Source of the DNA: Fructobacillus broussonetiae
Lineage (GTDB): Bacteria > Bacillota > Bacilli > Lactobacillales > Lactobacillaceae
Direction of reading: 5' to 3'
Assembly (NCBI RefSeq): GCF_018437275.1
Contig: NZ_JAAMFK010000001.1
Span: 186,001-250,000 of the forward strand
DNA: 64,000 nucleotides
Positions 1 to 64,000 of the stretch are shown here, one piece after another. The translations under genes were made by a program, and so were the position numbers. The number at the start of each line of letters is the position of its first letter. Within the stretch, counting starts at the first letter, position 1. The notes below the pieces were generated by a model that was given only the letters and a program-made list of their open reading frames with translations, was not told the origin of the DNA and did no database searches.

Positions 1-393
1 TGGTTTCGTTGAATCGTCTGATTTAATCAAATCATAGACTAATTGCTGCTTCTTTTCATCTGTGTACAGGCTTCCGGCACCCAAAATGAATCCGATCCGG
101 GTCTGACTTGCCCGTAACAAAGAAATCAATCTTGTAGATAAGTCAACTTGTAAGTACGCTTTCTTCGGTTCGCAACTAAAAGCATCGATAATGACGTCAA
201 TGCCCTTAAAATCCTCATGGTTTAAGTAAAATGCGTCTTTAACTAACAACTCAACGGATGGATACTGATCCTTCAATTGATTCAGTTTTTCAACGTTTCG
301 ACCGTTGGCCACAACCTCTAAATTCTGCTTCAGAGCTTCCTGTACCAATTCTGAACCGGCCATGCCCGTTGCACCAATAATAAGTACTTTCAT
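1..393 (-). CDS. NAD(P)-binding Rossmann protein (NmrA/YwnB-like), 3' end outside window
   Basis: Reading from the ATG at 393, the protein starts MKVLIIGATGMAGSELV, a typical beta-alpha-beta nucleotide-binding turn (GATGMAG, residues 7-13). It continues for 131 codons without a stop to the window edge, so the C-terminus is missing. The start is set by a GGAGG site (complement of 403-407). The fold belongs to the atypical short-chain dehydrogenase group (NAD(P)H-binding domain, often annotated as YwnB or NmrA-like); substrate unknown. A second protein of similar type lies at 11436-12089. It is divergent from the DUF2798 gene at 583. The family call rests on the N-terminal motif and general pattern only. 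Confidence 0.75.
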   Translation of the reverse strand, partial: MKVLIIGATGMAGSELVQEALKQNLEVVANGRNVEKLNQLKDQYPSVELLVKDAFYLNHEDFKGIDVIIDAFSCEPKKAYLQVDLSTRLISLLRASQTRIGFILGAGSLYTDEKKQQLVYDLIKSDDSTKP

Positions 394-582
394 CGATAAA
401 AACCTCCATTTAGTTCTATTATAGTCTTAATCAAAATCGATGAAAGAAATAGAAGAAATAAGTTTCTTAAATGTCGTGTTTAAAGCTTATCTCAGCCCCT
501 TTTTTAATGTAATTAAATTGTTACTTACGAAGAAAATTTTTATGTGCTAGAGTAAAAAACGTTTGATAAAAGGAGAAAATAA

Positions 583-1050
583 ATGCCACGGAATTTAAAA
601 GAAGAACTTGTCTTCATGCTGGTCATGGCTGGCTTGATGGTTCTTGGAATGTCAATCTATAACGTCTACCTTGCACAAGGAATCGACAATCGTTTCTGGA
701 ATGAAATCATCTTTGGATACCCCATCGCGTTAATTGTTGCCATGTTGTTGGACTTCTTCTTAGTTGGTCCAATCGCTAAAGGAATCGCCTTCAAGGCCAT
801 TATCCCTAACTACAAGGAAAAGAGCCCAATCAAGATTGGGCTCACGATTTCTGTCTTGATGGTCCTTGGAATGGTCACTTGCATGTCACTCTTCGGTGTC
901 CTCATTAATGGTCAAGCCGTTACCATGTACGGTCACGCCTGGATCATGAACTTCATTGTTGCCCTTCCCTTGCAGCTAATCGTTGTTGCCCCAATTGCAC
1001 GCGCAGTGCTTGGTAAGGTACAAGCAAAGGCCGATGCGGTTAACGCCTAA
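583..1050 (+). CDS. DUF2798 family membrane protein
   Basis: 155 residues with four predicted membrane segments (about 10-30, 42-65, 85-108 and 120-142) arranged as two similar halves. Each half has the pattern of the DUF2798 family (a helix ending LGMSxYN-like, then a second helix ending VVAPIAR-like; here VGPIAKGIAFK and VAPIARAVLGK). This family is found in many lactic acid bacteria as an integral membrane protein of unknown function. The start is supported by AAGGAG about 8 nt upstream. It appears to be a single-gene unit, ended by the long-loop hairpin at 1116-1175. Confidence 0.8.
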   Translation: MPRNLKEELVFMLVMAGLMVLGMSIYNVYLAQGIDNRFWNEIIFGYPIALIVAMLLDFFLVGPIAKGIAFKAIIPNYKEKSPIKIGLTISVLMVLGMVTCMSLFGVLINGQAVTMYGHAWIMNFIVALPLQLIVVAPIARAVLGKVQAKADAVNA

Positions 1051-1115
1051 TTAATTGAAGTAAATGGCGACGAAGTGTTTCATTGCTTGTCATGACAATC
1101 AAAAAATAAGCATAC

Positions 1116-1175
1116 AAAAAGCCCACAGAACCGTTATTCATGGTCATCCATGTCTAATTATACTGTGGGCTTTTT
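1116..1175. terminator. Bidirectional terminator-like hairpin
   Basis: Arms aaaaagcccacag and ctgtgggcttttt are perfectly complementary across a 35-nt loop, with A-run and T-run at the two ends. It lies between the convergent DUF2798 gene and the small Met-rich gene, so it can serve both. Confidence 0.65.
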
Positions 1176-1263
1176 ATGATGGGTTTCGTTCGGGTCTGAC
1201 TTTTACAAGTAGCCAATACTTATATGGAGCATACCTAACTCCAGGTGTGAAATAATTGGCAGT

Positions 1264-1431
1264 TTAGCAGCCACGCTTGTTGCAGATGGCGGCGTACACG
1301 GCTTGAACAAACATTCCGCCGGCCATCACGTACATTGCCAGCATCATTTGCATCGTTGCAGTGAGGTAGAACGTGTAGGCCCATGCGATGGCCATCACGA
1401 TGTGGAACAAACGATTAAACGTCATGATCAT
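1264..1431 (-). CDS. Small Met-rich membrane protein with C-terminal CX4C
   Basis: A 55-residue ORF in the gap between DUF2798 and the multicopper oxidase. It starts MIMTFNRLFH, has two hydrophobic stretches (about 7-24 and 27-49), nine methionines, and ends in CNKRGC (two Cys in CX4C). The start at 1431 has an AGGAGAG site 6-9 nt upstream (complement of about 1433-1441). A second in-frame ATG at 1425 is possible. It is divergent from the multicopper oxidase with a 144-bp shared promoter region. I do not recognise the family. The Met/Cys content and the neighbour suggest a copper-related role, but that is inference. Confidence 0.7.
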   Translation of the reverse strand: MIMTFNRLFHIVMAIAWAYTFYLTATMQMMLAMYVMAGGMFVQAVYAAICNKRGC

Positions 1432-1512
1432 AACTCTCCTCTAGGTTTATTGGCATCGCTGCCTATAAAAAGCATACCATGATTTCAGAGGGCTTTAAAG
1501 CAGAATCAGTCT

Positions 1513-1549
1513 ATTTTGTAATGACAAAATATGGCCGATTATGTATACT
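1513..1549 (+). promoter_or_regulatory. Promoter and operator of the multicopper oxidase gene
   Basis: ATGACA (1521-1526), a 17-bp spacer and TATACT (1544-1549) make a good sigma-A promoter 27 nt before the start codon at 1576. A perfect inverted repeat, ATTTTGT-AATG-ACAAAAT (1513-1530), covers the -35 box, as expected for a repressor site. It does not match the CopY box TACANNTGTA. The cognate regulator is unknown. Confidence 0.6.
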
Positions 1550-1575
1550 ACCAATAGACCAATTGGAGGAAAAAT

Positions 1576-3123
1576 ATGACAGAGAAACAAGAAGTTTATA
1601 ACGACTACTTTTTCAATGAGTCAGCTTATGACTACCACGACGGTGGTTATGTACCATTGGAAGTACACGAAGCTCCTGCTTCACCATTGAACATCCCAAC
1701 GATTTTGCAACCAGACAAAGAAACAGAAAACGAAGTCTGGATGACGGTTCACGCACAACCTGGCGAAACCCAAATCTTGCCTGGTGCCAAAACGAAGACC
1801 TGGGGTTACAACCAAAGTCTCTTGGGACAAACTATTGTTTTCCATAGCGGAAAGACTTATCACGTTACGTTAAAGAATAGTTTGCCTGAATTGACGACCT
1901 TCCACTGGCACGGATTGGACGTACCTGGTCCCTTCATCGACGGTGGTTGCCACGCCCCCGTTTACCCTGGTGAATCAAAGGAAATTACCTTTACGGTGAA
2001 CCAGGAGGCCTCAACCACTTGGTTGCACGCTCACCCATGTCCTTTGACCGGTTGGGATGTCTGGCACGGACTCGCTGCCATGGCCTACGTGAAGGATGAT
2101 CACGAAGCATCATTGCCATTGCCACGCAACTACGGTGTCGATGACATTCCTGTTGTTTTGCAAGACCGTCGTTTCCACGAAGACAACCAGTGGGACTACG
2201 ATGGTGACTACGATCCTGATGGAACGGCTGGTCCAACTGCGATGTTGAATGGTACGGTTAACCCAACCTTCGACGTTACGACACAAAAGCTCCGCCTTCG
2301 TTTCTTAGACGGATCAAACCGTCGCGAATGGCGTTTGCACTTGTCAGATGACCTCGTGATGACGCAAATCGCTGGTGACGGTGGTTTGTTGCCAGAACCA
2401 GTCAAGATGACGAAGTTGATGATTACCTGTGCCGAACGTGCCGAAGTGATCTTGGACTTCAAGGACTACAAGGCCGGCGATAAGGTAACCCTTTACTCAG
2501 ACGACTGCCCTATCTTGACCTTTAACATCAAGGAATTTGCAGCAGATGACACTGAATTACCTGCTCAATTGAACGAAATCAACTACCCCGAACCTAACAA
2601 GGACGACTTGGTCCACCAAGTCGTTTTGTCAGGAACTGACGAAGAAGTTGGTATCAACGGGAAGAAGTTCGGTATGATGCGTATCGATGACCGCCAAGAA
2701 CTTGGCAAATCCGAATACTGGGACATCACGAACACAAACGACTGCTGCGGTGGTATGTTGCACCCTTACCACATGCACGGTGGTTCATTCCAAATCGTTT
2801 CACGTAACGGTGAAGCGCCCTACCCTAACGAAATGGGATTGAAGGATACGGTTTCGGTTAACCCTGGTGAAACGGTTCGTATCAAGATGCGCTTCAACTT
2901 CGAAGGTGTCTTCATGTACCACTGTCACATCATCGAACACGAAGATGGCGGTATGATGGCCCAGATGCAAGTTTACACGCAAGAAAATCCATACAAGAAG
3001 TACGATTTGATGCCAATGCACGTTTTGATGAATGCCTTGGCCGAAGAACGTGGCTGCAAGGTTGAAGAATTAAAGATTTCAGCCCTTGATTCATACAAGA
3101 AGATGGGCATGGATATGTGCTAA
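1576..3123 (+). CDS. Multicopper oxidase (CotA/CueO/SufI type)
   Basis: 515 residues, normal for a three-cupredoxin-domain multicopper oxidase. All four copper-binding segments are visible: HWHG at 110-113, HAH at 151-153, HPYHMHG at 396-402, and HCHIIEHEDGGM at 449-460 with the type-1 Cys450 and a following Met as axial ligand. Such enzymes couple one-electron oxidation of phenols, Cu(I) or amines to reduction of O2 to water; the lactobacillal members have been studied as amine-degrading laccases (family knowledge). No signal peptide or Tat motif is seen, so a cytoplasmic location is likely. Start supported by TTGGAGG 7 nt upstream. Ends at a strong hairpin (3147-3176). Substrate not predictable. 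Confidence 0.93.
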   Translation: MTEKQEVYNDYFFNESAYDYHDGGYVPLEVHEAPASPLNIPTILQPDKETENEVWMTVHAQPGETQILPGAKTKTWGYNQSLLGQTIVFHSGKTYHVTLKNSLPELTTFHWHGLDVPGPFIDGGCHAPVYPGESKEITFTVNQEASTTWLHAHPCPLTGWDVWHGLAAMAYVKDDHEASLPLPRNYGVDDIPVVLQDRRFHEDNQWDYDGDYDPDGTAGPTAMLNGTVNPTFDVTTQKLRLRFLDGSNRREWRLHLSDDLVMTQIAGDGGLLPEPVKMTKLMITCAERAEVILDFKDYKAGDKVTLYSDDCPILTFNIKEFAADDTELPAQLNEINYPEPNKDDLVHQVVLSGTDEEVGINGKKFGMMRIDDRQELGKSEYWDITNTNDCCGGMLHPYHMHGGSFQIVSRNGEAPYPNEMGLKDTVSVNPGETVRIKMRFNFEGVFMYHCHIIEHEDGGMMAQMQVYTQENPYKKYDLMPMHVLMNALAEERGCKVEELKISALDSYKKMGMDMC

Positions 3124-3146
3124 TGTTTAGCTAATGTCAAAGTCAG

Positions 3147-3176
3147 AGCCGTGGGCGTCTCGCCCGCGGCTTTTTT
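3147..3176 (+). terminator. Intrinsic terminator of the multicopper oxidase gene
   Basis: GC-rich stem AGCCGTGGGCG / CGCCCGCGGCT (one G-U pair) with 3-nt loop, followed by six Ts. An inverted near-copy of the same hairpin lies at 5401-5430. Confidence 0.9.
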
Positions 3177-3252
3177 CTGCGAAAATGTTGGTTTAGTGTT
3201 CTGTTCTAGTGACTGAAAACGCCCCTTCTTTTCTTATTCAAACATCCTTTAT

Positions 3253-3282
3253 TTGGCGTTAAGACAAAAGATTGATTATAAT
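3253..3282 (+). promoter_or_regulatory. Promoter of the marR-type gene
   Basis: TTGGCG (3253-3258), 18-bp spacer, TATAAT (3277-3282), about 34 nt before the start codon at 3316. Confidence 0.55.
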
Positions 3283-3315
3283 GTGTTGTAGACTTCAGTC
3301 AAAGGACAAAAGAGC

Positions 3316-3741
3316 ATGAGCAAGGCAAACGAATTAAACTACCTAATGCGAAACATTCAAATCAATGAGCAGCGCTTGTACAGTGAAAGCACGAAGGAAT
3401 ACCCTCTTTCAACTTCGCAAGCACGGACGCTGGGCTATATCGAAAACAACCCGGGGGTGAATCAAAAAGATCTCTCGGATCATTTCAACATTCGCGGTGC
3501 CAGTACGTCAGTCATTATTAAGAAACTTGTTGAAGGCGGGTACGTAAAAAAAGAAGCTAGTCGTGGCTCTCAAGACCGGTCGAACAAGCTTTACATAACC
3601 GATGAAGGACTCACCCTTTCACATGAGCTTCGTGGTTTATTGTCGAATATTGAAGACACCATTCTCGACGGTTTAACCGAAGAAGAAATCGATGCGCTCA
3701 TCCGTCTGCTCACAAAGATTAATCAAAAGTTCGTTGAATAA
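3316..3741 (+). CDS. MarR family transcriptional regulator
   Basis: 141 residues, the normal size for MarR. A winged helix-turn-helix is visible in the middle: residues about 35-60 carry TLGYIENNPGVNQKDLSDHF, then the recognition helix region ASTSVIIKKLVEGGYVKKE, then the wing RGSQDRSNKLYITDEG. N- and C-terminal helices would form the dimer interface. Start preceded by AAAGGAC. The gene is convergent with the DHA2 exporter and shares its terminator, so it is a good candidate regulator of that exporter: TTAG-CTAA palindromes lie in the exporter's upstream region (5287-5321). Ligand unknown. Confidence 0.88.
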   Translation: MSKANELNYLMRNIQINEQRLYSESTKEYPLSTSQARTLGYIENNPGVNQKDLSDHFNIRGASTSVIIKKLVEGGYVKKEASRGSQDRSNKLYITDEGLTLSHELRGLLSNIEDTILDGLTEEEIDALIRLLTKINQKFVE

Positions 3742-3785
3742 AAAAGACCTGACAAGATCGATTATCCTGTCAGGCCTTTTTATTT
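3742..3785. terminator. Bidirectional terminator between marR and the MFS exporter
   Basis: CCTGACA / TGTCAGG stem flanked by an A-run on the left and a T-run on the right. Confidence 0.8.
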
Positions 3786-3826
3786 GTAAGCTAAATTTAT
3801 ATTAATATTTTAAATACGGTTATTTA

Positions 3827-5245
3827 TTACTTTTCCTTCTTTGTAATGAGCAAAGAAATCAAAATACCAACGAAACCAACTGCCGTTGCAAGCCACAAAG
3901 AAGCTTGTGCGCCGACAATCAAAGCTGAATGAGCGTCTGTGACGTATTGTCCGGCATTTTGAACCAATTCGGTCTTTGATGGCATGTTGTTTGTTGTCAC
4001 GGATTGCATAACTGAAACCAAAGTAGCTGTTCCAATTGATGCCCCAACCTGGCGAACCATGTTGTTACCGGCTGAACCATGAGAAACATCGTCCTTTGGA
4101 AGGGATTGGATACCAATGGTTCCAGCTGGCATCAAGGCGAACGTCAAACCAACGTTACGCAATGCGTAGATGGCGACAACCACCCAGATTGGTGTCGTCA
4201 ATGAGATGAATGAAAGCACCAAAGTAGAAATGGTCATCAAAGTGATACCAAAGATAACCACTTGGCGGCCCTTGTTCTTCTCAACGAACTTTCCAGAAAT
4301 TGGAGCCAAGAAGAACATGACCAAGGCACCAGGAAGAAGCGTCAATCCTGAATCCAAGGCAGACAAGCCACGGGCCGTTTGCAAGTACAGTGGCAAGATG
4401 AATTCAACGGCAACCATTGAAATCTGAGCGATGGCACCGATAACAGAAGTGGCTGCGAAGTTACGCGTCTTGAAGATGTTAAGGTTAAGCATTGGATCAG
4501 AAACAGCGATTTGACGCCAAATCCAACCAATAACAAGAACCAATCCACCAAGAACGTAAGGCGTTGAGTGACCGTTTACCCAGCCGTAGCTAGAGATTTG
4601 TGAAATTCCGTAAAGCAAACCTCCAAAACCAAGAGTCGACAACAAAACGGACAATGGGTCCAACTTCGTTCCCTTGTGAGGCACAACATCAGCCATAAAG
4701 AAGACTGACAAAACCAAAGCAAGAACAATGACTGGCAAAGTGACACCAAAAATCCAGTGCCAGTTAACCGTATCAACGATGTAACCACCCAAGGTTGGAC
4801 CAATGGCCGGTGACAAACCGAATACAAGGCCAAGCAACATCGTTGGCTTTGAAGATTCTTCCTTGTCGAAAACAGAGAAAAGAATCGTCATTGAAAGGCC
4901 GGATAAGATACCAGCACCGACTGCTTGGATAACACGTCCGGCCATCAAAATACCGAAGTTTCCTGAGAGGAATGCCGTGGTCGTTCCAATTAAGAAGATA
5001 GCCAAAGCAGATGAAACTAACTTCTTCGTATCGAAATGATCAGCTAACCAAGCAGAAATTGGAATCAAGATTCCACCAATCAGAGCAAAGACTGTTGAAA
5101 GCCAGTTTGCACTTGAAACTGAAACATTGAAATCCGCGATGATTGCTGGTTGCGCAACAGACAAAATCGTCTGGTTCATCATCCCGACAAAAGCACTCAA
5201 CACAACTACTGTTGCGAGAAGTGCGCGGTTATATGTCTTTTTCAT
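3827..5245 (-). CDS. MFS drug exporter, DHA2 (EmrB/QacA) family
   Basis: 472 residues with about 14 hydrophobic segments, the DHA2 pattern. The first segment holds a motif-C-like region and the sequence MMNQTILSVAQPAIIADFNVS, characteristic of EmrB/QacA proton-coupled drug exporters (conserved pattern LDxTIVNVALP). The N-terminus MKKTYNRALLATVV shows no signal peptide beyond the first helix. RBS AGGAGT before ATG. Likely exports cationic or amphipathic compounds through the cell membrane; substrate not predictable. Upstream lie two TTAG-CTAA palindromes, a possible MarR-type operator. Confidence 0.9.
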   Translation of the reverse strand: MKKTYNRALLATVVVLSAFVGMMNQTILSVAQPAIIADFNVSVSSANWLSTVFALIGGILIPISAWLADHFDTKKLVSSALAIFLIGTTTAFLSGNFGILMAGRVIQAVGAGILSGLSMTILFSVFDKEESSKPTMLLGLVFGLSPAIGPTLGGYIVDTVNWHWIFGVTLPVIVLALVLSVFFMADVVPHKGTKLDPLSVLLSTLGFGGLLYGISQISSYGWVNGHSTPYVLGGLVLVIGWIWRQIAVSDPMLNLNIFKTRNFAATSVIGAIAQISMVAVEFILPLYLQTARGLSALDSGLTLLPGALVMFFLAPISGKFVEKNKGRQVVIFGITLMTISTLVLSFISLTTPIWVVVAIYALRNVGLTFALMPAGTIGIQSLPKDDVSHGSAGNNMVRQVGASIGTATLVSVMQSVTTNNMPSKTELVQNAGQYVTDAHSALIVGAQASLWLATAVGFVGILISLLITKKEK

Positions 5246-5286
5246 AAAACATACTCCTATCTATTTTTTACTGCAAATTAGATCAA

Positions 5287-5321
5287 TTAGCTAACTATTG
5301 CGTACCAAGTTAGTTAACTAA
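5287..5321 (-). promoter_or_regulatory. Candidate operator pair upstream of the MFS exporter
   Basis: TTAGCTAA (5287-5294) and TTAGTTAACTAA (5310-5321) are perfect palindromes sharing TTAG/CTAA ends and lie 42-76 bp upstream of the exporter start. This arrangement is usual for MarR-type dimers; the convergent MarR protein (3316-3741) is the natural candidate. No fully convincing -35/-10 pair was found. Confidence 0.5.
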
Positions 5322-5400
5322 TTTGCTCTGACAAGTATACACCCCGATTAAAAAAATGCAAACAAAATAATAAAAAAGATTTTTTATCTTCAAAAGTCAA

Positions 5401-5430
5401 AGCCGCGGGCGCCTCGCCCACGGCTTTTTT
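5401..5430 (+). terminator. Orphan terminator-like hairpin
   Basis: AGCCGCGGGCG / CGCCCACGGCT stem followed by TTTTTT on the + strand. No + strand gene lies upstream within 1.6 kb (the intervening gene is on the - strand). It is the reverse complement, apart from the loop, of the hairpin at 3147-3171. Confidence 0.55.
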
Positions 5431-5475
5431 CTTACAAACTTGTAAGCATGTTCCCTCCCCCTTTTGTTCTATAAT
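5431..5475 (+). promoter_or_regulatory. Operator-like palindrome and -10 box of the ybjQ-like gene
   Basis: CTTACAA-AC-TTGTAAG (5431-5446) is a perfect inverted repeat. A TATAAT box lies at 5470-5475, 27 nt before the start codon at 5503. No good -35 box at 17 bp. Confidence 0.45.
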
Positions 5476-5502
5476 AAAAACATCATAAGGAGGCAATGTT
5501 AT

Positions 5503-5811
5503 ATGCTTATCTCAACCACAGAAAACATCGGTAAGGACTACGAAGTACTTGGAGAAGTTTTCGGAGTAACCACACAGTCACGTGACCTTGTAAGCAACTT
5601 TGGTGCCAGCTTGAAAAACCTCGTTGGAGGTGAAATCAAAGGCTACACGCAGATGCTTCACACTTCTCGTGAAGAAGCCATTCAGCGCATGACCGAAGAA
5701 GCTGAATCAAAGGGCGCCGACGCCATTGTGATGATGCGTTTCGAATCTGGTTCAATTGGCAATGACATGCAATCTGTTGTGGCCTATGGAACGGCCGTAA
5801 AGTGCCGCTAA
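5503..5811 (+). CDS. YbjQ/UPF0145 family protein
   Basis: 102 residues starting [22 protein letters not shown], the signature start of the UPF0145 (YbjQ) heavy-metal-binding-like family, followed by the conserved stretch [24 protein letters not shown]. The fold is a small pentameric alpha/beta protein of unknown function (family knowledge). An in-frame ATG 39 nt earlier exists, but the AAGGAGG at 5487-5493 fits only the start at 5503. Monocistronic. It ends at the terminator that forms the left copy of the 51-bp direct repeat. Confidence 0.9.
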
Positions 5812-5848
5812 TTTGGATATTGTATCCTAACTCTCCCTAAGTCAAGTT

Positions 5849-5899
5849 AAAAAAGCACCTCGATGCGGAAACATCGAGGTGCTTTTTGTTGTGTGTACT
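5849..5899. repeat. Left copy of 51-bp perfect direct repeat (bidirectional terminator)
   Basis: Contains the stem gcacctcgatg / catcgaggtgc with loop cggaaa, A6 before and T5 after, then gttgtgtgtact. Identical over 51 bases to 8847-8897. Acts as terminator for the ybjQ-like gene (+) and for the helicase gene (-). Confidence 0.97.
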
Positions 5900-5916
5900 T
5901 ATTCAATAAATAAGAT

Positions 5917-8535
5917 TTATCTTTTATTGTATTGTTCAATAATATCCATCATGATTTTTGAATTCTTAATGCCAGAATAAAGAGAACGATCGCCGATAAC
6001 ATAGAGCTTTTCTTTAGAACGAGTAACAGCCACATTTGCGATATTAGCTGTCTTGAATGCCCACGAAGCCGAACTTTTGCTGTCATAATCAGCTCCAAGA
6101 ACAAAAATAACAATTTTATTTTCTTTTCCTTGGAACGTGTGAACTGTTCCAATGGAGTTTGTTGGAATAATTGTCGTTAATTCCTTATTGCGTCTTAAAG
6201 CAGCTACAATCGACTTAAATGGTGAAATAATGTAGATGTCCTTAGCTGCAACTTCGTTGTTCTGAGTCAACTTTTTAACCAACTGAACGGCAGCCAGATT
6301 TTGTTCCTTAACGACTTTATCACTGGCCCTTCCAGAAATATCTAACCATTTAGCAGTTCCCTTAGATCCGACCTTTCCTTGTACCATTCGGTCATTGTAA
6401 GAAAGCTTGTTCGAAATTTCAAACATAGGACTAGAACATCTTCTGTGCACTGTCAAAGGAATTCCGATTCGTTCAACATCTATTGTGAAGCCAAAGCTAC
6501 TTCCATCATCAATCAAGTTTTGAACAGACAGGTCAGCTTGCACATAGTTCTGTGAGACTTGATTTAATTTGGCAAGGTAATCGAATAGCTTCTGGTCCAT
6601 TGTTTGGACTGGTGTAATCTGTTGTGGATCACCAACGGCTAAAACTTTTTTAGCACGAGCGATAGAGCCAACAGCTGCAGCTGGAACAGCCTGCCCTGCT
6701 TCATCAATAAACAAATTGCCGAGTGAGTTTTCACTGAAATGATCAAACATCTTTCCGAAACTAGCAAAAGTGGTTGAAATAACAGGGATGGCGAAGTTAA
6801 TCCAGTGCCAAGCTTCTGCTAGGACTTCTGAATGTTCGGAAAAGCGATTCTTCTGTTTGAAAACCAAGCGGGCATTCTCAAGATTCTTATATTGCTTAAT
6901 CAAGAACTGCTTACGAACAGCTAGTGCTAAAATAAACAGTTCTGTCTGCTTTACTCGGTACTCACGGTTAAAGAACGGATTTCCCATTTGAATCTCATCT
7001 CGATTTAAATCACGATTAAATAACTGATTATCGTATCCATTAATATCACCAGATAAAGAAATAATTACAGCTAAGTCTTTTTCAATGGAATCCAGTGAAG
7101 ACCTTAACGTTTCGACTTTTCGAACTGAGTCTTTCATCTCATTTTCAATGGTTGCTAACTGACTCTTAATATTTTCAACTTTCTCTTTACGTTGCTTAGT
7201 TGCTTCAGGCAATAAAAAACTTAAGAAAGAGATTGAAGAAGCAAATTTAGTAAGGAAAGAATGATTAGTTGCATGCTCGGATAGGTCTCTTTCCATGCTA
7301 TGCAGTTCTAATGTCAAATCAGCTTGTTTTGTTTTCTTTAATGTTACGGAATCTTCTAATTCTGCTAAACGTTTTTGCTTGTCCTTTTTTTCCGTTATTA
7401 ATTTCGCTTTTTTATCGAAGTTCTTCTGAAGCGCATCACGTTGTCCAGAAAGATCGTTATAAAGTTCTTTAAACTGACGGTAAATATTTGTCTGATCTAA
7501 ACTGTTTTCTGATTTCAATTTTTCAACAATTGTACTAATAGTCGAATCAAGAACATTTAGATTAGCTCTTTTACCACCTTCACGAGAAAATTCACCCCAG
7601 CGTGGTTCACTGTTACCGTTGTCGTCTTCTCCCTCGTTAAAATAACCAATATCCCTTACAGCGGAAAGGAACTCTCCATGAATTGCTCCCGCATCAGGCA
7701 ATTCCGCAACGATATTACGAACAGCATCATTGTTACTACTTGCCACTAAGATTTCCAAATCAGAAATCTTCTTATCCAAAAATTCGAGCGTTCCCCTTTT
7801 TTTGTAAGACACCCGAACTTCTTCTCCTCCCTTTACAGCAGTTTCAGGAGAATCCACAATTAATTTAGCCTGCTTTACGATGTAATCAGCAAAGATTTCC
7901 TTCAAGAGTGTTGTTTTACCTGTTCCTGGAGGCCCATTGACACCCTGTATCGCTTCATTATCAAGTACGTTCGTTGTGACGTTTACAGCAACCTGCTGCA
8001 TTAGGCTTAATGAATATTCAGGATTGGAAGGAAAACGGCCTAGTGGATAATATTTAGGCTGTGTATATTCTTTGACCTTTTCTTCATCGTTAAAGTCGAC
8101 AAACGGCTCATTTTGAGATGTTCCATTAATGTACTTTGATAAATTTTTATTATCTGGTAAGCTTTGCCCCCAATTCAAATCATTTAAATAGAACGAATGC
8201 ATGTGATCATCATTATCGAATTTTGTAACAACAGAAAAACGCATATTGTCATACGACTTCGCATACTTTGTGACCATTCGATTGAACGCGTCTTCAAAGT
8301 CTAAGTCACCAAAATCGCTAGCTAGTTTATTCCAGAGCCTTTTCTCACACTGATCAGCCCTAACATTCACAAAATTCTCCACTGTTGTTTCGTAATAAAG
8401 TAAACCGCAGGCAGACAAGTAAACATTGTACTTAGCAAATTCCAATTCATGACTCTTCTTATTAACATCAAAAGAAACCTTCAAACGAAAGCGATTTGAA
8501 TCTTCTGGATTTATAAAAGATTCGACAAAGTTCAT
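5917..8535 (-). CDS. SF1 (UPF1-like, AAA_11/AAA_12) helicase with internal coiled coil
   Basis: 872 residues. Motif I (Walker A) GPPGTGKT is at 201-208; Walker B IDEAG with D611-E612; then DPQQ shortly after, RRCSSP-type motif near 700, TVHTFQGKE at 797-805 and VAVTRSKEKLYVIGD (motif VI) near 838. This set is that of UPF1/Dna2-type superfamily 1 helicases. Between Walker A and Walker B sits a long insert (about 350-500) rich in K/E/L heptads, a likely coiled coil, with a hydrophobic patch near 440. The first 190 residues match no domain I know. The start overlaps the stop of the upstream 82-aa ORF (ATGA) and has no Shine-Dalgarno of its own. Base composition is visibly more A/T-rich than the neighbours. 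Possible roles: phage defence or nucleic acid repair; unproven. Confidence 0.85.
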   Translation of the reverse strand: MNFVESFINPEDSNRFRLKVSFDVNKKSHELEFAKYNVYLSACGLLYYETTVENFVNVRADQCEKRLWNKLASDFGDLDFEDAFNRMVTKYAKSYDNMRFSVVTKFDNDDHMHSFYLNDLNWGQSLPDNKNLSKYINGTSQNEPFVDFNDEEKVKEYTQPKYYPLGRFPSNPEYSLSLMQQVAVNVTTNVLDNEAIQGVNGPPGTGKTTLLKEIFADYIVKQAKLIVDSPETAVKGGEEVRVSYKKRGTLEFLDKKISDLEILVASSNNDAVRNIVAELPDAGAIHGEFLSAVRDIGYFNEGEDDNGNSEPRWGEFSREGGKRANLNVLDSTISTIVEKLKSENSLDQTNIYRQFKELYNDLSGQRDALQKNFDKKAKLITEKKDKQKRLAELEDSVTLKKTKQADLTLELHSMERDLSEHATNHSFLTKFASSISFLSFLLPEATKQRKEKVENIKSQLATIENEMKDSVRKVETLRSSLDSIEKDLAVIISLSGDINGYDNQLFNRDLNRDEIQMGNPFFNREYRVKQTELFILALAVRKQFLIKQYKNLENARLVFKQKNRFSEHSEVLAEAWHWINFAIPVISTTFASFGKMFDHFSENSLGNLFIDEAGQAVPAAAVGSIARAKKVLAVGDPQQITPVQTMDQKLFDYLAKLNQVSQNYVQADLSVQNLIDDGSSFGFTIDVERIGIPLTVHRRCSSPMFEISNKLSYNDRMVQGKVGSKGTAKWLDISGRASDKVVKEQNLAAVQLVKKLTQNNEVAAKDIYIISPFKSIVAALRRNKELTTIIPTNSIGTVHTFQGKENKIVIFVLGADYDSKSSASWAFKTANIANVAVTRSKEKLYVIGDRSLYSGIKNSKIMMDIIEQYNKR

Positions 8536-8780
8536 TTCTTGCTGAATTTTTTTAAAATCTTTTTAGTATCCAATAAATCCAAATAAACATTTACCTTTAA
8601 ATCAGCCTTAGCAGATTTCTTATCGATTAATATGTTTACCCGATGAATAAAATCATCATAATTATCTGCCGTTCGATAGAACGGAACCTTACCGTTTTTA
8701 CGATTAAGATCAATGGCACCGTCATCCAAACACTCGGCTAAAGCCCATGTTTGTAATACATTTTTTACACTATTATCCAT
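8532..8780 (-). CDS. Small protein upstream of, and probably N-terminal part of, the helicase
   Basis: 82 residues starting MDNSVKNVLQTWALAECLDDG, ending in a Lys-rich KKILKKFSKK. The start at 8780 is chosen over the earlier in-frame one because GGGGAGAGG lies 7 nt upstream. The stop codon TGA overlaps the helicase ATG. Just before it lies T TTA AAA (complement of 8556-8550) in the correct phase; a -1 shift there would give KIQQEMNF and read into the helicase. It may therefore be (a) a coupled separate gene, (b) the N-terminus of a frameshift fusion, or (c) the front half of a gene split by a one-base loss in A8. The sequence resembles the first 80 residues seen on long SF1 helicases more than a free protein (impression). 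Confidence 0.7.
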   Translation of the reverse strand: MDNSVKNVLQTWALAECLDDGAIDLNRKNGKVPFYRTADNYDDFIHRVNILIDKKSAKADLKVNVYLDLLDTKKILKKFSKK

Positions 8781-8846
8781 ATCTATCCTCTCCCCTTCAT
8801 TGTACAGACATATTAGTGTCACTTCTACATCTCTTTATACATCAGC

Positions 8847-8897
8847 AAAAAAGCACCTCGATGCGGAAACATCGAGGTGCTTTTTGTTGTGTGTACT
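8847..8897. repeat. Right copy of 51-bp perfect direct repeat (bidirectional terminator)
   Basis: Identical to 5849-5899. On the - strand it terminates the 63-aa membrane protein gene (8948-9139); on the + strand it has no gene to terminate, which suggests it was displaced from the ybjQ-like gene by the cassette. Confidence 0.97.
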
Positions 8898-8916
8898 CAT
8901 CTTTTAAATAAAAAGC

Positions 8917-8936
8917 CATGACAATTGTCATGACAA
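8917..8936. repeat. Palindrome CATGACAATTGTCATG overlapping TTGTCATGACAA
   Basis: Perfect 16-bp palindrome (8917-8932), overlapping the 12-bp palindrome TTGTCATGACAA (8925-8936). The latter also occurs at 1087-1098, after the DUF2798 gene. No T-run, so not an obvious terminator; may be a protein-binding site. Confidence 0.6.
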
Positions 8937-8947
8937 ACGGTTGATTC

Positions 8948-9139
8948 TTATGATTGGTAGCGGCGCTTTTTCAAAGAGAATAAGAAGCGCGTACCGATGT
9001 ACACCAAACGGAAAAACACAAGTTCAAAAGCCGCGCTAGCGATCATGTTTGAAGGTGTCATGTTAAAGTATGAAGCAAGAAACGTCGTAATGAAAACGAT
9101 GAACGTTCCAACTAAAATTTCAGGCAATGCCTTAATCAT
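8948..9139 (-). CDS. Small two-helix membrane protein, unknown
   Basis: 63 residues from MIKALPEILVGTFIV, with hydrophobic segments at about 6-25 and 31-52 and a basic end LKKRRYQS, suggesting two membrane helices with the C-terminus in the cytoplasm. The start at 9139 has GGGGAG 6 nt upstream, so the ATG 24 nt earlier is not used. The 5' region has an inverted repeat AAGAGTC...GACTCTT (9155-9180). I do not recognise the family. In the ancestral arrangement it was probably the convergent neighbour of the ybjQ-like gene. Confidence 0.65.
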   Translation of the reverse strand: MIKALPEILVGTFIVFITTFLASYFNMTPSNMIASAAFELVFFRLVYIGTRFLFSLKKRRYQS

Positions 9140-9154
9140 CTTGTCTCCCCTTTT

Positions 9155-9180
9155 AAGAGTCAACCTCGGTGGTGACTCTT
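9155..9180 (-). promoter_or_regulatory. Inverted repeat in the leader of the 63-aa membrane protein gene
   Basis: AAGAGTC and GACTCTT arms are separated by 12 nt, 16 nt before the start codon. Could be an operator or a small mRNA hairpin near the ribosome site. Confidence 0.4.
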
Positions 9181-9477
9181 AAACTAAATTCTCTCTAATT
9201 TCTATCACTACATTCAGATTAGCACCCTCTTTGTCCGATTCCCATTGATAAGAAAATACGTTTCTTTCCCTTTGATAACACCTGTTATCGAATAAGTAAT
9301 ATATTGCAGTTATTTAACAAGGAAGTAAAATAACTCGCATAAAAAAAGCACTGGAATGACTTTTATAAGTGCAATTCCAGCGCTTTTATTCATCTTACAG
9401 AATAAGTTATGAGACAATCTGATAACGATTGCCATATGTTATGGCATAGCCCTGTGGGCCTGGTACGGGTTTGACTT
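9181..9477. other. Intergenic region, about 300 bp, with palindromes and one terminator
   Basis: No ORF of note. It holds GATAAC-ACCT-GTTATC (9274-9289), a terminator hairpin (9343-9388), and TGCCATA-TGT-TATGGCA (9430-9446). A possible + strand promoter TTGATA...TAATAT (9272-9302, spacer 19) has no gene downstream before the terminator, so a short RNA of roughly 80 nt is conceivable. Confidence 0.4.
9343..9388. terminator. Terminator hairpin downstream of the yeiH-like gene
   Basis: Stem around CTGGAAT / ATTCCAG with A7 on the left and T4 on the right; works best on the - strand. Confidence 0.7.
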
Positions 9478-10473
9478 TTACAGCAATGTCTTGATCAAGA
9501 TAAAGGCCAAAATTACCTGAATTGCGCCTACAACGAATCCGAATGACAAGAACTTAACCCCCGATTTCTTGATAACTGTCCACTTTAAATTCAAGCCGAT
9601 GGCGGCCAAGTTGACCACCCCGAAGAATGATGAAAGTGTCTTTGCTACGTGGTGCGCGCCGTCAGGCAAGGCCGTTATGGAGTTGAGGACGACCAATGCT
9701 ACGAACGTGATGACATACCACGGGAAGAGTGTCACCTTCTTCTTTTCCGCTTCTTCCACGTCCTTTTGACTCTTCTTGTTAATGGCCGCGAATGACAAAA
9801 CCACAACGACGAGCAGCATCACGCGGAGGAGTTTGAAAAGCGTGGCGTACGTCACAACCGTTGGGTTGATTAACGCAGCCGTTCCGACTACCTGCCCCAC
9901 TGACTGAACCGTTCCACCAACCATGGCTCCTCGGAGGATATCGTGGTTACCAAACAATGTTCCAGTCAACGCTGGCAAGATGAAAAGCAAGAGCATTCCG
10001 GTCAATGAAACCGTGGCGACGGCCGTTCTGCGGTCATCGTCCTTGGAATCAATCACTGGTGCAACGGCTGCGATGGCAGACGATCCACACACAGCGTTTC
10101 CGGCACCCATGAGCATGCTTTCCTTCAGTGATACCTTGAACACGTAGCGGCCCAACAAGAAGACGGAAGCGATGATTAATACCATGTTAATGACAATGAA
10201 AGCAACGCCGTTTATCCCTAAGCTTTTAATGGTTTGAAAAGTCAAAGTCGAACCAAGCAGTGCGATGCCCACTTCGATTGGATATTTCTCAGACCACTTT
10301 ACACCTGAAGCAAAGCTTTCAGCAGTTAAAAGCGTGTTTCCAAGAATCAGGCCGAGAATCATCGCGATGCCTTCGGCCCCAATTTTTGGGAAGAATTTAG
10401 CTAAGTAAGAAGACAAAACGGAGAGAATCACTACGAGTACGATTCCTGACCACTGCTCTTTTTTAATACGCAT
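9478..10473 (-). CDS. YeiH/UPF0324 family putative sulfate exporter
   Basis: 331 residues, about ten membrane segments. The sequence has the hallmarks of the PSE (putative sulfate exporter, YeiH) family: GLILGN near the end of the second helix, and GAGNAVCGSSAIAAVAPVI in the centre. Family members are integral membrane proteins with no firmly established substrate in Gram-positives. Start MRIKKEQWSG; the upstream GAGAG is a weak ribosome site. Divergent from the HAD phosphatase gene. Its stop codon lies within a short motif (CGGGTTTGACTTTTA) that recurs after other genes of the window. Confidence 0.88.
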   Translation of the reverse strand: MRIKKEQWSGIVLVVILSVLSSYLAKFFPKIGAEGIAMILGLILGNTLLTAESFASGVKWSEKYPIEVGIALLGSTLTFQTIKSLGINGVAFIVINMVLIIASVFLLGRYVFKVSLKESMLMGAGNAVCGSSAIAAVAPVIDSKDDDRRTAVATVSLTGMLLLFILPALTGTLFGNHDILRGAMVGGTVQSVGQVVGTAALINPTVVTYATLFKLLRVMLLVVVVLSFAAINKKSQKDVEEAEKKKVTLFPWYVITFVALVVLNSITALPDGAHHVAKTLSSFFGVVNLAAIGLNLKWTVIKKSGVKFLSFGFVVGAIQVILAFILIKTLL

Positions 10474-10659
10474 TGGCGCAAACTCTCTTTCAAATATGAT
10501 TTAAGACAATACTTTAATTAAACACTAGTCTCTCTTTGATGTCAACAATATTGGCCGATGTTTAATTAATTTGTTCACTTAAATCTTTTTTAATTCCTAA
10601 TATAACTAGTAAATGCTAAGATATTTGTGTCGTTATTTTTTAAAAAAGGAAATAAACTC

Positions 10660-11358
10660 ATGAACAAACGTTTTCTTATCGTCGATCTCGATGACACCGT
10701 CTTGGACTTCAAGGGCGGTGAAATCGCAGACGTAAAAGCTGTCTTCAAAAAACACTGTGGCTTGGACCAAGCGCAAGTGGAAGAAGCTTTGAAAGCCTAT
10801 CAAAAGATTAACAAAGCTCTCTGGAAGCAGTATGAACTCGAGGAAATCGAACGCGATGTAATCTTTAAAACTCGTTACCCAAAGACTCTGGCTGCCCTTG
10901 GATTAAAGGCTGACGCTGAAGCCATGGAAAATGATTATGCCACTTTACGTGACCAAAACTATCGAACACTCGATGGCGCAGAGGAAGTTTTAAAAACTGC
11001 TGCTGAGCATTACACCGTTTTGGTTGGTACAAACGGTCAGGACGAAACGCAACGTCGTCGACTGAAAGAAACTGGATTTGATCAATACTTCGATAAGATT
11101 TACACGTCAGAACAAATCGGCCACGCAAAGCCCGACACGGACTTCTACGAAGCAATCTTTGAAGACAACCCGGACATGACAAAGGAAAACACAGTGATGA
11201 TTGGGGATGGCATCTTTTCTGATATGCTTGGAGGTCAACGCTATGGCATCGACCGTATCTGGGTAAATCTGGATGGCAAGCAATTGCCAGAGAACATCAC
11301 AGTAAGCCAAACGGTTACCGCCCTCTCGGAACTTCAAACCTTATTAGCGGAAGCATAA
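10660..11358 (+). CDS. HAD-family hydrolase, YjjG-type (5'-nucleotidase-like)
   Basis: 232 residues. The DxD nucleophile motif VDLDDTV has D9 and D11, motif II is VGTNGQ (T), and motif III/IV GHAKPD...MIGDG. The helical cap lies between. This spacing matches the YjjG/noncanonical pyrimidine nucleotidase branch of the HAD superfamily, which dephosphorylates nucleoside monophosphates (family knowledge). AAAGGA 9 nt before ATG 10660 decides the start; an in-frame TTG-like upstream extension is not needed. Monocistronic, ended by 11383-11423. Confidence 0.88.
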   Translation: MNKRFLIVDLDDTVLDFKGGEIADVKAVFKKHCGLDQAQVEEALKAYQKINKALWKQYELEEIERDVIFKTRYPKTLAALGLKADAEAMENDYATLRDQNYRTLDGAEEVLKTAAEHYTVLVGTNGQDETQRRRLKETGFDQYFDKIYTSEQIGHAKPDTDFYEAIFEDNPDMTKENTVMIGDGIFSDMLGGQRYGIDRIWVNLDGKQLPENITVSQTVTALSELQTLLAEA

Positions 11359-11382
11359 TCGTTTAATTAAATCATTCCATAC

Positions 11383-11423
11383 AAAAAGTCGCAGAACTCG
11401 AAGCTTGAGCCTGCGACTTTTTC
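11383..11423. terminator. Bidirectional terminator between convergent genes
   Basis: Perfect stem AAAAAGTCGCAG / CTGCGACTTTTT. Confidence 0.88.
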
Positions 11424-11435
11424 ATTATTTTTGTC

Positions 11436-12089
11436 TTAGAAAATGGAATCAATTGCTGTATCACCAGCAGTGAATTCGACAACCTGCTTAATGGCCTTCT
11501 TTGAAGCCAAGGCCGCAACGGCCATCTTAGCGACATCGTTGCGCGAAACAGATGAGGAACCCTCACGGCTTTGATCAAGCACTTGAACGGAATCCTTTCC
11601 TTCGTCGTCAGTCAACGTCGTTGGACGTAAGATGGTGTAATCAAGGCCAGAATCTTGGAGAATCATGTCGGCGTAGTGCTTCATCATGAAGTACGTGTAA
11701 ATTCCGGACTTGACCCAAACATTGCGGTCGTCTGCACCGGCAGCTGATACCATGAGGTAACGCTTCAAGCCAGCTTGCTTCGTTGCTTCCATCGTTTTAA
11801 CCGCACCATCGAGGTCGACCTGGGTTGTTCGAGCGTCACCACCCTTACCACCTGCACCGGCAGTAAAGACAACTTGCTCAATTTTGTAGTCGGTCATTAA
11901 AGCGACCATCTTCTTCGTGTCCATGTCTAAGTCAAACAGGACTGGCGTGCAATGGTCTGAAACAGGCGTTGTTTCGAATTGATTTTCATCACGGTAGCCA
12001 GCAAAGACATTCTGATCAGCGGCGATCAGTTGTTCAACAATTCGTTGCCCCACACGTCCGTGGGCACCAATAACTAATACATTTGCCAT
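11436..12089 (-). CDS. NAD(P)-binding protein (atypical SDR, YwnB-like)
   Basis: 217 residues. N-terminus MANVLVIGAHGRVGQRIVEQL carries the glycine-rich GAHGRVG turn (8-14). Further on, the stretch YTYFMMKHYADMILQDSGLDYTILRPTTL is typical of the SDR_a5 / NmrA-like group (family knowledge), with lysine in the KxYAD-like catalytic-helix position. Substrate unknown; many relatives act as NADPH-sensing or flavin-reductase-like proteins. AAGGAG sits 10 nt upstream of ATG. Single-gene unit. Confidence 0.85.
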   Translation of the reverse strand: MANVLVIGAHGRVGQRIVEQLIAADQNVFAGYRDENQFETTPVSDHCTPVLFDLDMDTKKMVALMTDYKIEQVVFTAGAGGKGGDARTTQVDLDGAVKTMEATKQAGLKRYLMVSAAGADDRNVWVKSGIYTYFMMKHYADMILQDSGLDYTILRPTTLTDDEGKDSVQVLDQSREGSSSVSRNDVAKMAVAALASKKAIKQVVEFTAGDTAIDSIF

Positions 12090-12170
12090 CTAAAAATCTC
12101 CTTTGCTCTTTTACTCAATTTTACCATTTTTTTAGAACCATGTTAAATGAGCAACCTGTATTAAAAAGTC

Positions 12171-12201
12171 GAAAAAAGACGCTTTAGAAGCGTCTTTTTT
12201 G
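12171..12201 (-). terminator. Terminator of the nitroreductase gene
   Basis: AAAAAAGACGC / GCGTCTTTTTT stem-loop. Confidence 0.85.
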
Positions 12202-12208
12202 ATATTCA

Positions 12209-12865
12209 TTAATCCAAGATGTTTAACATCTTTTTGAGTGGCATTCGCTGTGAGTGGATTTTGTTCAAACCTTCGTGATCATCAGCGTAACCCAATCCGA
12301 TTCCAAGAATTGGAACACGGTTTTCATCCAAGCCAAGGTTTTCTTGAAGCTTGTCTGGATATTGGACGTATTGATATGCGGGGATGGAGCCGAGTCCGGC
12401 ATCCGTTGCCGCAAGTAACAAAGTGTCCGCAAACAAACCAAGGTCAATCAAAGCCCATTCAGAGTAATTCTTAGGAAGTGTTAGATAAACAACAGCTTGA
12501 GCGTTGTACAGTTGATCACCTGCTTCAGCCAACTTGGCTGAGCCTTCGTCACCCATTGCTGCTTGCACATCACCAAACCAGCCCTTCATGTTGAACTGTG
12601 CTGGTTCTTCCCATTCAGAAATTGGACGGAACGGAATGTATGGACGACTTGGTTCGTTATCATCGTGGTTTAATTCCGCATGTTGCTTACGCATCGCATT
12701 AAGCTTGTCGCCCTTCGCAATGGTTACCTGAATGGATTGCGAATTGATCCATGAAGGACTCTGCTGAGCCTGTGCGATGAGTTCTTCCAAGAGCCCAGTT
12801 GGCAAGGCTTTATCTGAAAACCAACGTTTTGATTGACGTGTTGCTAATACTTTTGAAAATTCCAA
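12209..12865 (-). CDS. Nitroreductase family FMN oxidoreductase
   Basis: 218 residues. It has the nitroreductase pattern: VLATRQSKRWFSDKALP at the N-terminus (FMN phosphate-binding Arg/Ser), SPSWINSQ, DLGLFADTLLLAATDAGLGSIPAYQ in the centre and GIGLGYAD near the C-terminus. Such homodimeric FMN enzymes reduce quinones, nitro compounds or flavins with NAD(P)H. The only good ribosome site, AAGGAGG, is spaced for a TTG start at 12865, not for the ATG eight codons upstream. Monocistronic. Confidence 0.88.
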   Translation of the reverse strand: MEFSKVLATRQSKRWFSDKALPTGLLEELIAQAQQSPSWINSQSIQVTIAKGDKLNAMRKQHAELNHDDNEPSRPYIPFRPISEWEEPAQFNMKGWFGDVQAAMGDEGSAKLAEAGDQLYNAQAVVYLTLPKNYSEWALIDLGLFADTLLLAATDAGLGSIPAYQYVQYPDKLQENLGLDENRVPILGIGLGYADDHEGLNKIHSQRMPLKKMLNILD

Positions 12866-12936
12866 GTGAAACCTCCTTGCGTATTTCAATAACTTACATC
12901 CATTATGAACTTTTATTAGACTCCTTTCAAACCATG

Positions 12937-12968
12937 TAAAAAGACCGCCTGTTTAAGCGGCCTTTTTA
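12937..12968 (-). terminator. Terminator of gpmA
   Basis: AAAAAGACCGCC / GGCGG-type stem (GGCCGC..GCGGTC on the - strand) with T5 tail. Confidence 0.75.
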
Positions 12969-13688
12969 TTAATCTTTTGTTGTTAACGTCGTCTTTTGAC
13001 GGATCGTTAAATCATTACTGTAATCATATAAGATGGGCTCACCGTTTGGAATCTCCACTTTAGTAACCTCATCTGCTGATAAGCCTTCAATCAACTTCGT
13101 TAAGGCGCGAATCGATGTGCCGTGTGCAACCACAAGTACGTCTCGACCAGCTTTAAGGTCTGCCAGAATTTTATTCTCGTAAAAAGGTTTTACCCGGGCT
13201 TCCGTTGTTTGAATGTTTTCACTGTTTGGAAGTAGTCCGTAAGGAACCTGCGCATAGCGGTGATCAAACGCTGGGTAGGTTTGACCGTCAACAACGACAC
13301 TTGGAAAGAGTCCTGGTGCTGCTGGTGGTAACACGGAGTAAGAACGTCGCCAGGTTTGAACTTGGTCTTCCCCGTACTTCGCACGCATTTCGTCTTTTTC
13401 TTCGCCCTGAAGAATACCGTAGTGGCGCTCGTTCAAGCGCCAGGTCTTTTCTTGAGAAACATAGCTTTGTCCCATTTCTTCCAAGACCCGGTTAATGGTC
13501 ATAATGGTTCGGGAAAGGACGGATGAATAAGCTCGCTCAATGCGTAATTCCTGGTCAGCTAACAGGCGACCGGCTTCACGCGCTTGAGTCATTCCTTTTT
13601 CGGACAGCCTGGTATCAATCCATCCGTTAAAACGATTCTTTTTGTTCCATTCACTTTGACCGTGACGGATTAAAACAAGCGTTGGCAT
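12969..13688 (-). CDS. gpmA: 2,3-bisphosphoglycerate-dependent phosphoglycerate mutase
   Basis: 239 residues. LIRHGQSEWN (phosphohistidine H9) with NGWIDTRLSEKG, the RLNERHYG motif with the catalytic Glu, and VAHGTSIRAL with the second His: the full dPGM active site. It interconverts 3- and 2-phosphoglycerate in lower glycolysis. Length is slightly above that of the E. coli-type enzyme core, normal for lactic acid bacteria. GGGAGG 6 nt upstream of the ATG. Monocistronic with its own terminator. Confidence 0.96.
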   Translation of the reverse strand: MPTLVLIRHGQSEWNKKNRFNGWIDTRLSEKGMTQAREAGRLLADQELRIERAYSSVLSRTIMTINRVLEEMGQSYVSQEKTWRLNERHYGILQGEEKDEMRAKYGEDQVQTWRRSYSVLPPAAPGLFPSVVVDGQTYPAFDHRYAQVPYGLLPNSENIQTTEARVKPFYENKILADLKAGRDVLVVAHGTSIRALTKLIEGLSADEVTKVEIPNGEPILYDYSNDLTIRQKTTLTTKD

Positions 13689-13756
13689 CGCAATCCTCCC
13701 TTTTCTTGAGACCTATTCTACCCTTTTTAGCCCCTCTAATTCAAGCATTTAAGATA

Positions 13757-13784
13757 AATAAAAAAGCCACCGTTACCGGTGACT
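13757..13784 (-). terminator. Terminator of the pyruvate oxidase gene
   Basis: On the - strand GTCACCG-GTAA-CGGTGGC followed by TTTTTTA. Confidence 0.85.
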
Positions 13785-13807
13785 GTCTTATAAGTCAACT
13801 TAATGAA

Positions 13808-15625
13808 TTAAAGCTTAACACCATATTCTTCGAAGAATTCTGGCAAAGTCTTTAACTTCTGACCACCATAGTAGTCTAAGAATTCACGAACCGTCTTTGG
13901 TTGCTTTAAATCGAGGTTGCTGTTGTAAGTTGGATTGATGGTTTCTTCGAAGTGATCCCCCACTTCTTTCAACTGCAATTCTTCAACTGGTAATGAACGG
14001 GCGTCTGAAATCTTAACATCGATTAAGAATGGACGACCTTCCTTCGTCACTTTGACTGCCCGGTCAAAGGCTGCTGGCAAATCTTTGGGGTCACGAACTT
14101 CAACACCTTCAACGCCCATACCATCCGCAATCTTAGCAAAGTTTTGATCTGCCAAGTGAATGCCAGAGTGATGCATTGAAACATCATCTTGTTCAGATTT
14201 AATGAAGTTCAACGTAGCGTTAGACGTAATAACGTTGATGATTGGTAATCCGTACTTTCGTTCCGTAATCAAGTCTTGCATGATCATCGAGAAAGCACCA
14301 TCACCTGCTACTTGGATGGCTTGACGGTCTGGGTAAGACATCTTAGCAGCCAAGGCACCAGGCAAACCGGTACCCATTGAAGCGAAGAGCGCTGAAATCA
14401 CCATCTTTTGCTTCTTTGATACGTGCAAGTGTCGGAAGGCGTTGATGATGTTGTCTCCGACATCAATTGAGAAAATGGCATCGTCTTCAGCAATTCGATT
14501 GATTTGCTTGTAAATGCTTTCGGCACGAATTGGCGTATCCGTGTTGTTTTCCTGCTCCTTCATGTAGTTCTGCCAGTTACGGTTATCGGCAATGGCAGCT
14601 TCCATGAACGGACGCTTTTCAACGGGTTTCGAGGCCTTTAATGCGGCTTCCACGAAGGCCGTTGCATCCGCCCAGATACCGAGGTCAAGTTCGTGGTGAC
14701 GACCGAGTTCAACACGGTCATTATCAACTTGAATGAACTTAAAATCGTGAGTCTGGTAAACCAAATCAGCGAATGGGAAGTCCGTTCCCAAGGCGATAAC
14801 AAGGTCGGCTGAAGCCATGATTTCATCGGCTGCCTTATGCGCGGCACGGTTTGACATACCGAGGTTTCCCTCGTAGGCCTCATCCACGTATCCCTTTGCT
14901 AAGCCAGTCATGACCAATGGAATTTGGAGTTTCTTTGAAAGCTCGATTAATTGGTCACCACCATCTTGGATTCCACGTCCGACATGGATAACAGGACGCT
15001 TTGCTTCTTTAACCATGTGCAAGAATTCTTGCACTTCTTTGTCGGATGGCTCCACTTTTGGCGCAACCTTGTCGTCACTTGCTGTGTGGGACGCGTACTT
15101 ACGCTCAGGAATCTGTTCGTAGCCAAGGTTATTTGGAATAATAACGACGGCTACACCCTTGTTCTTGTATGCTTCACGAATGGCTTGATCAACCACTTGA
15201 GGTAAACTCTTTGCGGTCATCACCGTGCGGCAGTAAACGGAAACATCTTCAAAGATTGGGTCTTCGTTGAATTCCTGGAAGAAGTGCTTGTTCATCACGG
15301 CCTGTCCGGTTTGTCCAACTAAAGCTAAGACTGGCGCGTGATCTTCACGAGCATCATAGAGTCCCGTTAATAAGTTTGTGGCACCAGGTCCGGCTGAACC
15401 AAAGGCAACACCAATCTTACCCGTTAACTTAGCATCGGCGGAAGCCGCCATCGCACCAACTTGTTCGTGGCGAATTTGGACGTACTTCATCCGATCTTTT
15501 TCATCGGCGAGAGCAGCCATCGTGGAGTTAAAAGAACCTCCAGGATAGCCGTACAGGTGGTCGACACCCCAACTCTCCAACACTTGTAACATTGCGACGC
15601 TTGCTGACACCGTTTTTTCTGACAT
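13808..15625 (-). CDS. Pyruvate oxidase (TPP-dependent)
   Basis: 605 residues with the three-domain layout of the TPP-enzyme family. Catalytic Glu54 in RHEQVGAMA, GSAGPGATNLLTGLYDA, the central FAD-binding domain, and the TPP motif GDGAF (441-443) ending with the SNATLNF segment. Length and the phrase ALFASMGTGLPGA fit POX (SpxB) rather than acetolactate synthase. It converts pyruvate, phosphate and O2 to acetyl phosphate, CO2 and H2O2 in aerobic conditions. AGGAGA 7 nt before ATG 15625 decides the start. The promoter carries a TTTAAC-TTT-GTTAAA palindrome over the -35 box, a likely control point. An acetolactate-forming side activity cannot be excluded. Confidence 0.92.
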   Translation of the reverse strand: MSEKTVSASVAMLQVLESWGVDHLYGYPGGSFNSTMAALADEKDRMKYVQIRHEQVGAMAASADAKLTGKIGVAFGSAGPGATNLLTGLYDAREDHAPVLALVGQTGQAVMNKHFFQEFNEDPIFEDVSVYCRTVMTAKSLPQVVDQAIREAYKNKGVAVVIIPNNLGYEQIPERKYASHTASDDKVAPKVEPSDKEVQEFLHMVKEAKRPVIHVGRGIQDGGDQLIELSKKLQIPLVMTGLAKGYVDEAYEGNLGMSNRAAHKAADEIMASADLVIALGTDFPFADLVYQTHDFKFIQVDNDRVELGRHHELDLGIWADATAFVEAALKASKPVEKRPFMEAAIADNRNWQNYMKEQENNTDTPIRAESIYKQINRIAEDDAIFSIDVGDNIINAFRHLHVSKKQKMVISALFASMGTGLPGALAAKMSYPDRQAIQVAGDGAFSMIMQDLITERKYGLPIINVITSNATLNFIKSEQDDVSMHHSGIHLADQNFAKIADGMGVEGVEVRDPKDLPAAFDRAVKVTKEGRPFLIDVKISDARSLPVEELQLKEVGDHFEETINPTYNSNLDLKQPKTVREFLDYYGGQKLKTLPEFFEEYGVKL

Positions 15626-15656
15626 AAAGCTATCTCCTGTTCTAGTATTTAACATC

Positions 15657-15686
15657 AGTATAGCCCTAGTTTTTAACTTTGTTAAA
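15657..15686 (-). promoter_or_regulatory. Promoter and palindrome of the pyruvate oxidase gene
   Basis: On the - strand TTAACA (15685-15680), 17-bp spacer, TATACT (15662-15657). TTTAAC-TTT-GTTAAA (15672-15686) covers the -35 box. Resembles operator dyads of redox or global regulators, but no consensus match was established. Confidence 0.65.
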
Positions 15687-15713
15687 TTTTTTAGAAATTC
15701 AGGACACGGTTCG

Positions 15714-15974
15714 TCATTGCCAGCTAATTGGAAGTGGTGTTTTTTCTTTTAAAGTTGATAAGAAGGCTTCTTTTTCTTGTTCCGTTCGATAGGAAACCGC
15801 CTTCACCTGTCTTGAAATCGTGGCGTGACCAATGCGCCCCCATTCAAAGAGCACATTGATGGTTTGTTGCTCTTCTAAGTCCACCAGAATGATTTCATAT
15901 AAGGTATTGTGTCGTTTCCTAAAGAGTGGCTCAATGGTCTTCAAAATCGATCTAACGTCAGTTTCGTTTGCCAT
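15714..15974 (-). CDS. Small WGR-like protein, last gene of the SOS polymerase operon
   Basis: 86 residues. The pattern YEIILVDLEEQQTINVLFEWGRIGHA, then a basic strand and a C-terminal helix ending KEKTPLPISW, follows a WGR domain (strand, WGRxG, helix with the aromatic end). WGR domains bind DNA 5' ends or act as modules in PARP and DNA-metabolism proteins (family knowledge). The start at 15974 has GGAGG 7 nt upstream; it overlaps the stop of the preceding gene by 17 nt, so it is co-translated with it. Placed behind a Y-family polymerase, it may guide or restrain the polymerase at DNA ends (inference). No other domain is visible. Confidence 0.7.
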   Translation of the reverse strand: MANETDVRSILKTIEPLFRKRHNTLYEIILVDLEEQQTINVLFEWGRIGHATISRQVKAVSYRTEQEKEAFLSTLKEKTPLPISWQ

Positions 15975-16359
15975 GTAGCACCTCCACAAAACGAATACTC
16001 TCCCAATTAATTTTTTCATCACCTAAGTAGAAGCCCTCACGGTGAAAGTCTGAAACCGCTCCCTCTTTTGGGAGTGGAATCTGACCGTCTTTGTTTAATT
16101 GATTCTCCTGCAAGCGAATGGGCTGAAGAAATTCCTTTGCTTGATTCACCCTGTCCGTGATGACATCCAGTGGTAATTCCTCTAGCCATTCTGCTTTTTC
16201 TTGATTTGCTGCTAAACGTTCTTTCTCCTTAAGCTTTGCCGTATGGTCAGACAAGAAAAAACCGTTCCACTTCACCTTTCCACGCTCACGGTAGTCGTGT
16301 TCAAAGTAGCTTTTGACTGTCGAAAGCCACTCCTCTTCTTTTAAAAACTCACTACTCAT
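15958..16359 (-). CDS. YolD-like protein in SOS operon (tentative)
   Basis: 133 residues. Residues about 25-45 read RGKVKWNGFFLSDHTAKL, resembling the RGxxKWxxxxLxEH core of YolD-like proteins that accompany UvrX/YqjW-type polymerases in Firmicutes. The rest is charged, helical, with no known motif. GGAGG before the ATG at 16359; an 8-nt overlap with the polymerase stop. It is usually thought that YolD-like proteins regulate the UmuC-type polymerase in place of UmuD (family knowledge; not established here). The identification is weak. Confidence 0.55.
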   Translation of the reverse strand: MSSEFLKEEEWLSTVKSYFEHDYRERGKVKWNGFFLSDHTAKLKEKERLAANQEKAEWLEELPLDVITDRVNQAKEFLQPIRLQENQLNKDGQIPLPKEGAVSDFHREGFYLGDEKINWESIRFVEVLHGKRN

Positions 16360-17701
16360 AAGCGTTTCCTCCGTTGTGACCACCGACGAGGTTAGCACGG
16401 GAAATAGCGGTCGCTCCTTGTTCCAACGAAATGGAACGAACGATGGAAGCCGTACCAAAACGACGTCGAATCCGATCGACTGCTTCGTCTAACGGCGACT
16501 GTTTGGCTACTTGTTTCTCTTTCTTTTCTTCGGCCGGCTGATCAAACAAGGAGATGGTTTGAACCTTGTCTTCGTTCAGTCCACCCATCGACACGCCGAC
16601 GTTTCGCACTGGCTGTCCGTTCCAGTGTTCATTGAAAACGCGTCGTAAAACAGCCATTAAATGCTGGCTGTTGTTGCTTGGCTCGATGCGCACCGTTTTA
16701 TTCAAGCCTCGTTCTGGATCATGCCGTTCATCAAAGGCGGCGTAATCTTTTGCAAAGCCAAGATAAAGGCTCACTAAAGAAGCTTGTACGTTGTGCGATC
16801 GTAAGCGGGAAGCCACTTGGTCCGCCATCTCCATGATGACGACCTCGAGGTTAGCCCGCTTCACATAGTTGTAAGGTAGAACCTGAGAGTTTCCATAGGT
16901 TTTATCCTTTGGCTTGATGTCTTCGGTCAGGTCCGAGCGATCGATGCCCCAAGCAAGAGCAAAGAGTTGCTCACCTAAAAGGCCCAACTTCTTTTTCAAG
17001 ATGTAGGGGTTGTAGTGGGCTAAATCCCCTACTGTGTTAATGCCCCAGCGGTTTAGTTTCACTGCCGTTTTTCGACCAATTGACCAAACTTTGCCAAAGT
17101 CAGAAACGGGCCAGAGCACCTGGGGTAGATCTTCGAAATGCCACTCAGCTAGTAAGTGCTTATCCTTCTTAGCCGCGAGGTCTAAGGCGAGCTTTGCCAT
17201 CACTGGACTCTCGCCAATACCAACCGAAACGTAGATTCCGGTTTCTCTCAATACATGTTTTTGAATCTTTTGCGCTACTTCCTTTGGCGACTCCCCAAAT
17301 AAGCGCCAGAAATCCGTCACGTCCAGAATTGATTCATCAATGGAATACGGCAGTAAGTGTTTTTCATCGACGTATTGCTGGTAGATACCGTTGATTTCTA
17401 GATTCTTCTTAATGTAAAGATTCATGCGCGGTTCGGCCTTCACCAAGCCCGGCATGTCCGGCACGTCCTTTTGTCTGGTGACGTTGGAAATGCCTAAATT
17501 TTTCTTGGCCATCGGTGACGAGGCCAAAACGAGTCCCCCTGAAATGTTCTCCTGGTGGGACATCACAACAAGCATCGCCTTCAGCGGATTTAAGTGGCGT
17601 TCAACACACTCAACACTCGCGTAAAAGCTCTTCGAATCAATGAGAAAGACAACCCGTCGTGACTCCTTTTCGTAGACGGATTCAATCGAATTTGCTGCCA
17701 T
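16352..17701 (-). CDS. Y-family translesion DNA polymerase (UvrX/YqjW-type)
   Basis: 449 residues. The Y-family palm is clear: FLIDSKSFYASVECV (metal-binding Asp and steric-gate Tyr/Phe region), and SIDESILDVT with the second catalytic Asp-Glu pair; then thumb (helix-hairpin-helix, GRKTAVKLNRWGINTVGDLA) and little finger. The C-terminal end QPAEEKKEKQ may bind the beta clamp (QxxxL/F-like QTISLFDQP). AAGGAGG before ATG 17701 decides the start. A perfect LexA box lies in the promoter, so it is DNA-damage induced. Function: mutagenic lesion bypass. First gene of a three-gene overlapping operon. Confidence 0.93.
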   Translation of the reverse strand: MAANSIESVYEKESRRVVFLIDSKSFYASVECVERHLNPLKAMLVVMSHQENISGGLVLASSPMAKKNLGISNVTRQKDVPDMPGLVKAEPRMNLYIKKNLEINGIYQQYVDEKHLLPYSIDESILDVTDFWRLFGESPKEVAQKIQKHVLRETGIYVSVGIGESPVMAKLALDLAAKKDKHLLAEWHFEDLPQVLWPVSDFGKVWSIGRKTAVKLNRWGINTVGDLAHYNPYILKKKLGLLGEQLFALAWGIDRSDLTEDIKPKDKTYGNSQVLPYNYVKRANLEVVIMEMADQVASRLRSHNVQASLVSLYLGFAKDYAAFDERHDPERGLNKTVRIEPSNNSQHLMAVLRRVFNEHWNGQPVRNVGVSMGGLNEDKVQTISLFDQPAEEKKEKQVAKQSPLDEAVDRIRRRFGTASIVRSISLEQGATAISRANLVGGHNGGNAYE

Positions 17702-17731
17702 GATGTCCTCCTTCTTGTTCATTCCTTTTTC

Positions 17732-17760
17732 ATTATACGAACAGATGTTCGTATATGCAA
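17732..17760 (-). promoter_or_regulatory. SOS promoter with perfect LexA (DinR) box
   Basis: On the - strand TTGCAT (17760-17755), 17-bp spacer, TATAAT (17737-17732). The spacer holds CGAACAGATGTTCG on the + strand (17738-17751), a perfect match to the Gram-positive LexA consensus CGAACRNRYGTTCG, within a 20-bp palindrome (17735-17754). LexA binding would block RNA polymerase. Confidence 0.92.
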
Positions 17761-17762
17761 GC

Positions 17763-17806
17763 AAAAAAATAACCGATCTCAAAAGAATTGGGAAAGGTTA
17801 TTTTTA
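17763..17806 (-). terminator. Terminator of the formyl-THF cyclo-ligase gene
   Basis: AAAATAACC / GGTTATTTTT stem with a 20-nt loop. Confidence 0.7.
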
Positions 17807-17811
17807 AGCTG

Positions 17812-18408
17812 TTATTGGATGATGATATCGACCGGCACGTCGAATGCATCGACTGGCCAGCGTTCGTGAATGACCTGTTCTGAAAGCGCCAGACTCAGCG
17901 AAGTCCCCTGGTAATTCTGCAAGAAACGGTCGTAGTATCCGCCGCCAAAACCAAGTCGAACGTGCGAATCTGAATCGAATGCGAGACCCGGTGCCAAGAC
18001 GAGATCAATTTCTGATGGTGGAACCGCGGCCGTGTTGGCCGGTTCCAACAAGCCAAAAGGTTTCGTTGGCACAAGCTTTGTGTCTTCGGTGTAGCGGTGG
18101 AAGGTCAAACGCTTTGCGTCCCCGACCCTTGCTAACGTGACGCGCTTATTCTCCTGCCAGGCACGTTTGATAACCGGCATGGTGTTAACCTCAAACGGTA
18201 AGGAGGACGTAACAGCGATGGTGTGTGCCGCCTGCCAGGCTTTTGTCTGGTAGAGGAGGTCGTAAAGCCGTTGCTCCTGTTGTCGTTTTAGGGAGGCGCT
18301 GTCGTTTGCTAGGGTTTGGAGGCGTTCTTTCTGGAGGTTGCGAACTAGAGACTTGGCGAGCAAAGTGCCGGGTTCGGGTGGGACTTTGGAATGATGAAAA
18401 TCAGTCAT
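17812..18408 (-). CDS. fau: 5-formyltetrahydrofolate cyclo-ligase
   Basis: 198 residues. The C-terminal motif RLGFGGGYYDRFL (substrate and ATP site) is diagnostic of the MTHFS family. The N-terminal P-loop-like Lys/Arg stretch is present. The enzyme converts 5-formyl-THF to 5,10-methenyl-THF with ATP. AGGAGGG 5 nt before ATG. It follows glyA on the same strand with 24 bp between, so one-carbon genes are probably co-transcribed. Confidence 0.93.
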   Translation of the reverse strand: MTDFHHSKVPPEPGTLLAKSLVRNLQKERLQTLANDSASLKRQQEQRLYDLLYQTKAWQAAHTIAVTSSLPFEVNTMPVIKRAWQENKRVTLARVGDAKRLTFHRYTEDTKLVPTKPFGLLEPANTAAVPPSEIDLVLAPGLAFDSDSHVRLGFGGGYYDRFLQNYQGTSLSLALSEQVIHERWPVDAFDVPVDIIIQ

Positions 18409-18432
18409 ATGGCCCTCCTTTTATAAGTTAAC

Positions 18433-19665
18433 TTATGGCATTGGATGAGCCATAACAAGGAGTTCTGCTTCCTTCTTAATCTGCTTTAACTTTGCCTCGT
18501 CAGCGGCATTGTTCAAAGCATCAGCGATCAAATGCGCAACCTTCCGGCTGGCTTCTTCGTCAAAACCACGCGTGGTAATGGCTGCCGTTCCAATTCGGAT
18601 ACCGGATGTGACAAACGGCGAACGCGTTTCGTTTGGCAACGCTTCCTTGTTAGTCGTGATCGATACACGATCGAGCAATTCTTGCGCCTCCTTACCCGTC
18701 AGACCGGTTTCCATCAGGTCCAAGTTGAAGAGATGGTTATCCGTTCCACCGGCCACAACACGGATGTTGTTTGCTTCGTTAAAGACTTCGGCCATCGCCT
18801 TTGCATTCTTGATTACCTGAGCTGCGTAATCCTTGAATTCCGGCTGCAAAGCTTCACCAAAGGCCACTGCCTTAGCGGCAATCACGTGTTCCAAAGGCCC
18901 ACCCTGTGAACCTGGGAAAATAGCGGAACTAATCTGCTTGGCATACTTTTCTTGCGAAAGGATGATTCCCCCTCGTGGCCCGCGCAAAGTCTTGTGTGTC
19001 GTTGACGTCACAACGTCTGCAATCCCCACCGGATTCTGGTGCAACCCAGCCGCAACAAGTCCTGCAATGTGTGCCATGTCGACCATCAAATAAGCACCGA
19101 CCTCGTCAGCGATTTCACGGAACTTGGTAAAGTCAATGGCGCGGGAGTATGCGGAAGCACCAGCCACAATCATTTGTGGCTTCACTTCCTTGGCTTGCGC
19201 CATGATAGCGTCATAGTCCAACATTTCGGTTTCTGGATCCAAGCCGTAACTTTCGGAATGGTACATCTTACCAGAGAACGAAACCTTGGCCCCGTGAGTC
19301 AAGTGCCCACCGGCATCCAAACCCATTCCAAGGATTGTGTCACCCGGCTTCAAGAAAGCCATATAGACGGCTCCGTTCGCCTGTGAACCAGAGTGTGGCT
19401 GCACGTTGGCGTATTCAGCCCCAAAGAGCTCCTTCAAGCGATCGATGGCAGCCTGTTCGACAACGTCGACATACTCGGTTCCACCGTAATAACGCTTGTA
19501 TGGGTAACCTTCGGCATACTTATTGGTCAAAACAGAACCCTGTGCAGCACGAACGGCTGGTGAGGCAAAGTTTTCGGACGCAATCAGCTCGATTGTACGA
19601 TTTTGACGTGCGGCTTCCTGCTCAATAGCAGAGAAAATAAGGGTGTCTTTAAATTGTTGTGTCAT
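18433..19665 (-). CDS. glyA: Serine hydroxymethyltransferase
   Basis: 410 residues. The PLP-lysine motif [14 protein letters not shown] has K225. The N-terminal [17 protein letters not shown] and the stretch [11 protein letters not shown] are conserved SHMT segments. It interconverts serine and glycine, loading THF with one carbon. AGGAGA 6 nt before ATG 19665 rules out an in-frame start 16 codons upstream. Upstream partner of fau. The 19666-19840 gap holds no clear operator. Confidence 0.97.
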
Positions 19666-19800
19666 TGCTTTATCTCCTACGTATATGTGATCCGGAAGGC
19701 TTTTGAATACCATTATCCAAAAATCCTAAAAAGCATTGTCTTTAGTATACCGAACTTTCTTAACATTAGTGTGGAATAATTTCGCCTGTTTTATGCAAAA

Positions 19801-19823
19801 TAAAAAGCAGCACGAGGCTGCTT
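19801..19823 (-). terminator. Terminator of the asparaginase gene
   Basis: AGCAGC / GCTGCT stem; T5 tail on the - strand. Confidence 0.75.
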
Positions 19824-19840
19824 TGTTCATCATATTCCGC

Positions 19841-20806
19841 TTAGAATTCGTGCAAGAAGTCCGTTAACTCATCCTGGGATAAGTTGTTTTCCAACCCGAT
19901 TAAGAGCTTCAAACGAGCCTTTTGACCGTTTACGGCGCGGGCGAAGATTGCGCCGGACTTTTCAAGCTGGATTCCCCCACCCAGGTAATCGTAAACCGGT
20001 TCAGCGATTCCGTTAAAGGAACGAGAGACGATCACGACTGGGATATCAGCGTCGAGCAATTCTTGGACACCGCGGGCGGCATCTTCCCCCAGGTTACCAG
20101 CACCCAGGGCTTCGATGATGATTCCGTCGACGTGTTCGCTATTCGCAAACAGTGATAAAATCTGTCCGTCCATACCAGCGTAGGCTTTCATGACGGGAAT
20201 CTTCTTCTCCACCTGTTCCATTGGGTAAACCATGGTTCCAGGCAGGTTGTAGAAGTAAATGATTTGGTTCTTCGTGATCATGCCCATTGGGCCAGAGATT
20301 GGTGAGGCGAAGGTTGCTACGTTTGTGGCGTGGGTCTTCGTGACAAAGCGGGCCGCGTGAATCTCATCGTTTAAGACAACCATCACACCACGCCCACGAG
20401 ACTGGTCGTCCATTGCAGTCCGAAGCGCGATTTGAAAGTTATAGAGTCCGTCGGAACCAAGCTCGTTCGATGAACGCATAGCCCCCGTCATCACCACTGG
20501 AATATCCAAACCAAGCGTCTTATCCAAGAAGAAAGACGTTTCTTCCAAAGTGTCCGTTCCGTGTGTAATCACAACGCCATCATAGTCCTGGTCAGCGTTT
20601 TTTAAACGCTTGTAAAGCATGAGCATGTGTGAAGGCTTAATGTGCTCAGATGGCACGTTAAAGATGTTTTCAACGGTCAGGTTAACATCGTTCAAGCCAA
20701 CGTTCGCATCGTTCAAGGGATTGTTAGCACCCATTTCGACGTCACCGTCTTCGGCAACGTGCATGGAAATCGTTCCACCAGTGTGCAGCACCAAAATCTT
20801 TTTCAT
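19841..20806 (-). CDS. L-asparaginase
   Basis: 321 residues. The first active-site motif LHTGGTIS has Thr9-Thr12, and the second HGTDTLEE at 82-89 has Thr84-Asp85; GAMR and the catalytic Lys region follow. No signal peptide, so a cytosolic type. It hydrolyses asparagine to aspartate and ammonia. It follows recO by 3 nt, a probable operon end gene. Type I/II assignment cannot be settled from sequence alone, but the absence of a secretion signal favours a cytosolic enzyme. Confidence 0.94.
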   Translation of the reverse strand: MKKILVLHTGGTISMHVAEDGDVEMGANNPLNDANVGLNDVNLTVENIFNVPSEHIKPSHMLMLYKRLKNADQDYDGVVITHGTDTLEETSFFLDKTLGLDIPVVMTGAMRSSNELGSDGLYNFQIALRTAMDDQSRGRGVMVVLNDEIHAARFVTKTHATNVATFASPISGPMGMITKNQIIYFYNLPGTMVYPMEQVEKKIPVMKAYAGMDGQILSLFANSEHVDGIIIEALGAGNLGEDAARGVQELLDADIPVVIVSRSFNGIAEPVYDYLGGGIQLEKSGAIFARAVNGQKARLKLLIGLENNLSQDELTDFLHEF

Positions 20807-20809
20807 CCT

Positions 20810-21595
20810 TCAGTCCTCTCTCTTTCTTGGTTTAATGGCCAACTGCCCCTCAAAGGCCGCCATTTTTTGAATAAAACGTTTTTCTTTTGGTTGAAAACCG
20901 ACCTGTCGATCGTATAAATAATCGACGACTCGTTGGATTCCGCGCTTTGTCACGACGGATAGTGTAACAGATCCAAGCTTTGAGATATCGATTGTCGAAA
21001 ATAGTCGTAGGTAATAAACCGTTTTCTGATCCAAGTGTAAACGGTGATCATCCATATCAAAATGAGACTTCTCGATAATGCCGTTGTACTTGTCGGAATA
21101 GTCAAAGTCACCTTCGACCTGGCCTGTTAGTGGGTCAGCTCGCCAGTTTGGCGCAACGCCAAATACTGGAAGCAACTGTAACTCAATAATGTTGGTCACA
21201 ACCTGCGGATCCTTTTGCTCGTTCAACTGAGCAAAGGCGGCCAAAAGCTTTTTATACCATTCGGTCTGTTTGACATGCTCCTCAAAGGCAACGGTAACTA
21301 GTTTAGCAATCAAAGCAGCGTAGGCAGCAGTTGTTAGATCCTCGACCACGTGACGGTAAATCTTACTCTCCTGAACAGAGTTTGCAAAACCAATTCCCTG
21401 CTTGTTCTTCGGATAAGTTCCGTCGAATACCACCCAGGTGTAAGGTTGCCCAATTGGACGCATGGCCGATTTGGACTTCTTGACCCCACAGGCCATGACC
21501 GTGATAATCCCCTCGTCTTTGGTAAATACCTTAACGAGCAAATCATTATCTCGATAAGCCGTTGTACTTAGCACGAGTCCTTCAATTAAAGCCAT
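20810..21595 (-). CDS. recO: DNA repair protein RecO
   Basis: 261 residues. The OB-fold N-terminus MALIEGLVLSTTAYRDNDLLVKVFTKDEGIITVMACGVKKSKSAMRP is typical. AGGAGG lies 6 nt before ATG 21595. RecO loads RecA onto SSB-coated gaps and anneals strands in RecF pathway repair. It lies behind era but is separated by an intrinsic-terminator hairpin (21630-21656), with hardly any room for a promoter. No Cys4 zinc ribbon is seen in the C-terminal part. Confidence 0.94.
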   Translation of the reverse strand: MALIEGLVLSTTAYRDNDLLVKVFTKDEGIITVMACGVKKSKSAMRPIGQPYTWVVFDGTYPKNKQGIGFANSVQESKIYRHVVEDLTTAAYAALIAKLVTVAFEEHVKQTEWYKKLLAAFAQLNEQKDPQVVTNIIELQLLPVFGVAPNWRADPLTGQVEGDFDYSDKYNGIIEKSHFDMDDHRLHLDQKTVYYLRLFSTIDISKLGSVTLSVVTKRGIQRVVDYLYDRQVGFQPKEKRFIQKMAAFEGQLAIKPRKRED

Positions 21596-21629
21596 GGGCA
21601 ACCTCCTTTCCCTAATGATTTTATGTACG

Positions 21630-21656
21630 AAAAAACGGCTAAACGTTCTTAGCCGT
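21630..21656 (-). terminator. Terminator-like hairpin between era and recO
   Basis: On the - strand ACGGCTA / TAGCCGT stem then six Ts. Placed inside an otherwise continuous operon. Confidence 0.75.
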
Positions 21657-21675
21657 CCGTTCTTGCCATGCTATT

Positions 21676-22587
21676 TTAGAAATCGTCCTTACGGTATCCC
21701 AATGACTGGAGGGCTTGTGGACGATCACGCCAACGTTCTTCAACCTTAACCCAGGTTTCTAGGAACACACGGGAACCAAGCAAACGTTCGATGTCCTTAC
21801 GGGCGCGCGTTCCAATTTGCTTGATCATCTTACCTTGGCGACCGATAACGATATTCTTTTGCGTTGGACGCTCAACAACGATTGAGGCTTGGATGTGGAC
21901 GATATCGTCGTCACCCGTTTCAATCTTATCAATCACAACGGCAACGGAGTGCGGTACTTCTTGTTGCGTTAACTGAAGAACCTTTTCACGAATCAATTCG
22001 GCAATAACGAATCGTTCAGGGTGGTCCGTCAACTGGTCGGCGTCGAAGTACTGTGGCCCCTCGTCCAAGCTTTCAACAACCGTATCCAAAAGTTCAGGAA
22101 CATTGTCCCCTTCACGCGCTGAAATTGGGAAGATTTCATTCCATTCTGGCGCATCTTCCTGGTAGGTGTTGATGACCTCAAAGAGGTCTTCTTTCTTCAA
22201 CAAGTCCACTTTATTAATCAAGAGGTAGATTGGCGTGTTCTTAACTTCCTTCAACCGGTCAATGATGTAGTTGTCACCGGCACCACGCTTCTTATCCGCG
22301 TCAATGACAAACCAGATGGCATCCGCTTCGTGCAAAGCAGAAAAAGCAGACTTCACCATGTAGTCACCCAAAGAATTCTGAGGTTTGTGAACACCAGGTG
22401 TGTCAATGAAGACAACCTGTGCGTCATCCGTCGTATAAATTCCTTGAATCTTGTTACGCGTCGTCTGCGCCTTGTTTGACATAATGGCGATTTTCTCACC
22501 AACAATGCGGTTCAACAAGGTTGACTTACCGACGTTTGGACGACCAATAATCGCCACGAAACCGGACTTAAATCCTTCTTTTGTCAT
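21676..22587 (-). CDS. era: GTPase Era
   Basis: 303 residues. G1 GRPNVGKS (15-22), G3 DTPG, G4 NKVD, and a C-terminal KH domain ([23 protein letters not shown]). Era binds 16S rRNA 3' end and assists 30S maturation. Start TTATGACAAAAG with AAAGGAT upstream. It is four bp from dgkA, as in most Firmicutes (phoH-ybeY-dgkA-era-recO). Confidence 0.98.
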
Positions 22588-22590
22588 AAT

Positions 22591-23121
22591 TTATCCTTTC
22601 AATTGGTGAATGAAACGAGAGAAGTCTGTTTCAATTCCGAAAAAGTGCCAGAGGTGTGGCTGGAAGATCAAGAATAAAATGATCATTTCTGCCCCAACGG
22701 CAACCAAAACCATTCCGGCCGAAACATCTTTAACGAGTCCAGCCAAGGGATGATAGCGTTTATCGACCATCAAATCAATCACCGCTTCAACAACCGTGTT
22801 CAAGAACTCACCATAAACGGCCAAGAAGACACCGATTACGACCCAGAGCCATTCCGAACGGTTCAATCCAAGGTACAAACCGGCCACAAGGACAAAAATG
22901 GCAAAACCAATGTGAAAACGCATGTTACGTTCTCGGATAACAACCAAGAAGATTCCCTTCAAAGCGTTAAACATCGAGCGGAAAAAGTTACGGTTCTTTG
23001 TCACTTGGTGCTTATCTTGGTGAGCTTGCTGCTCTTTACCTAAGGTTGAGTCAAGTTCGTCTTGGTACGTAGCCAATTCATCTTTTTGTACAGGCACTTT
23101 AGCGTCGGAGTCCATAGTCAT
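22591..23121 (-). CDS. dgkA: Diacylglycerol/undecaprenol kinase
   Basis: 176 residues; the last 125 form the trimeric DgkA fold with three helices and the catalytic GEFLNTVVEAVID (Glu-Asn) followed by KDVSAGMVL. The extra 50-residue charged N-terminus is longer than the Bacillus enzyme (about 120). Gram-positive members phosphorylate undecaprenol, recycling the cell-wall lipid carrier. The start at 23121 overlaps ybeY by 23 nt; AGGA is 9 nt upstream. Alternative downstream starts are possible for the N-terminal extension. Confidence 0.93.
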   Translation of the reverse strand: MTMDSDAKVPVQKDELATYQDELDSTLGKEQQAHQDKHQVTKNRNFFRSMFNALKGIFLVVIRERNMRFHIGFAIFVLVAGLYLGLNRSEWLWVVIGVFLAVYGEFLNTVVEAVIDLMVDKRYHPLAGLVKDVSAGMVLVAVGAEMIILFLIFQPHLWHFFGIETDFSRFIHQLKG

Positions 23122-23581
23122 CTAAGATATTCCTTTGCAAATCAAACATTTCTTTTTCTTCTTTATCACCGAGCATGTGGTCATAACCGTTCAAGTGCAA
23201 GAAACCGTGCACAACGAGGAAACCAAGCTCGCGTTCAAAAGAGTGGCCCAAGTATTCTGCTTGGGATTCAATGATGTCAACGGACACCAAGATATCGCCA
23301 ATGTTCTTAGCGATTTCAGCATCCATTTCTGGGTCGGCTAACACTGGTGTATCGTCACCATCCTCTTCGATGGCAAAGGAGATAACGTCCGTTGGCTTAT
23401 CCTTGCCACGGTAATCGCGATTGTATGCCTGAATGGCATCATTGTTCATGAAAGTCACGGACATTTCCGTGTTATCAGGCAAGTTAATGTACTTACCCGC
23501 ATAGTCCAAAACGTAAGTGACTAAGTCCTGATGGAACTGTGTCACACCGTCTTTTGTTTGATCAATTAAAGCTAAATCCAT
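23099..23581 (-). CDS. ybeY: Endoribonuclease YbeY
   Basis: 160 residues. The zinc motif HGFLHLNGYDH gives His125, His129 and His135. Single-strand-specific metal-dependent endoribonuclease for 16S rRNA 3' maturation and ribosome quality control. The start overlaps the phoH stop (TAATG). Neighbours phoH and era are the conserved partners. Confidence 0.97.
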   Translation of the reverse strand: MDLALIDQTKDGVTQFHQDLVTYVLDYAGKYINLPDNTEMSVTFMNNDAIQAYNRDYRGKDKPTDVISFAIEEDGDDTPVLADPEMDAEIAKNIGDILVSVDIIESQAEYLGHSFERELGFLVVHGFLHLNGYDHMLGDKEEKEMFDLQRNILDDYGLRR

Positions 23582-24582
23582 TATGCTCGTCCTTCTTCAC
23601 GTGCTTGTTTTAACTCGGCCAACTTCTGGTCGGCTTCTTCGTATGCGGTGACAATTTGTCCAACCACTGGGTGGCGAACAACATCGGCTGAATCAAAGCG
23701 GACAAAGCCCACTCGATTCACGTCTTTTAATATTTTTTGTGCGGCAATTAATCCCGAACGAACGCCCTTTGGCAAATCAATCTGAGATGGATCGCCATTT
23801 ACGACCATCTTAGACTGAAAGCCGAGACGGGTCAAAACCATCTTCATCTGAGCATTCGTTGTGTTTTGGGCTTCATCGACTATGATGAAAGCGTCATCCA
23901 ACGTTCGACCACGCATATAGGCCAAAGGTGCAATTTCCAAAACACCACGATCAATGAGTCGCTCGACGTGATCGGCGCCAATCAAGGTGTTCATCGCGTC
24001 GTATATTGGACGCATGTAAGGATCAACCTTTTCTTTCAGGTCTCCAGGTAAGAATCCTAGTGACTCCCCCGCTTCAACAGCGGGACGGGCGATGATGATT
24101 CGCTCAACTTCACCCTTTTTTAATGCATCAACAGCCATCGCAGCAGCTAAGAAGGTCTTACCAGTACCAGCAGCACCGATTCCAAAGGTTAAATCGTTAT
24201 GGTTAATCGCTGACACGTACTGGCGCTGACCATAATTCTTCACACGAATCGAGCGGCCCTTCTTGTCCTTGATGATAGAGCCTTGGTACAAGTCCAAGAA
24301 GTACTGCAAAGTCCCTTTTTGTGCCATCGTGGTGGCTGACACCACATCAGCCGGTCCAACCGTGATTTGTTTTTTAACTAATTGAGACAAAACGTCTAGA
24401 ACCTGATAGGCCTTAGAAAGCGCCTCGTCTTCTCCGTTAATAGTGACCTGTGAGCCACGCACGTGCAGCTTCACTGACAGGCCTTCTTCAATCAGCATGA
24501 GGAGCTGGTCTTTTGGTCCGGTCAGCTTGGTTTGCTGCTCCATGTTTTGAAAAGTAAAGATTTTTTCAGCTTGCGTTGTCAA
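23581..24582 (-). CDS. phoH: PhoH-like ATPase
   Basis: 333 residues. Walker A GAAGTGKT at 136-143, Walker B-type FIIVDEAQNTT, and the N-terminal KH-like extension (about 20-85). Likely an RNA-linked ATPase working with YbeY; in vivo role not settled. The start TTG at 24582 has GAGGG upstream; an ATG 13 codons downstream is the alternative. First gene of the phoH-ybeY-dgkA-era unit. Confidence 0.93.
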   Translation of the reverse strand: MTTQAEKIFTFQNMEQQTKLTGPKDQLLMLIEEGLSVKLHVRGSQVTINGEDEALSKAYQVLDVLSQLVKKQITVGPADVVSATTMAQKGTLQYFLDLYQGSIIKDKKGRSIRVKNYGQRQYVSAINHNDLTFGIGAAGTGKTFLAAAMAVDALKKGEVERIIIARPAVEAGESLGFLPGDLKEKVDPYMRPIYDAMNTLIGADHVERLIDRGVLEIAPLAYMRGRTLDDAFIIVDEAQNTTNAQMKMVLTRLGFQSKMVVNGDPSQIDLPKGVRSGLIAAQKILKDVNRVGFVRFDSADVVRHPVVGQIVTAYEEADQKLAELKQAREEGRA

Positions 24583-24629
24583 GAATGGAATCCCTCAATT
24601 AAAGTATTTAACTTCCTTAATTTTAACAC

Positions 24630-24657
24630 AAAAAAAGCCCGACAATGTCGGACTTTT
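24630..24657 (-). terminator. Terminator of pyk
   Basis: GTCCGACA-TT-GTCGGGC on the - strand followed by seven Ts. Confidence 0.9.
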
Positions 24658-24675
24658 CAGTCTAAATGACTTAAA

Positions 24676-26055
24676 TTAGAGGGTAACAACTGATACTTCG
24701 TGGTCAGCTGAAACCATAACAATCTTGTCACCAGCTTGGGCCAAACCTTGGTCCTTAGCAGCTGACTTAGCAGCGGCTTCGTCTGCTGATGCAGACTTAA
24801 CTGGAACAACACCGTTGTTCAAAGTCAATCCGTGCAATACGCGGTCGTTATCGTTCAAGGCGATAATTGGAGCGTTTGGACGGTGCTTTGATACCATACG
24901 TGCTTCGTAACCTGATTCAGTAGCAACAACAACTGCCTTAGCTGAAACTGAGTCAGCCAAACGTGCAGCAGCAGAAGCAACTGATTCGATTGCGTCGTTG
25001 TGGTAGAACGTTTCCTTGTGACGTGCGTAAATTGGCAAGGCAGTTTCTGCCTTTTCGTCCAACTTAGCCATCATCGTAACGGCTTCAACTGGGTATTCAC
25101 CGTTAGCTGATTCACCTGACAACATCGTTGCGTCAGTTCCATCAAAGACAGCGTTAGCAACGTCGGCAGCTTCGGCACGCGTAGGACGTGGGTTGTCTTC
25201 CATTGAGTCAAGCATTTGAGTGGCAGTGATAACTGGCAATCCACGCTTGTTCATGTTGACGATCATTTCCTTTTGAATCAAAGGAACGTTTTCGGCTGGA
25301 ATTTCAACTCCCATGTCTCCACGAGGAATCATCAAACCATCAGATACGTCCAAGACGGCATCCAAGTTGTCGATACCTTCTTGTGATTCGATCTTAGGGA
25401 TGATTTGAACGTGTTCCATGTTCTTTTCCTTAAGCAAGGCACGGATGTCCAAAACATCTTCAGGCTTACGAACGAATGAAGCCGCGATGTAGTTAATTTC
25501 GTGGTCACAACCGAAACGGATGTCATCGGCATCCTTTTCAGTGATACCTGGCAAGTTGATTGAAACGCCAGGTGCGTTAACACCCTTACGTGAACCAAGC
25601 AAACCGTGGTTTTCAGCCTTAACAACTAATTCCTTGTTGGCTTCGTCCTTTTCCATGACAGTCGTAGCAAGCAAACCATCATCAAAGAGCACTTGTCCGC
25701 CAACCTTTACGTCGTCGAACAAACCAGGGTAAGTAACGGCGATCTTGTCGTGCGTACCTTCCAAAGATGAATCCATTGAGATACGGAATACATCACCAGT
25801 AGCGTACTTGATCTTTCCGTCAGCTTGCTTAGTAGTACGGATTTCCGCACCCTTCGTATCAAGCAAACGTCCAACAATCTTACCAGTAATACGTTCAGCT
25901 TCGGCAACGTTCTTCATACGTCCAAGCTGTTCTTCGTGATCACCGTGTGAGAAGTTGAAACGGAAAACATTCGCACCAGCTTCGATTAACTTCACAATGG
26001 TTTCAACATCAGATGATGAGGGACCAAGTGTTGAGACGATTTTCGTCTTTTTCAT
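24676..26055 (-). CDS. pyk: Pyruvate kinase
   Basis: 459 residues. N-terminal MKKTKIVSTLGPSS; substrate-binding and metal residues in IPRGDMGVEIP and KIESQEGIDNLD; the C-terminal allosteric domain ends at VSVVTL. The length (no extra PEP-utiliser C-terminal domain) is the short form. It makes pyruvate and ATP from PEP. AAGGAGC before ATG 26055 fixes the start. The gene follows dnaE directly; pfkA, which lies between them in homofermentative relatives, is absent. Confidence 0.98.
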   Translation of the reverse strand: MKKTKIVSTLGPSSSDVETIVKLIEAGANVFRFNFSHGDHEEQLGRMKNVAEAERITGKIVGRLLDTKGAEIRTTKQADGKIKYATGDVFRISMDSSLEGTHDKIAVTYPGLFDDVKVGGQVLFDDGLLATTVMEKDEANKELVVKAENHGLLGSRKGVNAPGVSINLPGITEKDADDIRFGCDHEINYIAASFVRKPEDVLDIRALLKEKNMEHVQIIPKIESQEGIDNLDAVLDVSDGLMIPRGDMGVEIPAENVPLIQKEMIVNMNKRGLPVITATQMLDSMEDNPRPTRAEAADVANAVFDGTDATMLSGESANGEYPVEAVTMMAKLDEKAETALPIYARHKETFYHNDAIESVASAAARLADSVSAKAVVVATESGYEARMVSKHRPNAPIIALNDNDRVLHGLTLNNGVVPVKSASADEAAAKSAAKDQGLAQAGDKIVMVSADHEVSVVTL

Positions 26056-26111
26056 GGGTAAATTGCTCCTTTGAGATCTTGGTGAGTTGCGACACACAAC
26101 TTCCTACAAAC

Positions 26112-26141
26112 ATTGTAATACACTCTATAACCAGTTCACAA
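26112..26141 (-). promoter_or_regulatory. Promoter of pyk
   Basis: On the - strand TTGTGA (26141-26136), 18-bp spacer, TACAAT (26117-26112), about 56 nt from the start codon. No cre match seen. Confidence 0.6.
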
Positions 26142-26149
26142 GATAGAAT

Positions 26150-29100
26150 TTAGTCTTTTTCTTTAAAAACGACGTTTTTTTCGCTCAAAAAGTCAGATAA
26201 TTCCTTAAAAAGTTCTTTAGAATCCGCTAAGCCGTACTGCTTTGGCAGATTCTTCCGAATTTTCTCATTTGGCCAATATAAAGTGACCGGATTTTTTCCA
26301 GGATACCGCTGCATGATTTGCCAGAGTTGTTTTTTCTCCTGTTCATCCCCTTCACTCTTGTTCAGGCGGAGGAACCAAGTTCCTTTGGCAGGACTTTCGT
26401 CCTTAGCTAATTTGGACTGTAAACCTTGAGCCTGGGTCGGGTTGGACTTTGAAAGTGATTGGCTCGCAGGCGAGCCTGCTTGGCCGGATACTAAGGCTTC
26501 AGTTTGTCGCTCACGGTTCCCCTCGTTTGGGTTCACTTGTGTCAGTGAATTGGCAATGAGTGACAGTCCCTGACGGTGCTCAGTCTTTCCCTTCAAAAGG
26601 AAGACGGAACCGACCTTTAGTTGATCTACAAAACGCTCGTAAAGCTTAGGGAAAATGGTGACGTCAATGGAGCCTGTCATGTCTGAAACAGACAAGAAGG
26701 CCATTTGGTCGCCCTTCTTCGTCTTGATGACCTTCACCTGCTTGACCAATCCGTAGATGGCCGCTTGCATGTTCTCATTCAAGCCAGCAATCGCCTGCAC
26801 TTTATTCTGGTCATAATCTGCCTGGAAGGCTTCCGTTGGGTGACCGGATAGATTAAATCCAAGTACTTCTTTTTCCTTTTGTAAGCGTTCAACAAGACCA
26901 AAGTCATTAAACTGCTTAATCTTAGTCTCCTTCAACACGCCATCTCCAAAGGCGGCGGCTGAAAGCATGTCCGGCAAATTTTCGATTAACTCGCGACGGT
27001 TGTAACCGAAGCGATCGAGTGCGCCGGCGTAAACGAGCAAGGACAGTTCCTTTTCGCGGAGCCACTTTTCGGGCAAGACCAACAGTAGGTCCTGAATCGT
27101 CTTAAAGCTGCCGACCTTTTCTCGAAGCTCCAAAAGGTCCTTAATAAACGGTGTGGACAGACCTGAAATGTTCGATAAGCCCATCAAAAGGCAATCGTCT
27201 TGAATGGACCACTCCGCCTCGGAACGGTTGATATCTGGTCCAAGGACCTTCACAGAACGACGCTTTGCTTCCGACAGGTAACCGTATGCCTTAGCAGAAC
27301 CCTGCTGGGCGTTTAGCAAAGCTGTATAGAAAGCAAGCGGTGCGTGAGCCTTCAAATAAGCGAGGCTATAAGAAAGCGTCGCGTATGCCACGGCGTGGGA
27401 CTTGTTGAATCCGTAGTTTGCAAATTCATCGATGTAAGCAAAAAGCTGCGTGGCTTCTTCCTTGGAGTGGCCGTTGGCCATCCCGCCCTTGATAAAGGCG
27501 ACCTTGGACTCCTCCATCTGCTTCAGCTTCTTCTTCGACATCGCTGAACGAAGCGAATCGGCCTGGGCAAGTGAGAAGCCGGCGTAGGCTTGCGCCACTT
27601 TCATGACCTGTTCTTGGTAGACCAGAATGCCGTAGGTCTCAGCCAATATTTGGTCAACAACTGGGTCAGACTTAGGAACGGCTTCCTGCCCCAGTCGTCG
27701 CTTAATAAAGGTTTCAATGTGCTGGCTTGGACCTGGACGGTACAAGGCCGTTGAAGCAACAATTAGCGAGAAATTGTCCAACCTCAAGCGCTTCAACATC
27801 CGCTGCATCCCAGCTGATTCAAACTGGAAGACACCGTTCGTTTGACCAGATGCGAAAAGTTGCAAGGTCTTCTCGTCGTTCATGGCAATTTTCTTGATGT
27901 CAAAGTCATCGCCGAGGATGGGGCGCGCCAGCTCGATTCCCTTGGCGAGAATCTTCAACGTTGTTAGTCCCAGCACATCAATCTTTAAGAGTCCGAGCTC
28001 CTCAACTGGCCCCTTTGGTAGCTGGGTCATCAAGTAACCATCGTTTCCTCGTTGAACCGGCAACGTATCAACCAACGGTTGATCTGAAAGAACAACACCG
28101 GCTGCGTGGGTTGAATAGTTTCGTGGCAGATTTTCAATCTTTCGAGCCGTCTTCAACAGCAAGTCACCAAAGTCGATCTTTGACAAAGCAACTTCCAAAC
28201 GGTTCTTTGGATCTTCCAATGTTTGCGCAAGGCTCACTTTGCGACCGTTCTTTCCTGCGGGAATACAGTCAGTCAACTTCTTTTGTTCCTTGGCATCGAG
28301 GCCGAAGACACGCCCGACATCACGAAGTACCTGCTTGGCAGCCAATGTACCGAAAGTAATAATCTGTGCGAAATCAGCGTGGCCATACTTATCGTGCAAG
28401 TAAGCGAGTAATTCGTCCCGTCGGTCATCGGGCCAATCGATATCGATATCAGGCATCTGTGCACGGTCTGGGTTCAAGAACCGTTCAAAGAGCAAACCGT
28501 TTTTAATGGGATCCACGTTTGTGATTCCAAGGCAGTATGCCACCAACGAACCAGCAGCAGAACCACGTCCCGCCCCAGTCTGAACGTGGTGATCACGGGC
28601 AAACTTCAAAATGTCCCAAACAATGAGGAAGTAATCAGAGAATCCGAGATCAATAATGACCTTTAATTCGTTTTGAAGACGAGCGAGGTATTCGCTGCCG
28701 TTTTGGACTCCTTCCATTTGAAGACGCCGTTTGAGTCCGGCCTGTGCCAGATTTGTCAAGTAAGTGGCCGAATTAAGGCCAGAGTCCTGCTGAAAAGCTG
28801 GCAAAGCCGGCTTCTTAAAGACCAGTTCAACATCCACTTCATCCATCAAGGCGACGTTATTATCGTAGGCCTCTTTGAGTTCCGGAGTCTGCTGGTAAAG
28901 AGCGCGAAGTTCCGTCTCGTCTCTTAGGTAGAGTTCACCCTTTTCATGGGCCATTCGGCTTAAGCCGTCTGTTAGGGTCGTACCCGCGTTAATCGCGCGC
29001 AACACCTTGGCCGTAAAGGCGTCATCGGGATCCATGTAGTCCGCTCGGTCCCATGCCAGAAGTGGTAAGCTGTGCTCCTTTGAAAAGGCCGCAAGGGACT

Positions 29101-29614
29101 TCTGCTGAACGAAAGAAAGGCTTGGATTAAAACCTAAGTAAAGACGCTCAACGTCACCAACCTGTTTTTTAAGTAGATCAAGGTAGTTTTTAGCCGAGGC
29201 ATCAGAGGAAGAAATCAACTGGCCAATTTCGGATTCAGCCGTCAACGTCAAGGCGATCCCATCTAAATGCCCCTTCAACATCGCAAAGGTCATGGGCTCG
29301 TCATCGAGCGTCATCTTCTTAGAGGACAGTTGTACCAGGTTCTGGTAACCGGTCTGGTCAATTGCCGTCAGCAAAACCGAAAAAGGCGTTGCCAAGTTGA
29401 TCAGGCCGTTCACCTGTAACTGAAGGGAGAAAATTGGCTTGATGTCTTTTTTCTTGGCCGCTTTGTAGAAGTCAACCAGTGAATAGAGTACGTTTTGTTC
29501 GGCTATGGAAACAGCCTGGTAGCCGCGAGCCTTCGCTGTCGAAACGATTTGTTCGACGCTACTTGGGCTTTGGAGTAAGGAATAGCCACTTTTAACTTGT
29601 AGGGGTGAATACAT
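26150..29614 (-). CDS. dnaE: DNA polymerase III alpha subunit, DnaE
   Basis: 1154 residues. PHP domain at the N-terminus, then the catalytic PDIDIDW (Asp triad) and the palm/fingers, helix-hairpin-helix and a C-terminal OB fold (VFLLKGKTEHRQGLSLIANSLTQ). GGAGG 6 nt before ATG 29614 (the ATG 19 codons upstream has no site). In Firmicutes DnaE extends the RNA primer and hands over to PolC. It is the non-essential-exonuclease type. Downstream is pyk without pfkA. Confidence 0.97.
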   Translation of the reverse strand: MYSPLQVKSGYSLLQSPSSVEQIVSTAKARGYQAVSIAEQNVLYSLVDFYKAAKKKDIKPIFSLQLQVNGLINLATPFSVLLTAIDQTGYQNLVQLSSKKMTLDDEPMTFAMLKGHLDGIALTLTAESEIGQLISSSDASAKNYLDLLKKQVGDVERLYLGFNPSLSFVQQKSLAAFSKEHSLPLLAWDRADYMDPDDAFTAKVLRAINAGTTLTDGLSRMAHEKGELYLRDETELRALYQQTPELKEAYDNNVALMDEVDVELVFKKPALPAFQQDSGLNSATYLTNLAQAGLKRRLQMEGVQNGSEYLARLQNELKVIIDLGFSDYFLIVWDILKFARDHHVQTGAGRGSAAGSLVAYCLGITNVDPIKNGLLFERFLNPDRAQMPDIDIDWPDDRRDELLAYLHDKYGHADFAQIITFGTLAAKQVLRDVGRVFGLDAKEQKKLTDCIPAGKNGRKVSLAQTLEDPKNRLEVALSKIDFGDLLLKTARKIENLPRNYSTHAAGVVLSDQPLVDTLPVQRGNDGYLMTQLPKGPVEELGLLKIDVLGLTTLKILAKGIELARPILGDDFDIKKIAMNDEKTLQLFASGQTNGVFQFESAGMQRMLKRLRLDNFSLIVASTALYRPGPSQHIETFIKRRLGQEAVPKSDPVVDQILAETYGILVYQEQVMKVAQAYAGFSLAQADSLRSAMSKKKLKQMEESKVAFIKGGMANGHSKEEATQLFAYIDEFANYGFNKSHAVAYATLSYSLAYLKAHAPLAFYTALLNAQQGSAKAYGYLSEAKRRSVKVLGPDINRSEAEWSIQDDCLLMGLSNISGLSTPFIKDLLELREKVGSFKTIQDLLLVLPEKWLREKELSLLVYAGALDRFGYNRRELIENLPDMLSAAAFGDGVLKETKIKQFNDFGLVERLQKEKEVLGFNLSGHPTEAFQADYDQNKVQAIAGLNENMQAAIYGLVKQVKVIKTKKGDQMAFLSVSDMTGSIDVTIFPKLYERFVDQLKVGSVFLLKGKTEHRQGLSLIANSLTQVNPNEGNRERQTEALVSGQAGSPASQSLSKSNPTQAQGLQSKLAKDESPAKGTWFLRLNKSEGDEQEKKQLWQIMQRYPGKNPVTLYWPNEKIRKNLPKQYGLADSKELFKELSDFLSEKNVVFKEKD

Positions 29615-29816
29615 CGTTACCTCCAAAGAATCTTTCTTGCTACTAGCATTATATCGAAAATTTGTTCTCATTAGGGACGAAATCGTGGATTTATTCGCGA
29701 GTTTTAGCCAACGAATTTAATAATCATGATGGTTATTTAGAAAAACCTTCACATACTCCTTGAAGATTATACGAAAAGGCGTAAGATAATCAGTAAATAA
29801 AAAAGGTGGTGAAAAA

Positions 29817-30002
29817 ATGCGCTATATCGTAACCGCACTCTGGTCTGCCCTCTTTGGGCTTTTGATCGGCTACTTGGTTGGTCAAATGACCTCCGTTGCT
29901 TTCAACCCAGCCCTTTCTGCTTTGGTCACGGTCATTGTTGGTGAAGCCGCATTGATTGTTGTCCCAGCCTTGTCAAAGGATAAGACAGAATCCGCTAAAT
30001 AA
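29817..30002 (+). CDS. DUF2929-like small membrane protein
   Basis: 61 residues: MRYIVTALWSALFGLLIGYLVG, then AFNPALSALVTVIVGEAALIVVPAL, giving two membrane helices (about 4-24 and 33-53), and a charged KDKTESAK tail. The pattern resembles the DUF2929 proteins found beside dnaE in lactic acid bacteria (family knowledge; moderate certainty). AAGGTGG upstream of the ATG. Ended by 30021-30046. Confidence 0.65.
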   Translation: MRYIVTALWSALFGLLIGYLVGQMTSVAFNPALSALVTVIVGEAALIVVPALSKDKTESAK

Positions 30003-30020
30003 TTCAATATAAAAAGAAAA

Positions 30021-30046
30021 ACGCACCTGTTTCGGGTGCGTTTTTT
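30021..30046 (+). terminator. Terminator of the DUF2929-like gene
   Basis: ACGCACC-TGTTTC-GGGTGCGT stem, then TTTTTT. Confidence 0.9.
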
Positions 30047-30152
30047 GTGTGTTGTGTTTTTTTATATGAAAACGGCCGTTCCGGCCTTAAATTCCGTATC
30101 GCAGCAAAACGACCTCTGTTGTCTAAGAGTCAATCGGGTAATTGTTTTGTTC

Positions 30153-31394
30153 TTACTTCTTCATCTCGCTTGCTTCTTGAACAATTTCAACCAAAACGTC
30201 GACAACTTGTTCCATCACCTGCTTTGAAACAAATTCAAAGCGACCGTGCATGTTTTCGCCACCAGCAAAGAGGTTTGGTGTTGGCAAACCGAGGAAAGTA
30301 ATCTTTGATCCATCCGTTCCACCGCGAACGGGTTCGACAATTGGCTCAATGTTTTGCTTCTTCATTGCCGTTTCGGCCAATGTGACGATTTCTTGCTTAT
30401 CCTTTAAGACATCGCCCATGTTGTAATACTGGTCTTGTAAGTGTACTGATACACGTTCCTGCCCAAAAGTTTCGTTTAGCTCGTCTGCTATCAATTGCAG
30501 ACGCTTTTTCTTTGCTTCAAAGGCGTTCTTGTCATGATCACGGATGATGTATGCCATCTCGGCCTCTTCCGGTGTACCAGCCATTGAAATCAGGTGGTAG
30601 AACCCTTCTCGACCTTCCGTCTTTTCTGGACGCTCATCTTCAGGTAAAGCGTTTTGAATATCGATGGCCACTTGCAAAGCGTTAATCATCGTATCCTTAG
30701 CCGTTCCTGGGTGAACGTTTTGACCCTTAATTTCAATCTTGGCTCCAGCAGCGTTGAAGGTCTCCCATTCAAGCTCACCGAGTGGTCCCCCATCAACCGT
30801 GTAGGCAAAGTTCGCGCCGAATGCTTCAACATCAAAGTGATCAGCTCCGCGGCCAATTTCTTCATCTGGCCCAAAGGCAAAGGCCAAAGGCCCGTGCTTC
30901 ACTTCAGGGTGGGCCACCAAGTAATCGATGAGCGCCATGATTTCAGCCACTCCGGCTTTATCGTCTGCCCCCAGCAACGTAGTTCCATCGGTTGTAATCA
31001 AATCATGCCCAGCGTAGTTACGCATGTTTGGGAAGACCTTTGGATCCAACTTAAAACCAGAGTTACCCAGTTCAATAACGGACTTTCCGTCGTAGTTTGA
31101 AATCTCCTGTGGGTTAACGTTTTCACTGTTAAAGTCAGCGGTATCCACGTGTGAAATGAAACCGACCGTCGGTGCACCTTCCACACCGTTAGCTGGCAAC
31201 TTGGCAAAGACGTAGCCATCCTTCATTGTCTGGACATCTTCTGCCCCCATTTCCTTCAATTCAGCAGCCAAGTTCTTCAGGAAGGCAACTTCCTTCGGGT
31301 CAGAAGGAATCGTGTCGGATTCTTCGTTTGAACGAGTATTAACCTTCACATCACGTAGAAAACGTGTGATGAGTTTTGGATATTTTTCAGACAT
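30153..31394 (-). CDS. pepT: Peptidase T (tripeptide aminopeptidase)
   Basis: 413 residues. Metal ligands in HVDTADF, TLLGADDKAGVAE and the catalytic GPDEEIGRG; RGGTDGS and TFLGLPTPNLFAGG near the end. PepT removes N-terminal residues from tripeptides in the cytosol. Size normal. AGGAGGCC 7 nt before the ATG. Convergent with the DUF2929-like gene; GGCCG-TT-CCGGCC at 30074-30086 may act as its terminator. Confidence 0.96.
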   Translation of the reverse strand: MSEKYPKLITRFLRDVKVNTRSNEESDTIPSDPKEVAFLKNLAAELKEMGAEDVQTMKDGYVFAKLPANGVEGAPTVGFISHVDTADFNSENVNPQEISNYDGKSVIELGNSGFKLDPKVFPNMRNYAGHDLITTDGTTLLGADDKAGVAEIMALIDYLVAHPEVKHGPLAFAFGPDEEIGRGADHFDVEAFGANFAYTVDGGPLGELEWETFNAAGAKIEIKGQNVHPGTAKDTMINALQVAIDIQNALPEDERPEKTEGREGFYHLISMAGTPEEAEMAYIIRDHDKNAFEAKKKRLQLIADELNETFGQERVSVHLQDQYYNMGDVLKDKQEIVTLAETAMKKQNIEPIVEPVRGGTDGSKITFLGLPTPNLFAGGENMHGRFEFVSKQVMEQVVDVLVEIVQEASEMKK

Positions 31395-31512
31395 AATGGC
31401 CTCCTTGATATAACAGTGTGAATGACGGCTGAATTTACGCTTAAACGCAATTTTTATGCCGGCATTTAAGAGATGAGTTTGTATTATAATGCGAGCCGCC
31501 CGGCTGACACCT

Positions 31513-32304
31513 TTAGAGATAAGTATACGGGTCGGTGTTTACTTGGCTTGAGATGGCGGTCACGCCATCGCTGAACCATTCTTCTACAAGGTGCTGCATT
31601 GGAAGTTTAGCCAGCGCCTCCATGTGATGGTCGGGGTCGAGCACCGAAAAGTCTTCGGCCAGGATATCATGTCCCACGTGGTAATAAACGTCGGCGGTGA
31701 TGTAGAGGTCGGCCCCGAGCGACTGGGCACGCCGCCAGAATTTGCCGCCGTCGCCGCCTAAGACGGCGACTTTTTCGATCATCTTATCCGGATCATTTGC
31801 AATCAACCGAACCTGATCAACGGCACAAGCATTCTTTACCTGCTTAGCGTAATCACTTAACTTCATCGGATTCTTCAAGTGACCAATCCGACCAAGTCCG
31901 GCATTCTTGTCGGTTTCATCCGGCAGTAAAGGCATCGCCTTTTCAATACCAAAGCTCTCGCAGAGCATGTCGTTTAACCCGCCTTCTGCCGCATCCAAGT
32001 TGGTGTGTGATGAGTAAACCACGATGTCGTGCTTAATCAAATCGGCGTACATCTTATTTTGAGGATTAGACAAATCGAGGTTTTTTGCAGGGAAAAACAT
32101 TGGTTCATGATGCGCCCAAATGAAGTCCACCTTGTTTTCGATGGCTTCTTGAACCGTTTCTGGACGGACGTCCAACGCCGTCATCACCTTATGAATTTCC
32201 TGGTTAGGATCACCAATCTGTAGACCGGTTGGGTCGCCCTTCTCGGCCAATGCTTTCGGCGCAAACGCCTCAATCTTTGCAATTAAATCTGCTGCTTTAA
32301 CCAT
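31513..32304 (-). CDS. Nif3-like dinuclear metal center protein (YqfO)
   Basis: 263 residues. WAHHEPMFFP, DPTGLQIG and a C-terminal HHMEA-type tail are typical of the Nif3/YqfO family, a widely conserved protein with a two-metal site and uncertain function (GTP cyclohydrolase-like claims exist). The ATG at 32304 overlaps the trmK stop by 8 nt; GAGG lies 5 nt upstream. Short form lacking the long middle PII-like insert of B. subtilis YqfO. Confidence 0.9.
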   Translation of the reverse strand: MVKAADLIAKIEAFAPKALAEKGDPTGLQIGDPNQEIHKVMTALDVRPETVQEAIENKVDFIWAHHEPMFFPAKNLDLSNPQNKMYADLIKHDIVVYSSHTNLDAAEGGLNDMLCESFGIEKAMPLLPDETDKNAGLGRIGHLKNPMKLSDYAKQVKNACAVDQVRLIANDPDKMIEKVAVLGGDGGKFWRRAQSLGADLYITADVYYHVGHDILAEDFSVLDPDHHMEALAKLPMQHLVEEWFSDGVTAISSQVNTDPYTYL

Positions 32305-32989
32305 GGAATACCTCCTCGTCAATGGCCTTAATCCAGTCTTTGACCTCTTGATACTTTGGCAAGTTCGTTTGCCCGCTTTGCTCCAAACGGTCGACAACTT
32401 GGGCGTATCGGGCACGTTCATGTTGCCACTTTGCTTTGAAGATGTCGCCCTGTTCTTTTCTCAATACTGGGCCAAAAGTCAAATCCGCACGCGATAAGGT
32501 TTGCGCCCCTGGCCGAGCCACGATGATTTCGTAGCGGTGCCTTCCTTCAGCAACCATTTCTTCGTGTTTGATGGCGTACCCATTATCAATTAACCAGGCA
32601 CGCAAGGCGTCTTGATCCGTGTTTGGCTGCAAGACCAACTGAGGAAATGGACCTAAGTCTTTTTTGGCGTCCAGAATCTTTTTGATAAGCAAACCACCCA
32701 TTCCGGCAATGACGACTGACTGGACCTTATCTTCAGGCGTCAACGCGGCCAAGCCATCAGCTAAGCGACATTCAATATGTGCACTTACACCCTGTGCTTG
32801 TACCGTATGCTTCGCATTGTTCAACGGCCCCTTGGCTACTTCACCAACAATAGCTTCTGGACTCTTTTTCTGTTCCACTAAATAAGTGGCTAAATAAGCA
32901 TGGTCTGAACCGATATCAGCCATCTTAACCTGATCGTCAACCAAGTTGGCAACAGCTTCTAAGCGTGGTGTGAGCTTTATTTGGGACAT
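32297..32989 (-). CDS. trmK: tRNA (adenine(22)-N1)-methyltransferase
   Basis: 230 residues. A Rossmann fold with DIGSDHAYLATYL (SAM-binding motif I) and AGMGGLLIKKIL, characteristic of TrmK. It methylates A22 of bacterial tRNA. AAGGAGT 7 nt upstream. It forms a two-gene unit with the Nif3-like gene, as in other Firmicutes (sigA-trmK-yqfO). Confidence 0.95.
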   Translation of the reverse strand: MSQIKLTPRLEAVANLVDDQVKMADIGSDHAYLATYLVEQKKSPEAIVGEVAKGPLNNAKHTVQAQGVSAHIECRLADGLAALTPEDKVQSVVIAGMGGLLIKKILDAKKDLGPFPQLVLQPNTDQDALRAWLIDNGYAIKHEEMVAEGRHRYEIIVARPGAQTLSRADLTFGPVLRKEQGDIFKAKWQHERARYAQVVDRLEQSGQTNLPKYQEVKDWIKAIDEEVFHG

Positions 32990-33027
32990 GAAAGACTCCT
33001 TATAATCAAAAGGTTGTAAAAGAATTA

Positions 33028-33450
33028 TTAGATTACTCTAATTATACGGGTTCCACTCTTATTCGGCAACGTGTTCAAGTGAAATAAAAAAAGCCCTAGG
33101 GGCTTTTTTTTATGAATTGATGAATCGTCGAAGTTTCCGTGAATCAAATCCATCACTTGATAGAAGTCTTGCTTTTTAAATTTCTGAATGAAAATTGGAC
33201 GTCTCTGACTCAGATCGAAGGAATAAAGCTGATTCGTGTTGACCTGTCCCTTAACCTGGTAGCCGTTCAATAGAAATCGTGATTTCCACTTCCTTAGCTG
33301 ACTCGTAATCGGAACAACGAGGACCATTTTTGTTATGACATGAAACTTATTTGAGGATACAACAAGCGCTGGTCGCCGCTTTTTTATCTCAATTCCTAAT
33401 GCAGGGTCGAAATCCAACCAGATGATATCACCCTGTCTCGGCCGATACAT
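33028..33450 (-). CDS. MazF/PemK-type toxin with atypical C-terminus
   Basis: 140 residues. RQGDIIWLDFDPALGIEIKKRRPALVVS is the MazF/PemK start (about 5-32), followed by VLVVPITSQLR and GQVNTNQLYSFDLSQR, leading to a likely ribosome-independent mRNA interferase fold. MazF/PemK proteins usually end near residue 110-118. Here the reading frame goes on through the terminator hairpin (AAGCCCTAGGGGCTT) and adds about 24 residues, PLGLFLFHLNTLPNKSGTRI and beyond. A stop codon TAA exists just before the hairpin in another frame. A one-base shift could have caused stop loss. The antitoxin is 2 nt upstream. Activity uncertain. Confidence 0.82.
   Translation of the reverse strand: MYRPRQGDIIWLDFDPALGIEIKKRRPALVVSSNKFHVITKMVLVVPITSQLRKWKSRFLLNGYQVKGQVNTNQLYSFDLSQRRPIFIQKFKKQDFYQVMDLIHGNFDDSSIHKKKPLGLFLFHLNTLPNKSGTRIIRVI
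33085..33111. terminator. Terminator read in-frame by the mazF-like ORF
   Basis: AAAAAAAGCCC-TAG-GGGCTTTTTTTT; in the - orientation the ORF runs through it to the stop at 33028. Confidence 0.8.
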
Positions 33451-33452
33451 GA

Positions 33453-33674
33453 CTATACTCCAAATTCGAGCGCCGCGTAGGCGTATTCCGTATCCGATTC
33501 CGCTTCACTTCCCGCAGCAGCTCCCTCGAATTTATTTGGTTGTTTAGGAGACAAGATAATCGTCCCATTGTCTTCTTGGAAAACAGCGTATTGTTGTCCG
33601 TCGCTCAATCCCATCGCCTCAGGTAACGTCAAAGAATACACATCACCATGCTCGTGTAGTGTTGTTACTGTCAT
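33453..33674 (-). CDS. MazE/PemI-type antitoxin
   Basis: 73 residues. The pattern VYSLTLPEAMGLSDGQQYAVFQEDNGTIILSPK is that of an AbrB/MazE swapped-hairpin DNA-binding domain, followed by an acidic tail (EAESDTEYAYAALEFGV) of the toxin-neutralising type. AGGAGG 7 nt upstream. Autoregulated by analogy with other MazEF systems. The motif CGTG-CCTAAATGACATCA (33735-33755) lies upstream and has an inverted near-copy upstream of the YefM/YoeB module. Confidence 0.8.
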   Translation of the reverse strand: MTVTTLHEHGDVYSLTLPEAMGLSDGQQYAVFQEDNGTIILSPKQPNKFEGAAAGSEAESDTEYAYAALEFGV

Positions 33675-33734
33675 TTTGAATCCTCCTGCTTTTTTCTTTT
33701 ATTATAAAGTCAGGCCCGGCCCATCCCCAATAGC

Positions 33735-33757
33735 CGTGTCCTAAATGACATCAAAAT
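33735..33757 (+). repeat. Motif near-identical to one at 49434-49456
   Basis: Both read CGTG(T/C)CCTAAATGACATCA(A/G)AA (20 of 22 bases shared), this copy on +, the other on -. Each lies upstream of a toxin-antitoxin module. Confidence 0.6.
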
Positions 33758-33793
33758 CAGCAAAAACTTTTCCATTCTCGAAAAGTGCAAAAT

Positions 33794-33818
33794 AAAAAAG
33801 CCCTCTTCGGACTTTAAT
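33794..33818 (-). terminator. Terminator overlapping the rnhB stop
   Basis: AAAGTCC-GAAG-AGGGCTTTTTT on the - strand, with the TAA inside the first arm. Confidence 0.65.
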
Positions 33819-34584
33819 CGTTTTCAAGTAGCTTTTTAATCGGTGCAAAGGTCCGACGGTGAATGGGACATGGTCCTAACTTAGCCAAGCCCTCCATGTG
33901 CGCCTTTGTTCCGTATCCATCGTTTTGTGCAAAACCATACCCTGGATATTCCACGTCGTAGCCTTTCATCATGGCATCACGGGTCACTTTCGCAAGAATG
34001 GACGCCGCACCAATTGAATTCGAACGGGCATCGCCCTTAATCAGTGATTGTTGGGGAAGTTCTAAGTCCACTTGCATCGCATCAACTAACAAATAGTCAG
34101 CCGGCACATCCATGGCTAGAACTGATTTCTTCATGGCCTCACGTGCAGCCTGGTAGATGTTAATCTCATCGATACGTGCTGCATCAACGACTCCGATTCC
34201 GTAGTCCACAGCTTGCTCCTTGATTTTTGAAACAAGGTCGTCTCGCACACGTTCAGACAATTGCTTCGAATCAATCACGCCGTATACGTCAAAGTCGGCA
34301 GGAAGAATACAAGCAGCCGCAACTACCGGACCTGCAAGTGGCCCCCGACCAACTTCATCAATTCCAGCAATGGCCTGAAAACCCTGTTCCCAGAGTTCGG
34401 ATTCAAAAGAAAAGCGGGTCATAAAATCCGCCTTCAACTTGGCTTCTTTAGCCAATCGTTTGTCATATGAAGCGAGCGCTGCTTTTACACCGGCCCGTTC
34501 ATCTTTTCGCCAATTTGTTAAGGCTTGTTCATCAACTTTTTCTGCTTTTAAGGCAGCCTTAATCGCTGCGATTGTCTCAGTCAT
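33814..34584 (-). CDS. rnhB: Ribonuclease HII
   Basis: 256 residues. GIDEVGRGPLAGPVVAAACI (catalytic Asp-Glu), then the conserved DSKQLSE, DAM and ASILAKVTRD motifs. It removes RNA from RNA-DNA hybrids and single ribonucleotides. The N-terminal 60-residue extension is usual in Lactobacillales. The start overlaps rbgA by 8 nt; little Shine-Dalgarno, so translational coupling is likely. Confidence 0.97.
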   Translation of the reverse strand: MTETIAAIKAALKAEKVDEQALTNWRKDERAGVKAALASYDKRLAKEAKLKADFMTRFSFESELWEQGFQAIAGIDEVGRGPLAGPVVAAACILPADFDVYGVIDSKQLSERVRDDLVSKIKEQAVDYGIGVVDAARIDEINIYQAAREAMKKSVLAMDVPADYLLVDAMQVDLELPQQSLIKGDARSNSIGAASILAKVTRDAMMKGYDVEYPGYGFAQNDGYGTKAHMEGLAKLGPCPIHRRTFAPIKKLLEND

Positions 34585-35425
34585 GTTCGTGATCCAGAGT
34601 GTAGCGGCCCAGTTTTCCTGAGCGAAGGTCGTTTAACATCCGAACGGCTGCCTTGTCATAGTCATCTTTGAAGCCCAGTTTCGAAGTAATCTCTAAGAGA
34701 ACTTCAACGTCTGTCATGTTATCAAAGACATCGTCTTGCAAGTGGTAGCGGTCCACGATGGCCTGTGGCTTGTAGCCCCGGAAGAAGGCTAACATCGCCA
34801 AAGCAGCGTCATCCTTAGGAAAAATGGTGTCTTTAATGGCACCAGTCAAAGCCAAACGTTGTCCAGTCGTTGGATCCTCGAACTTTGGCCAGAGCACACC
34901 TGGTGAATCCAGAATTTCCAATCCAGTAGCTGTCTTCAACCAGGCTACCTTCTTCGTCACACCAGGCTTATTCGCCGTGATGGCAACGTTTTTCTCAACC
35001 AAATGATTCAACAGCGTTGACTTTCCTACGTTAGGAATTCCGGCCAGCATGACACGAATGGGACGATTCTTGATTCCCTTTTCTTCCTGAGCAGCGATTT
35101 GATCAGCAAGCACTTCCTTCGCTTTCTTGGTCATCACCTGGGCCGTCTTTGGCCCACGTGTATCCAGAACAGCAACTGGTAAACCAAGCTTTTCAAAGTA
35201 GCCCTTCCAAGCTGTCGTTTCCTTCGGATCGGCCAAATCAGCCTTCGTCAAAACAAGCATCCGGGGCTTGTTCACAATTAACTTATCCACTTCAGGATTT
35301 CTTGATGAGAGTGGTAAACGGGCGTCAACCAATTCAAAGACAATGTCGACCAAAGAAAGGTTTTCCCGCATTAAGCGGAAAGCCTTGGCCATGTGGCCTG
35401 GATACCATTGAATATTCTTTCCCAT
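34577..35425 (-). CDS. rbgA: Ribosome biogenesis GTPase RbgA (YlqF)
   Basis: 282 residues of circularly permuted GTPase: G4 LTKADL first, then G5-like, then G1 GIPNVGKST, and G3 DSPGVLWPK. It promotes late 50S assembly. GAAAGGAA 6 nt before ATG. Gene order dfrA-degV-ypmS-yozE-rbgA-rnhB is well conserved in lactic acid bacteria. Confidence 0.97.
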   Translation of the reverse strand: MGKNIQWYPGHMAKAFRLMRENLSLVDIVFELVDARLPLSSRNPEVDKLIVNKPRMLVLTKADLADPKETTAWKGYFEKLGLPVAVLDTRGPKTAQVMTKKAKEVLADQIAAQEEKGIKNRPIRVMLAGIPNVGKSTLLNHLVEKNVAITANKPGVTKKVAWLKTATGLEILDSPGVLWPKFEDPTTGQRLALTGAIKDTIFPKDDAALAMLAFFRGYKPQAIVDRYHLQDDVFDNMTDVEVLLEITSKLGFKDDYDKAAVRMLNDLRSGKLGRYTLDHEHD

Positions 35426-35441
35426 AGAAATTCCTTTCTAA

Positions 35442-35669
35442 CTAACGAGAAGCCTGGTACTCAGACCAAGCTTCATCAAAAATCGTCATCGACATCAAGT
35501 AAGATGCGGATGTTTCGAGGTATTCAGATAATTCGTCAAAATCCATGGACTGTTTTGGAAACGAGGGGTCCAAGAATGCGTTATTGGCAAATTGTTGAAT
35601 TTCTGTTGCGGCAACGGCGTTGCGGTTGGTCATTAACCAGCCGTAAAAGCTCCGTGATTTACTGGGCAT
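35442..35669 (-). CDS. YozE family (UPF0346) protein
   Basis: 75 residues, SFYGWLMTNRN, DPSFPKQSMDFDELSEYLE and SMTIFDEAWSEY are the typical SAM-like (sterile-alpha-like) YozE pattern. Function unknown. It overlaps the ypmS stop by 11 nt. GGAG about 8 nt upstream of ATG. Confidence 0.9.
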   Translation of the reverse strand: MPSKSRSFYGWLMTNRNAVAATEIQQFANNAFLDPSFPKQSMDFDELSEYLETSASYLMSMTIFDEAWSEYQASR

Positions 35670-36234
35670 TCTTCATTACTCCGGTAAAGTTAAATTTATT
35701 ATCCTTCAAGTTCAACTCATCAGCGCGAACTGACCAAGAGTTCTTCTTGGTTAACTGGGTCAAATCTAAGGCAATTTGTTTCTGATCAGGCTGGATTTGC
35801 ACACCCTTTGGACCAGAATACATTTGCTTAACGTAACCCATGGCTACATCAACTGGTAAGTCGAGCTTACCAAGTTCAACCTTTTGAACGTCCATAATGA
35901 CATTTCCGCCTTCGGCGACCTTAGGTTGCATGGTCAACTTCGTATCCAACTTTTGACCATAAATCTTGACCGTACCTGATGCCGTCACGTTGTCATCGTT
36001 TACTTTGAAGTCGAATTGTCCGTTAGACTGTTCGGTTAAGTAAGTCTTAGCTAGAGCGTTCAACTGATCACGGTTTAGTGACAAGTCGACCGTCGTTTCG
36101 CTTTGCTTAGGCTGGGACACGAAGTTCGTGCGCGTTGGCACCATGACCAAGTAAGCCGTGTAGGCACCACCAGCGAGAATGGCAATAATTAATAACCAAA
36201 ATAGGAAAAACCAAATTGAACGACGTTTCTTCAT
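35659..36234 (-). CDS. YpmS family (DUF2140) lipoprotein-like membrane protein
   Basis: 191 residues. Single N-terminal membrane anchor (about 6-28, WFFLFWLLIIAILAGGAYTAYL) followed by an outer domain with ELNRDQLNALAKTYLTEQSNGQ and TLTMQPKVAEGGNVIMDVQ, the DUF2140 pattern. Located on the cell surface; role unknown. AAGAGG 6 nt upstream. Confidence 0.88.
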   Translation of the reverse strand: MKKRRSIWFFLFWLLIIAILAGGAYTAYLVMVPTRTNFVSQPKQSETTVDLSLNRDQLNALAKTYLTEQSNGQFDFKVNDDNVTASGTVKIYGQKLDTKLTMQPKVAEGGNVIMDVQKVELGKLDLPVDVAMGYVKQMYSGPKGVQIQPDQKQIALDLTQLTKKNSWSVRADELNLKDNKFNFTGVMKNAQ

Positions 36235-36246
36235 GATAGCCTCTTT

Positions 36247-37101
36247 TTAATCTTCTGCTTCAAACAAAATAGCGAGCGCACCAAGTCCCGTGTGTGTTGA
36301 AATCAATGGTGATGCGACCATAACGGCAATGTTAATGTCTGGCCAGATAGCACGCAATTCTTCAGCCAATGTTTCGGCTTCTTCTGGAACACCAGCGTGC
36401 GTAACACCGATTGAAAGCATCTTTGACTTGCTCTTCATTTCTTCGATAACACTCTTGTTAAAGGCCTTGATGGTCTTCAAACCACGTCCCTTTACAACAA
36501 CATCGACCAAGCCTTCTTCATCGACCTTGGCACCGACCTTGATGTTCAAGACATTTCCAATGAGTCCTTGCGTCTTTGACAAGCGGCCACCGGCAACCAT
36601 GTTGTCGAGTGAACGGAATGACAAGTACACGTGTGATTCCTTACGGGCTCGTTCAGCGGCTGCCAAAACTTCATCGATATTCTTACCTTCAGAAGCAGCC
36701 TTCGCAGCAGCCAAAACAACAAATGCTTGGGCTTGATCGGCTTGACGGGTATCAAATGCTGTCACGTTTCCCTTAACCAAGGCCCCCGCTTGTTGAGCGG
36801 CGTTAACCGTTCCAGACAAACCTGATGAAATGTGCAAAGACAAAATGTCTGCTTCTGGGTCTTCCTTCAAGCATTCTTCGTATGTTTCTTGAAATACACC
36901 AAGTGATGGTTGGGAAGTCTGTGGCAAGTTTTGGCTCTTCTCCATCTTTTCCAAGAATTCCTCAGGCGTAATCGTTACACCGTCCTGATAGATGGTGTCA
37001 TCGATTTGAACTGTTAAAGGGACAACCTTGATGTCGTACTTTTCCAACTCTTCTTTTGTGAACTTTGCACCAGAATCGGTAACAATTTTAACCTTCGTCA
37101 T
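36247..37101 (-). CDS. DegV family fatty-acid-binding protein
   Basis: 284 residues. MTKVKIVTDSGAKFTKEE, then the TSQPSLGVFQE binding motif and HISSGLSGTVNAAQ; the C-terminal half binds fatty-acid acyl groups in the FakB family (family knowledge). Likely a FakB-like subunit working with a fatty acid kinase. AGGAGG 6 nt upstream. Overlaps dfrA by 14 nt. Confidence 0.93.
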   Translation of the reverse strand: MTKVKIVTDSGAKFTKEELEKYDIKVVPLTVQIDDTIYQDGVTITPEEFLEKMEKSQNLPQTSQPSLGVFQETYEECLKEDPEADILSLHISSGLSGTVNAAQQAGALVKGNVTAFDTRQADQAQAFVVLAAAKAASEGKNIDEVLAAAERARKESHVYLSFRSLDNMVAGGRLSKTQGLIGNVLNIKVGAKVDEEGLVDVVVKGRGLKTIKAFNKSVIEEMKSKSKMLSIGVTHAGVPEEAETLAEELRAIWPDINIAVMVASPLISTHTGLGALAILFEAED

Positions 37102-37612
37102 GACTGCCTCCTAATGGCTTTCGTTTATACAATAAGAATTTAATGGCTTGCCCTTCGTCCTCGTCTTTTTCTTCTGAAACGAGTTCGAAAAGGTTGGTGT
37201 TTACTGGTTCGACGAAAGTGTCGCCGTCGAAGTCTCCTTCCACCTTCGTTACCGAAAGTTCGGTGGCAACTGGCATCAGCGCCTTATACAAAGTAGCACC
37301 ACCAGCGACCGTCACCAGTCGTTCGGACGTTAATTCCGCGTCGATAAGGTTTTGCAACTCGGTTAAGGAGTGAACCACCGTAACGTCGTCATAGCCCGGA
37401 TTGAAGTCGAGCTGAGATGTTAACACCACCGTTTTTCTTTTAGGAAGTGGACGACCGATGGATTCCCATGTGGCGCGTCCCATTACCATTGTAGAATTAA
37501 CGGTTTCTTTTTTAAAGTGGGCTAAGTCCTTTGGCAAGCGCCAAGGGAGGCTGCCATCTTTCCCGATGGCATGCTTATCATCTTCTGCCCAAACCATACG
37601 TACTGTCTTCAT
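37088..37612 (-). CDS. dfrA: Dihydrofolate reductase
   Basis: 174 residues. IGKDGSLPWRLPKDLAHFKKET and VMGRATWESIGRPLPKR are the DHFR motifs (Asp-equivalent and NADPH binding). It reduces dihydrofolate. AAGGAGG 5 nt upstream; ATGA overlap with cca. Unlike in several relatives, no thyA gene lies next to it in this window. Confidence 0.97.
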   Translation of the reverse strand: MKTVRMVWAEDDKHAIGKDGSLPWRLPKDLAHFKKETVNSTMVMGRATWESIGRPLPKRKTVVLTSQLDFNPGYDDVTVVHSLTELQNLIDAELTSERLVTVAGGATLYKALMPVATELSVTKVEGDFDGDTFVEPVNTNLFELVSEEKDEDEGQAIKFLLYKRKPLGGSHDEG

Positions 37613-38814
37613 TCGACCTCCTTTGTAAAGGCACGAATTGCTTCTGCATTGTTGTCTAATTCGTTAAAGACAACCGCGTGTTCAATCTGCTTTAAGAGAT
37701 TTCCTAAGGCAGGTCCTGGCGTGGCCAACCCTTCCTTGATTAACTGTCCCCCGTTTAACGCGAGGTCACGTGGCGAACGAATGGCCAAATTGCGCAGCGT
37801 GTTTGCAACGTGTGTTTGAACAGCTTCGTCCACTTCTAAGATGTCTAAGGCTTGAAGCAGTGAATCGCTCAAATCGTTAACCTGGTACAAATCCCAAACT
37901 GTTGCTTTATCGGGCGCCTGAACGATAGGAGCTAAGCGCTTAACCGTCCCCATGATTTCACGGGAGAGTTTGTATCCCTGGAGTTCTTTTGAAAGCTCTT
38001 CAGAAGACAAACTCGCGGTCCCAAGGTACAAAAGCCAAGCAACTGGCAAGGTGGTTGGCTGTTTCTTGTCGAGGAGATTAGCTAGATGTGAAACATGCTC
38101 AGCGGTAATCATCCCCTTCTCGCCAGGCATGTGACCAAGTAGGTCAACGTCTACCATGTCGCGTAGGGCATCCCCAGCCGCTTGACCCATCAGGAGTTTC
38201 TCGAATTCCACTTGAATGCGTTCGACTGCAATTTTCTCAAGGTTGGGTGCGAGTTCCTTCAGGGCTGCCCGAGTCTTATCTTCGATAGTGAAATCAAGTT
38301 TCGAAGCAAAACGCAATGCACGCATCATTCGCAAGGCATCTTCTAAGAAACGCTCGCGGGCAACGCCGACGGCCTTAATTTGCTTTTTCTTCAAATCGTT
38401 TAGGCCATCGAAGTGATCGATGACGTCCCCGTTTGAAGAAAGCGCGAAAGCGTTGATGGTGAAGTCGCGTCGCTTCAAATCCTCGGATAAGGAGCGAACA
38501 AAGGTGACCGAATCAGGGCGACGAAAGTCCGTATAGGTGGATTCCGTTCGGAAGGTAGTGATTTCATACCCTTCTCCGTGGTCTAAGACCATGACTGTTC
38601 CGTGCTGGATACCCGTGTCGACCGTCTTTTCGAAGATGTCTTTAACTTCTTCGGGATAGGCGGATGAGGCGATATCCACGTCGTGGATGGCCTGTCCCAA
38701 GATCATGTCCCGAACGCATCCGCCGACAAAATAAGCCTCGAAACCGGCTTCGTTAATTTTTTCTAGGATGGGCTTTGCAGCCTCTAATTCACTCGGTACT
38801 TGATCAAAGTGCAT
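37609..38814 (-). CDS. cca: CCA tRNA nucleotidyltransferase
   Basis: 401 residues. AYFVGGCVRDMILGQAIHDVDIA gives the nucleotidyltransferase GG...DVD motif, followed by RRDFTINAF and the RMMRALRFASKLDF region. It adds or repairs the 3' CCA of tRNA. GAGGTGACC before the ATG. The dfrA start overlaps its stop. Confidence 0.97.
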   Translation of the reverse strand: MHFDQVPSELEAAKPILEKINEAGFEAYFVGGCVRDMILGQAIHDVDIASSAYPEEVKDIFEKTVDTGIQHGTVMVLDHGEGYEITTFRTESTYTDFRRPDSVTFVRSLSEDLKRRDFTINAFALSSNGDVIDHFDGLNDLKKKQIKAVGVARERFLEDALRMMRALRFASKLDFTIEDKTRAALKELAPNLEKIAVERIQVEFEKLLMGQAAGDALRDMVDVDLLGHMPGEKGMITAEHVSHLANLLDKKQPTTLPVAWLLYLGTASLSSEELSKELQGYKLSREIMGTVKRLAPIVQAPDKATVWDLYQVNDLSDSLLQALDILEVDEAVQTHVANTLRNLAIRSPRDLALNGGQLIKEGLATPGPALGNLLKQIEHAVVFNELDNNAEAIRAFTKEVE

Positions 38815-38892
38815 TTGGTCACCTCATGCTGGAAATTACACTACCTTTTATCTTAGCAAGAATTCTAGTTAAATGCACGTTTCAGCCAATGT

Positions 38893-38920
38893 AAAAACGG
38901 CCCTTCCAGGGCCTTAAAAC
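38893..38920 (-). terminator. Terminator of the TPR protein gene
   Basis: GGCCCT-GGA-AGGGCC on the - strand with T5. Confidence 0.8.
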
Positions 38921-38935
38921 ACCATGCCCGCTTTC

Positions 38936-40198
38936 TTAGACTTCTAGGTCAGCCAAACGCTCCGCAAGATCAAAGTTATCCGGGTTTAATTCGACAACCT
39001 TCTGCAAGGTTGCTTTTTCTTCCTTGACCGCTCCGATTTCATGATAGAAGTCTGCAAGATCAGTTAAGAAAGAAACATCATCTGCATAGTCCACTTTGGC
39101 ATTCTCGAAGAATTCCTTTGCTTTCACGTCATCTTCCTTTGCGTGGTAGGCACGACCAAGGTCCCAATTAAACTTTGGATCAACGAGGTCCTTTTCTTTT
39201 GCTTGATTAATCAAAGCAATGACGGCATCCATGTCATGGAGAGCCAAGTAGAAGTCCGCAAAGGCCAAGATTGTCGTTATGTCCATATCATCCAAAGCCA
39301 GGGACTTCTCGTAATATTCCTTTGCCAATTCGTCTTCTTGCAAACGGAAAGCTAAACCGGCAGCCAAACGGAAGAGCAAGGGATTGGTTTGATCGTATGA
39401 CAAACCAGCCTGATAGGTTTGAAGCGCTTGCTTTTGTTCCTGCTTCTTTTCTTGGGCTTGTCCGAGTAATGGATAAACCGATGTGTAGTGTGGATCTTGG
39501 TCAAGAATATCTTCGTAGATTTCAATGGCCTGGTCCACGTTGTCTTGTTCTTGGTATAGGAACGCTAACTGGAACTTCGTGTCAATTGTCATATCGACAG
39601 CTTTAATCTGTTCAAGGTAAGCAATGGCATTATCCACGTTACCAACGGCAGCGTATGCCGTTCCAATACGTGCAGCCAAGTCCACCTGTGCGATGTGACG
39701 CTGCCCTTGGAGCAAAAGGCCACGGTAAAGTGCAATGGCCTTGTTGTACTCCCCAGTTGAGAAGTAGAACTCTCCGAGTGCAAAGGCAACAATTGGTTCG
39801 TTCGGAGCAATCTCGCGCGCCTTATTCAATGAGAGCTCAGCTGATTCCTTCAAACCTTCCTGTTGGTACAAGTCGGCTTTCACCATTAAGGCCTGAAGAT
39901 ATGCCTCAGATTCAGGACGAATTTGTGCAAGGTAGTCCTGGGCTTCTTCCATATTGTCTTCTTCAATGGCCATCTCAGCTAAGGCAGACTTCAACTGGTC
40001 CTCGTCTGGATACTTTTCTAAGAGGTGCTTGTATGCGGTTTTGGATTCGTCCACAAAACCCATGGCGTAAAGATCTTCTGCCAATGAGAACACCATGTCG
40101 TCATCGTCTTCCTTTAACGATGAAACAAAGGCGGTCTTGGCTTTTTCAACTTGGCCGAGTCGTAAAGCGGCCAACATTTCTTCTGCGTAATTCGTCAT
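38936..40198 (-). CDS. Tetratricopeptide repeat protein (YpiA-like)
   Basis: 420 residues, made of at least ten 34-residue helical repeats with A/L/Y/P spacing such as AYAAVGNVDNAIAYLEQIKA and FALGEFYFSTGEYNKAIALYRGLL. No enzyme motif. Such proteins are scaffolds. It is on the same strand as cca and lies upstream of it by about 120 bp with its own terminator in between. AAAGGTG upstream of ATG. Confidence 0.9.
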   Translation of the reverse strand: MTNYAEEMLAALRLGQVEKAKTAFVSSLKEDDDDMVFSLAEDLYAMGFVDESKTAYKHLLEKYPDEDQLKSALAEMAIEEDNMEEAQDYLAQIRPESEAYLQALMVKADLYQQEGLKESAELSLNKAREIAPNEPIVAFALGEFYFSTGEYNKAIALYRGLLLQGQRHIAQVDLAARIGTAYAAVGNVDNAIAYLEQIKAVDMTIDTKFQLAFLYQEQDNVDQAIEIYEDILDQDPHYTSVYPLLGQAQEKKQEQKQALQTYQAGLSYDQTNPLLFRLAAGLAFRLQEDELAKEYYEKSLALDDMDITTILAFADFYLALHDMDAVIALINQAKEKDLVDPKFNWDLGRAYHAKEDDVKAKEFFENAKVDYADDVSFLTDLADFYHEIGAVKEEKATLQKVVELNPDNFDLAERLADLEV

Positions 40199-40373
40199 GA
40201 AAACACCTTTCCATACTATGTTTAATCAATACTCTATTATACTAAGAGCCGTTAAAAAGCACAAAATAAAGACGTTTATATTTTCAATTTCGCAATAGAC
40301 CAATTCGTGCTAGAATAAAAACATTGGCGTTTTTCAATAAACCAAAATCATTTCATTCTAGAAAGGACAAAAG

Positions 40374-40922
40374 ATGTACTCACTTACAAAAAAACGTTGG
40401 CAAGCGATTCATGATAAAGACGCTTCTTTCGACGGTAAGTTCATCTACGGGATTGGAGCTGATCACCGGGTCTGCTGCCCTTCCTGTCCAAAAGAACAAG
40501 ACTGTGTTCCAGAAGAAGTTGAAATCTTTAAGACAAATGATGAAGCCCTATTCGAAGGCTTCATTCCTTGTCCGGAATGTCACCCCTTTGGTGAATTAAC
40601 TGAAAAGGCCGAGCTCGTATACAAAGTGAAAGTATATTTGGCTCACAACTACCAAAAGCGCTTAACTTTAGAGTCAATGGCCGAGGAATTTAATGTCTCA
40701 ACTGGTGTCTTGCACCGGGCCTTCATGACAAAAACCGATGAAAGTCCACAGGCATACTTAGTTCGCCTTCGCATGTTCCATGCAAAAAGACGTCTTAAGG
40801 AAACAAACGAAGGTGTTGCCATCATCGGCTTAAAGGTTGGAATTCCAAACCTCTCCTACTTCAACACGGTCTTCAAACAACAGGTCGGCATGACTGCCGT
40901 ACAATACCGTAAGCAAGGCTAA
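40374..40922 (+). CDS. Ada-like regulator: metal-binding Ada domain plus AraC HTH
   Basis: 182 residues. First half: VCCPSC (C34, C38) and IPCPEC (C66, C69), the four Cys of the Ada zinc domain, which in Ada accepts a methyl group from DNA phosphotriesters. Second half (about 83-182): two HTH motifs of the AraC type (LESMAEEFNVSTGVLHRAFMTKT and AIIGLKVGIPNLSYFNTVFKQQVGMTAVQYR). No O6-methylguanine methyltransferase domain, so AdaA-like. Upstream -10 box TAGAAT near 40313. GAAAGGAC 7 nt before ATG. Likely a DNA alkylation sensor. Confidence 0.85.
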   Translation: MYSLTKKRWQAIHDKDASFDGKFIYGIGADHRVCCPSCPKEQDCVPEEVEIFKTNDEALFEGFIPCPECHPFGELTEKAELVYKVKVYLAHNYQKRLTLESMAEEFNVSTGVLHRAFMTKTDESPQAYLVRLRMFHAKRRLKETNEGVAIIGLKVGIPNLSYFNTVFKQQVGMTAVQYRKQG

Positions 40923-40933
40923 GCAGCCATTTG

Positions 40934-40976
40934 CAATCCCATTCACATTGTCCTAAAGTGGACTTGTGAATGGGAT
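40934..40976 (+). terminator. Terminator of the Ada-like gene
   Basis: AATCCCATTCACA / TGTGAATGGGATTTTT stem-loop. Confidence 0.85.
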
Positions 40977-40999
40977 TTTTGCATTTAAAGGAGGTTTTT

Positions 41000-41785
41000 A
41001 TGTATACAGATTTGACTGGAAAAGTCGCCGTCATCACCGGTGGCTCAAAGGGAATCGGACAAAGCATCGCCCTCCGCTTTGCCCAAGAACAAATGAAGGT
41101 GGTCATCAATTACCACTCAGATAAAGCCGGCGCTGATAAAGCCGTTGACGCTATCAAGGAAAATGGTGGTGACGCGGTTGCTATCCAAGCTGACGTGTCA
41201 AAAGAAGAAGGTGTCAACGCCCTATTAAAAGCTGCCGAGGATAATTTCGGAGGTATGGATATTTGGGTGAATAACGCGGGGATGGAGATTAAATCACCTA
41301 CCCACGAAGTATCACTCGAAGACTGGAAAAAGGTTTTGGACATCAACTTAACTGGTGTCTTCCTTGGAGCAAAAGCAGCGTTAAATTACTGGTTGCCTAA
41401 GAAGCAAGAAGGAAGCATCATCAACATGTCCTCCGTCCACCAGCAAATCCCATGGCCAACTTTCGCCTCTTATGCGACGGCTAAGGGTGGCGTTAAGCTT
41501 TTCACTGAAACGCTCGCAATGGAATACGCCCCACAAAACATTCGAGTAAACAACATCGCGCCTGGTGCGATTAATACGCCAATCAACGCAGAAAAATTCG
41601 CCGATCCTAAACAGTACCAAGAAACTCAGGACATGATTCCAATGGCTAAGATTGGTGATCCAGAAGACGTGGCAAACGCAGCCGTTTGGCTCGCCTCTAA
41701 TCAATCGAAGTACGTTACCGGAGAAACCCTCTACGTTGACGGTGGTATGAAACTCTACCCCGCTTTTAAAGACGGTAAGGGATAA
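41000..41785 (+). CDS. Short-chain dehydrogenase (glucose 1-dehydrogenase-like)
   Basis: 261 residues. TGGSKGIGQSIALRF (NAD(P) turn), the NNAG motif, SSVHQQIPWPTFASYATAKGG with Ser, Tyr and Lys of the catalytic triad, and the C-terminal YVTGETLYVDGG. The overall pattern is closest to bacterial glucose 1-dehydrogenases. AAAGGAGG lies 7 nt before ATG 41000, so the ORF's first ATG 10 codons upstream is not used. Follows the Ada-like gene but beyond its terminator. Confidence 0.88.
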   Translation: MYTDLTGKVAVITGGSKGIGQSIALRFAQEQMKVVINYHSDKAGADKAVDAIKENGGDAVAIQADVSKEEGVNALLKAAEDNFGGMDIWVNNAGMEIKSPTHEVSLEDWKKVLDINLTGVFLGAKAALNYWLPKKQEGSIINMSSVHQQIPWPTFASYATAKGGVKLFTETLAMEYAPQNIRVNNIAPGAINTPINAEKFADPKQYQETQDMIPMAKIGDPEDVANAAVWLASNQSKYVTGETLYVDGGMKLYPAFKDGKG

Positions 41786-41803
41786 TTAATAAAATAAAGC
41801 AAA

Positions 41804-41840
41804 AGAAAAGACGAACAGCGATTAACTGTTCGTCTTTTTT
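41804..41840. terminator. Bidirectional terminator between the SDR and kinase genes
   Basis: AGACGAACAG / CTGTTCGTCT with A-rich left and T6 right. Confidence 0.85.
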
Positions 41841-42654
41841 AGTTCCATGTTTGAACCCGCCAGTTTGGAAAGGCATTGCCATCCTCTGCATGACGTTTTA
41901 AGGAGTATGAATGCACAATGGCATGTCTGGTAAAGTCAGCAGCGGCCCGACTTGCTTCCTTAAGATCCATGTTGTCTGCTAAAAAGCAAGCCATCGAAGC
42001 TGCTAAGACACAACCAGATCCATGGTTAAAGGCATCGTCTAAGGCGTCGTAGTGCAAAACTACACCGTGGTTACTTTCATCAATCAAAACATCGGTGTAC
42101 TGCCCCTCTTGAATGCCCTTACCAGCTTTCAAATAAACGGAGCAACGAAGTAAGTGACTCAAATCAGAAGCCATGACCAACACGCCGTTACGGCTTTTTG
42201 GTGCTTCGCGCTTTTCATCGTTAAGAAGGAGCATCCCTTCTTTCAAATTTGGCGTCACGACGGTAGCCAACGGTAGTAACTTCTCACGGTATGCCTTCAA
42301 GACATCATGGTTCAACTCCGTTTTACCCTCTTTAAAAGACAGAACCGGATCGATAACAACCGGTCCAATAAAGTCTTTCAAGAAATTGGCAACGACTTCT
42401 ATTTGTTCAGGAGATTGAAGAAGGCCAACCTTAATGGCTGAGAAGCGCTCCACTTGCTCAACACTGTCTAATTGAGCCTGGAAGATGTCGATTGGAACAG
42501 GATCAATGCGAACCTTGTTATCCTTAATTAAAACGATGGATGAGATGACGGCAAAGCCAGCCATGCCCATTGTTGTAAATGTTGCTAAATCTGTCTGGAG
42601 TCCACCGCCTGAAAGCGAATCGGAACCAGCGATGGTCAAAATTTTTTTAACCAT
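41839..42654 (-). CDS. Hydroxymethylpyrimidine/pyridoxal kinase (ThiD/PdxK family)
   Basis: 271 residues of the ribokinase-like fold: TIAGSDSLSGGGLQTDLATF, DPVLSFKEGK, VTPNLKEGMLLL and the anion-hole GSGCVLAASMA near the end. Distinguishing ThiD from pyridoxal kinase (PdxK) is not possible from sequence alone; isolated from thi genes here, a PdxK-like or salvage role is as likely. AAGGAGG 6 nt upstream. Stop codon overlaps the bidirectional terminator. Confidence 0.88.
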   Translation of the reverse strand: MVKKILTIAGSDSLSGGGLQTDLATFTTMGMAGFAVISSIVLIKDNKVRIDPVPIDIFQAQLDSVEQVERFSAIKVGLLQSPEQIEVVANFLKDFIGPVVIDPVLSFKEGKTELNHDVLKAYREKLLPLATVVTPNLKEGMLLLNDEKREAPKSRNGVLVMASDLSHLLRCSVYLKAGKGIQEGQYTDVLIDESNHGVVLHYDALDDAFNHGSGCVLAASMACFLADNMDLKEASRAAADFTRHAIVHSYSLKRHAEDGNAFPNWRVQTWN

Positions 42655-42732
42655 TGTTGTCCTCCTTTACGAAAAAGAACCGGCGATCGAGCCAGTCCTT
42701 ATTACGATAACGATCAAATGATTTAAGCACAC

Positions 42733-44835
42733 TTACATCTTGCTTGTTTTCTTTGTCGTTTTCTTAGTAGACTTCTTATTTGAAGTCTTTTTTTCATCTT
42801 TTTCTTCTTCGTCTGGTGTTTTTGGCTTGTCCCATGAAACGAAGTCACAGTCTGGGTAACGTGAACAACCGTAGAACTTCCTTCCACGCTTTGTCTTACG
42901 TTCAACCACCTGACCCTTATGACACTTTGGACACTCGATTCCAATTTCTTGGACGATGGCCTTTGTGTTTCGACAATCAGGGAAACGAGAACATGCGTAG
43001 AACTTTCCATAACGGCCCATCTTAATGACCATTGGCGCACCACAGACTTCACAGTCCATGTCAGCGAGTTCATCGTGCATGGTAATCTTTTCCAGTGTCT
43101 TTTCAGCGGATTCTACTTCCTTTGCAAAAGGCTTATAGAATTCGTCAACAACCGGCACCCACTTCTTTTCTCCGACTTCGATGTCATCAAGTGAGTGTTC
43201 AACCTGGGCCGTAAACTTTGTGTCTGTAATGTCTGGGAATTTATCATCCACAATATTTTGGACAACTTCACCCAATTCGGTTGGCACAAACTTACGCGCA
43301 TCCACACGGACGTAATTACGGCGTTGGATGGTATCCAAGGTTGGTGCATAAGTTGATGGACGACCAACACCGTTTTCTTCCAAAGCCTTAATCAAAGCGG
43401 CTTCCGAATAACGTGCCGGTGGCATCGTAAAGTGCTGTTCTGGATTCGTCTTTGACAAATCAACGTTGTCACCCTCTACTAATTCAGGCAACAAGTTGTC
43501 CTTTTCCTTGGCGGCTGGATAAGCCTTTGTGAAACCAGGGAACTTTGTCTTTGAACCGTTAGCACGGAAAAGCACACCATTTTGTTCAACCGTTACGGCC
43601 ATTGTGTCCAGAATTTCTGGTGTCATCAATGAGGCAACGAATCGTGACCAGATCAATGAGTAGAGCTTGAATTGGTCAGGCGTTAACTTATCCTTGATCG
43701 AGTCAGGCGTCTTCGTAACATCCGTAGGACGAATGGCTTCGTGGGCGTCTTGTGCTCCTTCTTGTGGTGTACCAGCCACTGGCTTGTGACTTGAGTACTG
43801 TTCACCCCATGTATCGTGGATGTAGTGAGCAGCCGCGTTTTTTGCAACGGATGACAAGCGAGTCGAGTCGGTACGCATGTAAGTGATTAATCCGACCTGA
43901 CCCAATCCCTTACCAAGGTTAATTCCTTCGTAAAGCTGTTGAGCGGTCATCATTGTCTTACGGGTACGGAACTTCAACTGCGTGTTAGCCGTTTGCTGCA
44001 TCGTAGATGTAGTAAACGGTGGTTGTGGCTGGCGCTTACGTTCCTTCGCCTTCACAGATGACACCGTAAATGGCTTAGTCGTGTCCAAGTCAGACATCAC
44101 ACTTTGAACAGCAGCATTGTCCGGCAAATTTTGTTTTTTGCCATCAAAGCCGTAGAAGTTTGCCTTAAACTTTGAGCGTCCCTTCTTGAATTCTGAATCA
44201 AGTGTCCAATATTCTTCGGGCTGGAAAGCTTGAATTTCCTTTTCACGAGCAATAATCAAACCCAAAGCGACGGACTGGACACGTCCAGCTGACAAACCGC
44301 GTTTTACCGTCTTCCACAAGACGGGGGAAATGGAGTAACCAACCAAGCGATCAATGATTCGGCGTGCCTGTTGGGCATCGACCAAATCTTGGTTAATCGT
44401 ACGTGGTTCTTTAAAGGCGTTTTTAACGGTGTCCTTCGTAATTTCGTTAAAGACAACACGGTTCGCCTTTTCTGGGTCCAATCCCAAAATGTATTGTAAG
44501 TGCCAGGCAATGGCTTCCCCTTCGCGGTCCGGGTCGGATGCGAGGTAAACTTGCTTAGCAGCTTTAGCAGCCTTCTTTAGGTCCTTAATAACAGGGCCCT
44601 TACCGCGAATGTTAATGTATTTTGGTTGGTAATTTTGTTCGACATCGACACCCAAAGTAGACTTGGGTAAGTCCCGAACGTGCCCAATAGAAGCCACAAC
44701 CTGGTAAGTTGAACCTAGGTACTTTTCAATGGTCTTTGCCTTTGAAGGTGACTCCACGATCACTAATTTTTTATTTTTAGCAGACTTAGTCGTCTTTTTA
44801 CGAGTAGTCGTTTTGCGGGTCTTCTTTTCTACCAC
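42733..44835 (-). CDS. topA: DNA topoisomerase I
   Basis: 700 residues. Toprim domain near [18 protein letters not shown], active-site segment [14 protein letters not shown] (catalytic Tyr), and two C-terminal zinc-ribbon-like units ([16 protein letters not shown]...[10 protein letters not shown]...C..C) followed by a basic [10 protein letters not shown] tail. It relaxes negative supercoils. GTG start with GAGGAACC upstream. In the dprA-topA-xerC type neighbourhood. Confidence 0.97.
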
Positions 44836-44965
44836 GACGGTTCCTCACAGTTCTCGATTTCAAAATCTCATAGCATTCAGAATATCAAATGATACATAAA
44901 AGTACCAGCAATTCTTAAAAAATAGCCGAGAAAAGCATTTTTCTTCTATAGAATAAGCGTATTTT

Positions 44966-45856
44966 CTAATTTATGAGTTTTACTGCTCTCATAATAGCAC
45001 TGGGTGAACAGGCTGGCAAGGCACCGGCCTCAATCAAAGTATTGCACCCTTCTGATTCTAAAGACAGGATTGAACCAGGTACTGCTAAAACGTCCCGGTT
45101 ATTTTGCAACGCCAAGTTGGCCGTTATGAGCGATCCGGATTTTTTCCTTGCCTCCACTACCAAAGTCGCTGCCGATAGCCCGGCGATTATCCGGTTTCTT
45201 TCTGGAAAGTGGCCACGGTTAGCCAACAATTCACCAGGATACTCGGATAATAACAGTCCCCGCTGGCTCACCTCTTCTTGCATGAAACGGTTCTCATACG
45301 GGTAAGCATGCTTTAACCCGGCTGCCACAACGCCAATGGCAACACCGCCAGCAGAAAAGGTTGTTTGGTGTGCCATGACGTCAATCCCTTTCGCCAAGCC
45401 AGAAACCACGCCCACGCCTTTTTCAATGACTTCTGGAAGTAAATGGCGCATCGCATCAAGCCCGTACTGGGTGCAGTTTCTCGTACCAACGACAGACAAC
45501 AATGGTAAATCCAGCGCGCGTAAATCACCGCGATAAAACAAAATGAGTGGTGGCTGAAAACTCTCCCGAAGCAATGGTGGATATGACTGATCAAAGTAAG
45601 TGATAAAGGGTTCCTGCTCTTCTCCAATTACAAGGGATTCTTCCACCATCGAAACCGTCTTTTGATAATCATCAAATAATTCGATGAAAGCCAGTTTTGA
45701 TTCATCCTCCCTCAAAGCATAGGCAAAATCAAAACGCGACCATGGATAAAAACGTGGCACACGCTCCGATTCAATTGCTGCAATAACACGCTGCTCACGA
45801 ACTCTTCCAATTCCGGGAGTCAAATGCAGCGCTAGTAAAAAATCTCGTTCAAGCAT
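44966..45856 (-). CDS. dprA: DNA processing protein DprA
   Basis: 296 residues. The Rossmann-fold motif SVVGTRNCTQYG, then GLAKGIDVMAH and GHFPERNRIIAGLS with SGSLITANLA, the DprA (Smf) core. It protects incoming single-strand DNA and loads RecA in transformation; its presence hints at a competence pathway. The C-terminal winged helix seems absent. AAGGAGG 6 nt upstream. Same strand as topA. Confidence 0.95.
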   Translation of the reverse strand: MLERDFLLALHLTPGIGRVREQRVIAAIESERVPRFYPWSRFDFAYALREDESKLAFIELFDDYQKTVSMVEESLVIGEEQEPFITYFDQSYPPLLRESFQPPLILFYRGDLRALDLPLLSVVGTRNCTQYGLDAMRHLLPEVIEKGVGVVSGLAKGIDVMAHQTTFSAGGVAIGVVAAGLKHAYPYENRFMQEEVSQRGLLLSEYPGELLANRGHFPERNRIIAGLSAATLVVEARKKSGSLITANLALQNNRDVLAVPGSILSLESEGCNTLIEAGALPACSPSAIMRAVKLIN

Positions 45857-45916
45857 TTTCTTCCTCCTTTATAAGTAATACGGAAGAAAGACAAATTTAC
45901 ATCATTTCTATGGCAA

Positions 45917-45953
45917 CAAAAAAAGAGCAAAGCGACTAGCCCTGCTCTTCGAC
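45917..45953 (-). terminator. Terminator overlapping the abcF stop
   Basis: AGAGCA / TGCTCT stem with T7 tail on the - strand. The first arm is in the last codons of the gene. Confidence 0.7.
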
Positions 45954-47849
45954 GATTTCTGAAAGCTCTTCCCAGCGATTCATTTTATTGTCTAATTCTG
46001 CTTGTGCCTTTTCCAAATCCTTTTGGATTAAGGCAATTTTTTCATAATCGGAACCATTTTGAACAATTTCTTCGTTGCACTGTTCGACTTGTTCTTCTAA
46101 TTCAGCGATTTCATCTTCGATAACCGCCCATTCTTGCTTTTCTTTGTAAGTTAACTTACGAGCCTTTTGCTTCTCTACAGCTGCATCTCCCTCGGGTTTG
46201 ACTTTATCACCTTCAGTTGAAGTTGGCTTTGAAGAAGCACTTTCCTTTGGCAAAACCACTTCGTCCAAGTAGGCCGAGAAGGAACCGTTGTAACGGTCAA
46301 CAACCCCATCACCTTCAAGGTAGTAACCGAAGTCAGCCACAGAATCCAAGAAGTAACGATCGTGGGAAACCGTGATAACCGTTCCAGCAAAAGTCTGCAA
46401 GAAATTTTCCAAAACCGTTAAGGTTCCAATGTCCAAATCGTTCGTTGGCTCATCTAGTAGCAACACGTTTGGAGCCTGCATGAGAATTTTCAAGAGGTAC
46501 AAACGACGCTTTTCTCCTCCGGAAAGCTTCCGTACAAGCGTTCCATGCATGAAGGATGGGAACAGGAACTGCTCCAAGAGATCCTTTGCAGACAGCGTTT
46601 CACCATCTTGGTTCTTAATCGTTGAAGCCACATCCGTGAGGTATTCAATGACGCGCTTGTCTGCCGGAATCTCTTCGGTAACCTGCGTATAGTAACCAAT
46701 CTTAACGGTCTGCCCCATCTCGTAAGTACCGTCGGTCAACGGCAGCTTACCAGCTAAGACGTTAAGCAAGGATGACTTTCCAACCCCGTTTGGACCCGTG
46801 ATACCAATACGGTCACGTTGACCAAGGATTAAACTCAAATCCTTAAAGATCAACTTATCGCCAAAGGCCAAAGTGGCATGGTCCAACTCCATGACCTTTT
46901 TACCAAGACGTGACTGTCCCAAAGAAAGCTCGATATCTTCGTCTTGCTTCACTTGACCCATTGAAGCTTCCAAGTCAGCGAAAGCTTTTTCGCGAGCTGT
47001 TTGCTTGGTTGTACGAGCACGCGCGGACTTATTCATCCAAATTTTTTCTTGCTCGTACTTCTTTTCACGCTTATGTTCAGCGAGGGCTTCATCAGCCTGA
47101 CGCTCGGCCTTTCCTTCCAAGTAATCCTGGTAGTTACCATCATATTCATAAAGCTTACCAAAGGAGAGTTCGAAAATACGATTAGTAACTCGGTCAAGGA
47201 AGTAGCGGTCGTGGGTCACTGTCAAAAGTGCCCCCTTGTACTTAGCTAAATACTGTTCCAACCAGGCGATGGAATCAAAATCCAAGTGGTTGGTAGGCTC
47301 GTCTAAAATGAGTAAGTCTGGTTCTTCAATCAAGACTTGGGCCATTCCAACACGCTTTTTCTGTCCACCTGATAAGTGCTTCACTTCAGCCTTTAAGTCC
47401 GTCAAATGTAGCTGCGTTAGAATCGTCTTAATTTGCGACTCAATCGTCCAAGCATCATCTGTGTCCATGGCTGCTTGTGCCTTTTCAAAGCGGGTTGCAG
47501 CCTTCTCTTCTTCCGGGTGTAAAGAGAAGTAGTCCAAGGCTTCTTGATAAGCACGAATGGTCTTAAAGACCGGTTGATCACCAGCGTAGATGGCATCCAA
47601 AACCGTCAGATGTCCGTCAAGAGGTGGCTCTTGTTCTAAGTAACCAATGCGGTAATCATTTTGCGTGGTGATGGTTCCTTTATCTGCTGGATGCTTTCCA
47701 GATAAGGCGTTGAGTAAAGTGGTCTTTCCAGAACCGTTAACACCAACCAAACCGACACGATCCCCGGAGGCAATCATGAAAGAAAGGTCGTCAAAAAGAA
47801 CCTTTTCACCGTAAACTGAAGTTAAATTGTCGACTCGAAATTGTTTCAT
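45936..47849 (-). CDS. ABC-F ATPase (Uup-like)
   Basis: 637 residues. Two complete ATP-binding cassettes: GVNGSGKT (36-43), LSGGQKKR and LILDEPTNHLD; then GPNGVGKS, LSGGEKRR and LLLDEPTNDLD. A linker lies between and a C-terminal coiled coil (EEQVEQCNEEIVQNGSDYEKIALIQKD) is like Uup. ABC-F proteins act on the ribosome E site or on DNA branch structures. AGGAGG 1-3 nt before ATG. Confidence 0.93.
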   Translation of the reverse strand: MKQFRVDNLTSVYGEKVLFDDLSFMIASGDRVGLVGVNGSGKTTLLNALSGKHPADKGTITTQNDYRIGYLEQEPPLDGHLTVLDAIYAGDQPVFKTIRAYQEALDYFSLHPEEEKAATRFEKAQAAMDTDDAWTIESQIKTILTQLHLTDLKAEVKHLSGGQKKRVGMAQVLIEEPDLLILDEPTNHLDFDSIAWLEQYLAKYKGALLTVTHDRYFLDRVTNRIFELSFGKLYEYDGNYQDYLEGKAERQADEALAEHKREKKYEQEKIWMNKSARARTTKQTAREKAFADLEASMGQVKQDEDIELSLGQSRLGKKVMELDHATLAFGDKLIFKDLSLILGQRDRIGITGPNGVGKSSLLNVLAGKLPLTDGTYEMGQTVKIGYYTQVTEEIPADKRVIEYLTDVASTIKNQDGETLSAKDLLEQFLFPSFMHGTLVRKLSGGEKRRLYLLKILMQAPNVLLLDEPTNDLDIGTLTVLENFLQTFAGTVITVSHDRYFLDSVADFGYYLEGDGVVDRYNGSFSAYLDEVVLPKESASSKPTSTEGDKVKPEGDAAVEKQKARKLTYKEKQEWAVIEDEIAELEEQVEQCNEEIVQNGSDYEKIALIQKDLEKAQAELDNKMNRWEELSEIVEEQG

Positions 47850-47949
47850 GCCTCCTATTATACTGAAAATCAGTGTATTTGTCGGCTCTCATCGTAAAAT
47901 AATTCGTCTCTCATGATAAAATATAAGAGATATAAAACAAAAAGAAAAA

Positions 47950-48810
47950 ATGAGTATTGCCATGATTGATTGGATTCAAAAGAACAAAGTCGGCATAACG
48001 GTCTTAGGCCTCATTGCCCTCACGACTTTCCTGCTAGTCTTTTCCCTTTCACAACAGAATCAATTAACGACACGACCGGATGGTGTCCCGCTTCGTAAAG
48101 GCCCTAGTCGAACAGCTAAGGAGCTTACGACTCTTAAATCTGGTACGAAGCTGACCGTGTTAGAGCGTAAAAACGGATGGTGGCGTGTCAGAGATAGTAA
48201 GAACGATAATGAAGGATGGGTTGCTTCATGGTTGGCTAACAACACTTGGTTGAAGAAGCCAACGGCGCTTTCTGAAGCCACAATTGTTTTGGATCCTGGT
48301 CACGGCGGTTCTGACACTGGGGCCATGGCCTACAACAAGAAGAAGTACGAAAAGACGTACACGCTTCAAACGGCTAAACAAACCGAAAAGGTACTGACAC
48401 AGGCTGGTGCTCGTGTCTTCCTCACTCGTGATAAAGACGTCATTGTTCCGCTCTTGCACATTCCTCGCACAGCTGAAAAGTATCAGGCAGATGCTCAAAT
48501 TTCGTTCCACTTCGATTCATCTGACTCACACAATTCAGCTTCCGGGATTTCTCAGTTCTACTACAATGACAACTCACTACCGTTGGCACAAGCGCTAAAC
48601 AAATCGCTAGATAATCTACCACTTGAAAATCGTGGTTACGAATCGATTCCCTACCTCGTGATTAAGGACGTTTCCCGTCCCGCAGTTCTTCTAGAGCTTG
48701 GCTTCATAAACTCAGACAAGGACCTCTCCTACATCACATCAGAAAGCTATCAAAAGAAAGCAGCGATGGATATCAAAGTCGGGCTCGACCAATACCTCGA
48801 AAATAACTAA
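47950..48810 (+). CDS. N-acetylmuramoyl-L-alanine amidase with SH3b domain
   Basis: 286 residues. N-terminal membrane anchor (about 14-34), a bacterial SH3 domain (about 43-95, TRPDGVPLRKGPSRTAKEL) and an Amidase_3 domain: LDPGHGG (H118), a glutamate E134, FHF (H187) and LLELGFINS (catalytic Glu). It cleaves the amide bond between MurNAc and L-Ala in peptidoglycan. Ribosome site weak (AAAGAAAAA). Single-gene unit with terminator 48812-48843. Confidence 0.94.
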   Translation: MSIAMIDWIQKNKVGITVLGLIALTTFLLVFSLSQQNQLTTRPDGVPLRKGPSRTAKELTTLKSGTKLTVLERKNGWWRVRDSKNDNEGWVASWLANNTWLKKPTALSEATIVLDPGHGGSDTGAMAYNKKKYEKTYTLQTAKQTEKVLTQAGARVFLTRDKDVIVPLLHIPRTAEKYQADAQISFHFDSSDSHNSASGISQFYYNDNSLPLAQALNKSLDNLPLENRGYESIPYLVIKDVSRPAVLLELGFINSDKDLSYITSESYQKKAAMDIKVGLDQYLENN

Positions 48811-48811
48811 A

Positions 48812-48843
48812 AAAAGGCCAGCTTCGAAAAGCTGGTTTTTTTT
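48812..48843 (+). terminator. Terminator of the amidase gene
   Basis: CCAGCTT-CGAA-AAGCTGG and T8; A-run on the left. Confidence 0.9.
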
Positions 48844-48869
48844 ATTTATTATTTATAATGGCCTCGAGC

Positions 48870-49124
48870 TTAAACGATTCGAAGTTCGCCATCGCAAACA
48901 ACATAAACTAACCGGTGTTCATCAGTGATTCTTCGAGACCACATTCCTGCCATGTGCTCCTTTAGTGGCTCTGGCTTCCCTATTCCAATAAACGGATCCC
49001 GAACGATTTCTTTAATCATTCGCCTTATTCTCTTCACTTTTTCCTTATCATGGTCAAGCCACCACTCAAAATCTGACCAAGAGATTGGCGACCAAATATA
49101 ATTTTCAAAAATCAAGAGTGCCAC
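48870..49124 (-). CDS. YoeB/Txe-type toxin
   Basis: 84 residues. RMIKEIVRDPFIGIGKPEPLKEHMAGMWSRRITDEHRLVYVV is the YoeB core, with the catalytic-site residues (Glu, Arg, His) of the RelE fold. It cleaves mRNA in the ribosome. The ORF starts with GTG; a TTG 9 nt downstream (with GAGG 8 nt upstream) is possible. Overlaps the antitoxin gene by 13 nt. Confidence 0.93.
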   Translation of the reverse strand: MALLIFENYIWSPISWSDFEWWLDHDKEKVKRIRRMIKEIVRDPFIGIGKPEPLKEHMAGMWSRRITDEHRLVYVVCDGELRIV

Positions 49125-49354
49125 CTCTCATCATGATGTCGGAAGGATTCCAATGACTCTCGAATTCGTTCCAAGTTTTCATCCGACCGCACATAAATAT
49201 TCTCAACCATGTTGTCGTATTCTGCTTTACTGACCAAGACAGCCTTCTCTTTACTCCGTTTCGAAGTAATCAATATTGGCTTTGATTTCTCATTTACCTG
49301 TTCAATAAAACGGCTCAATTGATTCTGCGCTTTGACATACGATACTGCTTGCAT
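49112..49354 (-). CDS. YefM/Phd-type antitoxin
   Basis: 80 residues from MQAVSYVKAQNQLSRFIEQV, the YefM start, with KPILITSKRSKEKAVLVSKAEYDNM, and an acidic, helical C-terminus that neutralises YoeB. AAGGAG 6 nt before ATG 49354. The upstream ORF extension is not real. It represses its own operon with YoeB (family knowledge). Confidence 0.92.
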   Translation of the reverse strand: MQAVSYVKAQNQLSRFIEQVNEKSKPILITSKRSKEKAVLVSKAEYDNMVENIYVRSDENLERIRESLESFRHHDERWHS

Positions 49355-49433
49355 AATTTTCTCCTTTACCCATAAAATTCGAAAATGTTCTAACGTCGCT
49401 TTCAGTATTGCCTGGTCAAAATAAAAAGTCAAT

Positions 49434-49456
49434 TTCTGATGTCATTTAGGGCACGC
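49434..49456 (-). repeat. Motif shared with 33735-33757
   Basis: CGTGCCCTAAATGACATCAG on the - strand. It is about 80 bp upstream of the yefM-like start. See the paired entry. Confidence 0.6.
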
Positions 49457-49472
49457 ATTTTTAAGCATAAAA

Positions 49473-49519
49473 AAAACGACACCCTTTCGGGTGCCGGGTA
49501 GGTAGATAGATACTACCCA
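49473..49519 (-). terminator. Tandem hairpins after the unknown 294-aa gene
   Basis: CACCC-GAAA-GGGTG with T8 on the - strand (terminator), preceded by a GGGTAG / CTACCC hairpin (49497-49519). Confidence 0.75.
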
Positions 49520-49594
49520 GTTGGTCAAGAACTAGTATAGCATGCTTTTTTATAAAGAAAAAGAATCAAATCAATTCATTTATCTTATAAAAAC

Positions 49595-50479
49595 TCAGGC
49601 CCAGCCTAACTCGCGTACCGTACTTTTAATAATTGGCGTCTGGTAGTTTTCACCTAGTGCCAACGTCACCAACGCAGACGGGAATACTAACCAAGCTTCA
49701 ACTTGGTCCTTTGTTAATTCACCGGTCATGGTCACCATCACCGGTATATCATTTTGTAATTCAGACAAGTATGCTTCCACATCCGAGACTTCTGCAGCAC
49801 CCAACACATCCGTTGAAACTTGCATGTTTACAATGTCTGATCCTGCTTCATCGAAAGCCTTGTAAGTAGACTGAATCGTATCTTCGTCTAAATCAGGCAT
49901 CGTCATCGTTTCAATAACCATCACGCCGGCTTCCTTAGCCGCTTCACGAATTTTTTCTTGCAGGTTTTCATCAAGTGTCTCTGGCAAGTAAACAGCTGAG
50001 AAAGCACCGTTTGAAACCTTTAAAGCAGTCACGAGGAAGAAGGCTTGGTCAGCGGGAGTCATTTCCCCCAGTCCCCCTTCTTCTTTGTTTGAATAAGACA
50101 AGAAAAGGTAACGACCGTTTACTGTTTGTGCGGCGTTTTGAACAAGTTCTTGAACAATCTGCTTTTGAATTTCGGGCCAGTTACCGATAAATTCCTCATA
50201 GGCCTTATCGAGTTCAGCCTTCATGGAAGCCTTTTTCATCGCAGACATGTCACCTTCATCAACAGCGTTTGCGCCACCCTGCTTTACTTGGTCCCAAATG
50301 ACCTCCTTTGAGAAGTCATCGGCGATTGCATCGGCCTGCCAGATGACAGCATCTGGGTTTTGTTCGTCCAAAGCATGTTTAAATGGCGTAAATTTATCAT
50401 TTGGTCCAAGTGCCATTGGAACGGCCAAGGCTGCCTGATTAATGTTTTGTTTTTCTTGAATGAGTGTTTTAAAATCCAT
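49595..50479 (-). CDS. Unrecognised 294-aa acidic protein
   Basis: No signal peptide or clear membrane helix. Alternates beta-strand-like and helical stretches; it contains KEAGVMVIETMTMPDLDEDTIQ, DIVNMQVSTDVLGAAEV and NDIPVMVTMTGELT, and could form an alpha/beta fold, but I do not recognise a family. A start problem: no Shine-Dalgarno precedes ATG 50479, and a hairpin of the lacX-like gene sits 12 nt upstream. A downstream start (e.g. MALGPNDKF, codon 23) has no better site. No function proposed. Confidence 0.75.
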   Translation of the reverse strand: MDFKTLIQEKQNINQAALAVPMALGPNDKFTPFKHALDEQNPDAVIWQADAIADDFSKEVIWDQVKQGGANAVDEGDMSAMKKASMKAELDKAYEEFIGNWPEIQKQIVQELVQNAAQTVNGRYLFLSYSNKEEGGLGEMTPADQAFFLVTALKVSNGAFSAVYLPETLDENLQEKIREAAKEAGVMVIETMTMPDLDEDTIQSTYKAFDEAGSDIVNMQVSTDVLGAAEVSDVEAYLSELQNDIPVMVTMTGELTKDQVEAWLVFPSALVTLALGENYQTPIIKSTVRELGWA

Positions 50480-50487
50480 AAATAATC

Positions 50488-50518
50488 ACACAAAAGCCAG
50501 CTGCTAAGCAACTGGCTT
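50488..50518 (-). terminator. Hairpin between lacX-like and unknown gene
   Basis: AGCCAGTTGCT / AGCAGCTGGCT stem, only four Ts after; a weak terminator. Confidence 0.6.
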
Positions 50519-50531
50519 TCCTTTATTTGTT

Positions 50532-51407
50532 TTAGAAAAAGTTCATTGAGTAAGAACCGGTAAACGTATCACCAGCAGCTAAGACATTGTTTCCAAATTT
50601 CTCTTTGAAGTTTCCGGTTGCATCCACTGTATCCGCAATTCCCCACCATGGTTCAATAGCGATGAATGGCGCATCCTTACCAGCTGGTGTCCATACACCT
50701 AGGAACTGGGCGTTGTCCACCGTCATTTCCATTCCGTGTTGGTTGGCCAAACGTGCCAAAAGGAACGTTGCCTTTTGACGATCCAATTTCAAGATAATGG
50801 CATCGTCATGGTAGTCTTCTTGGCGCAAACGTAATGGAATGTCAGCGTTAAATGGTGAAGGTACGTTAGGATTTGAATATGGACCAACTAATCGAATTCG
50901 ATCGTAAACCTTTTCAGGCTTTACAGACAGATAGTAATCCGAGAATTTTCCACCGTCTAGCGGAAGGTTAAACGCTGGGTGTCCACCGACTGAGAAGAAA
51001 AGCGAGTTCGTCTTATCAGGGTTATGGACCTCATATTTCATAAAGAGTTCCGTTCCCTTCAAATCAAAGACAACGTCGAATTGGAACTTAAAAGGGTAAA
51101 CACGCCATGTTGATTCTGAATCAACTAGACGGAAGCGTGCATGGTCCACATCATTTTCGATAATGTCAAAATCCATGTTTCGAGCAAAACCGTGCTGGTT
51201 CATATAGTATGTCTCACCAGCCAAGTTAAACTGATCGCCCTGCAATCGTCCAACAATTGGGAAGAGATTTGGCGCGTGACGTCCCCAGTATTTCGGATCA
51301 CCATACCAGATGTATTCCAGCTCAGCCTCTTTATTCCAGGCAGAAACGAGCTCGGCACCGTGCTCGTCAATTTTTACAATCAATTGGTCATTTTCTAACG
51401 TAATCAT
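50532..51407 (-). CDS. Aldose 1-epimerase family protein (LacX-like)
   Basis: 291 residues. HGAELVSAWNKEAELEYIWYGDPKYWGRHAPNLFPIVGRL, HGFARNMDF and FFSVGGHPAFN are the conserved galactose-mutarotase-like pattern of the LacX/YihR branch; the active-site His and Glu are in HGFAR and near AIEPWWGIAD. Likely interconverts sugar anomers; the exact substrate is uncertain. The gene has no Shine-Dalgarno; a -10 box ends 6 nt before ATG. A cre site lies upstream (51469-51482). Confidence 0.9.
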   Translation of the reverse strand: MITLENDQLIVKIDEHGAELVSAWNKEAELEYIWYGDPKYWGRHAPNLFPIVGRLQGDQFNLAGETYYMNQHGFARNMDFDIIENDVDHARFRLVDSESTWRVYPFKFQFDVVFDLKGTELFMKYEVHNPDKTNSLFFSVGGHPAFNLPLDGGKFSDYYLSVKPEKVYDRIRLVGPYSNPNVPSPFNADIPLRLRQEDYHDDAIILKLDRQKATFLLARLANQHGMEMTVDNAQFLGVWTPAGKDAPFIAIEPWWGIADTVDATGNFKEKFGNNVLAAGDTFTGSYSMNFF

Positions 51408-51413
51408 ATCTCT

Positions 51414-51442
51414 ATCTTACTACCATTTTAAATTTCTGACAA
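51414..51442 (-). promoter_or_regulatory. Promoter of the lacX-like gene, apparently leaderless
   Basis: On the - strand TTGTCA (51442-51437), 17-bp spacer, TAAGAT (51419-51414), then 6 nt and the ATG at 51407. The start point would fall at or next to the ATG. Confidence 0.65.
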
Positions 51443-51468
51443 CGGTAAAAACGCCTTTAAACGGGAAT

Positions 51469-51482
51469 TGAAAGCGGTAACA
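51469..51482. promoter_or_regulatory. Catabolite-responsive element (cre), perfect consensus
   Basis: TGAAAGCGGTAACA matches TGWAANCGNTNWCA at every fixed base. It lies 62 bp upstream of the lacX-like start, just after the xerC stop codon. CcpA control is likely (inference). Confidence 0.75.
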
Positions 51483-51488
51483 CACTTC

Positions 51489-52403
51489 CTAACGCTTAGC
51501 CCGTGGGAAGAAGCTATCATATGACGATTGCAGCATTTTTTTAGAAACGTGCGTATAAATTTGTGTCGTTGATAAATTCGAGTGCCCCAGTAGCTCTTGA
51601 ACCGTTCGCATGTCCGCCCCATTGTTTAACAAAGTTGTCGCAAAGGTATGTCGAAGCATGTGGGGATGAATCTTAGCAGTTAAAGAAGTTTTATTCATTA
51701 ACTGGTTTAGGATGTATGAAATCCCGGCGGTGGTTAAAGCCCCGCCCTTTGAATTTAAGAAAACTTCATCAGGCTTTTCACTTTCCTTGTTTTTGGCAAG
51801 GAGTTCAGGACGTTCGTTTTCTAGATAGTCAACCAAAGCCTTCTTGGCATAAGAGCCAAAAGGTACGTAGCGGTCCTTATTTCCTTTTCCATGAATCAAG
51901 ACAAGTTGATTGTTTAAATCAAGTTGCGAAACGGCAAGCCCGGCAATTTCAGAAACACGCGTACCGGTCGCAAACAAAAACTCCAGTAAGGCAGCATCAC
52001 GTCGATAAAGAGGATGATCTTGTTTGTCATAAGCGACTTTAAAAAGTTCCTGAAGCTCGTTTTCGTATAGGAATTCAGGCAAGTGGGCCTCGTGCTTTCG
52101 AAGCGCGACTCCTTCAAAAGGATTGTCTAGCGCCTGCCCTTCTTTAACTAAGTACGCATAGAAGTTTTTTAAAGAAGAGACCTTTCGAGCGATGGTTGTC
52201 CGAGCTAAGGTGGCATCATACAAGGAACCTAAATAGACGCGAACGTCTAATGGTTTAACGGCTTGAAAAGTCGAAAAACCACCATTCTCATTGAGGTAAC
52301 TTACAAATGCCTCAATGTCTTTAATATAGGCTTCGATGGTCAAACGGGAGTACCCACGTTCAGCCAGTAAATATGATCGATATTGTGCCACTTCTTTTAT
52401 CAT
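51489..52403 (-). CDS. xerC: Tyrosine recombinase XerC
   Basis: 304 residues from MIKEVAQYRSYLLAERGYS. Catalytic set: ATGTRVSEIAG (Arg), GKGNKDR (Lys), HMLRHTFAT (His and Arg), LLGHSNLSTTQIY (His and Tyr). It resolves chromosome dimers at dif with its partner. Housekeeping position near topA/dprA favours XerC over a phage integrase. An in-frame ATG nine codons upstream has no ribosome site either; the TATAAT at 52415-52410 ends 6 nt before ATG 52403, so I prefer that start (leaderless). Confidence 0.92.
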   Translation of the reverse strand: MIKEVAQYRSYLLAERGYSRLTIEAYIKDIEAFVSYLNENGGFSTFQAVKPLDVRVYLGSLYDATLARTTIARKVSSLKNFYAYLVKEGQALDNPFEGVALRKHEAHLPEFLYENELQELFKVAYDKQDHPLYRRDAALLEFLFATGTRVSEIAGLAVSQLDLNNQLVLIHGKGNKDRYVPFGSYAKKALVDYLENERPELLAKNKESEKPDEVFLNSKGGALTTAGISYILNQLMNKTSLTAKIHPHMLRHTFATTLLNNGADMRTVQELLGHSNLSTTQIYTHVSKKMLQSSYDSFFPRAKR

Positions 52404-52409
52404 ACTTTT

Positions 52410-52437
52410 ATTATACGATAAGAATTCCATTGTTTAA
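52410..52437 (-). promoter_or_regulatory. Promoter of xerC, apparently leaderless
   Basis: On the - strand TTAAAC, 16-bp spacer, TATAAT (52415-52410), then 6 nt to ATG 52403. The -35 box is weak. Confidence 0.55.
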
Positions 52438-52551
52438 GGCAAATCTTAAGAAGAAGTAAAGACCCTTACGATTCAGCAAAAGCCCTACTATTACAGCAAA
52501 ACGGGCAGTATAGTATAGATAGTTATTAAACAAGTGCTAGGAGGCAACAAC

Positions 52552-52800
52552 ATGAACTTACCAATGAATTCAACAGCAGATTACATGCGTCACAACTTGG
52601 AGTTAAAGCAGGTTAAGATTCAAGCCTTCTTCCTCCGTTTCCGCGACAACATCCTAAACAACCGCGACAAGCGCGTTGCAATGGAAGAAGGTCGTCAATT
52701 CGAACAGCAACACCACCAAGCAGATGACTTGCTTACAAAGCGTGTCATTGCAGAAAACGACCGCTACGCATACGGTTTCCGTTCAGAAAAGCGTCACTAA
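52552..52800 (+). CDS. Small basic protein, unknown
   Basis: 82 residues from MNLPMNSTADYMRHNLELKQVKI; rich in Arg, Lys, Gln and His (DKRVAMEEGRQFEQQHHQADDLL), probably helical. AGGAGG 7 nt before ATG 52552. No known family recognised; could bind nucleic acid. Monocistronic; ended by 52814-52848. Confidence 0.75.
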   Translation: MNLPMNSTADYMRHNLELKQVKIQAFFLRFRDNILNNRDKRVAMEEGRQFEQQHHQADDLLTKRVIAENDRYAYGFRSEKRH

Positions 52801-52813
52801 AATTTAATCGATA

Positions 52814-52848
52814 AGAAAAGCCCTTTGCTTTATGCGAAGGGCTTTTTT
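52814..52848. terminator. Bidirectional terminator
   Basis: AGCCCTTTGC-TTTA-TGCGAAGGGCT with A-run and T6. Confidence 0.8.
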
Positions 52849-52853
52849 ATGTC

Positions 52854-53198
52854 TTATTTAACTTTCGATTGCCGTCCCTTGTTTTGACCAGAAAAAAGCT
52901 CATCATGTGATCCAATCTTTGATGGAATCAAAAGCTTGGGTTGTTCCCTAATGCGATAGAGCAGTAAAACATCATCGACACCACATGGGCGTTGGCCCTT
53001 CATAGGAGTTCGAATATGACATTCGTAGTAGCTTGATAGCTTTCGTTTTAAACGGTGATTGTTGAACTCAACAGGAAGACCCTGCCCCTCACAGAGAATC
53101 TCAATCACCTCTAAAACTTCACCCTTAATCTCACGGTCCAAACGCGTTAAACGTTTGAGCTGGGACTGAAACTTTTTAGTCGGTTTGCACTTATACAT
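52854..53198 (-). CDS. YafQ-type toxin
   Basis: 114 residues from MYKCKPTKKFQSQLKRLTR. The stretch GLPVEFNNHRLKRKLSSYYECHI and DDVLLLYRIREQPKLLI follow the RelE/YafQ fold; residues SHDELF resemble the conserved C-terminal SHSDLF/GTHSDLF. YafQ cleaves mRNA at ribosomes. The start is the ATG at 53198 which overlaps the antitoxin stop by 8 nt, as expected of TA pairs. C-terminal basic tail (KGRQSKVK). Confidence 0.82.
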   Translation of the reverse strand: MYKCKPTKKFQSQLKRLTRLDREIKGEVLEVIEILCEGQGLPVEFNNHRLKRKLSSYYECHIRTPMKGQRPCGVDDVLLLYRIREQPKLLIPSKIGSHDELFSGQNKGRQSKVK

Positions 53199-53769
53199 CG
53201 ATGTCAGCCCAGAAGGCTTCCTTATCAAAAACGGCGTCATCGTGAGGGAGATAACCCCGTTCCTCTAACTGATCACAGGCAATCGCATAGTCGATGGATT
53301 CTTCCGGACTATCAATTGCAATCTGCATTAATTCAAGTGAATCACGGTAAATAAGCGGGTAATCAGCGTCAGAAACAGGGATGATCAGCTCCCCATTCTG
53401 TTTAGATTTTTCAGATTCAAGATAGGCCCTCAAATCGTCCTTCAATTTATCGTGAGTAATCGGAATGGGGCGGCCATCCCCCTCTTTTCGTTCATTTAGC
53501 TTTTTTAGGTAACGGGCTAAGTCCAACCCGTTCCTCCTCGATGGCAAGATGTCCCGCTCCTCCAAAACTTCTGCCGCAATTGACGAATCAAGCGAGCCAT
53601 CTTTTCCATCAATCACGATTTTAATGAGCTCCATGGAGTCGCGGTGAATGTAGGGGTACTCGTTATGGGAACACGGGATGTTTAGGTGTCCGCCCTGCTG
53701 GGCTTTTAAGTCATCTAAATAGGCTTGTAAGTCCTCTTTTAACGTGTTGTGGGTCAGTGCAATTGGCAT
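53191..53769 (-). CDS. Antitoxin with two tandem homologous repeats
   Basis: 192 residues. Residues 7-25 (HNTLKEDLQAYLDDLKAQQ) and 106-124 (HDKLKDDLRAYLESEKSKQ) align; likewise 38-54 (YPYIHRDSMELIKIVID) with 137-153 (YPLIYRDSLELMQIAID), and LEERDILP with LEERGYLP; the offset is 99 residues throughout. So the protein is a tandem duplication, twice the usual antitoxin length. Partner toxin is YafQ-like. AGGAGG upstream of ATG 53769 fixes the start and removes the 36-codon upstream extension. I do not recognise a named family, but the location shows it is an antitoxin. Confidence 0.8.
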   Translation of the reverse strand: MPIALTHNTLKEDLQAYLDDLKAQQGGHLNIPCSHNEYPYIHRDSMELIKIVIDGKDGSLDSSIAAEVLEERDILPSRRNGLDLARYLKKLNERKEGDGRPIPITHDKLKDDLRAYLESEKSKQNGELIIPVSDADYPLIYRDSLELMQIAIDSPEESIDYAIACDQLEERGYLPHDDAVFDKEAFWADIDV

Positions 53770-54005
53770 GGGTAAAAATACCTCCTGTCTTATTCTGCAT
53801 GTGCGAAAAAGCCTGCTGTACCAAGGCCTTTTGTTTTCGACCAAAGCATACAAAATAAACCCGTCTGCATATAGCAAAATCGCCCAAAATGTCTAATATC
53901 AACACTTTGAGCGATTTTATATTTAATATCTAATTTTGTATTGAACCCAGTGTCAGAAAATTACTGAACAAAGAGGGTCCCACTTGTCTAAAAACTTATT
54001 TCTTA
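53770..54005. other. Intergenic region with long inverted repeat
   Basis: About 235 bp. AAAATCGC...GCGATTTT with the inner CAAAATGT / ACACTTTG arms (53874-53920) is a broad imperfect hairpin. It may be the terminator of the UPF0210 gene. No ORF seen. Confidence 0.5.
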
Positions 54006-55349
54006 TTAGTTCTTAAAGGAGTGGATTGGCGCTGGAACGTGTCCCCCACGGTTGATGAAGTCCGCGGATGACTTTTCAACGACAGGCATAACAGGAGCAG
54101 TTCCGAGCAAGCCACCGTAGTCGATCATGTCGCCGACCTTAGCCCCGTTTGTAGGTAAGATACGAACGGCCGTCGTCTTGTTGTTTTGGATACCGATGGC
54201 CGCTTCGTCGGCGATCATCGCAGCGATGGTCGTGGCTGGCGTTTCACCAGGGATGGCAATCATGTCCAAACCAACGGAACAAACAGACGTCATGGCTTCC
54301 AACTTGGCTAATGAAAGCGTACCGGCCTTCACGGCGTCAATCATGCCGGCGTCTTCTGAGACGGGGATGAAGGCACCGGACAAGCCACCAACACCTTGGG
54401 CGGCCATGACACCACCCTTTTTAACGGCGTCGTTTAGCATCATTAAGGCAGCGGTTGTTCCGTGTGTACCGACCTGTTCCAAACCGATGGCTTCAAGCAC
54501 TTCGGCAACGGAGTCACCACGGGCAGGCGTTGGTGCCAAAGACAAATCGACGATACCGAATGGTACGTTTAAGCGTTCAGCGGCGAGTGAACCAACGAGT
54601 TGACCAACACGGGTAATCTTGAATGCGGTCTTCTTGATGGTTTCAGCAACCGTCGTGATGGATTCACCCTTCACCTTATCCAGGGCGCGCTTTACAACAC
54701 CAGGTCCGGACACACCAACGTTGATGACAACGTCAGGTTCCGTGACGCCGTGGAAGGCACCGGCCATGAATGGGTTGTCCTCGACGGCGTTTGCGAAGAT
54801 GACCATTTTGGCGTTGGCAGTGTCTGACAAATCCGTGATCTGCTTGACCGTTTCACCCATGAGCTTAACGGCGTCCAGGTTCATGCCGGCCTTTGATGAT
54901 CCGATGTTAACGGATGACATCACGAGGTCCGTTTCGGTCAAGGCGCGTGGCAGGGACTTAATCAAGGCCAAGTCACCGTGTGAGAAGCCCTTTTGGACCA
55001 ATGCACCGTATCCACCGATGTAGTCGATGCCAACTTCTTTGGCGGCGTCGTCCAAGGCGTGGGCAAGCACCAAGATTTCTTCTTCGTTGGCGGAGCCGGC
55101 AATCATGGAAATTGGCGTGACGGAGATACGCTTGTTGGTGATGGGCACACCATATTCGCGTTCGATTTGTTTTGCAACGGCAACCAAATCTTTGGCGTAA
55201 GTGGTGATTTTTTTGTATACATTTTTAGCAGTTTCTTCTACCGTGCCACCGATGGTGTCGAGAAGAGAGATTCCCATGGTGACGGTACGGATGTCGAAGT
55301 TGTCTTCTTCGACCATCTTGATTGTTTCGAGAATTTGATTTGTTTCCAT
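54006..55349 (-). CDS. UPF0210 (DUF711, PFL-like) family protein
   Basis: 447 residues, starting [32 protein letters not shown]; typical UPF0210 features include [13 protein letters not shown] and [11 protein letters not shown], and the C-terminal [26 protein letters not shown]. It belongs to the DUF711/pyruvate-formate-lyase-like family; function unknown. Preceded by an ACT-domain gene on the same strand with 30 bp spacing, a common pairing (family knowledge). AAGGATAGCC before the ATG. Confidence 0.9.
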
Positions 55350-55378
55350 TAGGCTATCCTTTATTGTGCTGGGGTAGC

Positions 55379-55645
55379 TTAAACCCGGGCCATTGAGTCG
55401 AAGAGTTCTTCGCGTTGAACGTGAACAGTCACGCCAAGCTTGTCTCCGGCGGCTTTCAGGGCTTCGTGGACATCGTTAAACTTATCGTCTTTTTCGATGT
55501 TGACGAGCATGGACATGGTGAAGGTGCTGCCCATGATGGTTTGTGAGAGATCCAAAATGTTGGCATTGTTTTCGGAAAGGCACGTGGCAATTCCAGCAAC
55601 GATTCCGGCCTTGTCTTTTCCGACAGCAGTAACAACAGCTTGCAT
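55379..55645 (-). CDS. ACT domain protein (UPF0237)
   Basis: 88 residues, essentially one ACT domain: [38 protein letters not shown], then the second strand set [18 protein letters not shown] domains bind amino acids. It pairs with UPF0210, which it may sense or allosterically control. AGAGGA 8 nt upstream. Confidence 0.9.
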
Positions 55646-55669
55646 AAGTATTCCTCTTTTTCTTTCTGT

Positions 55670-55693
55670 AAAAACGGCCCCTTCGGGGCCTTC
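55670..55693 (-). terminator. Terminator of the deoxyribosyltransferase gene
   Basis: GGCCCC-GAA-GGGGCC followed by GTTTTT on the - strand. Confidence 0.85.
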
Positions 55694-55727
55694 AAACGTG
55701 AGGCCAACGGCCCTGCACTACTAAACC

Positions 55728-56171
55728 TTAGATAACTGACCCGTCGTATGGGATTTCTTCCATCTTATCGAGGTCGTAATCACTGACGGCCTCCACCTTG
55801 TGGAGGTAGGCCGTCAAAGACTTCGCTAACATCAGGTTCAACGTCACATCGTCTTCTTTGATGATGACAACAGGAATGTCCTTGGCATAGGCGTATCCCA
55901 CTTCCCAGGCAGTCCCTGAATCAGCGTCGGCACCGTCAAAATCCGAGAGTGCAATCATCACATCGGCATTGTCGATGGCTTCCACATCAGAGGTGTAAGC
56001 GGCAACCTGCCATTCGGGTGAAAACATCTCAAACTCTTCGTGTTGGTGTTGTCGTGGTGAAAAAACATCACCAACTTGGGGATGGTCAGCTAACACCTTC
56101 TCCAAACGAGCAACCTGATCGACCTGTTTTTCAGAGAAAAAAGGTCCTGCGAGATACACATTCTTAGCCAT
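55728..56171 (-). CDS. Nucleoside 2-deoxyribosyltransferase
   Basis: 147 residues. VYLAGPFFSE, SDFDGADADSGTAWEVGYAYA with the nucleophile Glu90, and NLMLAKSLTAYL. It swaps the base between deoxynucleosides, a salvage enzyme typical of lactobacilli. GGAGTTC before the ATG. Monocistronic. Confidence 0.93.
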   Translation of the reverse strand: MAKNVYLAGPFFSEKQVDQVARLEKVLADHPQVGDVFSPRQHQHEEFEMFSPEWQVAAYTSDVEAIDNADVMIALSDFDGADADSGTAWEVGYAYAKDIPVVIIKEDDVTLNLMLAKSLTAYLHKVEAVSDYDLDKMEEIPYDGSVI

Positions 56172-56207
56172 AAGAACTCCTTTTGTTTTGTACTTGTTCT
56201 ATAGTTT

Positions 56208-56237
56208 ATCAAAAAAGACCCCAAACGGGGTCTTTTT
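56208..56237 (-). terminator. Terminator of mvaS
   Basis: AGACCCC-GTTT-GGGGTCT plus T5-T6 on both strands. Confidence 0.85.
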
Positions 56238-56347
56238 CTTCGTTATTTTAAAGTACAAATTGGAATCATTTGCATCGGCTTGCTGGCCAGGAATAACACA
56301 ATTCGAAGGCACTGGTGCTCCCAGCACTTATATTAAAAACAGAACGT
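56238..56347. other. Region between terminator and mvaS
   Basis: Contains a small GTGCTCCCAGCAC hairpin. No ORF; probably the 3' untranslated part of mvaS mRNA. Confidence 0.35.
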
Positions 56348-57541
56348 TTACTTCGCCGTCTTATACAAACGGTAGTGGTCCTTCCAACCGGCAAAGTAGC
56401 ATTGGCCAGCAGCCAACTTCCCTTCAGCAGCCAAAGCCACACCTTCCGTCTCACTATCATCGGATGAATCCAGCTTCTGACTTTCGAACACCTTCTCGTA
56501 TTCGGTCACTGAGAGCTTCATACGAGCGTCCAACATACCTTGGACGTCCTGCTCTGCCAAAACGTCTTCATAGCCCTGAGTGAGCGTAAGAGAGAACAAT
56601 TCGGCTTCGGCACCTGAGCCAAAGGAGAATACACCGACACGGTCGCCAGCCTGATAACCTTTGGCCTCCTTCAAGAGGCTCATGAGTGACAGGTAAACAG
56701 ATCCAGTGTAAAGGTTTCCAACGTAACGGTTGTAAAACTGTGAGGCAGCCAATTGTTCCATGAAGTAGGCCTGTTTTGTTGACGTCACTTCATCAAGGAT
56801 TTGTTCGAGGGCCTTCTTCCCCATCTTCGTGTATGGCAAGTGGAAGGCAAAGCCCTTGAAGTCAGGCAAGTGCAAGCCCGTGTTCTTCTTGTAGGCATTC
56901 CACAAGTCCATGAACATTTCCTTATAGATGTCGGTCGACAAGTGACCGTCGACTAAGGCAATGTCGGAATCGATTGGACGCCAGAAGTCCTTTTCGTCCT
57001 TTGATTCGTAGACGGAGTCATCGTTGATAACAGCGACCTTAGGGTCAGTTGAAATCAACATGGCAACGGCCCCACCACCCTGGGTGACTTCACCGGGTGT
57101 CTTCAAACCGTAGCGCGCAATGTCAGAGGCGATCACCAAGACCTTCTTGTCTGGGTGAAGCGTGACGAAGTCCTTGGCCTGCATCAAGGCAAAGGTTCCC
57201 GCGTAACAGGCCTGCTTCATTTCAATGGCACGGATGCTATCACGCAAGCCGAGCTGGTCTTTTGCAAACATCGCACCGGATTTGGAGTTGTCGACTCCGG
57301 ATTCAGAGGCAAACAAAAGCATCTCGACGGCGGCGCGGTCCGCGTCCGACTTTAAAAGCTTTGACGCCGCGTTGACACCCATGGTGACAACGTCTTCGAA
57401 GTTGGGGATGACCGTCTGCACGGACTGCCCAATGCCAATCGTGAACTTGTCGGGTTCTTCACCGCGGGCATTGGCCAAATCGACCATGTCCAAGGAATAA
57501 CCTGGCGTGTAAAACGAAATTCCTTCAATTCCAACTGCCAT
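56348..57541 (-). CDS. mvaS: Hydroxymethylglutaryl-CoA synthase
   Basis: 397 residues. Catalytic Glu80 in LLFASESGVDNSKSGA, nucleophile Cys112 in KQACYAGTFAL, and the active-site His in AFHLPYTKMGKKA. Condenses acetyl-CoA and acetoacetyl-CoA in the mevalonate pathway, which supplies isoprenoids in lactic acid bacteria. AGGAG 9 nt upstream. Single gene; the other mevalonate genes are not in the window. Confidence 0.96.
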   Translation of the reverse strand: MAVGIEGISFYTPGYSLDMVDLANARGEEPDKFTIGIGQSVQTVIPNFEDVVTMGVNAASKLLKSDADRAAVEMLLFASESGVDNSKSGAMFAKDQLGLRDSIRAIEMKQACYAGTFALMQAKDFVTLHPDKKVLVIASDIARYGLKTPGEVTQGGGAVAMLISTDPKVAVINDDSVYESKDEKDFWRPIDSDIALVDGHLSTDIYKEMFMDLWNAYKKNTGLHLPDFKGFAFHLPYTKMGKKALEQILDEVTSTKQAYFMEQLAASQFYNRYVGNLYTGSVYLSLMSLLKEAKGYQAGDRVGVFSFGSGAEAELFSLTLTQGYEDVLAEQDVQGMLDARMKLSVTEYEKVFESQKLDSSDDSETEGVALAAEGKLAAGQCYFAGWKDHYRLYKTAK

Positions 57542-57560
57542 ATAACACTCCTTTTTTAAG

Positions 57561-57584
57561 CAAAAAAGCGCTTTTCAGCGCTTT
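57561..57584 (-). terminator. Terminator of the second abcF gene
   Basis: AGCGCT-GAAA-AGCGCT followed by six Ts on the - strand. Confidence 0.85.
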
Positions 57585-57594
57585 GGTTGAAACA

Positions 57595-59220
57595 TTAATC
57601 GTACAAAGCCTTGACCTTGGCTTGGATGGATTCTGATGAGATGAATTCATCGTAGGTCGTATCCAAACGGTCAACCACACCCTTGTTTGAAACTTCAACA
57701 ATGTGGTTTGCGGTCGTTTCCAAGAACTCGTGATCGTGAGAAGTCATGATAACAGAACCCTTGAAGTCCGCAACGGCATCGTTCATTGATTGGATGGACT
57801 CCAAATCCAAGTGGTTGGTTGGGTCATCCAAGAGCAAGACGTTTGCCTTCAGCAACATCATCTTGGCCAAAACGATACGAACCTTTTCTCCTCCAGAGAG
57901 GACCTTGATTTGCTTCAAGGCGTCGTCACCCTTGAAGAGCATTTGACCAAGCATACCACGGAGTGATGTGTTGTCCTTTTGTTCTTCTTCGGCGTATTCA
58001 CGCAACCAGTCCAAGATAACGTCTTCTTGGTTGTCAAAGTTGTCGTTCAAATCCTTTGCCAAGTATGACTGTGAAGTCGTCACACCCCAGGTAACCGTTC
58101 CTTCGTCCGGTTCCATGGTACCAGCCAAGATTTGCATCAAGTTCGTGGTTGCCAAATCTGAACGAGACAGGATGGCGATCTTGTCACCAGGACGACCAGT
58201 GAAGGTAATGTTGTCCAAGACCTTTTCGCCATCGATGGTCTTTGAAATGCCTTCAACCTTCACCATGTCGTTTCCGAGTTCACGGTTCATAGGGAAAGAG
58301 ATGTAAGGATACTTACGTGATGAAGGCTTGATATCATCCAAAGTAATCTTGTCCAACTGCTTTTTACGAGCAGTGGCCTGCTTGGACTTGGAAGCGTTGG
58401 CTGAGAATCGCGCAACGAATTCTTGAAGCTGCTTGATTTGTTCTTCCTTCTTTGCGTTTTGCTGAGAAGCCAAACGTTGGGCCAATTCAGCTGATTCACG
58501 CCAGAAGTCGTAGTTACCAACGAACGGCGTGATCTTACCGTAGTCAACATCCAAAATGTTTGTCGAAACAACGTTCAAGAAGTGACGGTCGTGGGATACG
58601 ACGATGACAAGGTTTTCGAAATCGGCCAAGAAGTCTTCCAACCAAGCAATGGTTTGCACGTCAAGACCGTTGGTTGGTTCGTCTAGAACCAAGATGTCGG
58701 GGTTACCGAACAAGGCTTGGGCCAAGAGGACCTTCACCTTGTCGTTTTCGGTGACTTCACCCATCAACGTGTATTGCATACCTTCGTCGATGCCAAGCTT
58801 TGTGAGCAACTGCGCCGCTTCGGCTTCGGCGTTCCAACCGTCGAGTTCTTCGAATTCGGCAGACAAGTCACCAACGCGAACACCGTCTTCGTCTGAGAAG
58901 TCAGGCTTAGCGTAGATGGCATCCATTTCAGTCTTCACTTCATACAAACGCTTGTGACCTTGAACAACCGTGTCCATGACCGTTGAGTCGTCGTACTTAA
59001 AGTGATCCTGTTCCAATGAAGACATCCGCTCACCCGTGGTGATGTTGATCTGTCCTTCAGTTGGTTCGAGTTGTCCTTGGAGCAACTTCAAGAAAGTTGA
59101 CTTACCTGCTCCGTTGGCTCCGATGATTCCATACGTGTGGCCGGGAACCAATTTTAAGTTAACGTCCTGGTAGAGCTTCTTACCAGAGAATGAAAAGCTC
59201 ATATCTGAAACTGTAATCAA
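57595..59220 (-). CDS. ABC-F ATPase, YbiT/YkpA-like, with one degenerate site
   Basis: 541 residues. First NBD: GANGAGKST is a good Walker A, but the signature region reads MGEVTENDKVKVLLAQAL instead of LSGGQ; Walker B LVLDEPTNGLD. Second NBD: Walker A is absent (SRSDLATTNLM), but LSGGEKVRI and LLLDDPTNHLD are present. Therefore only the composite site of NBD1 Walker A plus NBD2 signature can be fully active. YbiT-type proteins commonly look like this (family knowledge). It likely acts on the ribosome. TTG start with GGAGGAG upstream. Confidence 0.92.
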   Translation of the reverse strand: MITVSDMSFSFSGKKLYQDVNLKLVPGHTYGIIGANGAGKSTFLKLLQGQLEPTEGQINITTGERMSSLEQDHFKYDDSTVMDTVVQGHKRLYEVKTEMDAIYAKPDFSDEDGVRVGDLSAEFEELDGWNAEAEAAQLLTKLGIDEGMQYTLMGEVTENDKVKVLLAQALFGNPDILVLDEPTNGLDVQTIAWLEDFLADFENLVIVVSHDRHFLNVVSTNILDVDYGKITPFVGNYDFWRESAELAQRLASQQNAKKEEQIKQLQEFVARFSANASKSKQATARKKQLDKITLDDIKPSSRKYPYISFPMNRELGNDMVKVEGISKTIDGEKVLDNITFTGRPGDKIAILSRSDLATTNLMQILAGTMEPDEGTVTWGVTTSQSYLAKDLNDNFDNQEDVILDWLREYAEEEQKDNTSLRGMLGQMLFKGDDALKQIKVLSGGEKVRIVLAKMMLLKANVLLLDDPTNHLDLESIQSMNDAVADFKGSVIMTSHDHEFLETTANHIVEVSNKGVVDRLDTTYDEFISSESIQAKVKALYD

Positions 59221-59278
59221 AGTGTTTCTCCTCCGAATTTCATTAAAATGCGAGAATTACCTTATAACAGTCTAACAG

Positions 59279-59305
59279 AAAAACGCCCGTAAATGGGCGC
59301 TTTTA
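59279..59305 (-). terminator. Terminator of the 130-aa membrane protein gene
   Basis: GCGCCC-ATTTAC-GGGCGT followed by five Ts on the - strand. Confidence 0.8.
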
Positions 59306-59318
59306 GTGAAATCAATTG

Positions 59319-59711
59319 TTAGACATCCTGGTAGCCACCGTCCACTGGCAATTCGTCCAGTGAGGGCTCCAAGGGTTCGGCATTCAAGTAAGTAAACATA
59401 GCTAAGACGAGGTACAAGAGCGCCAAGTAGTAACCATACGTGTCGTTAACAAAGCCAAAGAGTGCCGTTCCCAAAAGACCGAAGGTCAATGGCTGTGCCA
59501 ATAGAACGGGTAACTTCCAACCTTGGTGCTTAACTGCTGCACCAAAGGCCAAGGCGAAGAGGCCGTTGATCAAAAAGTAGAGAGCGATGACCTTGGTCAA
59601 CGTGCTCAGGTTCAACCAGGAGGCAATCATAGGCAAGATGACAGTCACGAGGACAATCATCGCTGACCAAAAGTAAACTGGTCTTTTTACCCATTCTTTG
59701 AATCGGTTCAT
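59319..59711 (-). CDS. Four-helix membrane protein, unknown
   Basis: 130 residues from MNRFKEWVKRPVYFWS. Hydrophobic helices at about 13-33, 38-60, 70-90 and 92-112. Acidic tail EPLEPSLDELPVDGGYQDV. AGGAGA 7 nt before ATG 59711 fixes the start; the 25-codon upstream extension is not used. Family not recognised. Confidence 0.75.
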   Translation of the reverse strand: MNRFKEWVKRPVYFWSAMIVLVTVILPMIASWLNLSTLTKVIALYFLINGLFALAFGAAVKHQGWKLPVLLAQPLTFGLLGTALFGFVNDTYGYYLALLYLVLAMFTYLNAEPLEPSLDELPVDGGYQDV

Positions 59712-59777
59712 GGTCGTATCTCCTAAAAATAATCTATTCACATTATAGTTGTTTTTAAAAATACTGGCAAGCAATTT

Positions 59778-59793
59778 GGCGCTCATGAGCGCC
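59778..59793. terminator. Perfect 16-bp palindrome GGCGCTCATGAGCGCC
   Basis: Short hairpin without a proper T-run, 50 bp from the rsmE stop. May end rsmE transcripts or bind a protein. Confidence 0.4.
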
Positions 59794-59843
59794 CTCTTTG
59801 CATTAGGCTTAGGATGTCTTTTTCAGTCCAAGTCGCACCATTC

Positions 59844-60584
59844 TCAAAGCCCTAGCTCCCAAATTGTTGAGAGTGCAGAAAGCGTGTACAAAGGAGCCGT
59901 TTCGGCACGGAGAATACGTGGTCCGAGTCCGGCAGGAGCAAATCCCGCCTCCTTCAAGCCGTTGATCTCTTCCTCTGACAAACCACCCTCTGGGCCAAAG
60001 AGCACGGCCAAGCGTTGACCAGCTTTGACCTCTTCGGCGACCTTCACGAGCGTGGCCTTCTCCCCTTGCTTAGCGGATTCTTCCCAGGCAACGAGCCCGA
60101 AGTCTTTGTCTTCGGCAAGCGCTTTGGAATAATCCTCAAAAACGATGTCTGGCACCTTCAAACGGTGGGACTGTTCCGCGGCGTTCAAGGCGATTTTTTC
60201 CAAGCGAGTCATCTTCTTTTCGGCCTGCTTGCCCCAGTCGACAACCGTTCGTTCCATCTTGGTTAAGACGATGCGGTCGACACCGAGTTCGGTTGCCTTT
60301 TGAACGAACCATTCGGTGCGGTCGTTTTTAACGGGTGACACGATTAGGGTCACTTTGGCCGGTAATTCAACTTTCTGGTCGAGTTCTTCTTGCACTTCCA
60401 ATGAAGCAGAATCGCTATTGATATCCTTTAACTCGGCTACTACTAAGCGCTCCGAGGCATCCACGAACTCTGCCTTGGAACCGACTTTGGAACGACGGAC
60501 ACGAACCAGGTGGTGGTAGGTGTTTGAATCCCCTGCCAGCTCAAAGTGCGAGTCCACGTTTTGATCTAAGAAATAACGGTGCAT
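59844..60584 (-). CDS. rsmE: 16S rRNA m3U1498 methyltransferase
   Basis: 246 residues. SPOUT fold: KATELGVDRIVLTKMERTVV, the NAAEQSHRL motif, LFGPEGGLSEEE and the knot region LGPRILRAETAPLYTLSAL. It methylates U1498 of 16S rRNA. AGGAGG 6 nt before ATG; two nt behind prmA, so an operon. Confidence 0.97.
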   Translation of the reverse strand: MHRYFLDQNVDSHFELAGDSNTYHHLVRVRRSKVGSKAEFVDASERLVVAELKDINSDSASLEVQEELDQKVELPAKVTLIVSPVKNDRTEWFVQKATELGVDRIVLTKMERTVVDWGKQAEKKMTRLEKIALNAAEQSHRLKVPDIVFEDYSKALAEDKDFGLVAWEESAKQGEKATLVKVAEEVKAGQRLAVLFGPEGGLSEEEINGLKEAGFAPAGLGPRILRAETAPLYTLSALSTIWELGL

Positions 60585-60586
60585 GC

Positions 60587-61474
60587 TTAGCCCTCCTGCT
60601 GCTTTTGGCAGATGTACGCGTGCCAGGTTCCGCTCACCATCTTTTGCTGGATAATAAAGTCAGCCCCGACCAAGGCCTCTTCAATCCCCTGTGCCACGTC
60701 ATCATAGATGCCAGACACCAGGAAGTGTCCGCCAGGCTTCACGATTGGTGCGACCTGTGGAATCAACGGCGTGATGACGTCGGCCAAAATGTTGGCCATG
60801 ACAAGGTCCACGCCCCCGGCGCTGAAGGACGTTGGCACGTCCTTCATCAAATCGGACGCCATAACCTTCACGTCAGACGCCACCGGATTCAATGCCAAGT
60901 TCTCCTCGGCCGTCTTCACAGCGTCCTCGTCGATGTCGGTGGCCAGCAACTCACCGGCACCCAGGTGCTTGGCAGCGACCGCTAAGACCCCGGAACCCGT
61001 TCCAACGTCGATGGTCTTTTCACCGCCGCGCACGACAGCTTCGATGGCTTGCAACATCAAAGAAGTCGTTGGGTGCGTTCCTGTTCCAAAGGCTTGGTCG
61101 GGATCCATCACAATGAGCTTCTCGTCTTCTTGTTCCTTCTGATAGTCTTCCCAGGCTGGCACAACCGTGAAGCGGTTCGTCACACGTGAGGCATGGTAGA
61201 AGTTCTTCCACTCGTTTTCATAAGTATCAGAGCTTAGGCTTTCGTTAATCACAGGTGTTGGATCAAGAGAAACTCCCTGCTCCTTTAGAATGGCAAGGCC
61301 GGCAGTGTAGGTTGCCAGGCGCTTTTCCCAGCCTTCGTTGGCCTGGTCTTCATAAATGGTTAAGGACTGGTCGCCCTGCTCGACACCGTCTGCACCGAGT
61401 TCGATTAAGACGGAAACCACGAGGTCTTGTAACTCAGGCGCAACCGTCCAGCTTACTTTTTGATAAGTTGTCAT
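60587..61474 (-). CDS. prmA: Ribosomal protein L11 methyltransferase
   Basis: 295 residues. SAM-binding VGTGSGVLAVAAKHLGA and the NILADVI motif (NxxxP-like), with AFGTGTHPTT upstream. It trimethylates L11. AAAGGA 8 nt before ATG. Operon with rsmE. Confidence 0.96.
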   Translation of the reverse strand: MTTYQKVSWTVAPELQDLVVSVLIELGADGVEQGDQSLTIYEDQANEGWEKRLATYTAGLAILKEQGVSLDPTPVINESLSSDTYENEWKNFYHASRVTNRFTVVPAWEDYQKEQEDEKLIVMDPDQAFGTGTHPTTSLMLQAIEAVVRGGEKTIDVGTGSGVLAVAAKHLGAGELLATDIDEDAVKTAEENLALNPVASDVKVMASDLMKDVPTSFSAGGVDLVMANILADVITPLIPQVAPIVKPGGHFLVSGIYDDVAQGIEEALVGADFIIQQKMVSGTWHAYICQKQQEG

Positions 61475-61489
61475 TTGATATCCTTTTCA

Positions 61490-61522
61490 ATAAAAAACCG
61501 GGAAACAAGTTCCCGGTTTTCT
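61490..61522 (-). terminator. Terminator of the oxidoreductase gene
   Basis: AAAACCGGGAA / TTCCCGGTTTT stem plus T-run on the - strand. Confidence 0.9.
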
Positions 61523-61622
61523 TCTTTAAATTTTGGCGTCGGGAAAGCCGAAATCACATGCGTCAAAGACGCGTCCAACTAATCTTACCAAGTGGTCACC
61601 CACTCTTCAATCCCAACAATCG

Positions 61623-62828
61623 TTATTCGTCTGTTTTTTCGCTAACAGAACCTTGGTCTTCCTTTTCGGTCAAACCATCGACTTCCTTGACGTCGTCAGG
61701 TCGATCCTCGAAGTCAGACTTGGAATTCCCTTCGGGACCAAGATTATCACCGTCGGCCATGATGTTTGGCGCAAAATCTACGACAACTTTACCGTATACG
61801 TGGTGGCCAGCGACATCTAGGTTGGCGTGGCGAATGTTGTTTGCCGTAAGGCCGTGGTAGACCTTTGTGACGGTGGACTTGATGTCCCCGCTTTCAAGCA
61901 ACTGCGAAATCTTTTCCAAGATTTGTCCCTGTTCAGCGAGGTAGACGTTTTCGTTACCACGAGCAAGCATGTAGACCCAACTAAAGGAAGCGGCCTTGGA
62001 CTTTAGTTCACCTAAGTCCACAGGTACCGTGGTGTCCACGATGGAAGCGATTTGTCCATAAGGACGAATCAAGCGAACCATGAGGTCCCAGTAACCGGTG
62101 GTGTCTTGCAAGTTGGCAATGTAGTCCACCTGGTCGAAACCAGCGGCCTTTGTTTGCTTAACCAAATCAAGGTGATAGTCCAAGACGAAGTCCGCACCCA
62201 TCTTGTGAACCCACTTCTTTGATTCAGGGTTACCGGCAGTGGCCAAAACGGTCATGCCCATGTACTTCGCCAATTGAATCAAAACAGAACCAACACCACC
62301 GGCGCCGTTAAGCACGAGAAGAGCCTTTTCACGAGCGGCGTTCCGTTCCACTGGTAAGTGGAAACCGTGGTGCATGATGTCGTGGGCCGTGACGGATGTC
62401 AAAGGCATTGCAGCGGCTGCCACATCGTCCAGGCGGCTTGGCGCGTGAGCAATCAAGTTCGAGTCAACCACTTGATAGGCAGCATCCGCACCTGCTTGGC
62501 GTTGCTTACCAGCGTAAAACACACGGTCCCCCACTGAAAAACGGGTAACACATGAGCCAACGGCGGCAACACGTCCAACGACGTCTAACCCAAAGATACG
62601 GAAGACACCAGTGTTGGTGTAGCCGGCACGCATTTTGGTGTCGACGGGGTTAACCGCAGAGGCCAAAACCTGGACGAGGACTTCGTTATCGCGAGGCATG
62701 GGCTTGTTAACGGTACGTTCGATGAAGGCGTCTTCAGCCTCCAAAGGACCGTTGTGGGTTATCCCAACAGCGTCCATTTTTGGATGAAAGTGATCTGAAA
62801 TTGCACCAATTACTGATTTAAATGGCAT
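61623..62828 (-). CDS. MDR-type zinc-independent oxidoreductase with acidic tail
   Basis: 401 residues. LVQVLASAVNPVDTKMR, GLDVVGRVAAVG, SVGDRVFYAG and LLVLNGAGGVGSVLIQLAKYMG (NADPH Rossmann turn) are typical of zinc-type alcohol dehydrogenase-like/quinone oxidoreductase proteins; no structural zinc Cys cluster is seen. Residues about 355-401 form an unusual, probably disordered acidic extension with many D/E/S. AGGAG 7 nt upstream. Substrate unknown. Confidence 0.9.
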   Translation of the reverse strand: MPFKSVIGAISDHFHPKMDAVGITHNGPLEAEDAFIERTVNKPMPRDNEVLVQVLASAVNPVDTKMRAGYTNTGVFRIFGLDVVGRVAAVGSCVTRFSVGDRVFYAGKQRQAGADAAYQVVDSNLIAHAPSRLDDVAAAAMPLTSVTAHDIMHHGFHLPVERNAAREKALLVLNGAGGVGSVLIQLAKYMGMTVLATAGNPESKKWVHKMGADFVLDYHLDLVKQTKAAGFDQVDYIANLQDTTGYWDLMVRLIRPYGQIASIVDTTVPVDLGELKSKAASFSWVYMLARGNENVYLAEQGQILEKISQLLESGDIKSTVTKVYHGLTANNIRHANLDVAGHHVYGKVVVDFAPNIMADGDNLGPEGNSKSDFEDRPDDVKEVDGLTEKEDQGSVSEKTDE

Positions 62829-63038
62829 AGTGAAACTCCTAACTGAATTTCTTTACTTAGTTTTATTCTAAATCAGTTTTATCGATTTTTCAATCTTACC
62901 TCTTAGATATCTGAATTCTTTTAAATATATAAAAGTCAAAACCGGACTAGCATGCTAATCCACAGCGTTAATTTAGAAAATAAAAAAGCAGACCGCACCG
63001 GGTCTGACTTTTATATTTATTCTAAACTAGAATAATTC
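62829..63038. other. Intergenic region between oxidoreductase and lepA
   Basis: Holds the near-palindrome GGACTAGCATGCTAATCC (62943-62960) and the lepA terminator (62982-63014). Also a CCGGTTTTGACTTTT motif on the - strand near 62931-62945, a relative of the dispersed motif. No ORF. Confidence 0.5.
62982..63014 (-). terminator. Terminator of lepA
   Basis: GTCAGACC / GGTCTGC stem and T6 on the - strand. Confidence 0.85.
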
Positions 63039-64000
63039 TTAATGTCCACGAGCATACTTCTCGTCTTCATCCGTTTTCAAAACGGCCATGAAGGCTTCTT
63101 GTGGCACCGTTACCGTTCCAACGGACTTCATGCGGGCCTTACCACGCTTCTGCTTGTCCAAGAGCTTGGCACGACGATCAGGGTCACCCGTGTGAATCTT
63201 TGAGGTAACGTCCTTACGATAAGCCTTGATGTTGGTACGGGCCAAAATCTTGTTTCCAATAGCGGCCTGAACTGGAATTTCAAAGTTTTGACGAGGAATG
63301 ATTTCCTTCAACTTCGACGTGATGACACGGCCACGTTCGGCTGCGTTGTTGCGGTGAACGATGAATGACAAGGCATCGACCTTGTCCCCGTTCAAGAGGA
63401 TGTCGATCTTAACCAAGTCGGCTGGACGGTAGCCGTCCAATTCGTAATCCAATGACGCAAAACCACGCGTGGATGACTTCAAACGGTCGAAGAAGTTGAA
63501 GATGATTTCAGACAACGGAATGTAGTACTTCACGTTCACACGGTTGTCGTCCAAATACTCCATCGTGTCGAACTCCCCACGTTTTTCTTGAGCGAGTTCC
63601 ATGACGGGACCAACGTATTCTTCTGGCACCGTCAACTGGGCGTGAACGAATGGCTCTTGAATCTGCTTAATCTGTGGTGATTCAGGCAATTCAGAGGGGT
63701 TTTCAATCATGAGCGTTTCGCCGTCGACCGTTTCGACTTCGTAGGTAACAGAAGGCGCGGTCGTCACGAGCTCAAGGTCGAATTCACGTTCCAAACGTTC
63801 TTGAATGACATCCATGTGCAGGAGGCCTAGGAATCCAACACGGAAACCGAATCCCAAGGCTTGGGAAGTTTCGGGTTCGAAGGTCAAAGCGGCATCGTTT
63901 AGTTGCAAGCGTTCCAAGGCTTCACGCAAATCACCGTACTTAGCGTTGTCAGCCGGGTACAAACCGGAGTACACCATTGGCGTCATTGGTTGGTAACCAG
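63039..64000 (-). CDS. lepA: Elongation factor 4 (LepA), C-terminal part
   Basis: The reading frame is open to the window edge, so the N-terminal G domain is outside. Visible from residue [22 protein letters not shown]; domains IV/V with [30 protein letters not shown], and the LepA-specific C-terminal end with [24 protein letters not shown]. LepA back-translocates or assists ribosomes under stress. Truncated by the window, not by mutation. Confidence 0.97.

What the first reader, a model, noticed from the sequence alone, without database searches (positions are those of the whole stretch)
5849..8897. Helicase cassette inserted into a shared terminator with 51-bp perfect direct repeat
5849-5899 and 8847-8897 are identical over 51 bases and both are bidirectional terminator hairpins. 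The left copy ends the ybjQ-like gene (+); the right copy ends the 63-aa membrane protein gene (-) but has no + strand gene to terminate. The simplest history is an ancestral ybjQ - terminator - small membrane gene, with a roughly 3.0-kb helicase cassette (one repeat plus 2947 bp) inserted by an event that duplicated the terminator. The cassette is visibly more A/T-rich and has no integrase or inverted ends. Terminators are known to serve as landing sites; a homologous event at a terminator is also possible. This looks like a mobile accessory, perhaps a defence, module.
Basis: partly seen in the sequence, partly recalled or inferred. Interest (0 to 1): 0.72.

Follow-up and report, generated by a model that had tools for sequence, protein, structure and literature searches.

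The report
Helicase gene inserted at duplicated terminator
A single helicase gene, probably related to phage defence, has been inserted between two neighbouring genes of a small bacterial genome so that their shared transcription terminator is now found at both of its ends, and several other gene modules in the same genome are bounded by near-identical terminators in the same way although no integrase or transposase is seen in the cassette.

Summary
In detail: 5849-5899 and 8847-8897 are identical over 51 bp, both are strong terminator hairpins, and the sequence has only these two copies in the held host genome. The predicted empty site exists: a congener (G006) has ybjQ, ONE homologous terminator and the small membrane gene, without the helicase; none of 12 other congeners has the helicase. 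The cassette is 36.6% GC (window 45.7%). An insertion that duplicated a terminator is well supported. Two things were missed. The helicase is broken into 82-aa and 872-aa frames at an A7 run. And the pattern recurs: the adjacent MarR-MFS pair is bounded by another duplicated terminator (3139-3178 / 5393-5432), and 482 kb of this genome holds seven such intervals in four clusters, against none in 1.02 Mb of three congeners. The protein is a UPF1-like SF1 helicase with a coiled-coil insertion, like Mokosh MkoC and CoCoNuT CnuH, without their partner domains or genes. Best mechanism (inferred): short-homology recombination at terminators.

The parts
5849..5899 (.). left copy of the 51-bp direct repeat: bidirectional terminator hairpin (5850-5887) plus 12 bp; ends ybjQ (+) and the helicase (-)
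8847..8897 (.). right copy of the 51-bp repeat; ends the small membrane gene (-)
5900..8846 (-). inserted cassette, 2947 bp, 36.6% GC
   Evidence: absent at the orthologous place of G006
5917..8535 (-). 872-aa UPF1-like SF1 helicase frame (AAA_11 + AAA_12; long helical insertion about residues 350-495 between Walker A and Walker B)
8532..8780 (-). 82-aa frame encoding the N-terminal part of the same ancestral protein; separated by a frameshift at an A7 run
5503..5811 (+). ybjQ-like flanking gene (102 aa from its ATG)
8948..9142 (-). 64-aa flanking gene (membrane protein by eye)
3139..3178 (.). left copy of a second duplicated terminator (40 bp, 90% to 5393-5432), after the multicopper oxidase gene
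5393..5432 (.). right copy of the second duplicated terminator, before ybjQ
3179..5392 (.). second terminator-bounded module: MarR regulator (3316-3741 +) and MFS transporter (3827-5245 -), 42.3% GC; best congener match of this MFS is 38% identical

Best explanation
A one-gene module (UPF1-like SF1 helicase) entered a convergent gene pair at their single shared terminator, and the event left one terminator copy at each end. SHOWN: exact duplication, low GC, empty site in a congener, absence from the 12 other congeners, further terminator-bounded modules in the same genome. INFERRED: the event was recombination through the short terminator homology (a circle or tandem carrying one terminator copy integrating by a single crossover, or strand annealing/template switching at the hairpin), not integrase or transposase action; the same route brought the neighbouring MarR-MFS pair and other modules. 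INFERRED function: an ATP-driven UPF1-like nucleic-acid helicase (RNA or ssDNA) acting as the sensor part of an anti-phage module, as proposed for Mokosh and CoCoNuT; the present copy is frameshifted, so either the 872-aa product is made by re-initiation at the overlapping ATG, or the gene is decaying, or the run is a sequencing error.
For: Exact 51-bp pair, only two copies in the held genome. Empty site in G006. Helicase in 1 of 13 genus genomes and 8 of 397 family genomes, own included. On contig C1 (301,961 b, 87 called terminators, 3741 pairs) 3 of the 4 pairs scoring 25 or more lie under 5 kb apart, p 2e-4 by hypergeometric. Seven intervals in four clusters are bounded by near-identical terminators in 482 kb (C1, C7), none in 1.02 Mb of G006, G007, G001 (the hairpin caller marked both copies in 4 of the 7; the copies it missed fold as hairpins of the same design). 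The M20-NlpA and HAD/permease modules have no tblastx match in 400 kb of G006 and are missing at the corresponding places. At C7 terminators are 97-100% alike between two related genes (one scanned: Muc_B2-type) only 64% alike, and the branched-chain transporter pair is 66% alike with 94% alike terminators. Repeats of 29-85 bp vary in length and sequence from module to module, unlike a transposase target duplication or one att site. Relatives: the Leuconostoc inhae helicase is flanked by terminator plus HxlR 3' end, a Bryobacteraceae MAG by 119 bp of the convergent gene's 3' end at 99%, G612 and G419 by a hairpin repeat with two copies in each genome.
Against: Of 127 helicase loci (window included), 14 had too little flank; of the 113 tested only 5 are flanked, window included. 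Without the window, 4 of 112 against 4 of 381 control intervals, p 0.08; after dropping one control that is a helicase-linked HxlR remnant and merging two overlapping ones, p 0.026; counting G612/G419 once, 0.08 or 0.20. Twenty extra relatives from class and phylum searches gave none. Three of the seven host intervals (second branched-chain transporter, surface A, surface B) involve tandem paralogues, where old duplication with later terminator homogenisation is possible. The HAD copy at C1 64.5 kb looks, by eye, like an internally deleted paralogue. The excess of clusters over congeners gives p 0.01 per base and 0.04 per terminator, computed after the pattern was seen. The congeners do hold other close repeats at or in genes: G007 one of 90 bp at a gene end, G006 one of 200 bp, 76% coding, 3.2 kb apart. 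No donor, circle or identical terminator was found elsewhere.
Confidence: 0.6

Rival explanations
1. The cassette is a non-autonomous element moved in trans by a site-specific recombinase; the 51 bp are attL/attR (or hairpin ends of an IS200/IS605-like single-strand transposon).
For: Integrative elements often use gene 3' ends and leave direct repeats (established knowledge); in L157 and L033 the repeat contains the 3' end of the convergent gene. Several viral-collection relatives lie close to an end of their contig.
Against: No recombinase-like ORF noticed by eye around the module; repeats of different modules share no core sequence; G006 has the terminator without the element, so the hairpin is native. 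The host genome was not searched with a recombinase family.
Confidence: 0.2
2. The repeat arose as a by-product: a transposon-borne or replication-error insertion (template switching at the hairpin) whose carrier has been lost.
For: The right copy folds further than the left (TACATCAGC on the cassette side pairs with GTTGTGTGTA), so the copies are not equivalent and one may be templated from the other.
Against: No transposase remnant noticed; repeats of 29-85 bp are far longer than usual target duplications (established knowledge).
Confidence: 0.13
3. No insertion with duplication: two terminators were there before or became alike by gene conversion, and relatives lost the helicase.
For: Similar terminators also lie beside tandem paralogues in this genome.
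Against: One terminator and about 107 bp in G006; helicase absent from all 12 other congeners; 36.6% GC; exact identity stops at or within 12 bp of the hairpin.
Confidence: 0.07

Closest known systems
Mokosh type II (MkoC helicase-PLD protein)
   Same: Helicase part: PADLOC MkoC profile 150-953 of 1136 matches at 2.2e-70; five relatives scanned also match.
   Different: The profile's last part (after 953) is not covered in the window protein or in the five relatives; no PLD domain by Pfam in the window protein and three relatives scanned as L075, L157, L033 plus L060. A paper describes MkoC as RNA helicase plus PLD nuclease (PMC10013915, passage).
CnuH helicase of CoCoNuT type II/III systems
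   Same: UPF1-like SF1 helicase with a large helical, coiled-coil insertion after Walker A (PMC11090510, passages; model here).
   Different: No McrB/McrC-like or nuclease gene among the neighbours scanned: YbjQ, MFS, a 64-aa protein, a Cons_hypoth698 protein, MarR and multicopper oxidase.
Integrative elements and islands using gene 3' ends (attL/attR; recalled)
   Same: Direct repeats containing a terminator or gene 3' end on both sides.
   Different: 3 kb, one gene, no integrase seen, a different repeat for each module.
Minimal mobile elements (recalled; Neisseria)
   Same: Small exchangeable gene sets between conserved flanking genes, moved by homologous recombination without own mobility genes.
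   Different: Not defined by duplicated terminators (recalled; not looked up).
UPF1 / IGHMBP2 / Sen1-senataxin helicases
   Same: Best sequence matches and leading fold matches in solved structures.
   Different: 11-21% identity in the 50 fold matches listed; global superposition poor (TM about 0.2-0.5).

Membership tests
UPF1-like SF1 helicase | AAA_11 and AAA_12 domains with Walker A and Walker B | tested here: met
   Pfam 1.6e-17 and 7e-14; invariant NGPPGTGKTT and DEAGQ in 13 sequences
UPF1-like SF1 helicase | fold like UPF1/IGHMBP2/Sen1 | tested here: met
   Foldseek against PDB: senataxin, Sen1, spliceosome chains, IGHMBP2 and UPF1 head the list, E 2e-17 to 1e-11; model mean pLDDT 74.8
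Mokosh type II | helicase region like MkoC | tested here: met
   PADLOC 2.2e-70
Mokosh type II | C-terminal PLD nuclease in the same protein | tested here: not met
   profile after 953 unmatched; no PLD hit in Pfam
CoCoNuT type II/III | CnuB/CnuC (McrB/McrC-like) and nuclease genes alongside | tested here: not met
   four scanned neighbours plus MarR and multicopper oxidase are none of these; other ORFs were not scanned
Site-specific integrative element | direct-repeat att-like ends | tested here: met
   51-bp repeat
Site-specific integrative element | integrase in the element | tested here: not met
   apart from the helicase frames no ORF above 73 aa lies in 5900-8846
Transposon | terminal inverted repeats and transposase | tested here: not met
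   only the hairpins pair; no second gene
Anti-phage defence gene | protects against phage when expressed | not testable with these tools
   inferred from PADLOC and literature relatives only
Programmed -1 frameshift gene | stimulating structure downstream and a conserved split | tested here: not met
   fold of the region z -0.46; intact homologues read straight through here

The most novel reading that the evidence does not exclude
Intrinsic terminators act as docking sites for an integrase-free traffic of small gene modules in this lineage: modules bounded by identical terminators leave as circles and enter at any matching terminator by short-homology recombination, so that accessory genes, among them solo defence helicases, spread and stay transcriptionally insulated without a mobile element of their own.
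Probability: 0.22. Interest if true: 0.8.

Novelty: new variant of a known kind. Interest (0 to 1): 0.52.

Why it matters
Single accessory genes, defence genes in particular, often appear in genomes with no phage, plasmid or integrase attached, and how they got there is usually unknown. Here the scar is still readable: a terminator at both ends, an empty site in a relative and several siblings in one genome. If terminator-anchored recombination is the route, it predicts where solo genes land, why they stay insulated from their neighbours, and that they can be lost precisely; all of this can be tested with strain collections and simple PCR.

Tried and rejected
Helicase relatives in plasmid records: no blastn match; 620 records match at protein level, none above 60% identity. 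Phage records: two DNA matches, to the ybjQ part only, in unannotated records; three weak protein matches. Donor search for the terminator: no exact match in viral contigs, none in plasmids; for the MarR-MFS module none in plasmids. The named-genome scan with the single protein found no relative; the alignment-based one kept 80 of 468. Programmed frameshifting was considered and dropped.

Terminator-bounded repeats elsewhere: in 101 fetched loci (1.49 Mb, 127 called hairpins) only L033 has both copies called as terminators, so the pattern is not universal; L029, L090, L098, L115 and L120 hold other close repeats, mostly non-coding, that were not followed up.

Literature: searches listed no paper on terminator-bounded insertions by title or abstract start (15 of 180, 10 of 10, 12 of 94, 4 of 4, 9 of 9 matches listed); the library lacks most subscription journals. 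Papers: PMC10952713, PMC11090510 and PMC10013915, passages only; PMC9934391, abstract and outline; all others, search listing only.

Rows dropped: L094, L096, L102 left out as the same DNA as L029, L033, L070 (checked on a 1-kb piece each). In some searches L190, L201, L204 were left out and L185 was not taken (genomes already in, or half of a gene). Of the 28 order genomes, five (G437, G478, G512, G526, G550) were not fetched for the flank test; the 17 viral loci were not tested either. Controls: up to six random intervals per locus of 8 kb or more, window not used; one search dropped one control (L032) and merged two overlapping ones (L120); one search gives the undropped counts.
Full report
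WHAT WAS CLAIMED AND WHAT IS THERE. The two 51-bp copies are exact and cannot be extended as an exact match. Both are strong hairpins with A/T tails. In the held host genome (G000, 1,265,753 bases, 13 contigs, 91.8% complete) the sequence has no third direct copy. Between them lie 2947 bp at 36.6% GC; no other window of that size in the 64 kb is as low (0 of 245), and 8 of 1496 on the contig are. Unrelated terminators are not that alike: in the window 118 of 120 hairpin pairs score 12 or less, while this pair scores 51.

THE GENE. The large frame 5917-8535 (-) encodes 872 aa with AAA_11 and AAA_12 helicase domains. Upstream, ORF 8532-8780 encodes 82 aa and overlaps it by ATGA. Reading from the first to the second frame through a -1 shift at an A7 run gives 954 aa that align with intact relatives of about 1000 aa from residue 3. 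So the gene is broken, is read by re-initiation, or carries a sequencing error; the fold of the region gives no support for programmed frameshifting (z -0.46). Some relatives in the same order are split too (L028, L031/L032, L070, L076). The model (mean pLDDT 74.8) has a long helical insertion, residues about 350-495, between Walker A and Walker B; solved structures that head its fold list are senataxin, Sen1, spliceosome chains, IGHMBP2 and UPF1. PADLOC's MkoC profile matches at 2e-70 over 150-953 of 1136, leaving out the last part. CoCoNuT CnuH helicases are described as UPF1-like with a coiled-coil insertion after Walker A (PMC11090510, passages). The protein therefore works, most likely, as the helicase half of such a defence module; membership in Mokosh II or CoCoNuT is not met.

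THE EMPTY SITE. In the genus set the helicase is in 1 of 13 genomes, the ybjQ gene in 2 of 13, the small membrane gene in 4 of 13, own genome included. G006 has both flanking genes, convergent, about 107 bp apart, with one terminator of the same design. The left copy's outer flank resembles the G006 flank next to ybjQ (by eye). In wider sets relatives of the helicase are uncommon: 8 of 397 family genomes at 1e-20, 28 of 395 order genomes at 1e-25, and with an alignment 17 of 398 class and 7 of 398 phylum genomes at 1e-80, own genome included each time.

IT IS NOT ALONE. The module next to it in the window, MarR (3316-3741 +) and MFS (3827-5245 -), is bounded by a second duplicated terminator, 3139-3178 and 5393-5432, 90% alike over 40 bp. 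The best other match of this MFS in the genus is 38% identical. On contig C1 (87 called terminators) further close, near-identical terminators bound a stretch with an HAD hydrolase and, by eye, a permease (64545-64626 / 69247-69330, 85% over 85 columns), an M20 peptidase-NlpA lipoprotein pair (130926-130963 / 133218-133255, 38 bp exact) and the second of two branched-chain transporter genes (129177-129212 / 130925-130960, 94%); on C7 three copies follow a GAPDH gene and two related genes, one of them scanned and Muc_B2-type (99730, 101148, 102548). That makes seven intervals in four clusters in 482 kb. The hairpin caller marked both copies in four of the seven; the missed copies fold as hairpins of the same design. 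The M20-NlpA pair and the HAD stretch have no tblastx match in 400 kb of G006 and are missing at the corresponding places. At C7 the terminators are 97-100% alike while the two related genes are 64% alike, which plain tandem gene duplication does not give. In G006 (400 kb), G007 (220 kb) and G001 (400 kb) the same scan finds no terminator pair; G007 has one 90-bp repeat at a gene end and G006 one 200-bp, 76% coding repeat 3.2 kb apart. If rates were equal, four clusters all falling in G000 has p 0.01 by length and 0.04 by terminator number; these tests were made after the pattern was seen.

RELATIVES WITH THE SAME SCAR. In two further genomes of the Leuconostoc inhae genus (G094, G347) a short HxlR 3'-end remnant lies about 200 bp upstream of the helicase although HxlR itself is 5 kb away, so that piece seems to travel with the cassette. 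Control intervals of similar size in the same loci gave 4 of 381, in three loci, one of them this HxlR remnant. Without the window this is 4 of 112 against 4 of 381, p 0.08; p 0.026 with the corrected controls; weaker if L075 and L076 count once (0.08; 0.20). In L033 and L157 a copy of the end of the convergent downstream gene sits upstream of the helicase; this topology is more telling than the counts, but it rests on few cases.

MECHANISM. Shown: duplication, empty site, recurrence. Inferred: recombination through the terminator. A circle with one terminator copy, or a tandem, crossing over with the chromosomal terminator gives the observed order, and the differing repeat lengths and sequences argue against a single recombinase site. 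The right copy's stem is longer than the left's because TACATCAGC on the cassette side pairs with GTTGTGTGTA; this suggests that the right unit is the complete one, though a short TTCAATAA match of the left inner flank to G006 (by eye) points the other way. I could not decide which copy is ancestral.

NAME OF THE ORGANISM. Not given by any search. Genome sizes (1.2-1.7 Mb in the genus set) and gene content suggest Fructobacillus or a close genus (genome range of Fructobacillus 1.15-1.75 Mb from the abstract of PMC9934391); this is inference.

Noticed in passing
window 1051-5502: G006 has the 155-aa gene directly followed by ybjQ, so the multicopper oxidase, MarR and MFS genes as well as the helicase are extra here: the place looks like an insertion hotspot. 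The oxidase occurs in 8 of 13 genus genomes; in G007 it lies about 22 kb away from the 155-aa gene.
   Followed up: partly
window 1192-1207, 9467-9482, 63000-63015; C1 108, 32622, 254429 of G000: A dispersed hairpin family ending in GGGTCTGACTTTTACA or similar; 4 matches in the window within 2 mismatches (one overlapping the 3139 terminator) against 0.1 expected.
   Followed up: no
L076 6386-6898 and L075 6006-6539: Beside related helicases in two genomes of one genus lie different small genes inside the repeat-bounded interval: an Mrr-type nuclease (Mrr_cat 6e-29) with, by eye, an N-terminal hydrophobic stretch, and a gene whose start matches helix-turn-helix-type PADLOC profiles. The partner may be exchangeable.
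   Followed up: partly
L313-L329: 17 viral-collection loci encode relatives of the helicase, several of them close to an end of the contig, as if cargo at prophage borders.
   Followed up: no
L029 5350-5446, 7542-7638, 13976-14148: A repeated non-coding element around the Liquorilactobacillus satsumensis helicase, three or more copies in 9 kb.
   Followed up: no
C1 64500-64660 of G000: Apparent internally deleted copy of the HAD gene (its start joined to its end, by eye) followed by the terminator shared with the intact HAD gene 4.7 kb on.
   Followed up: partly
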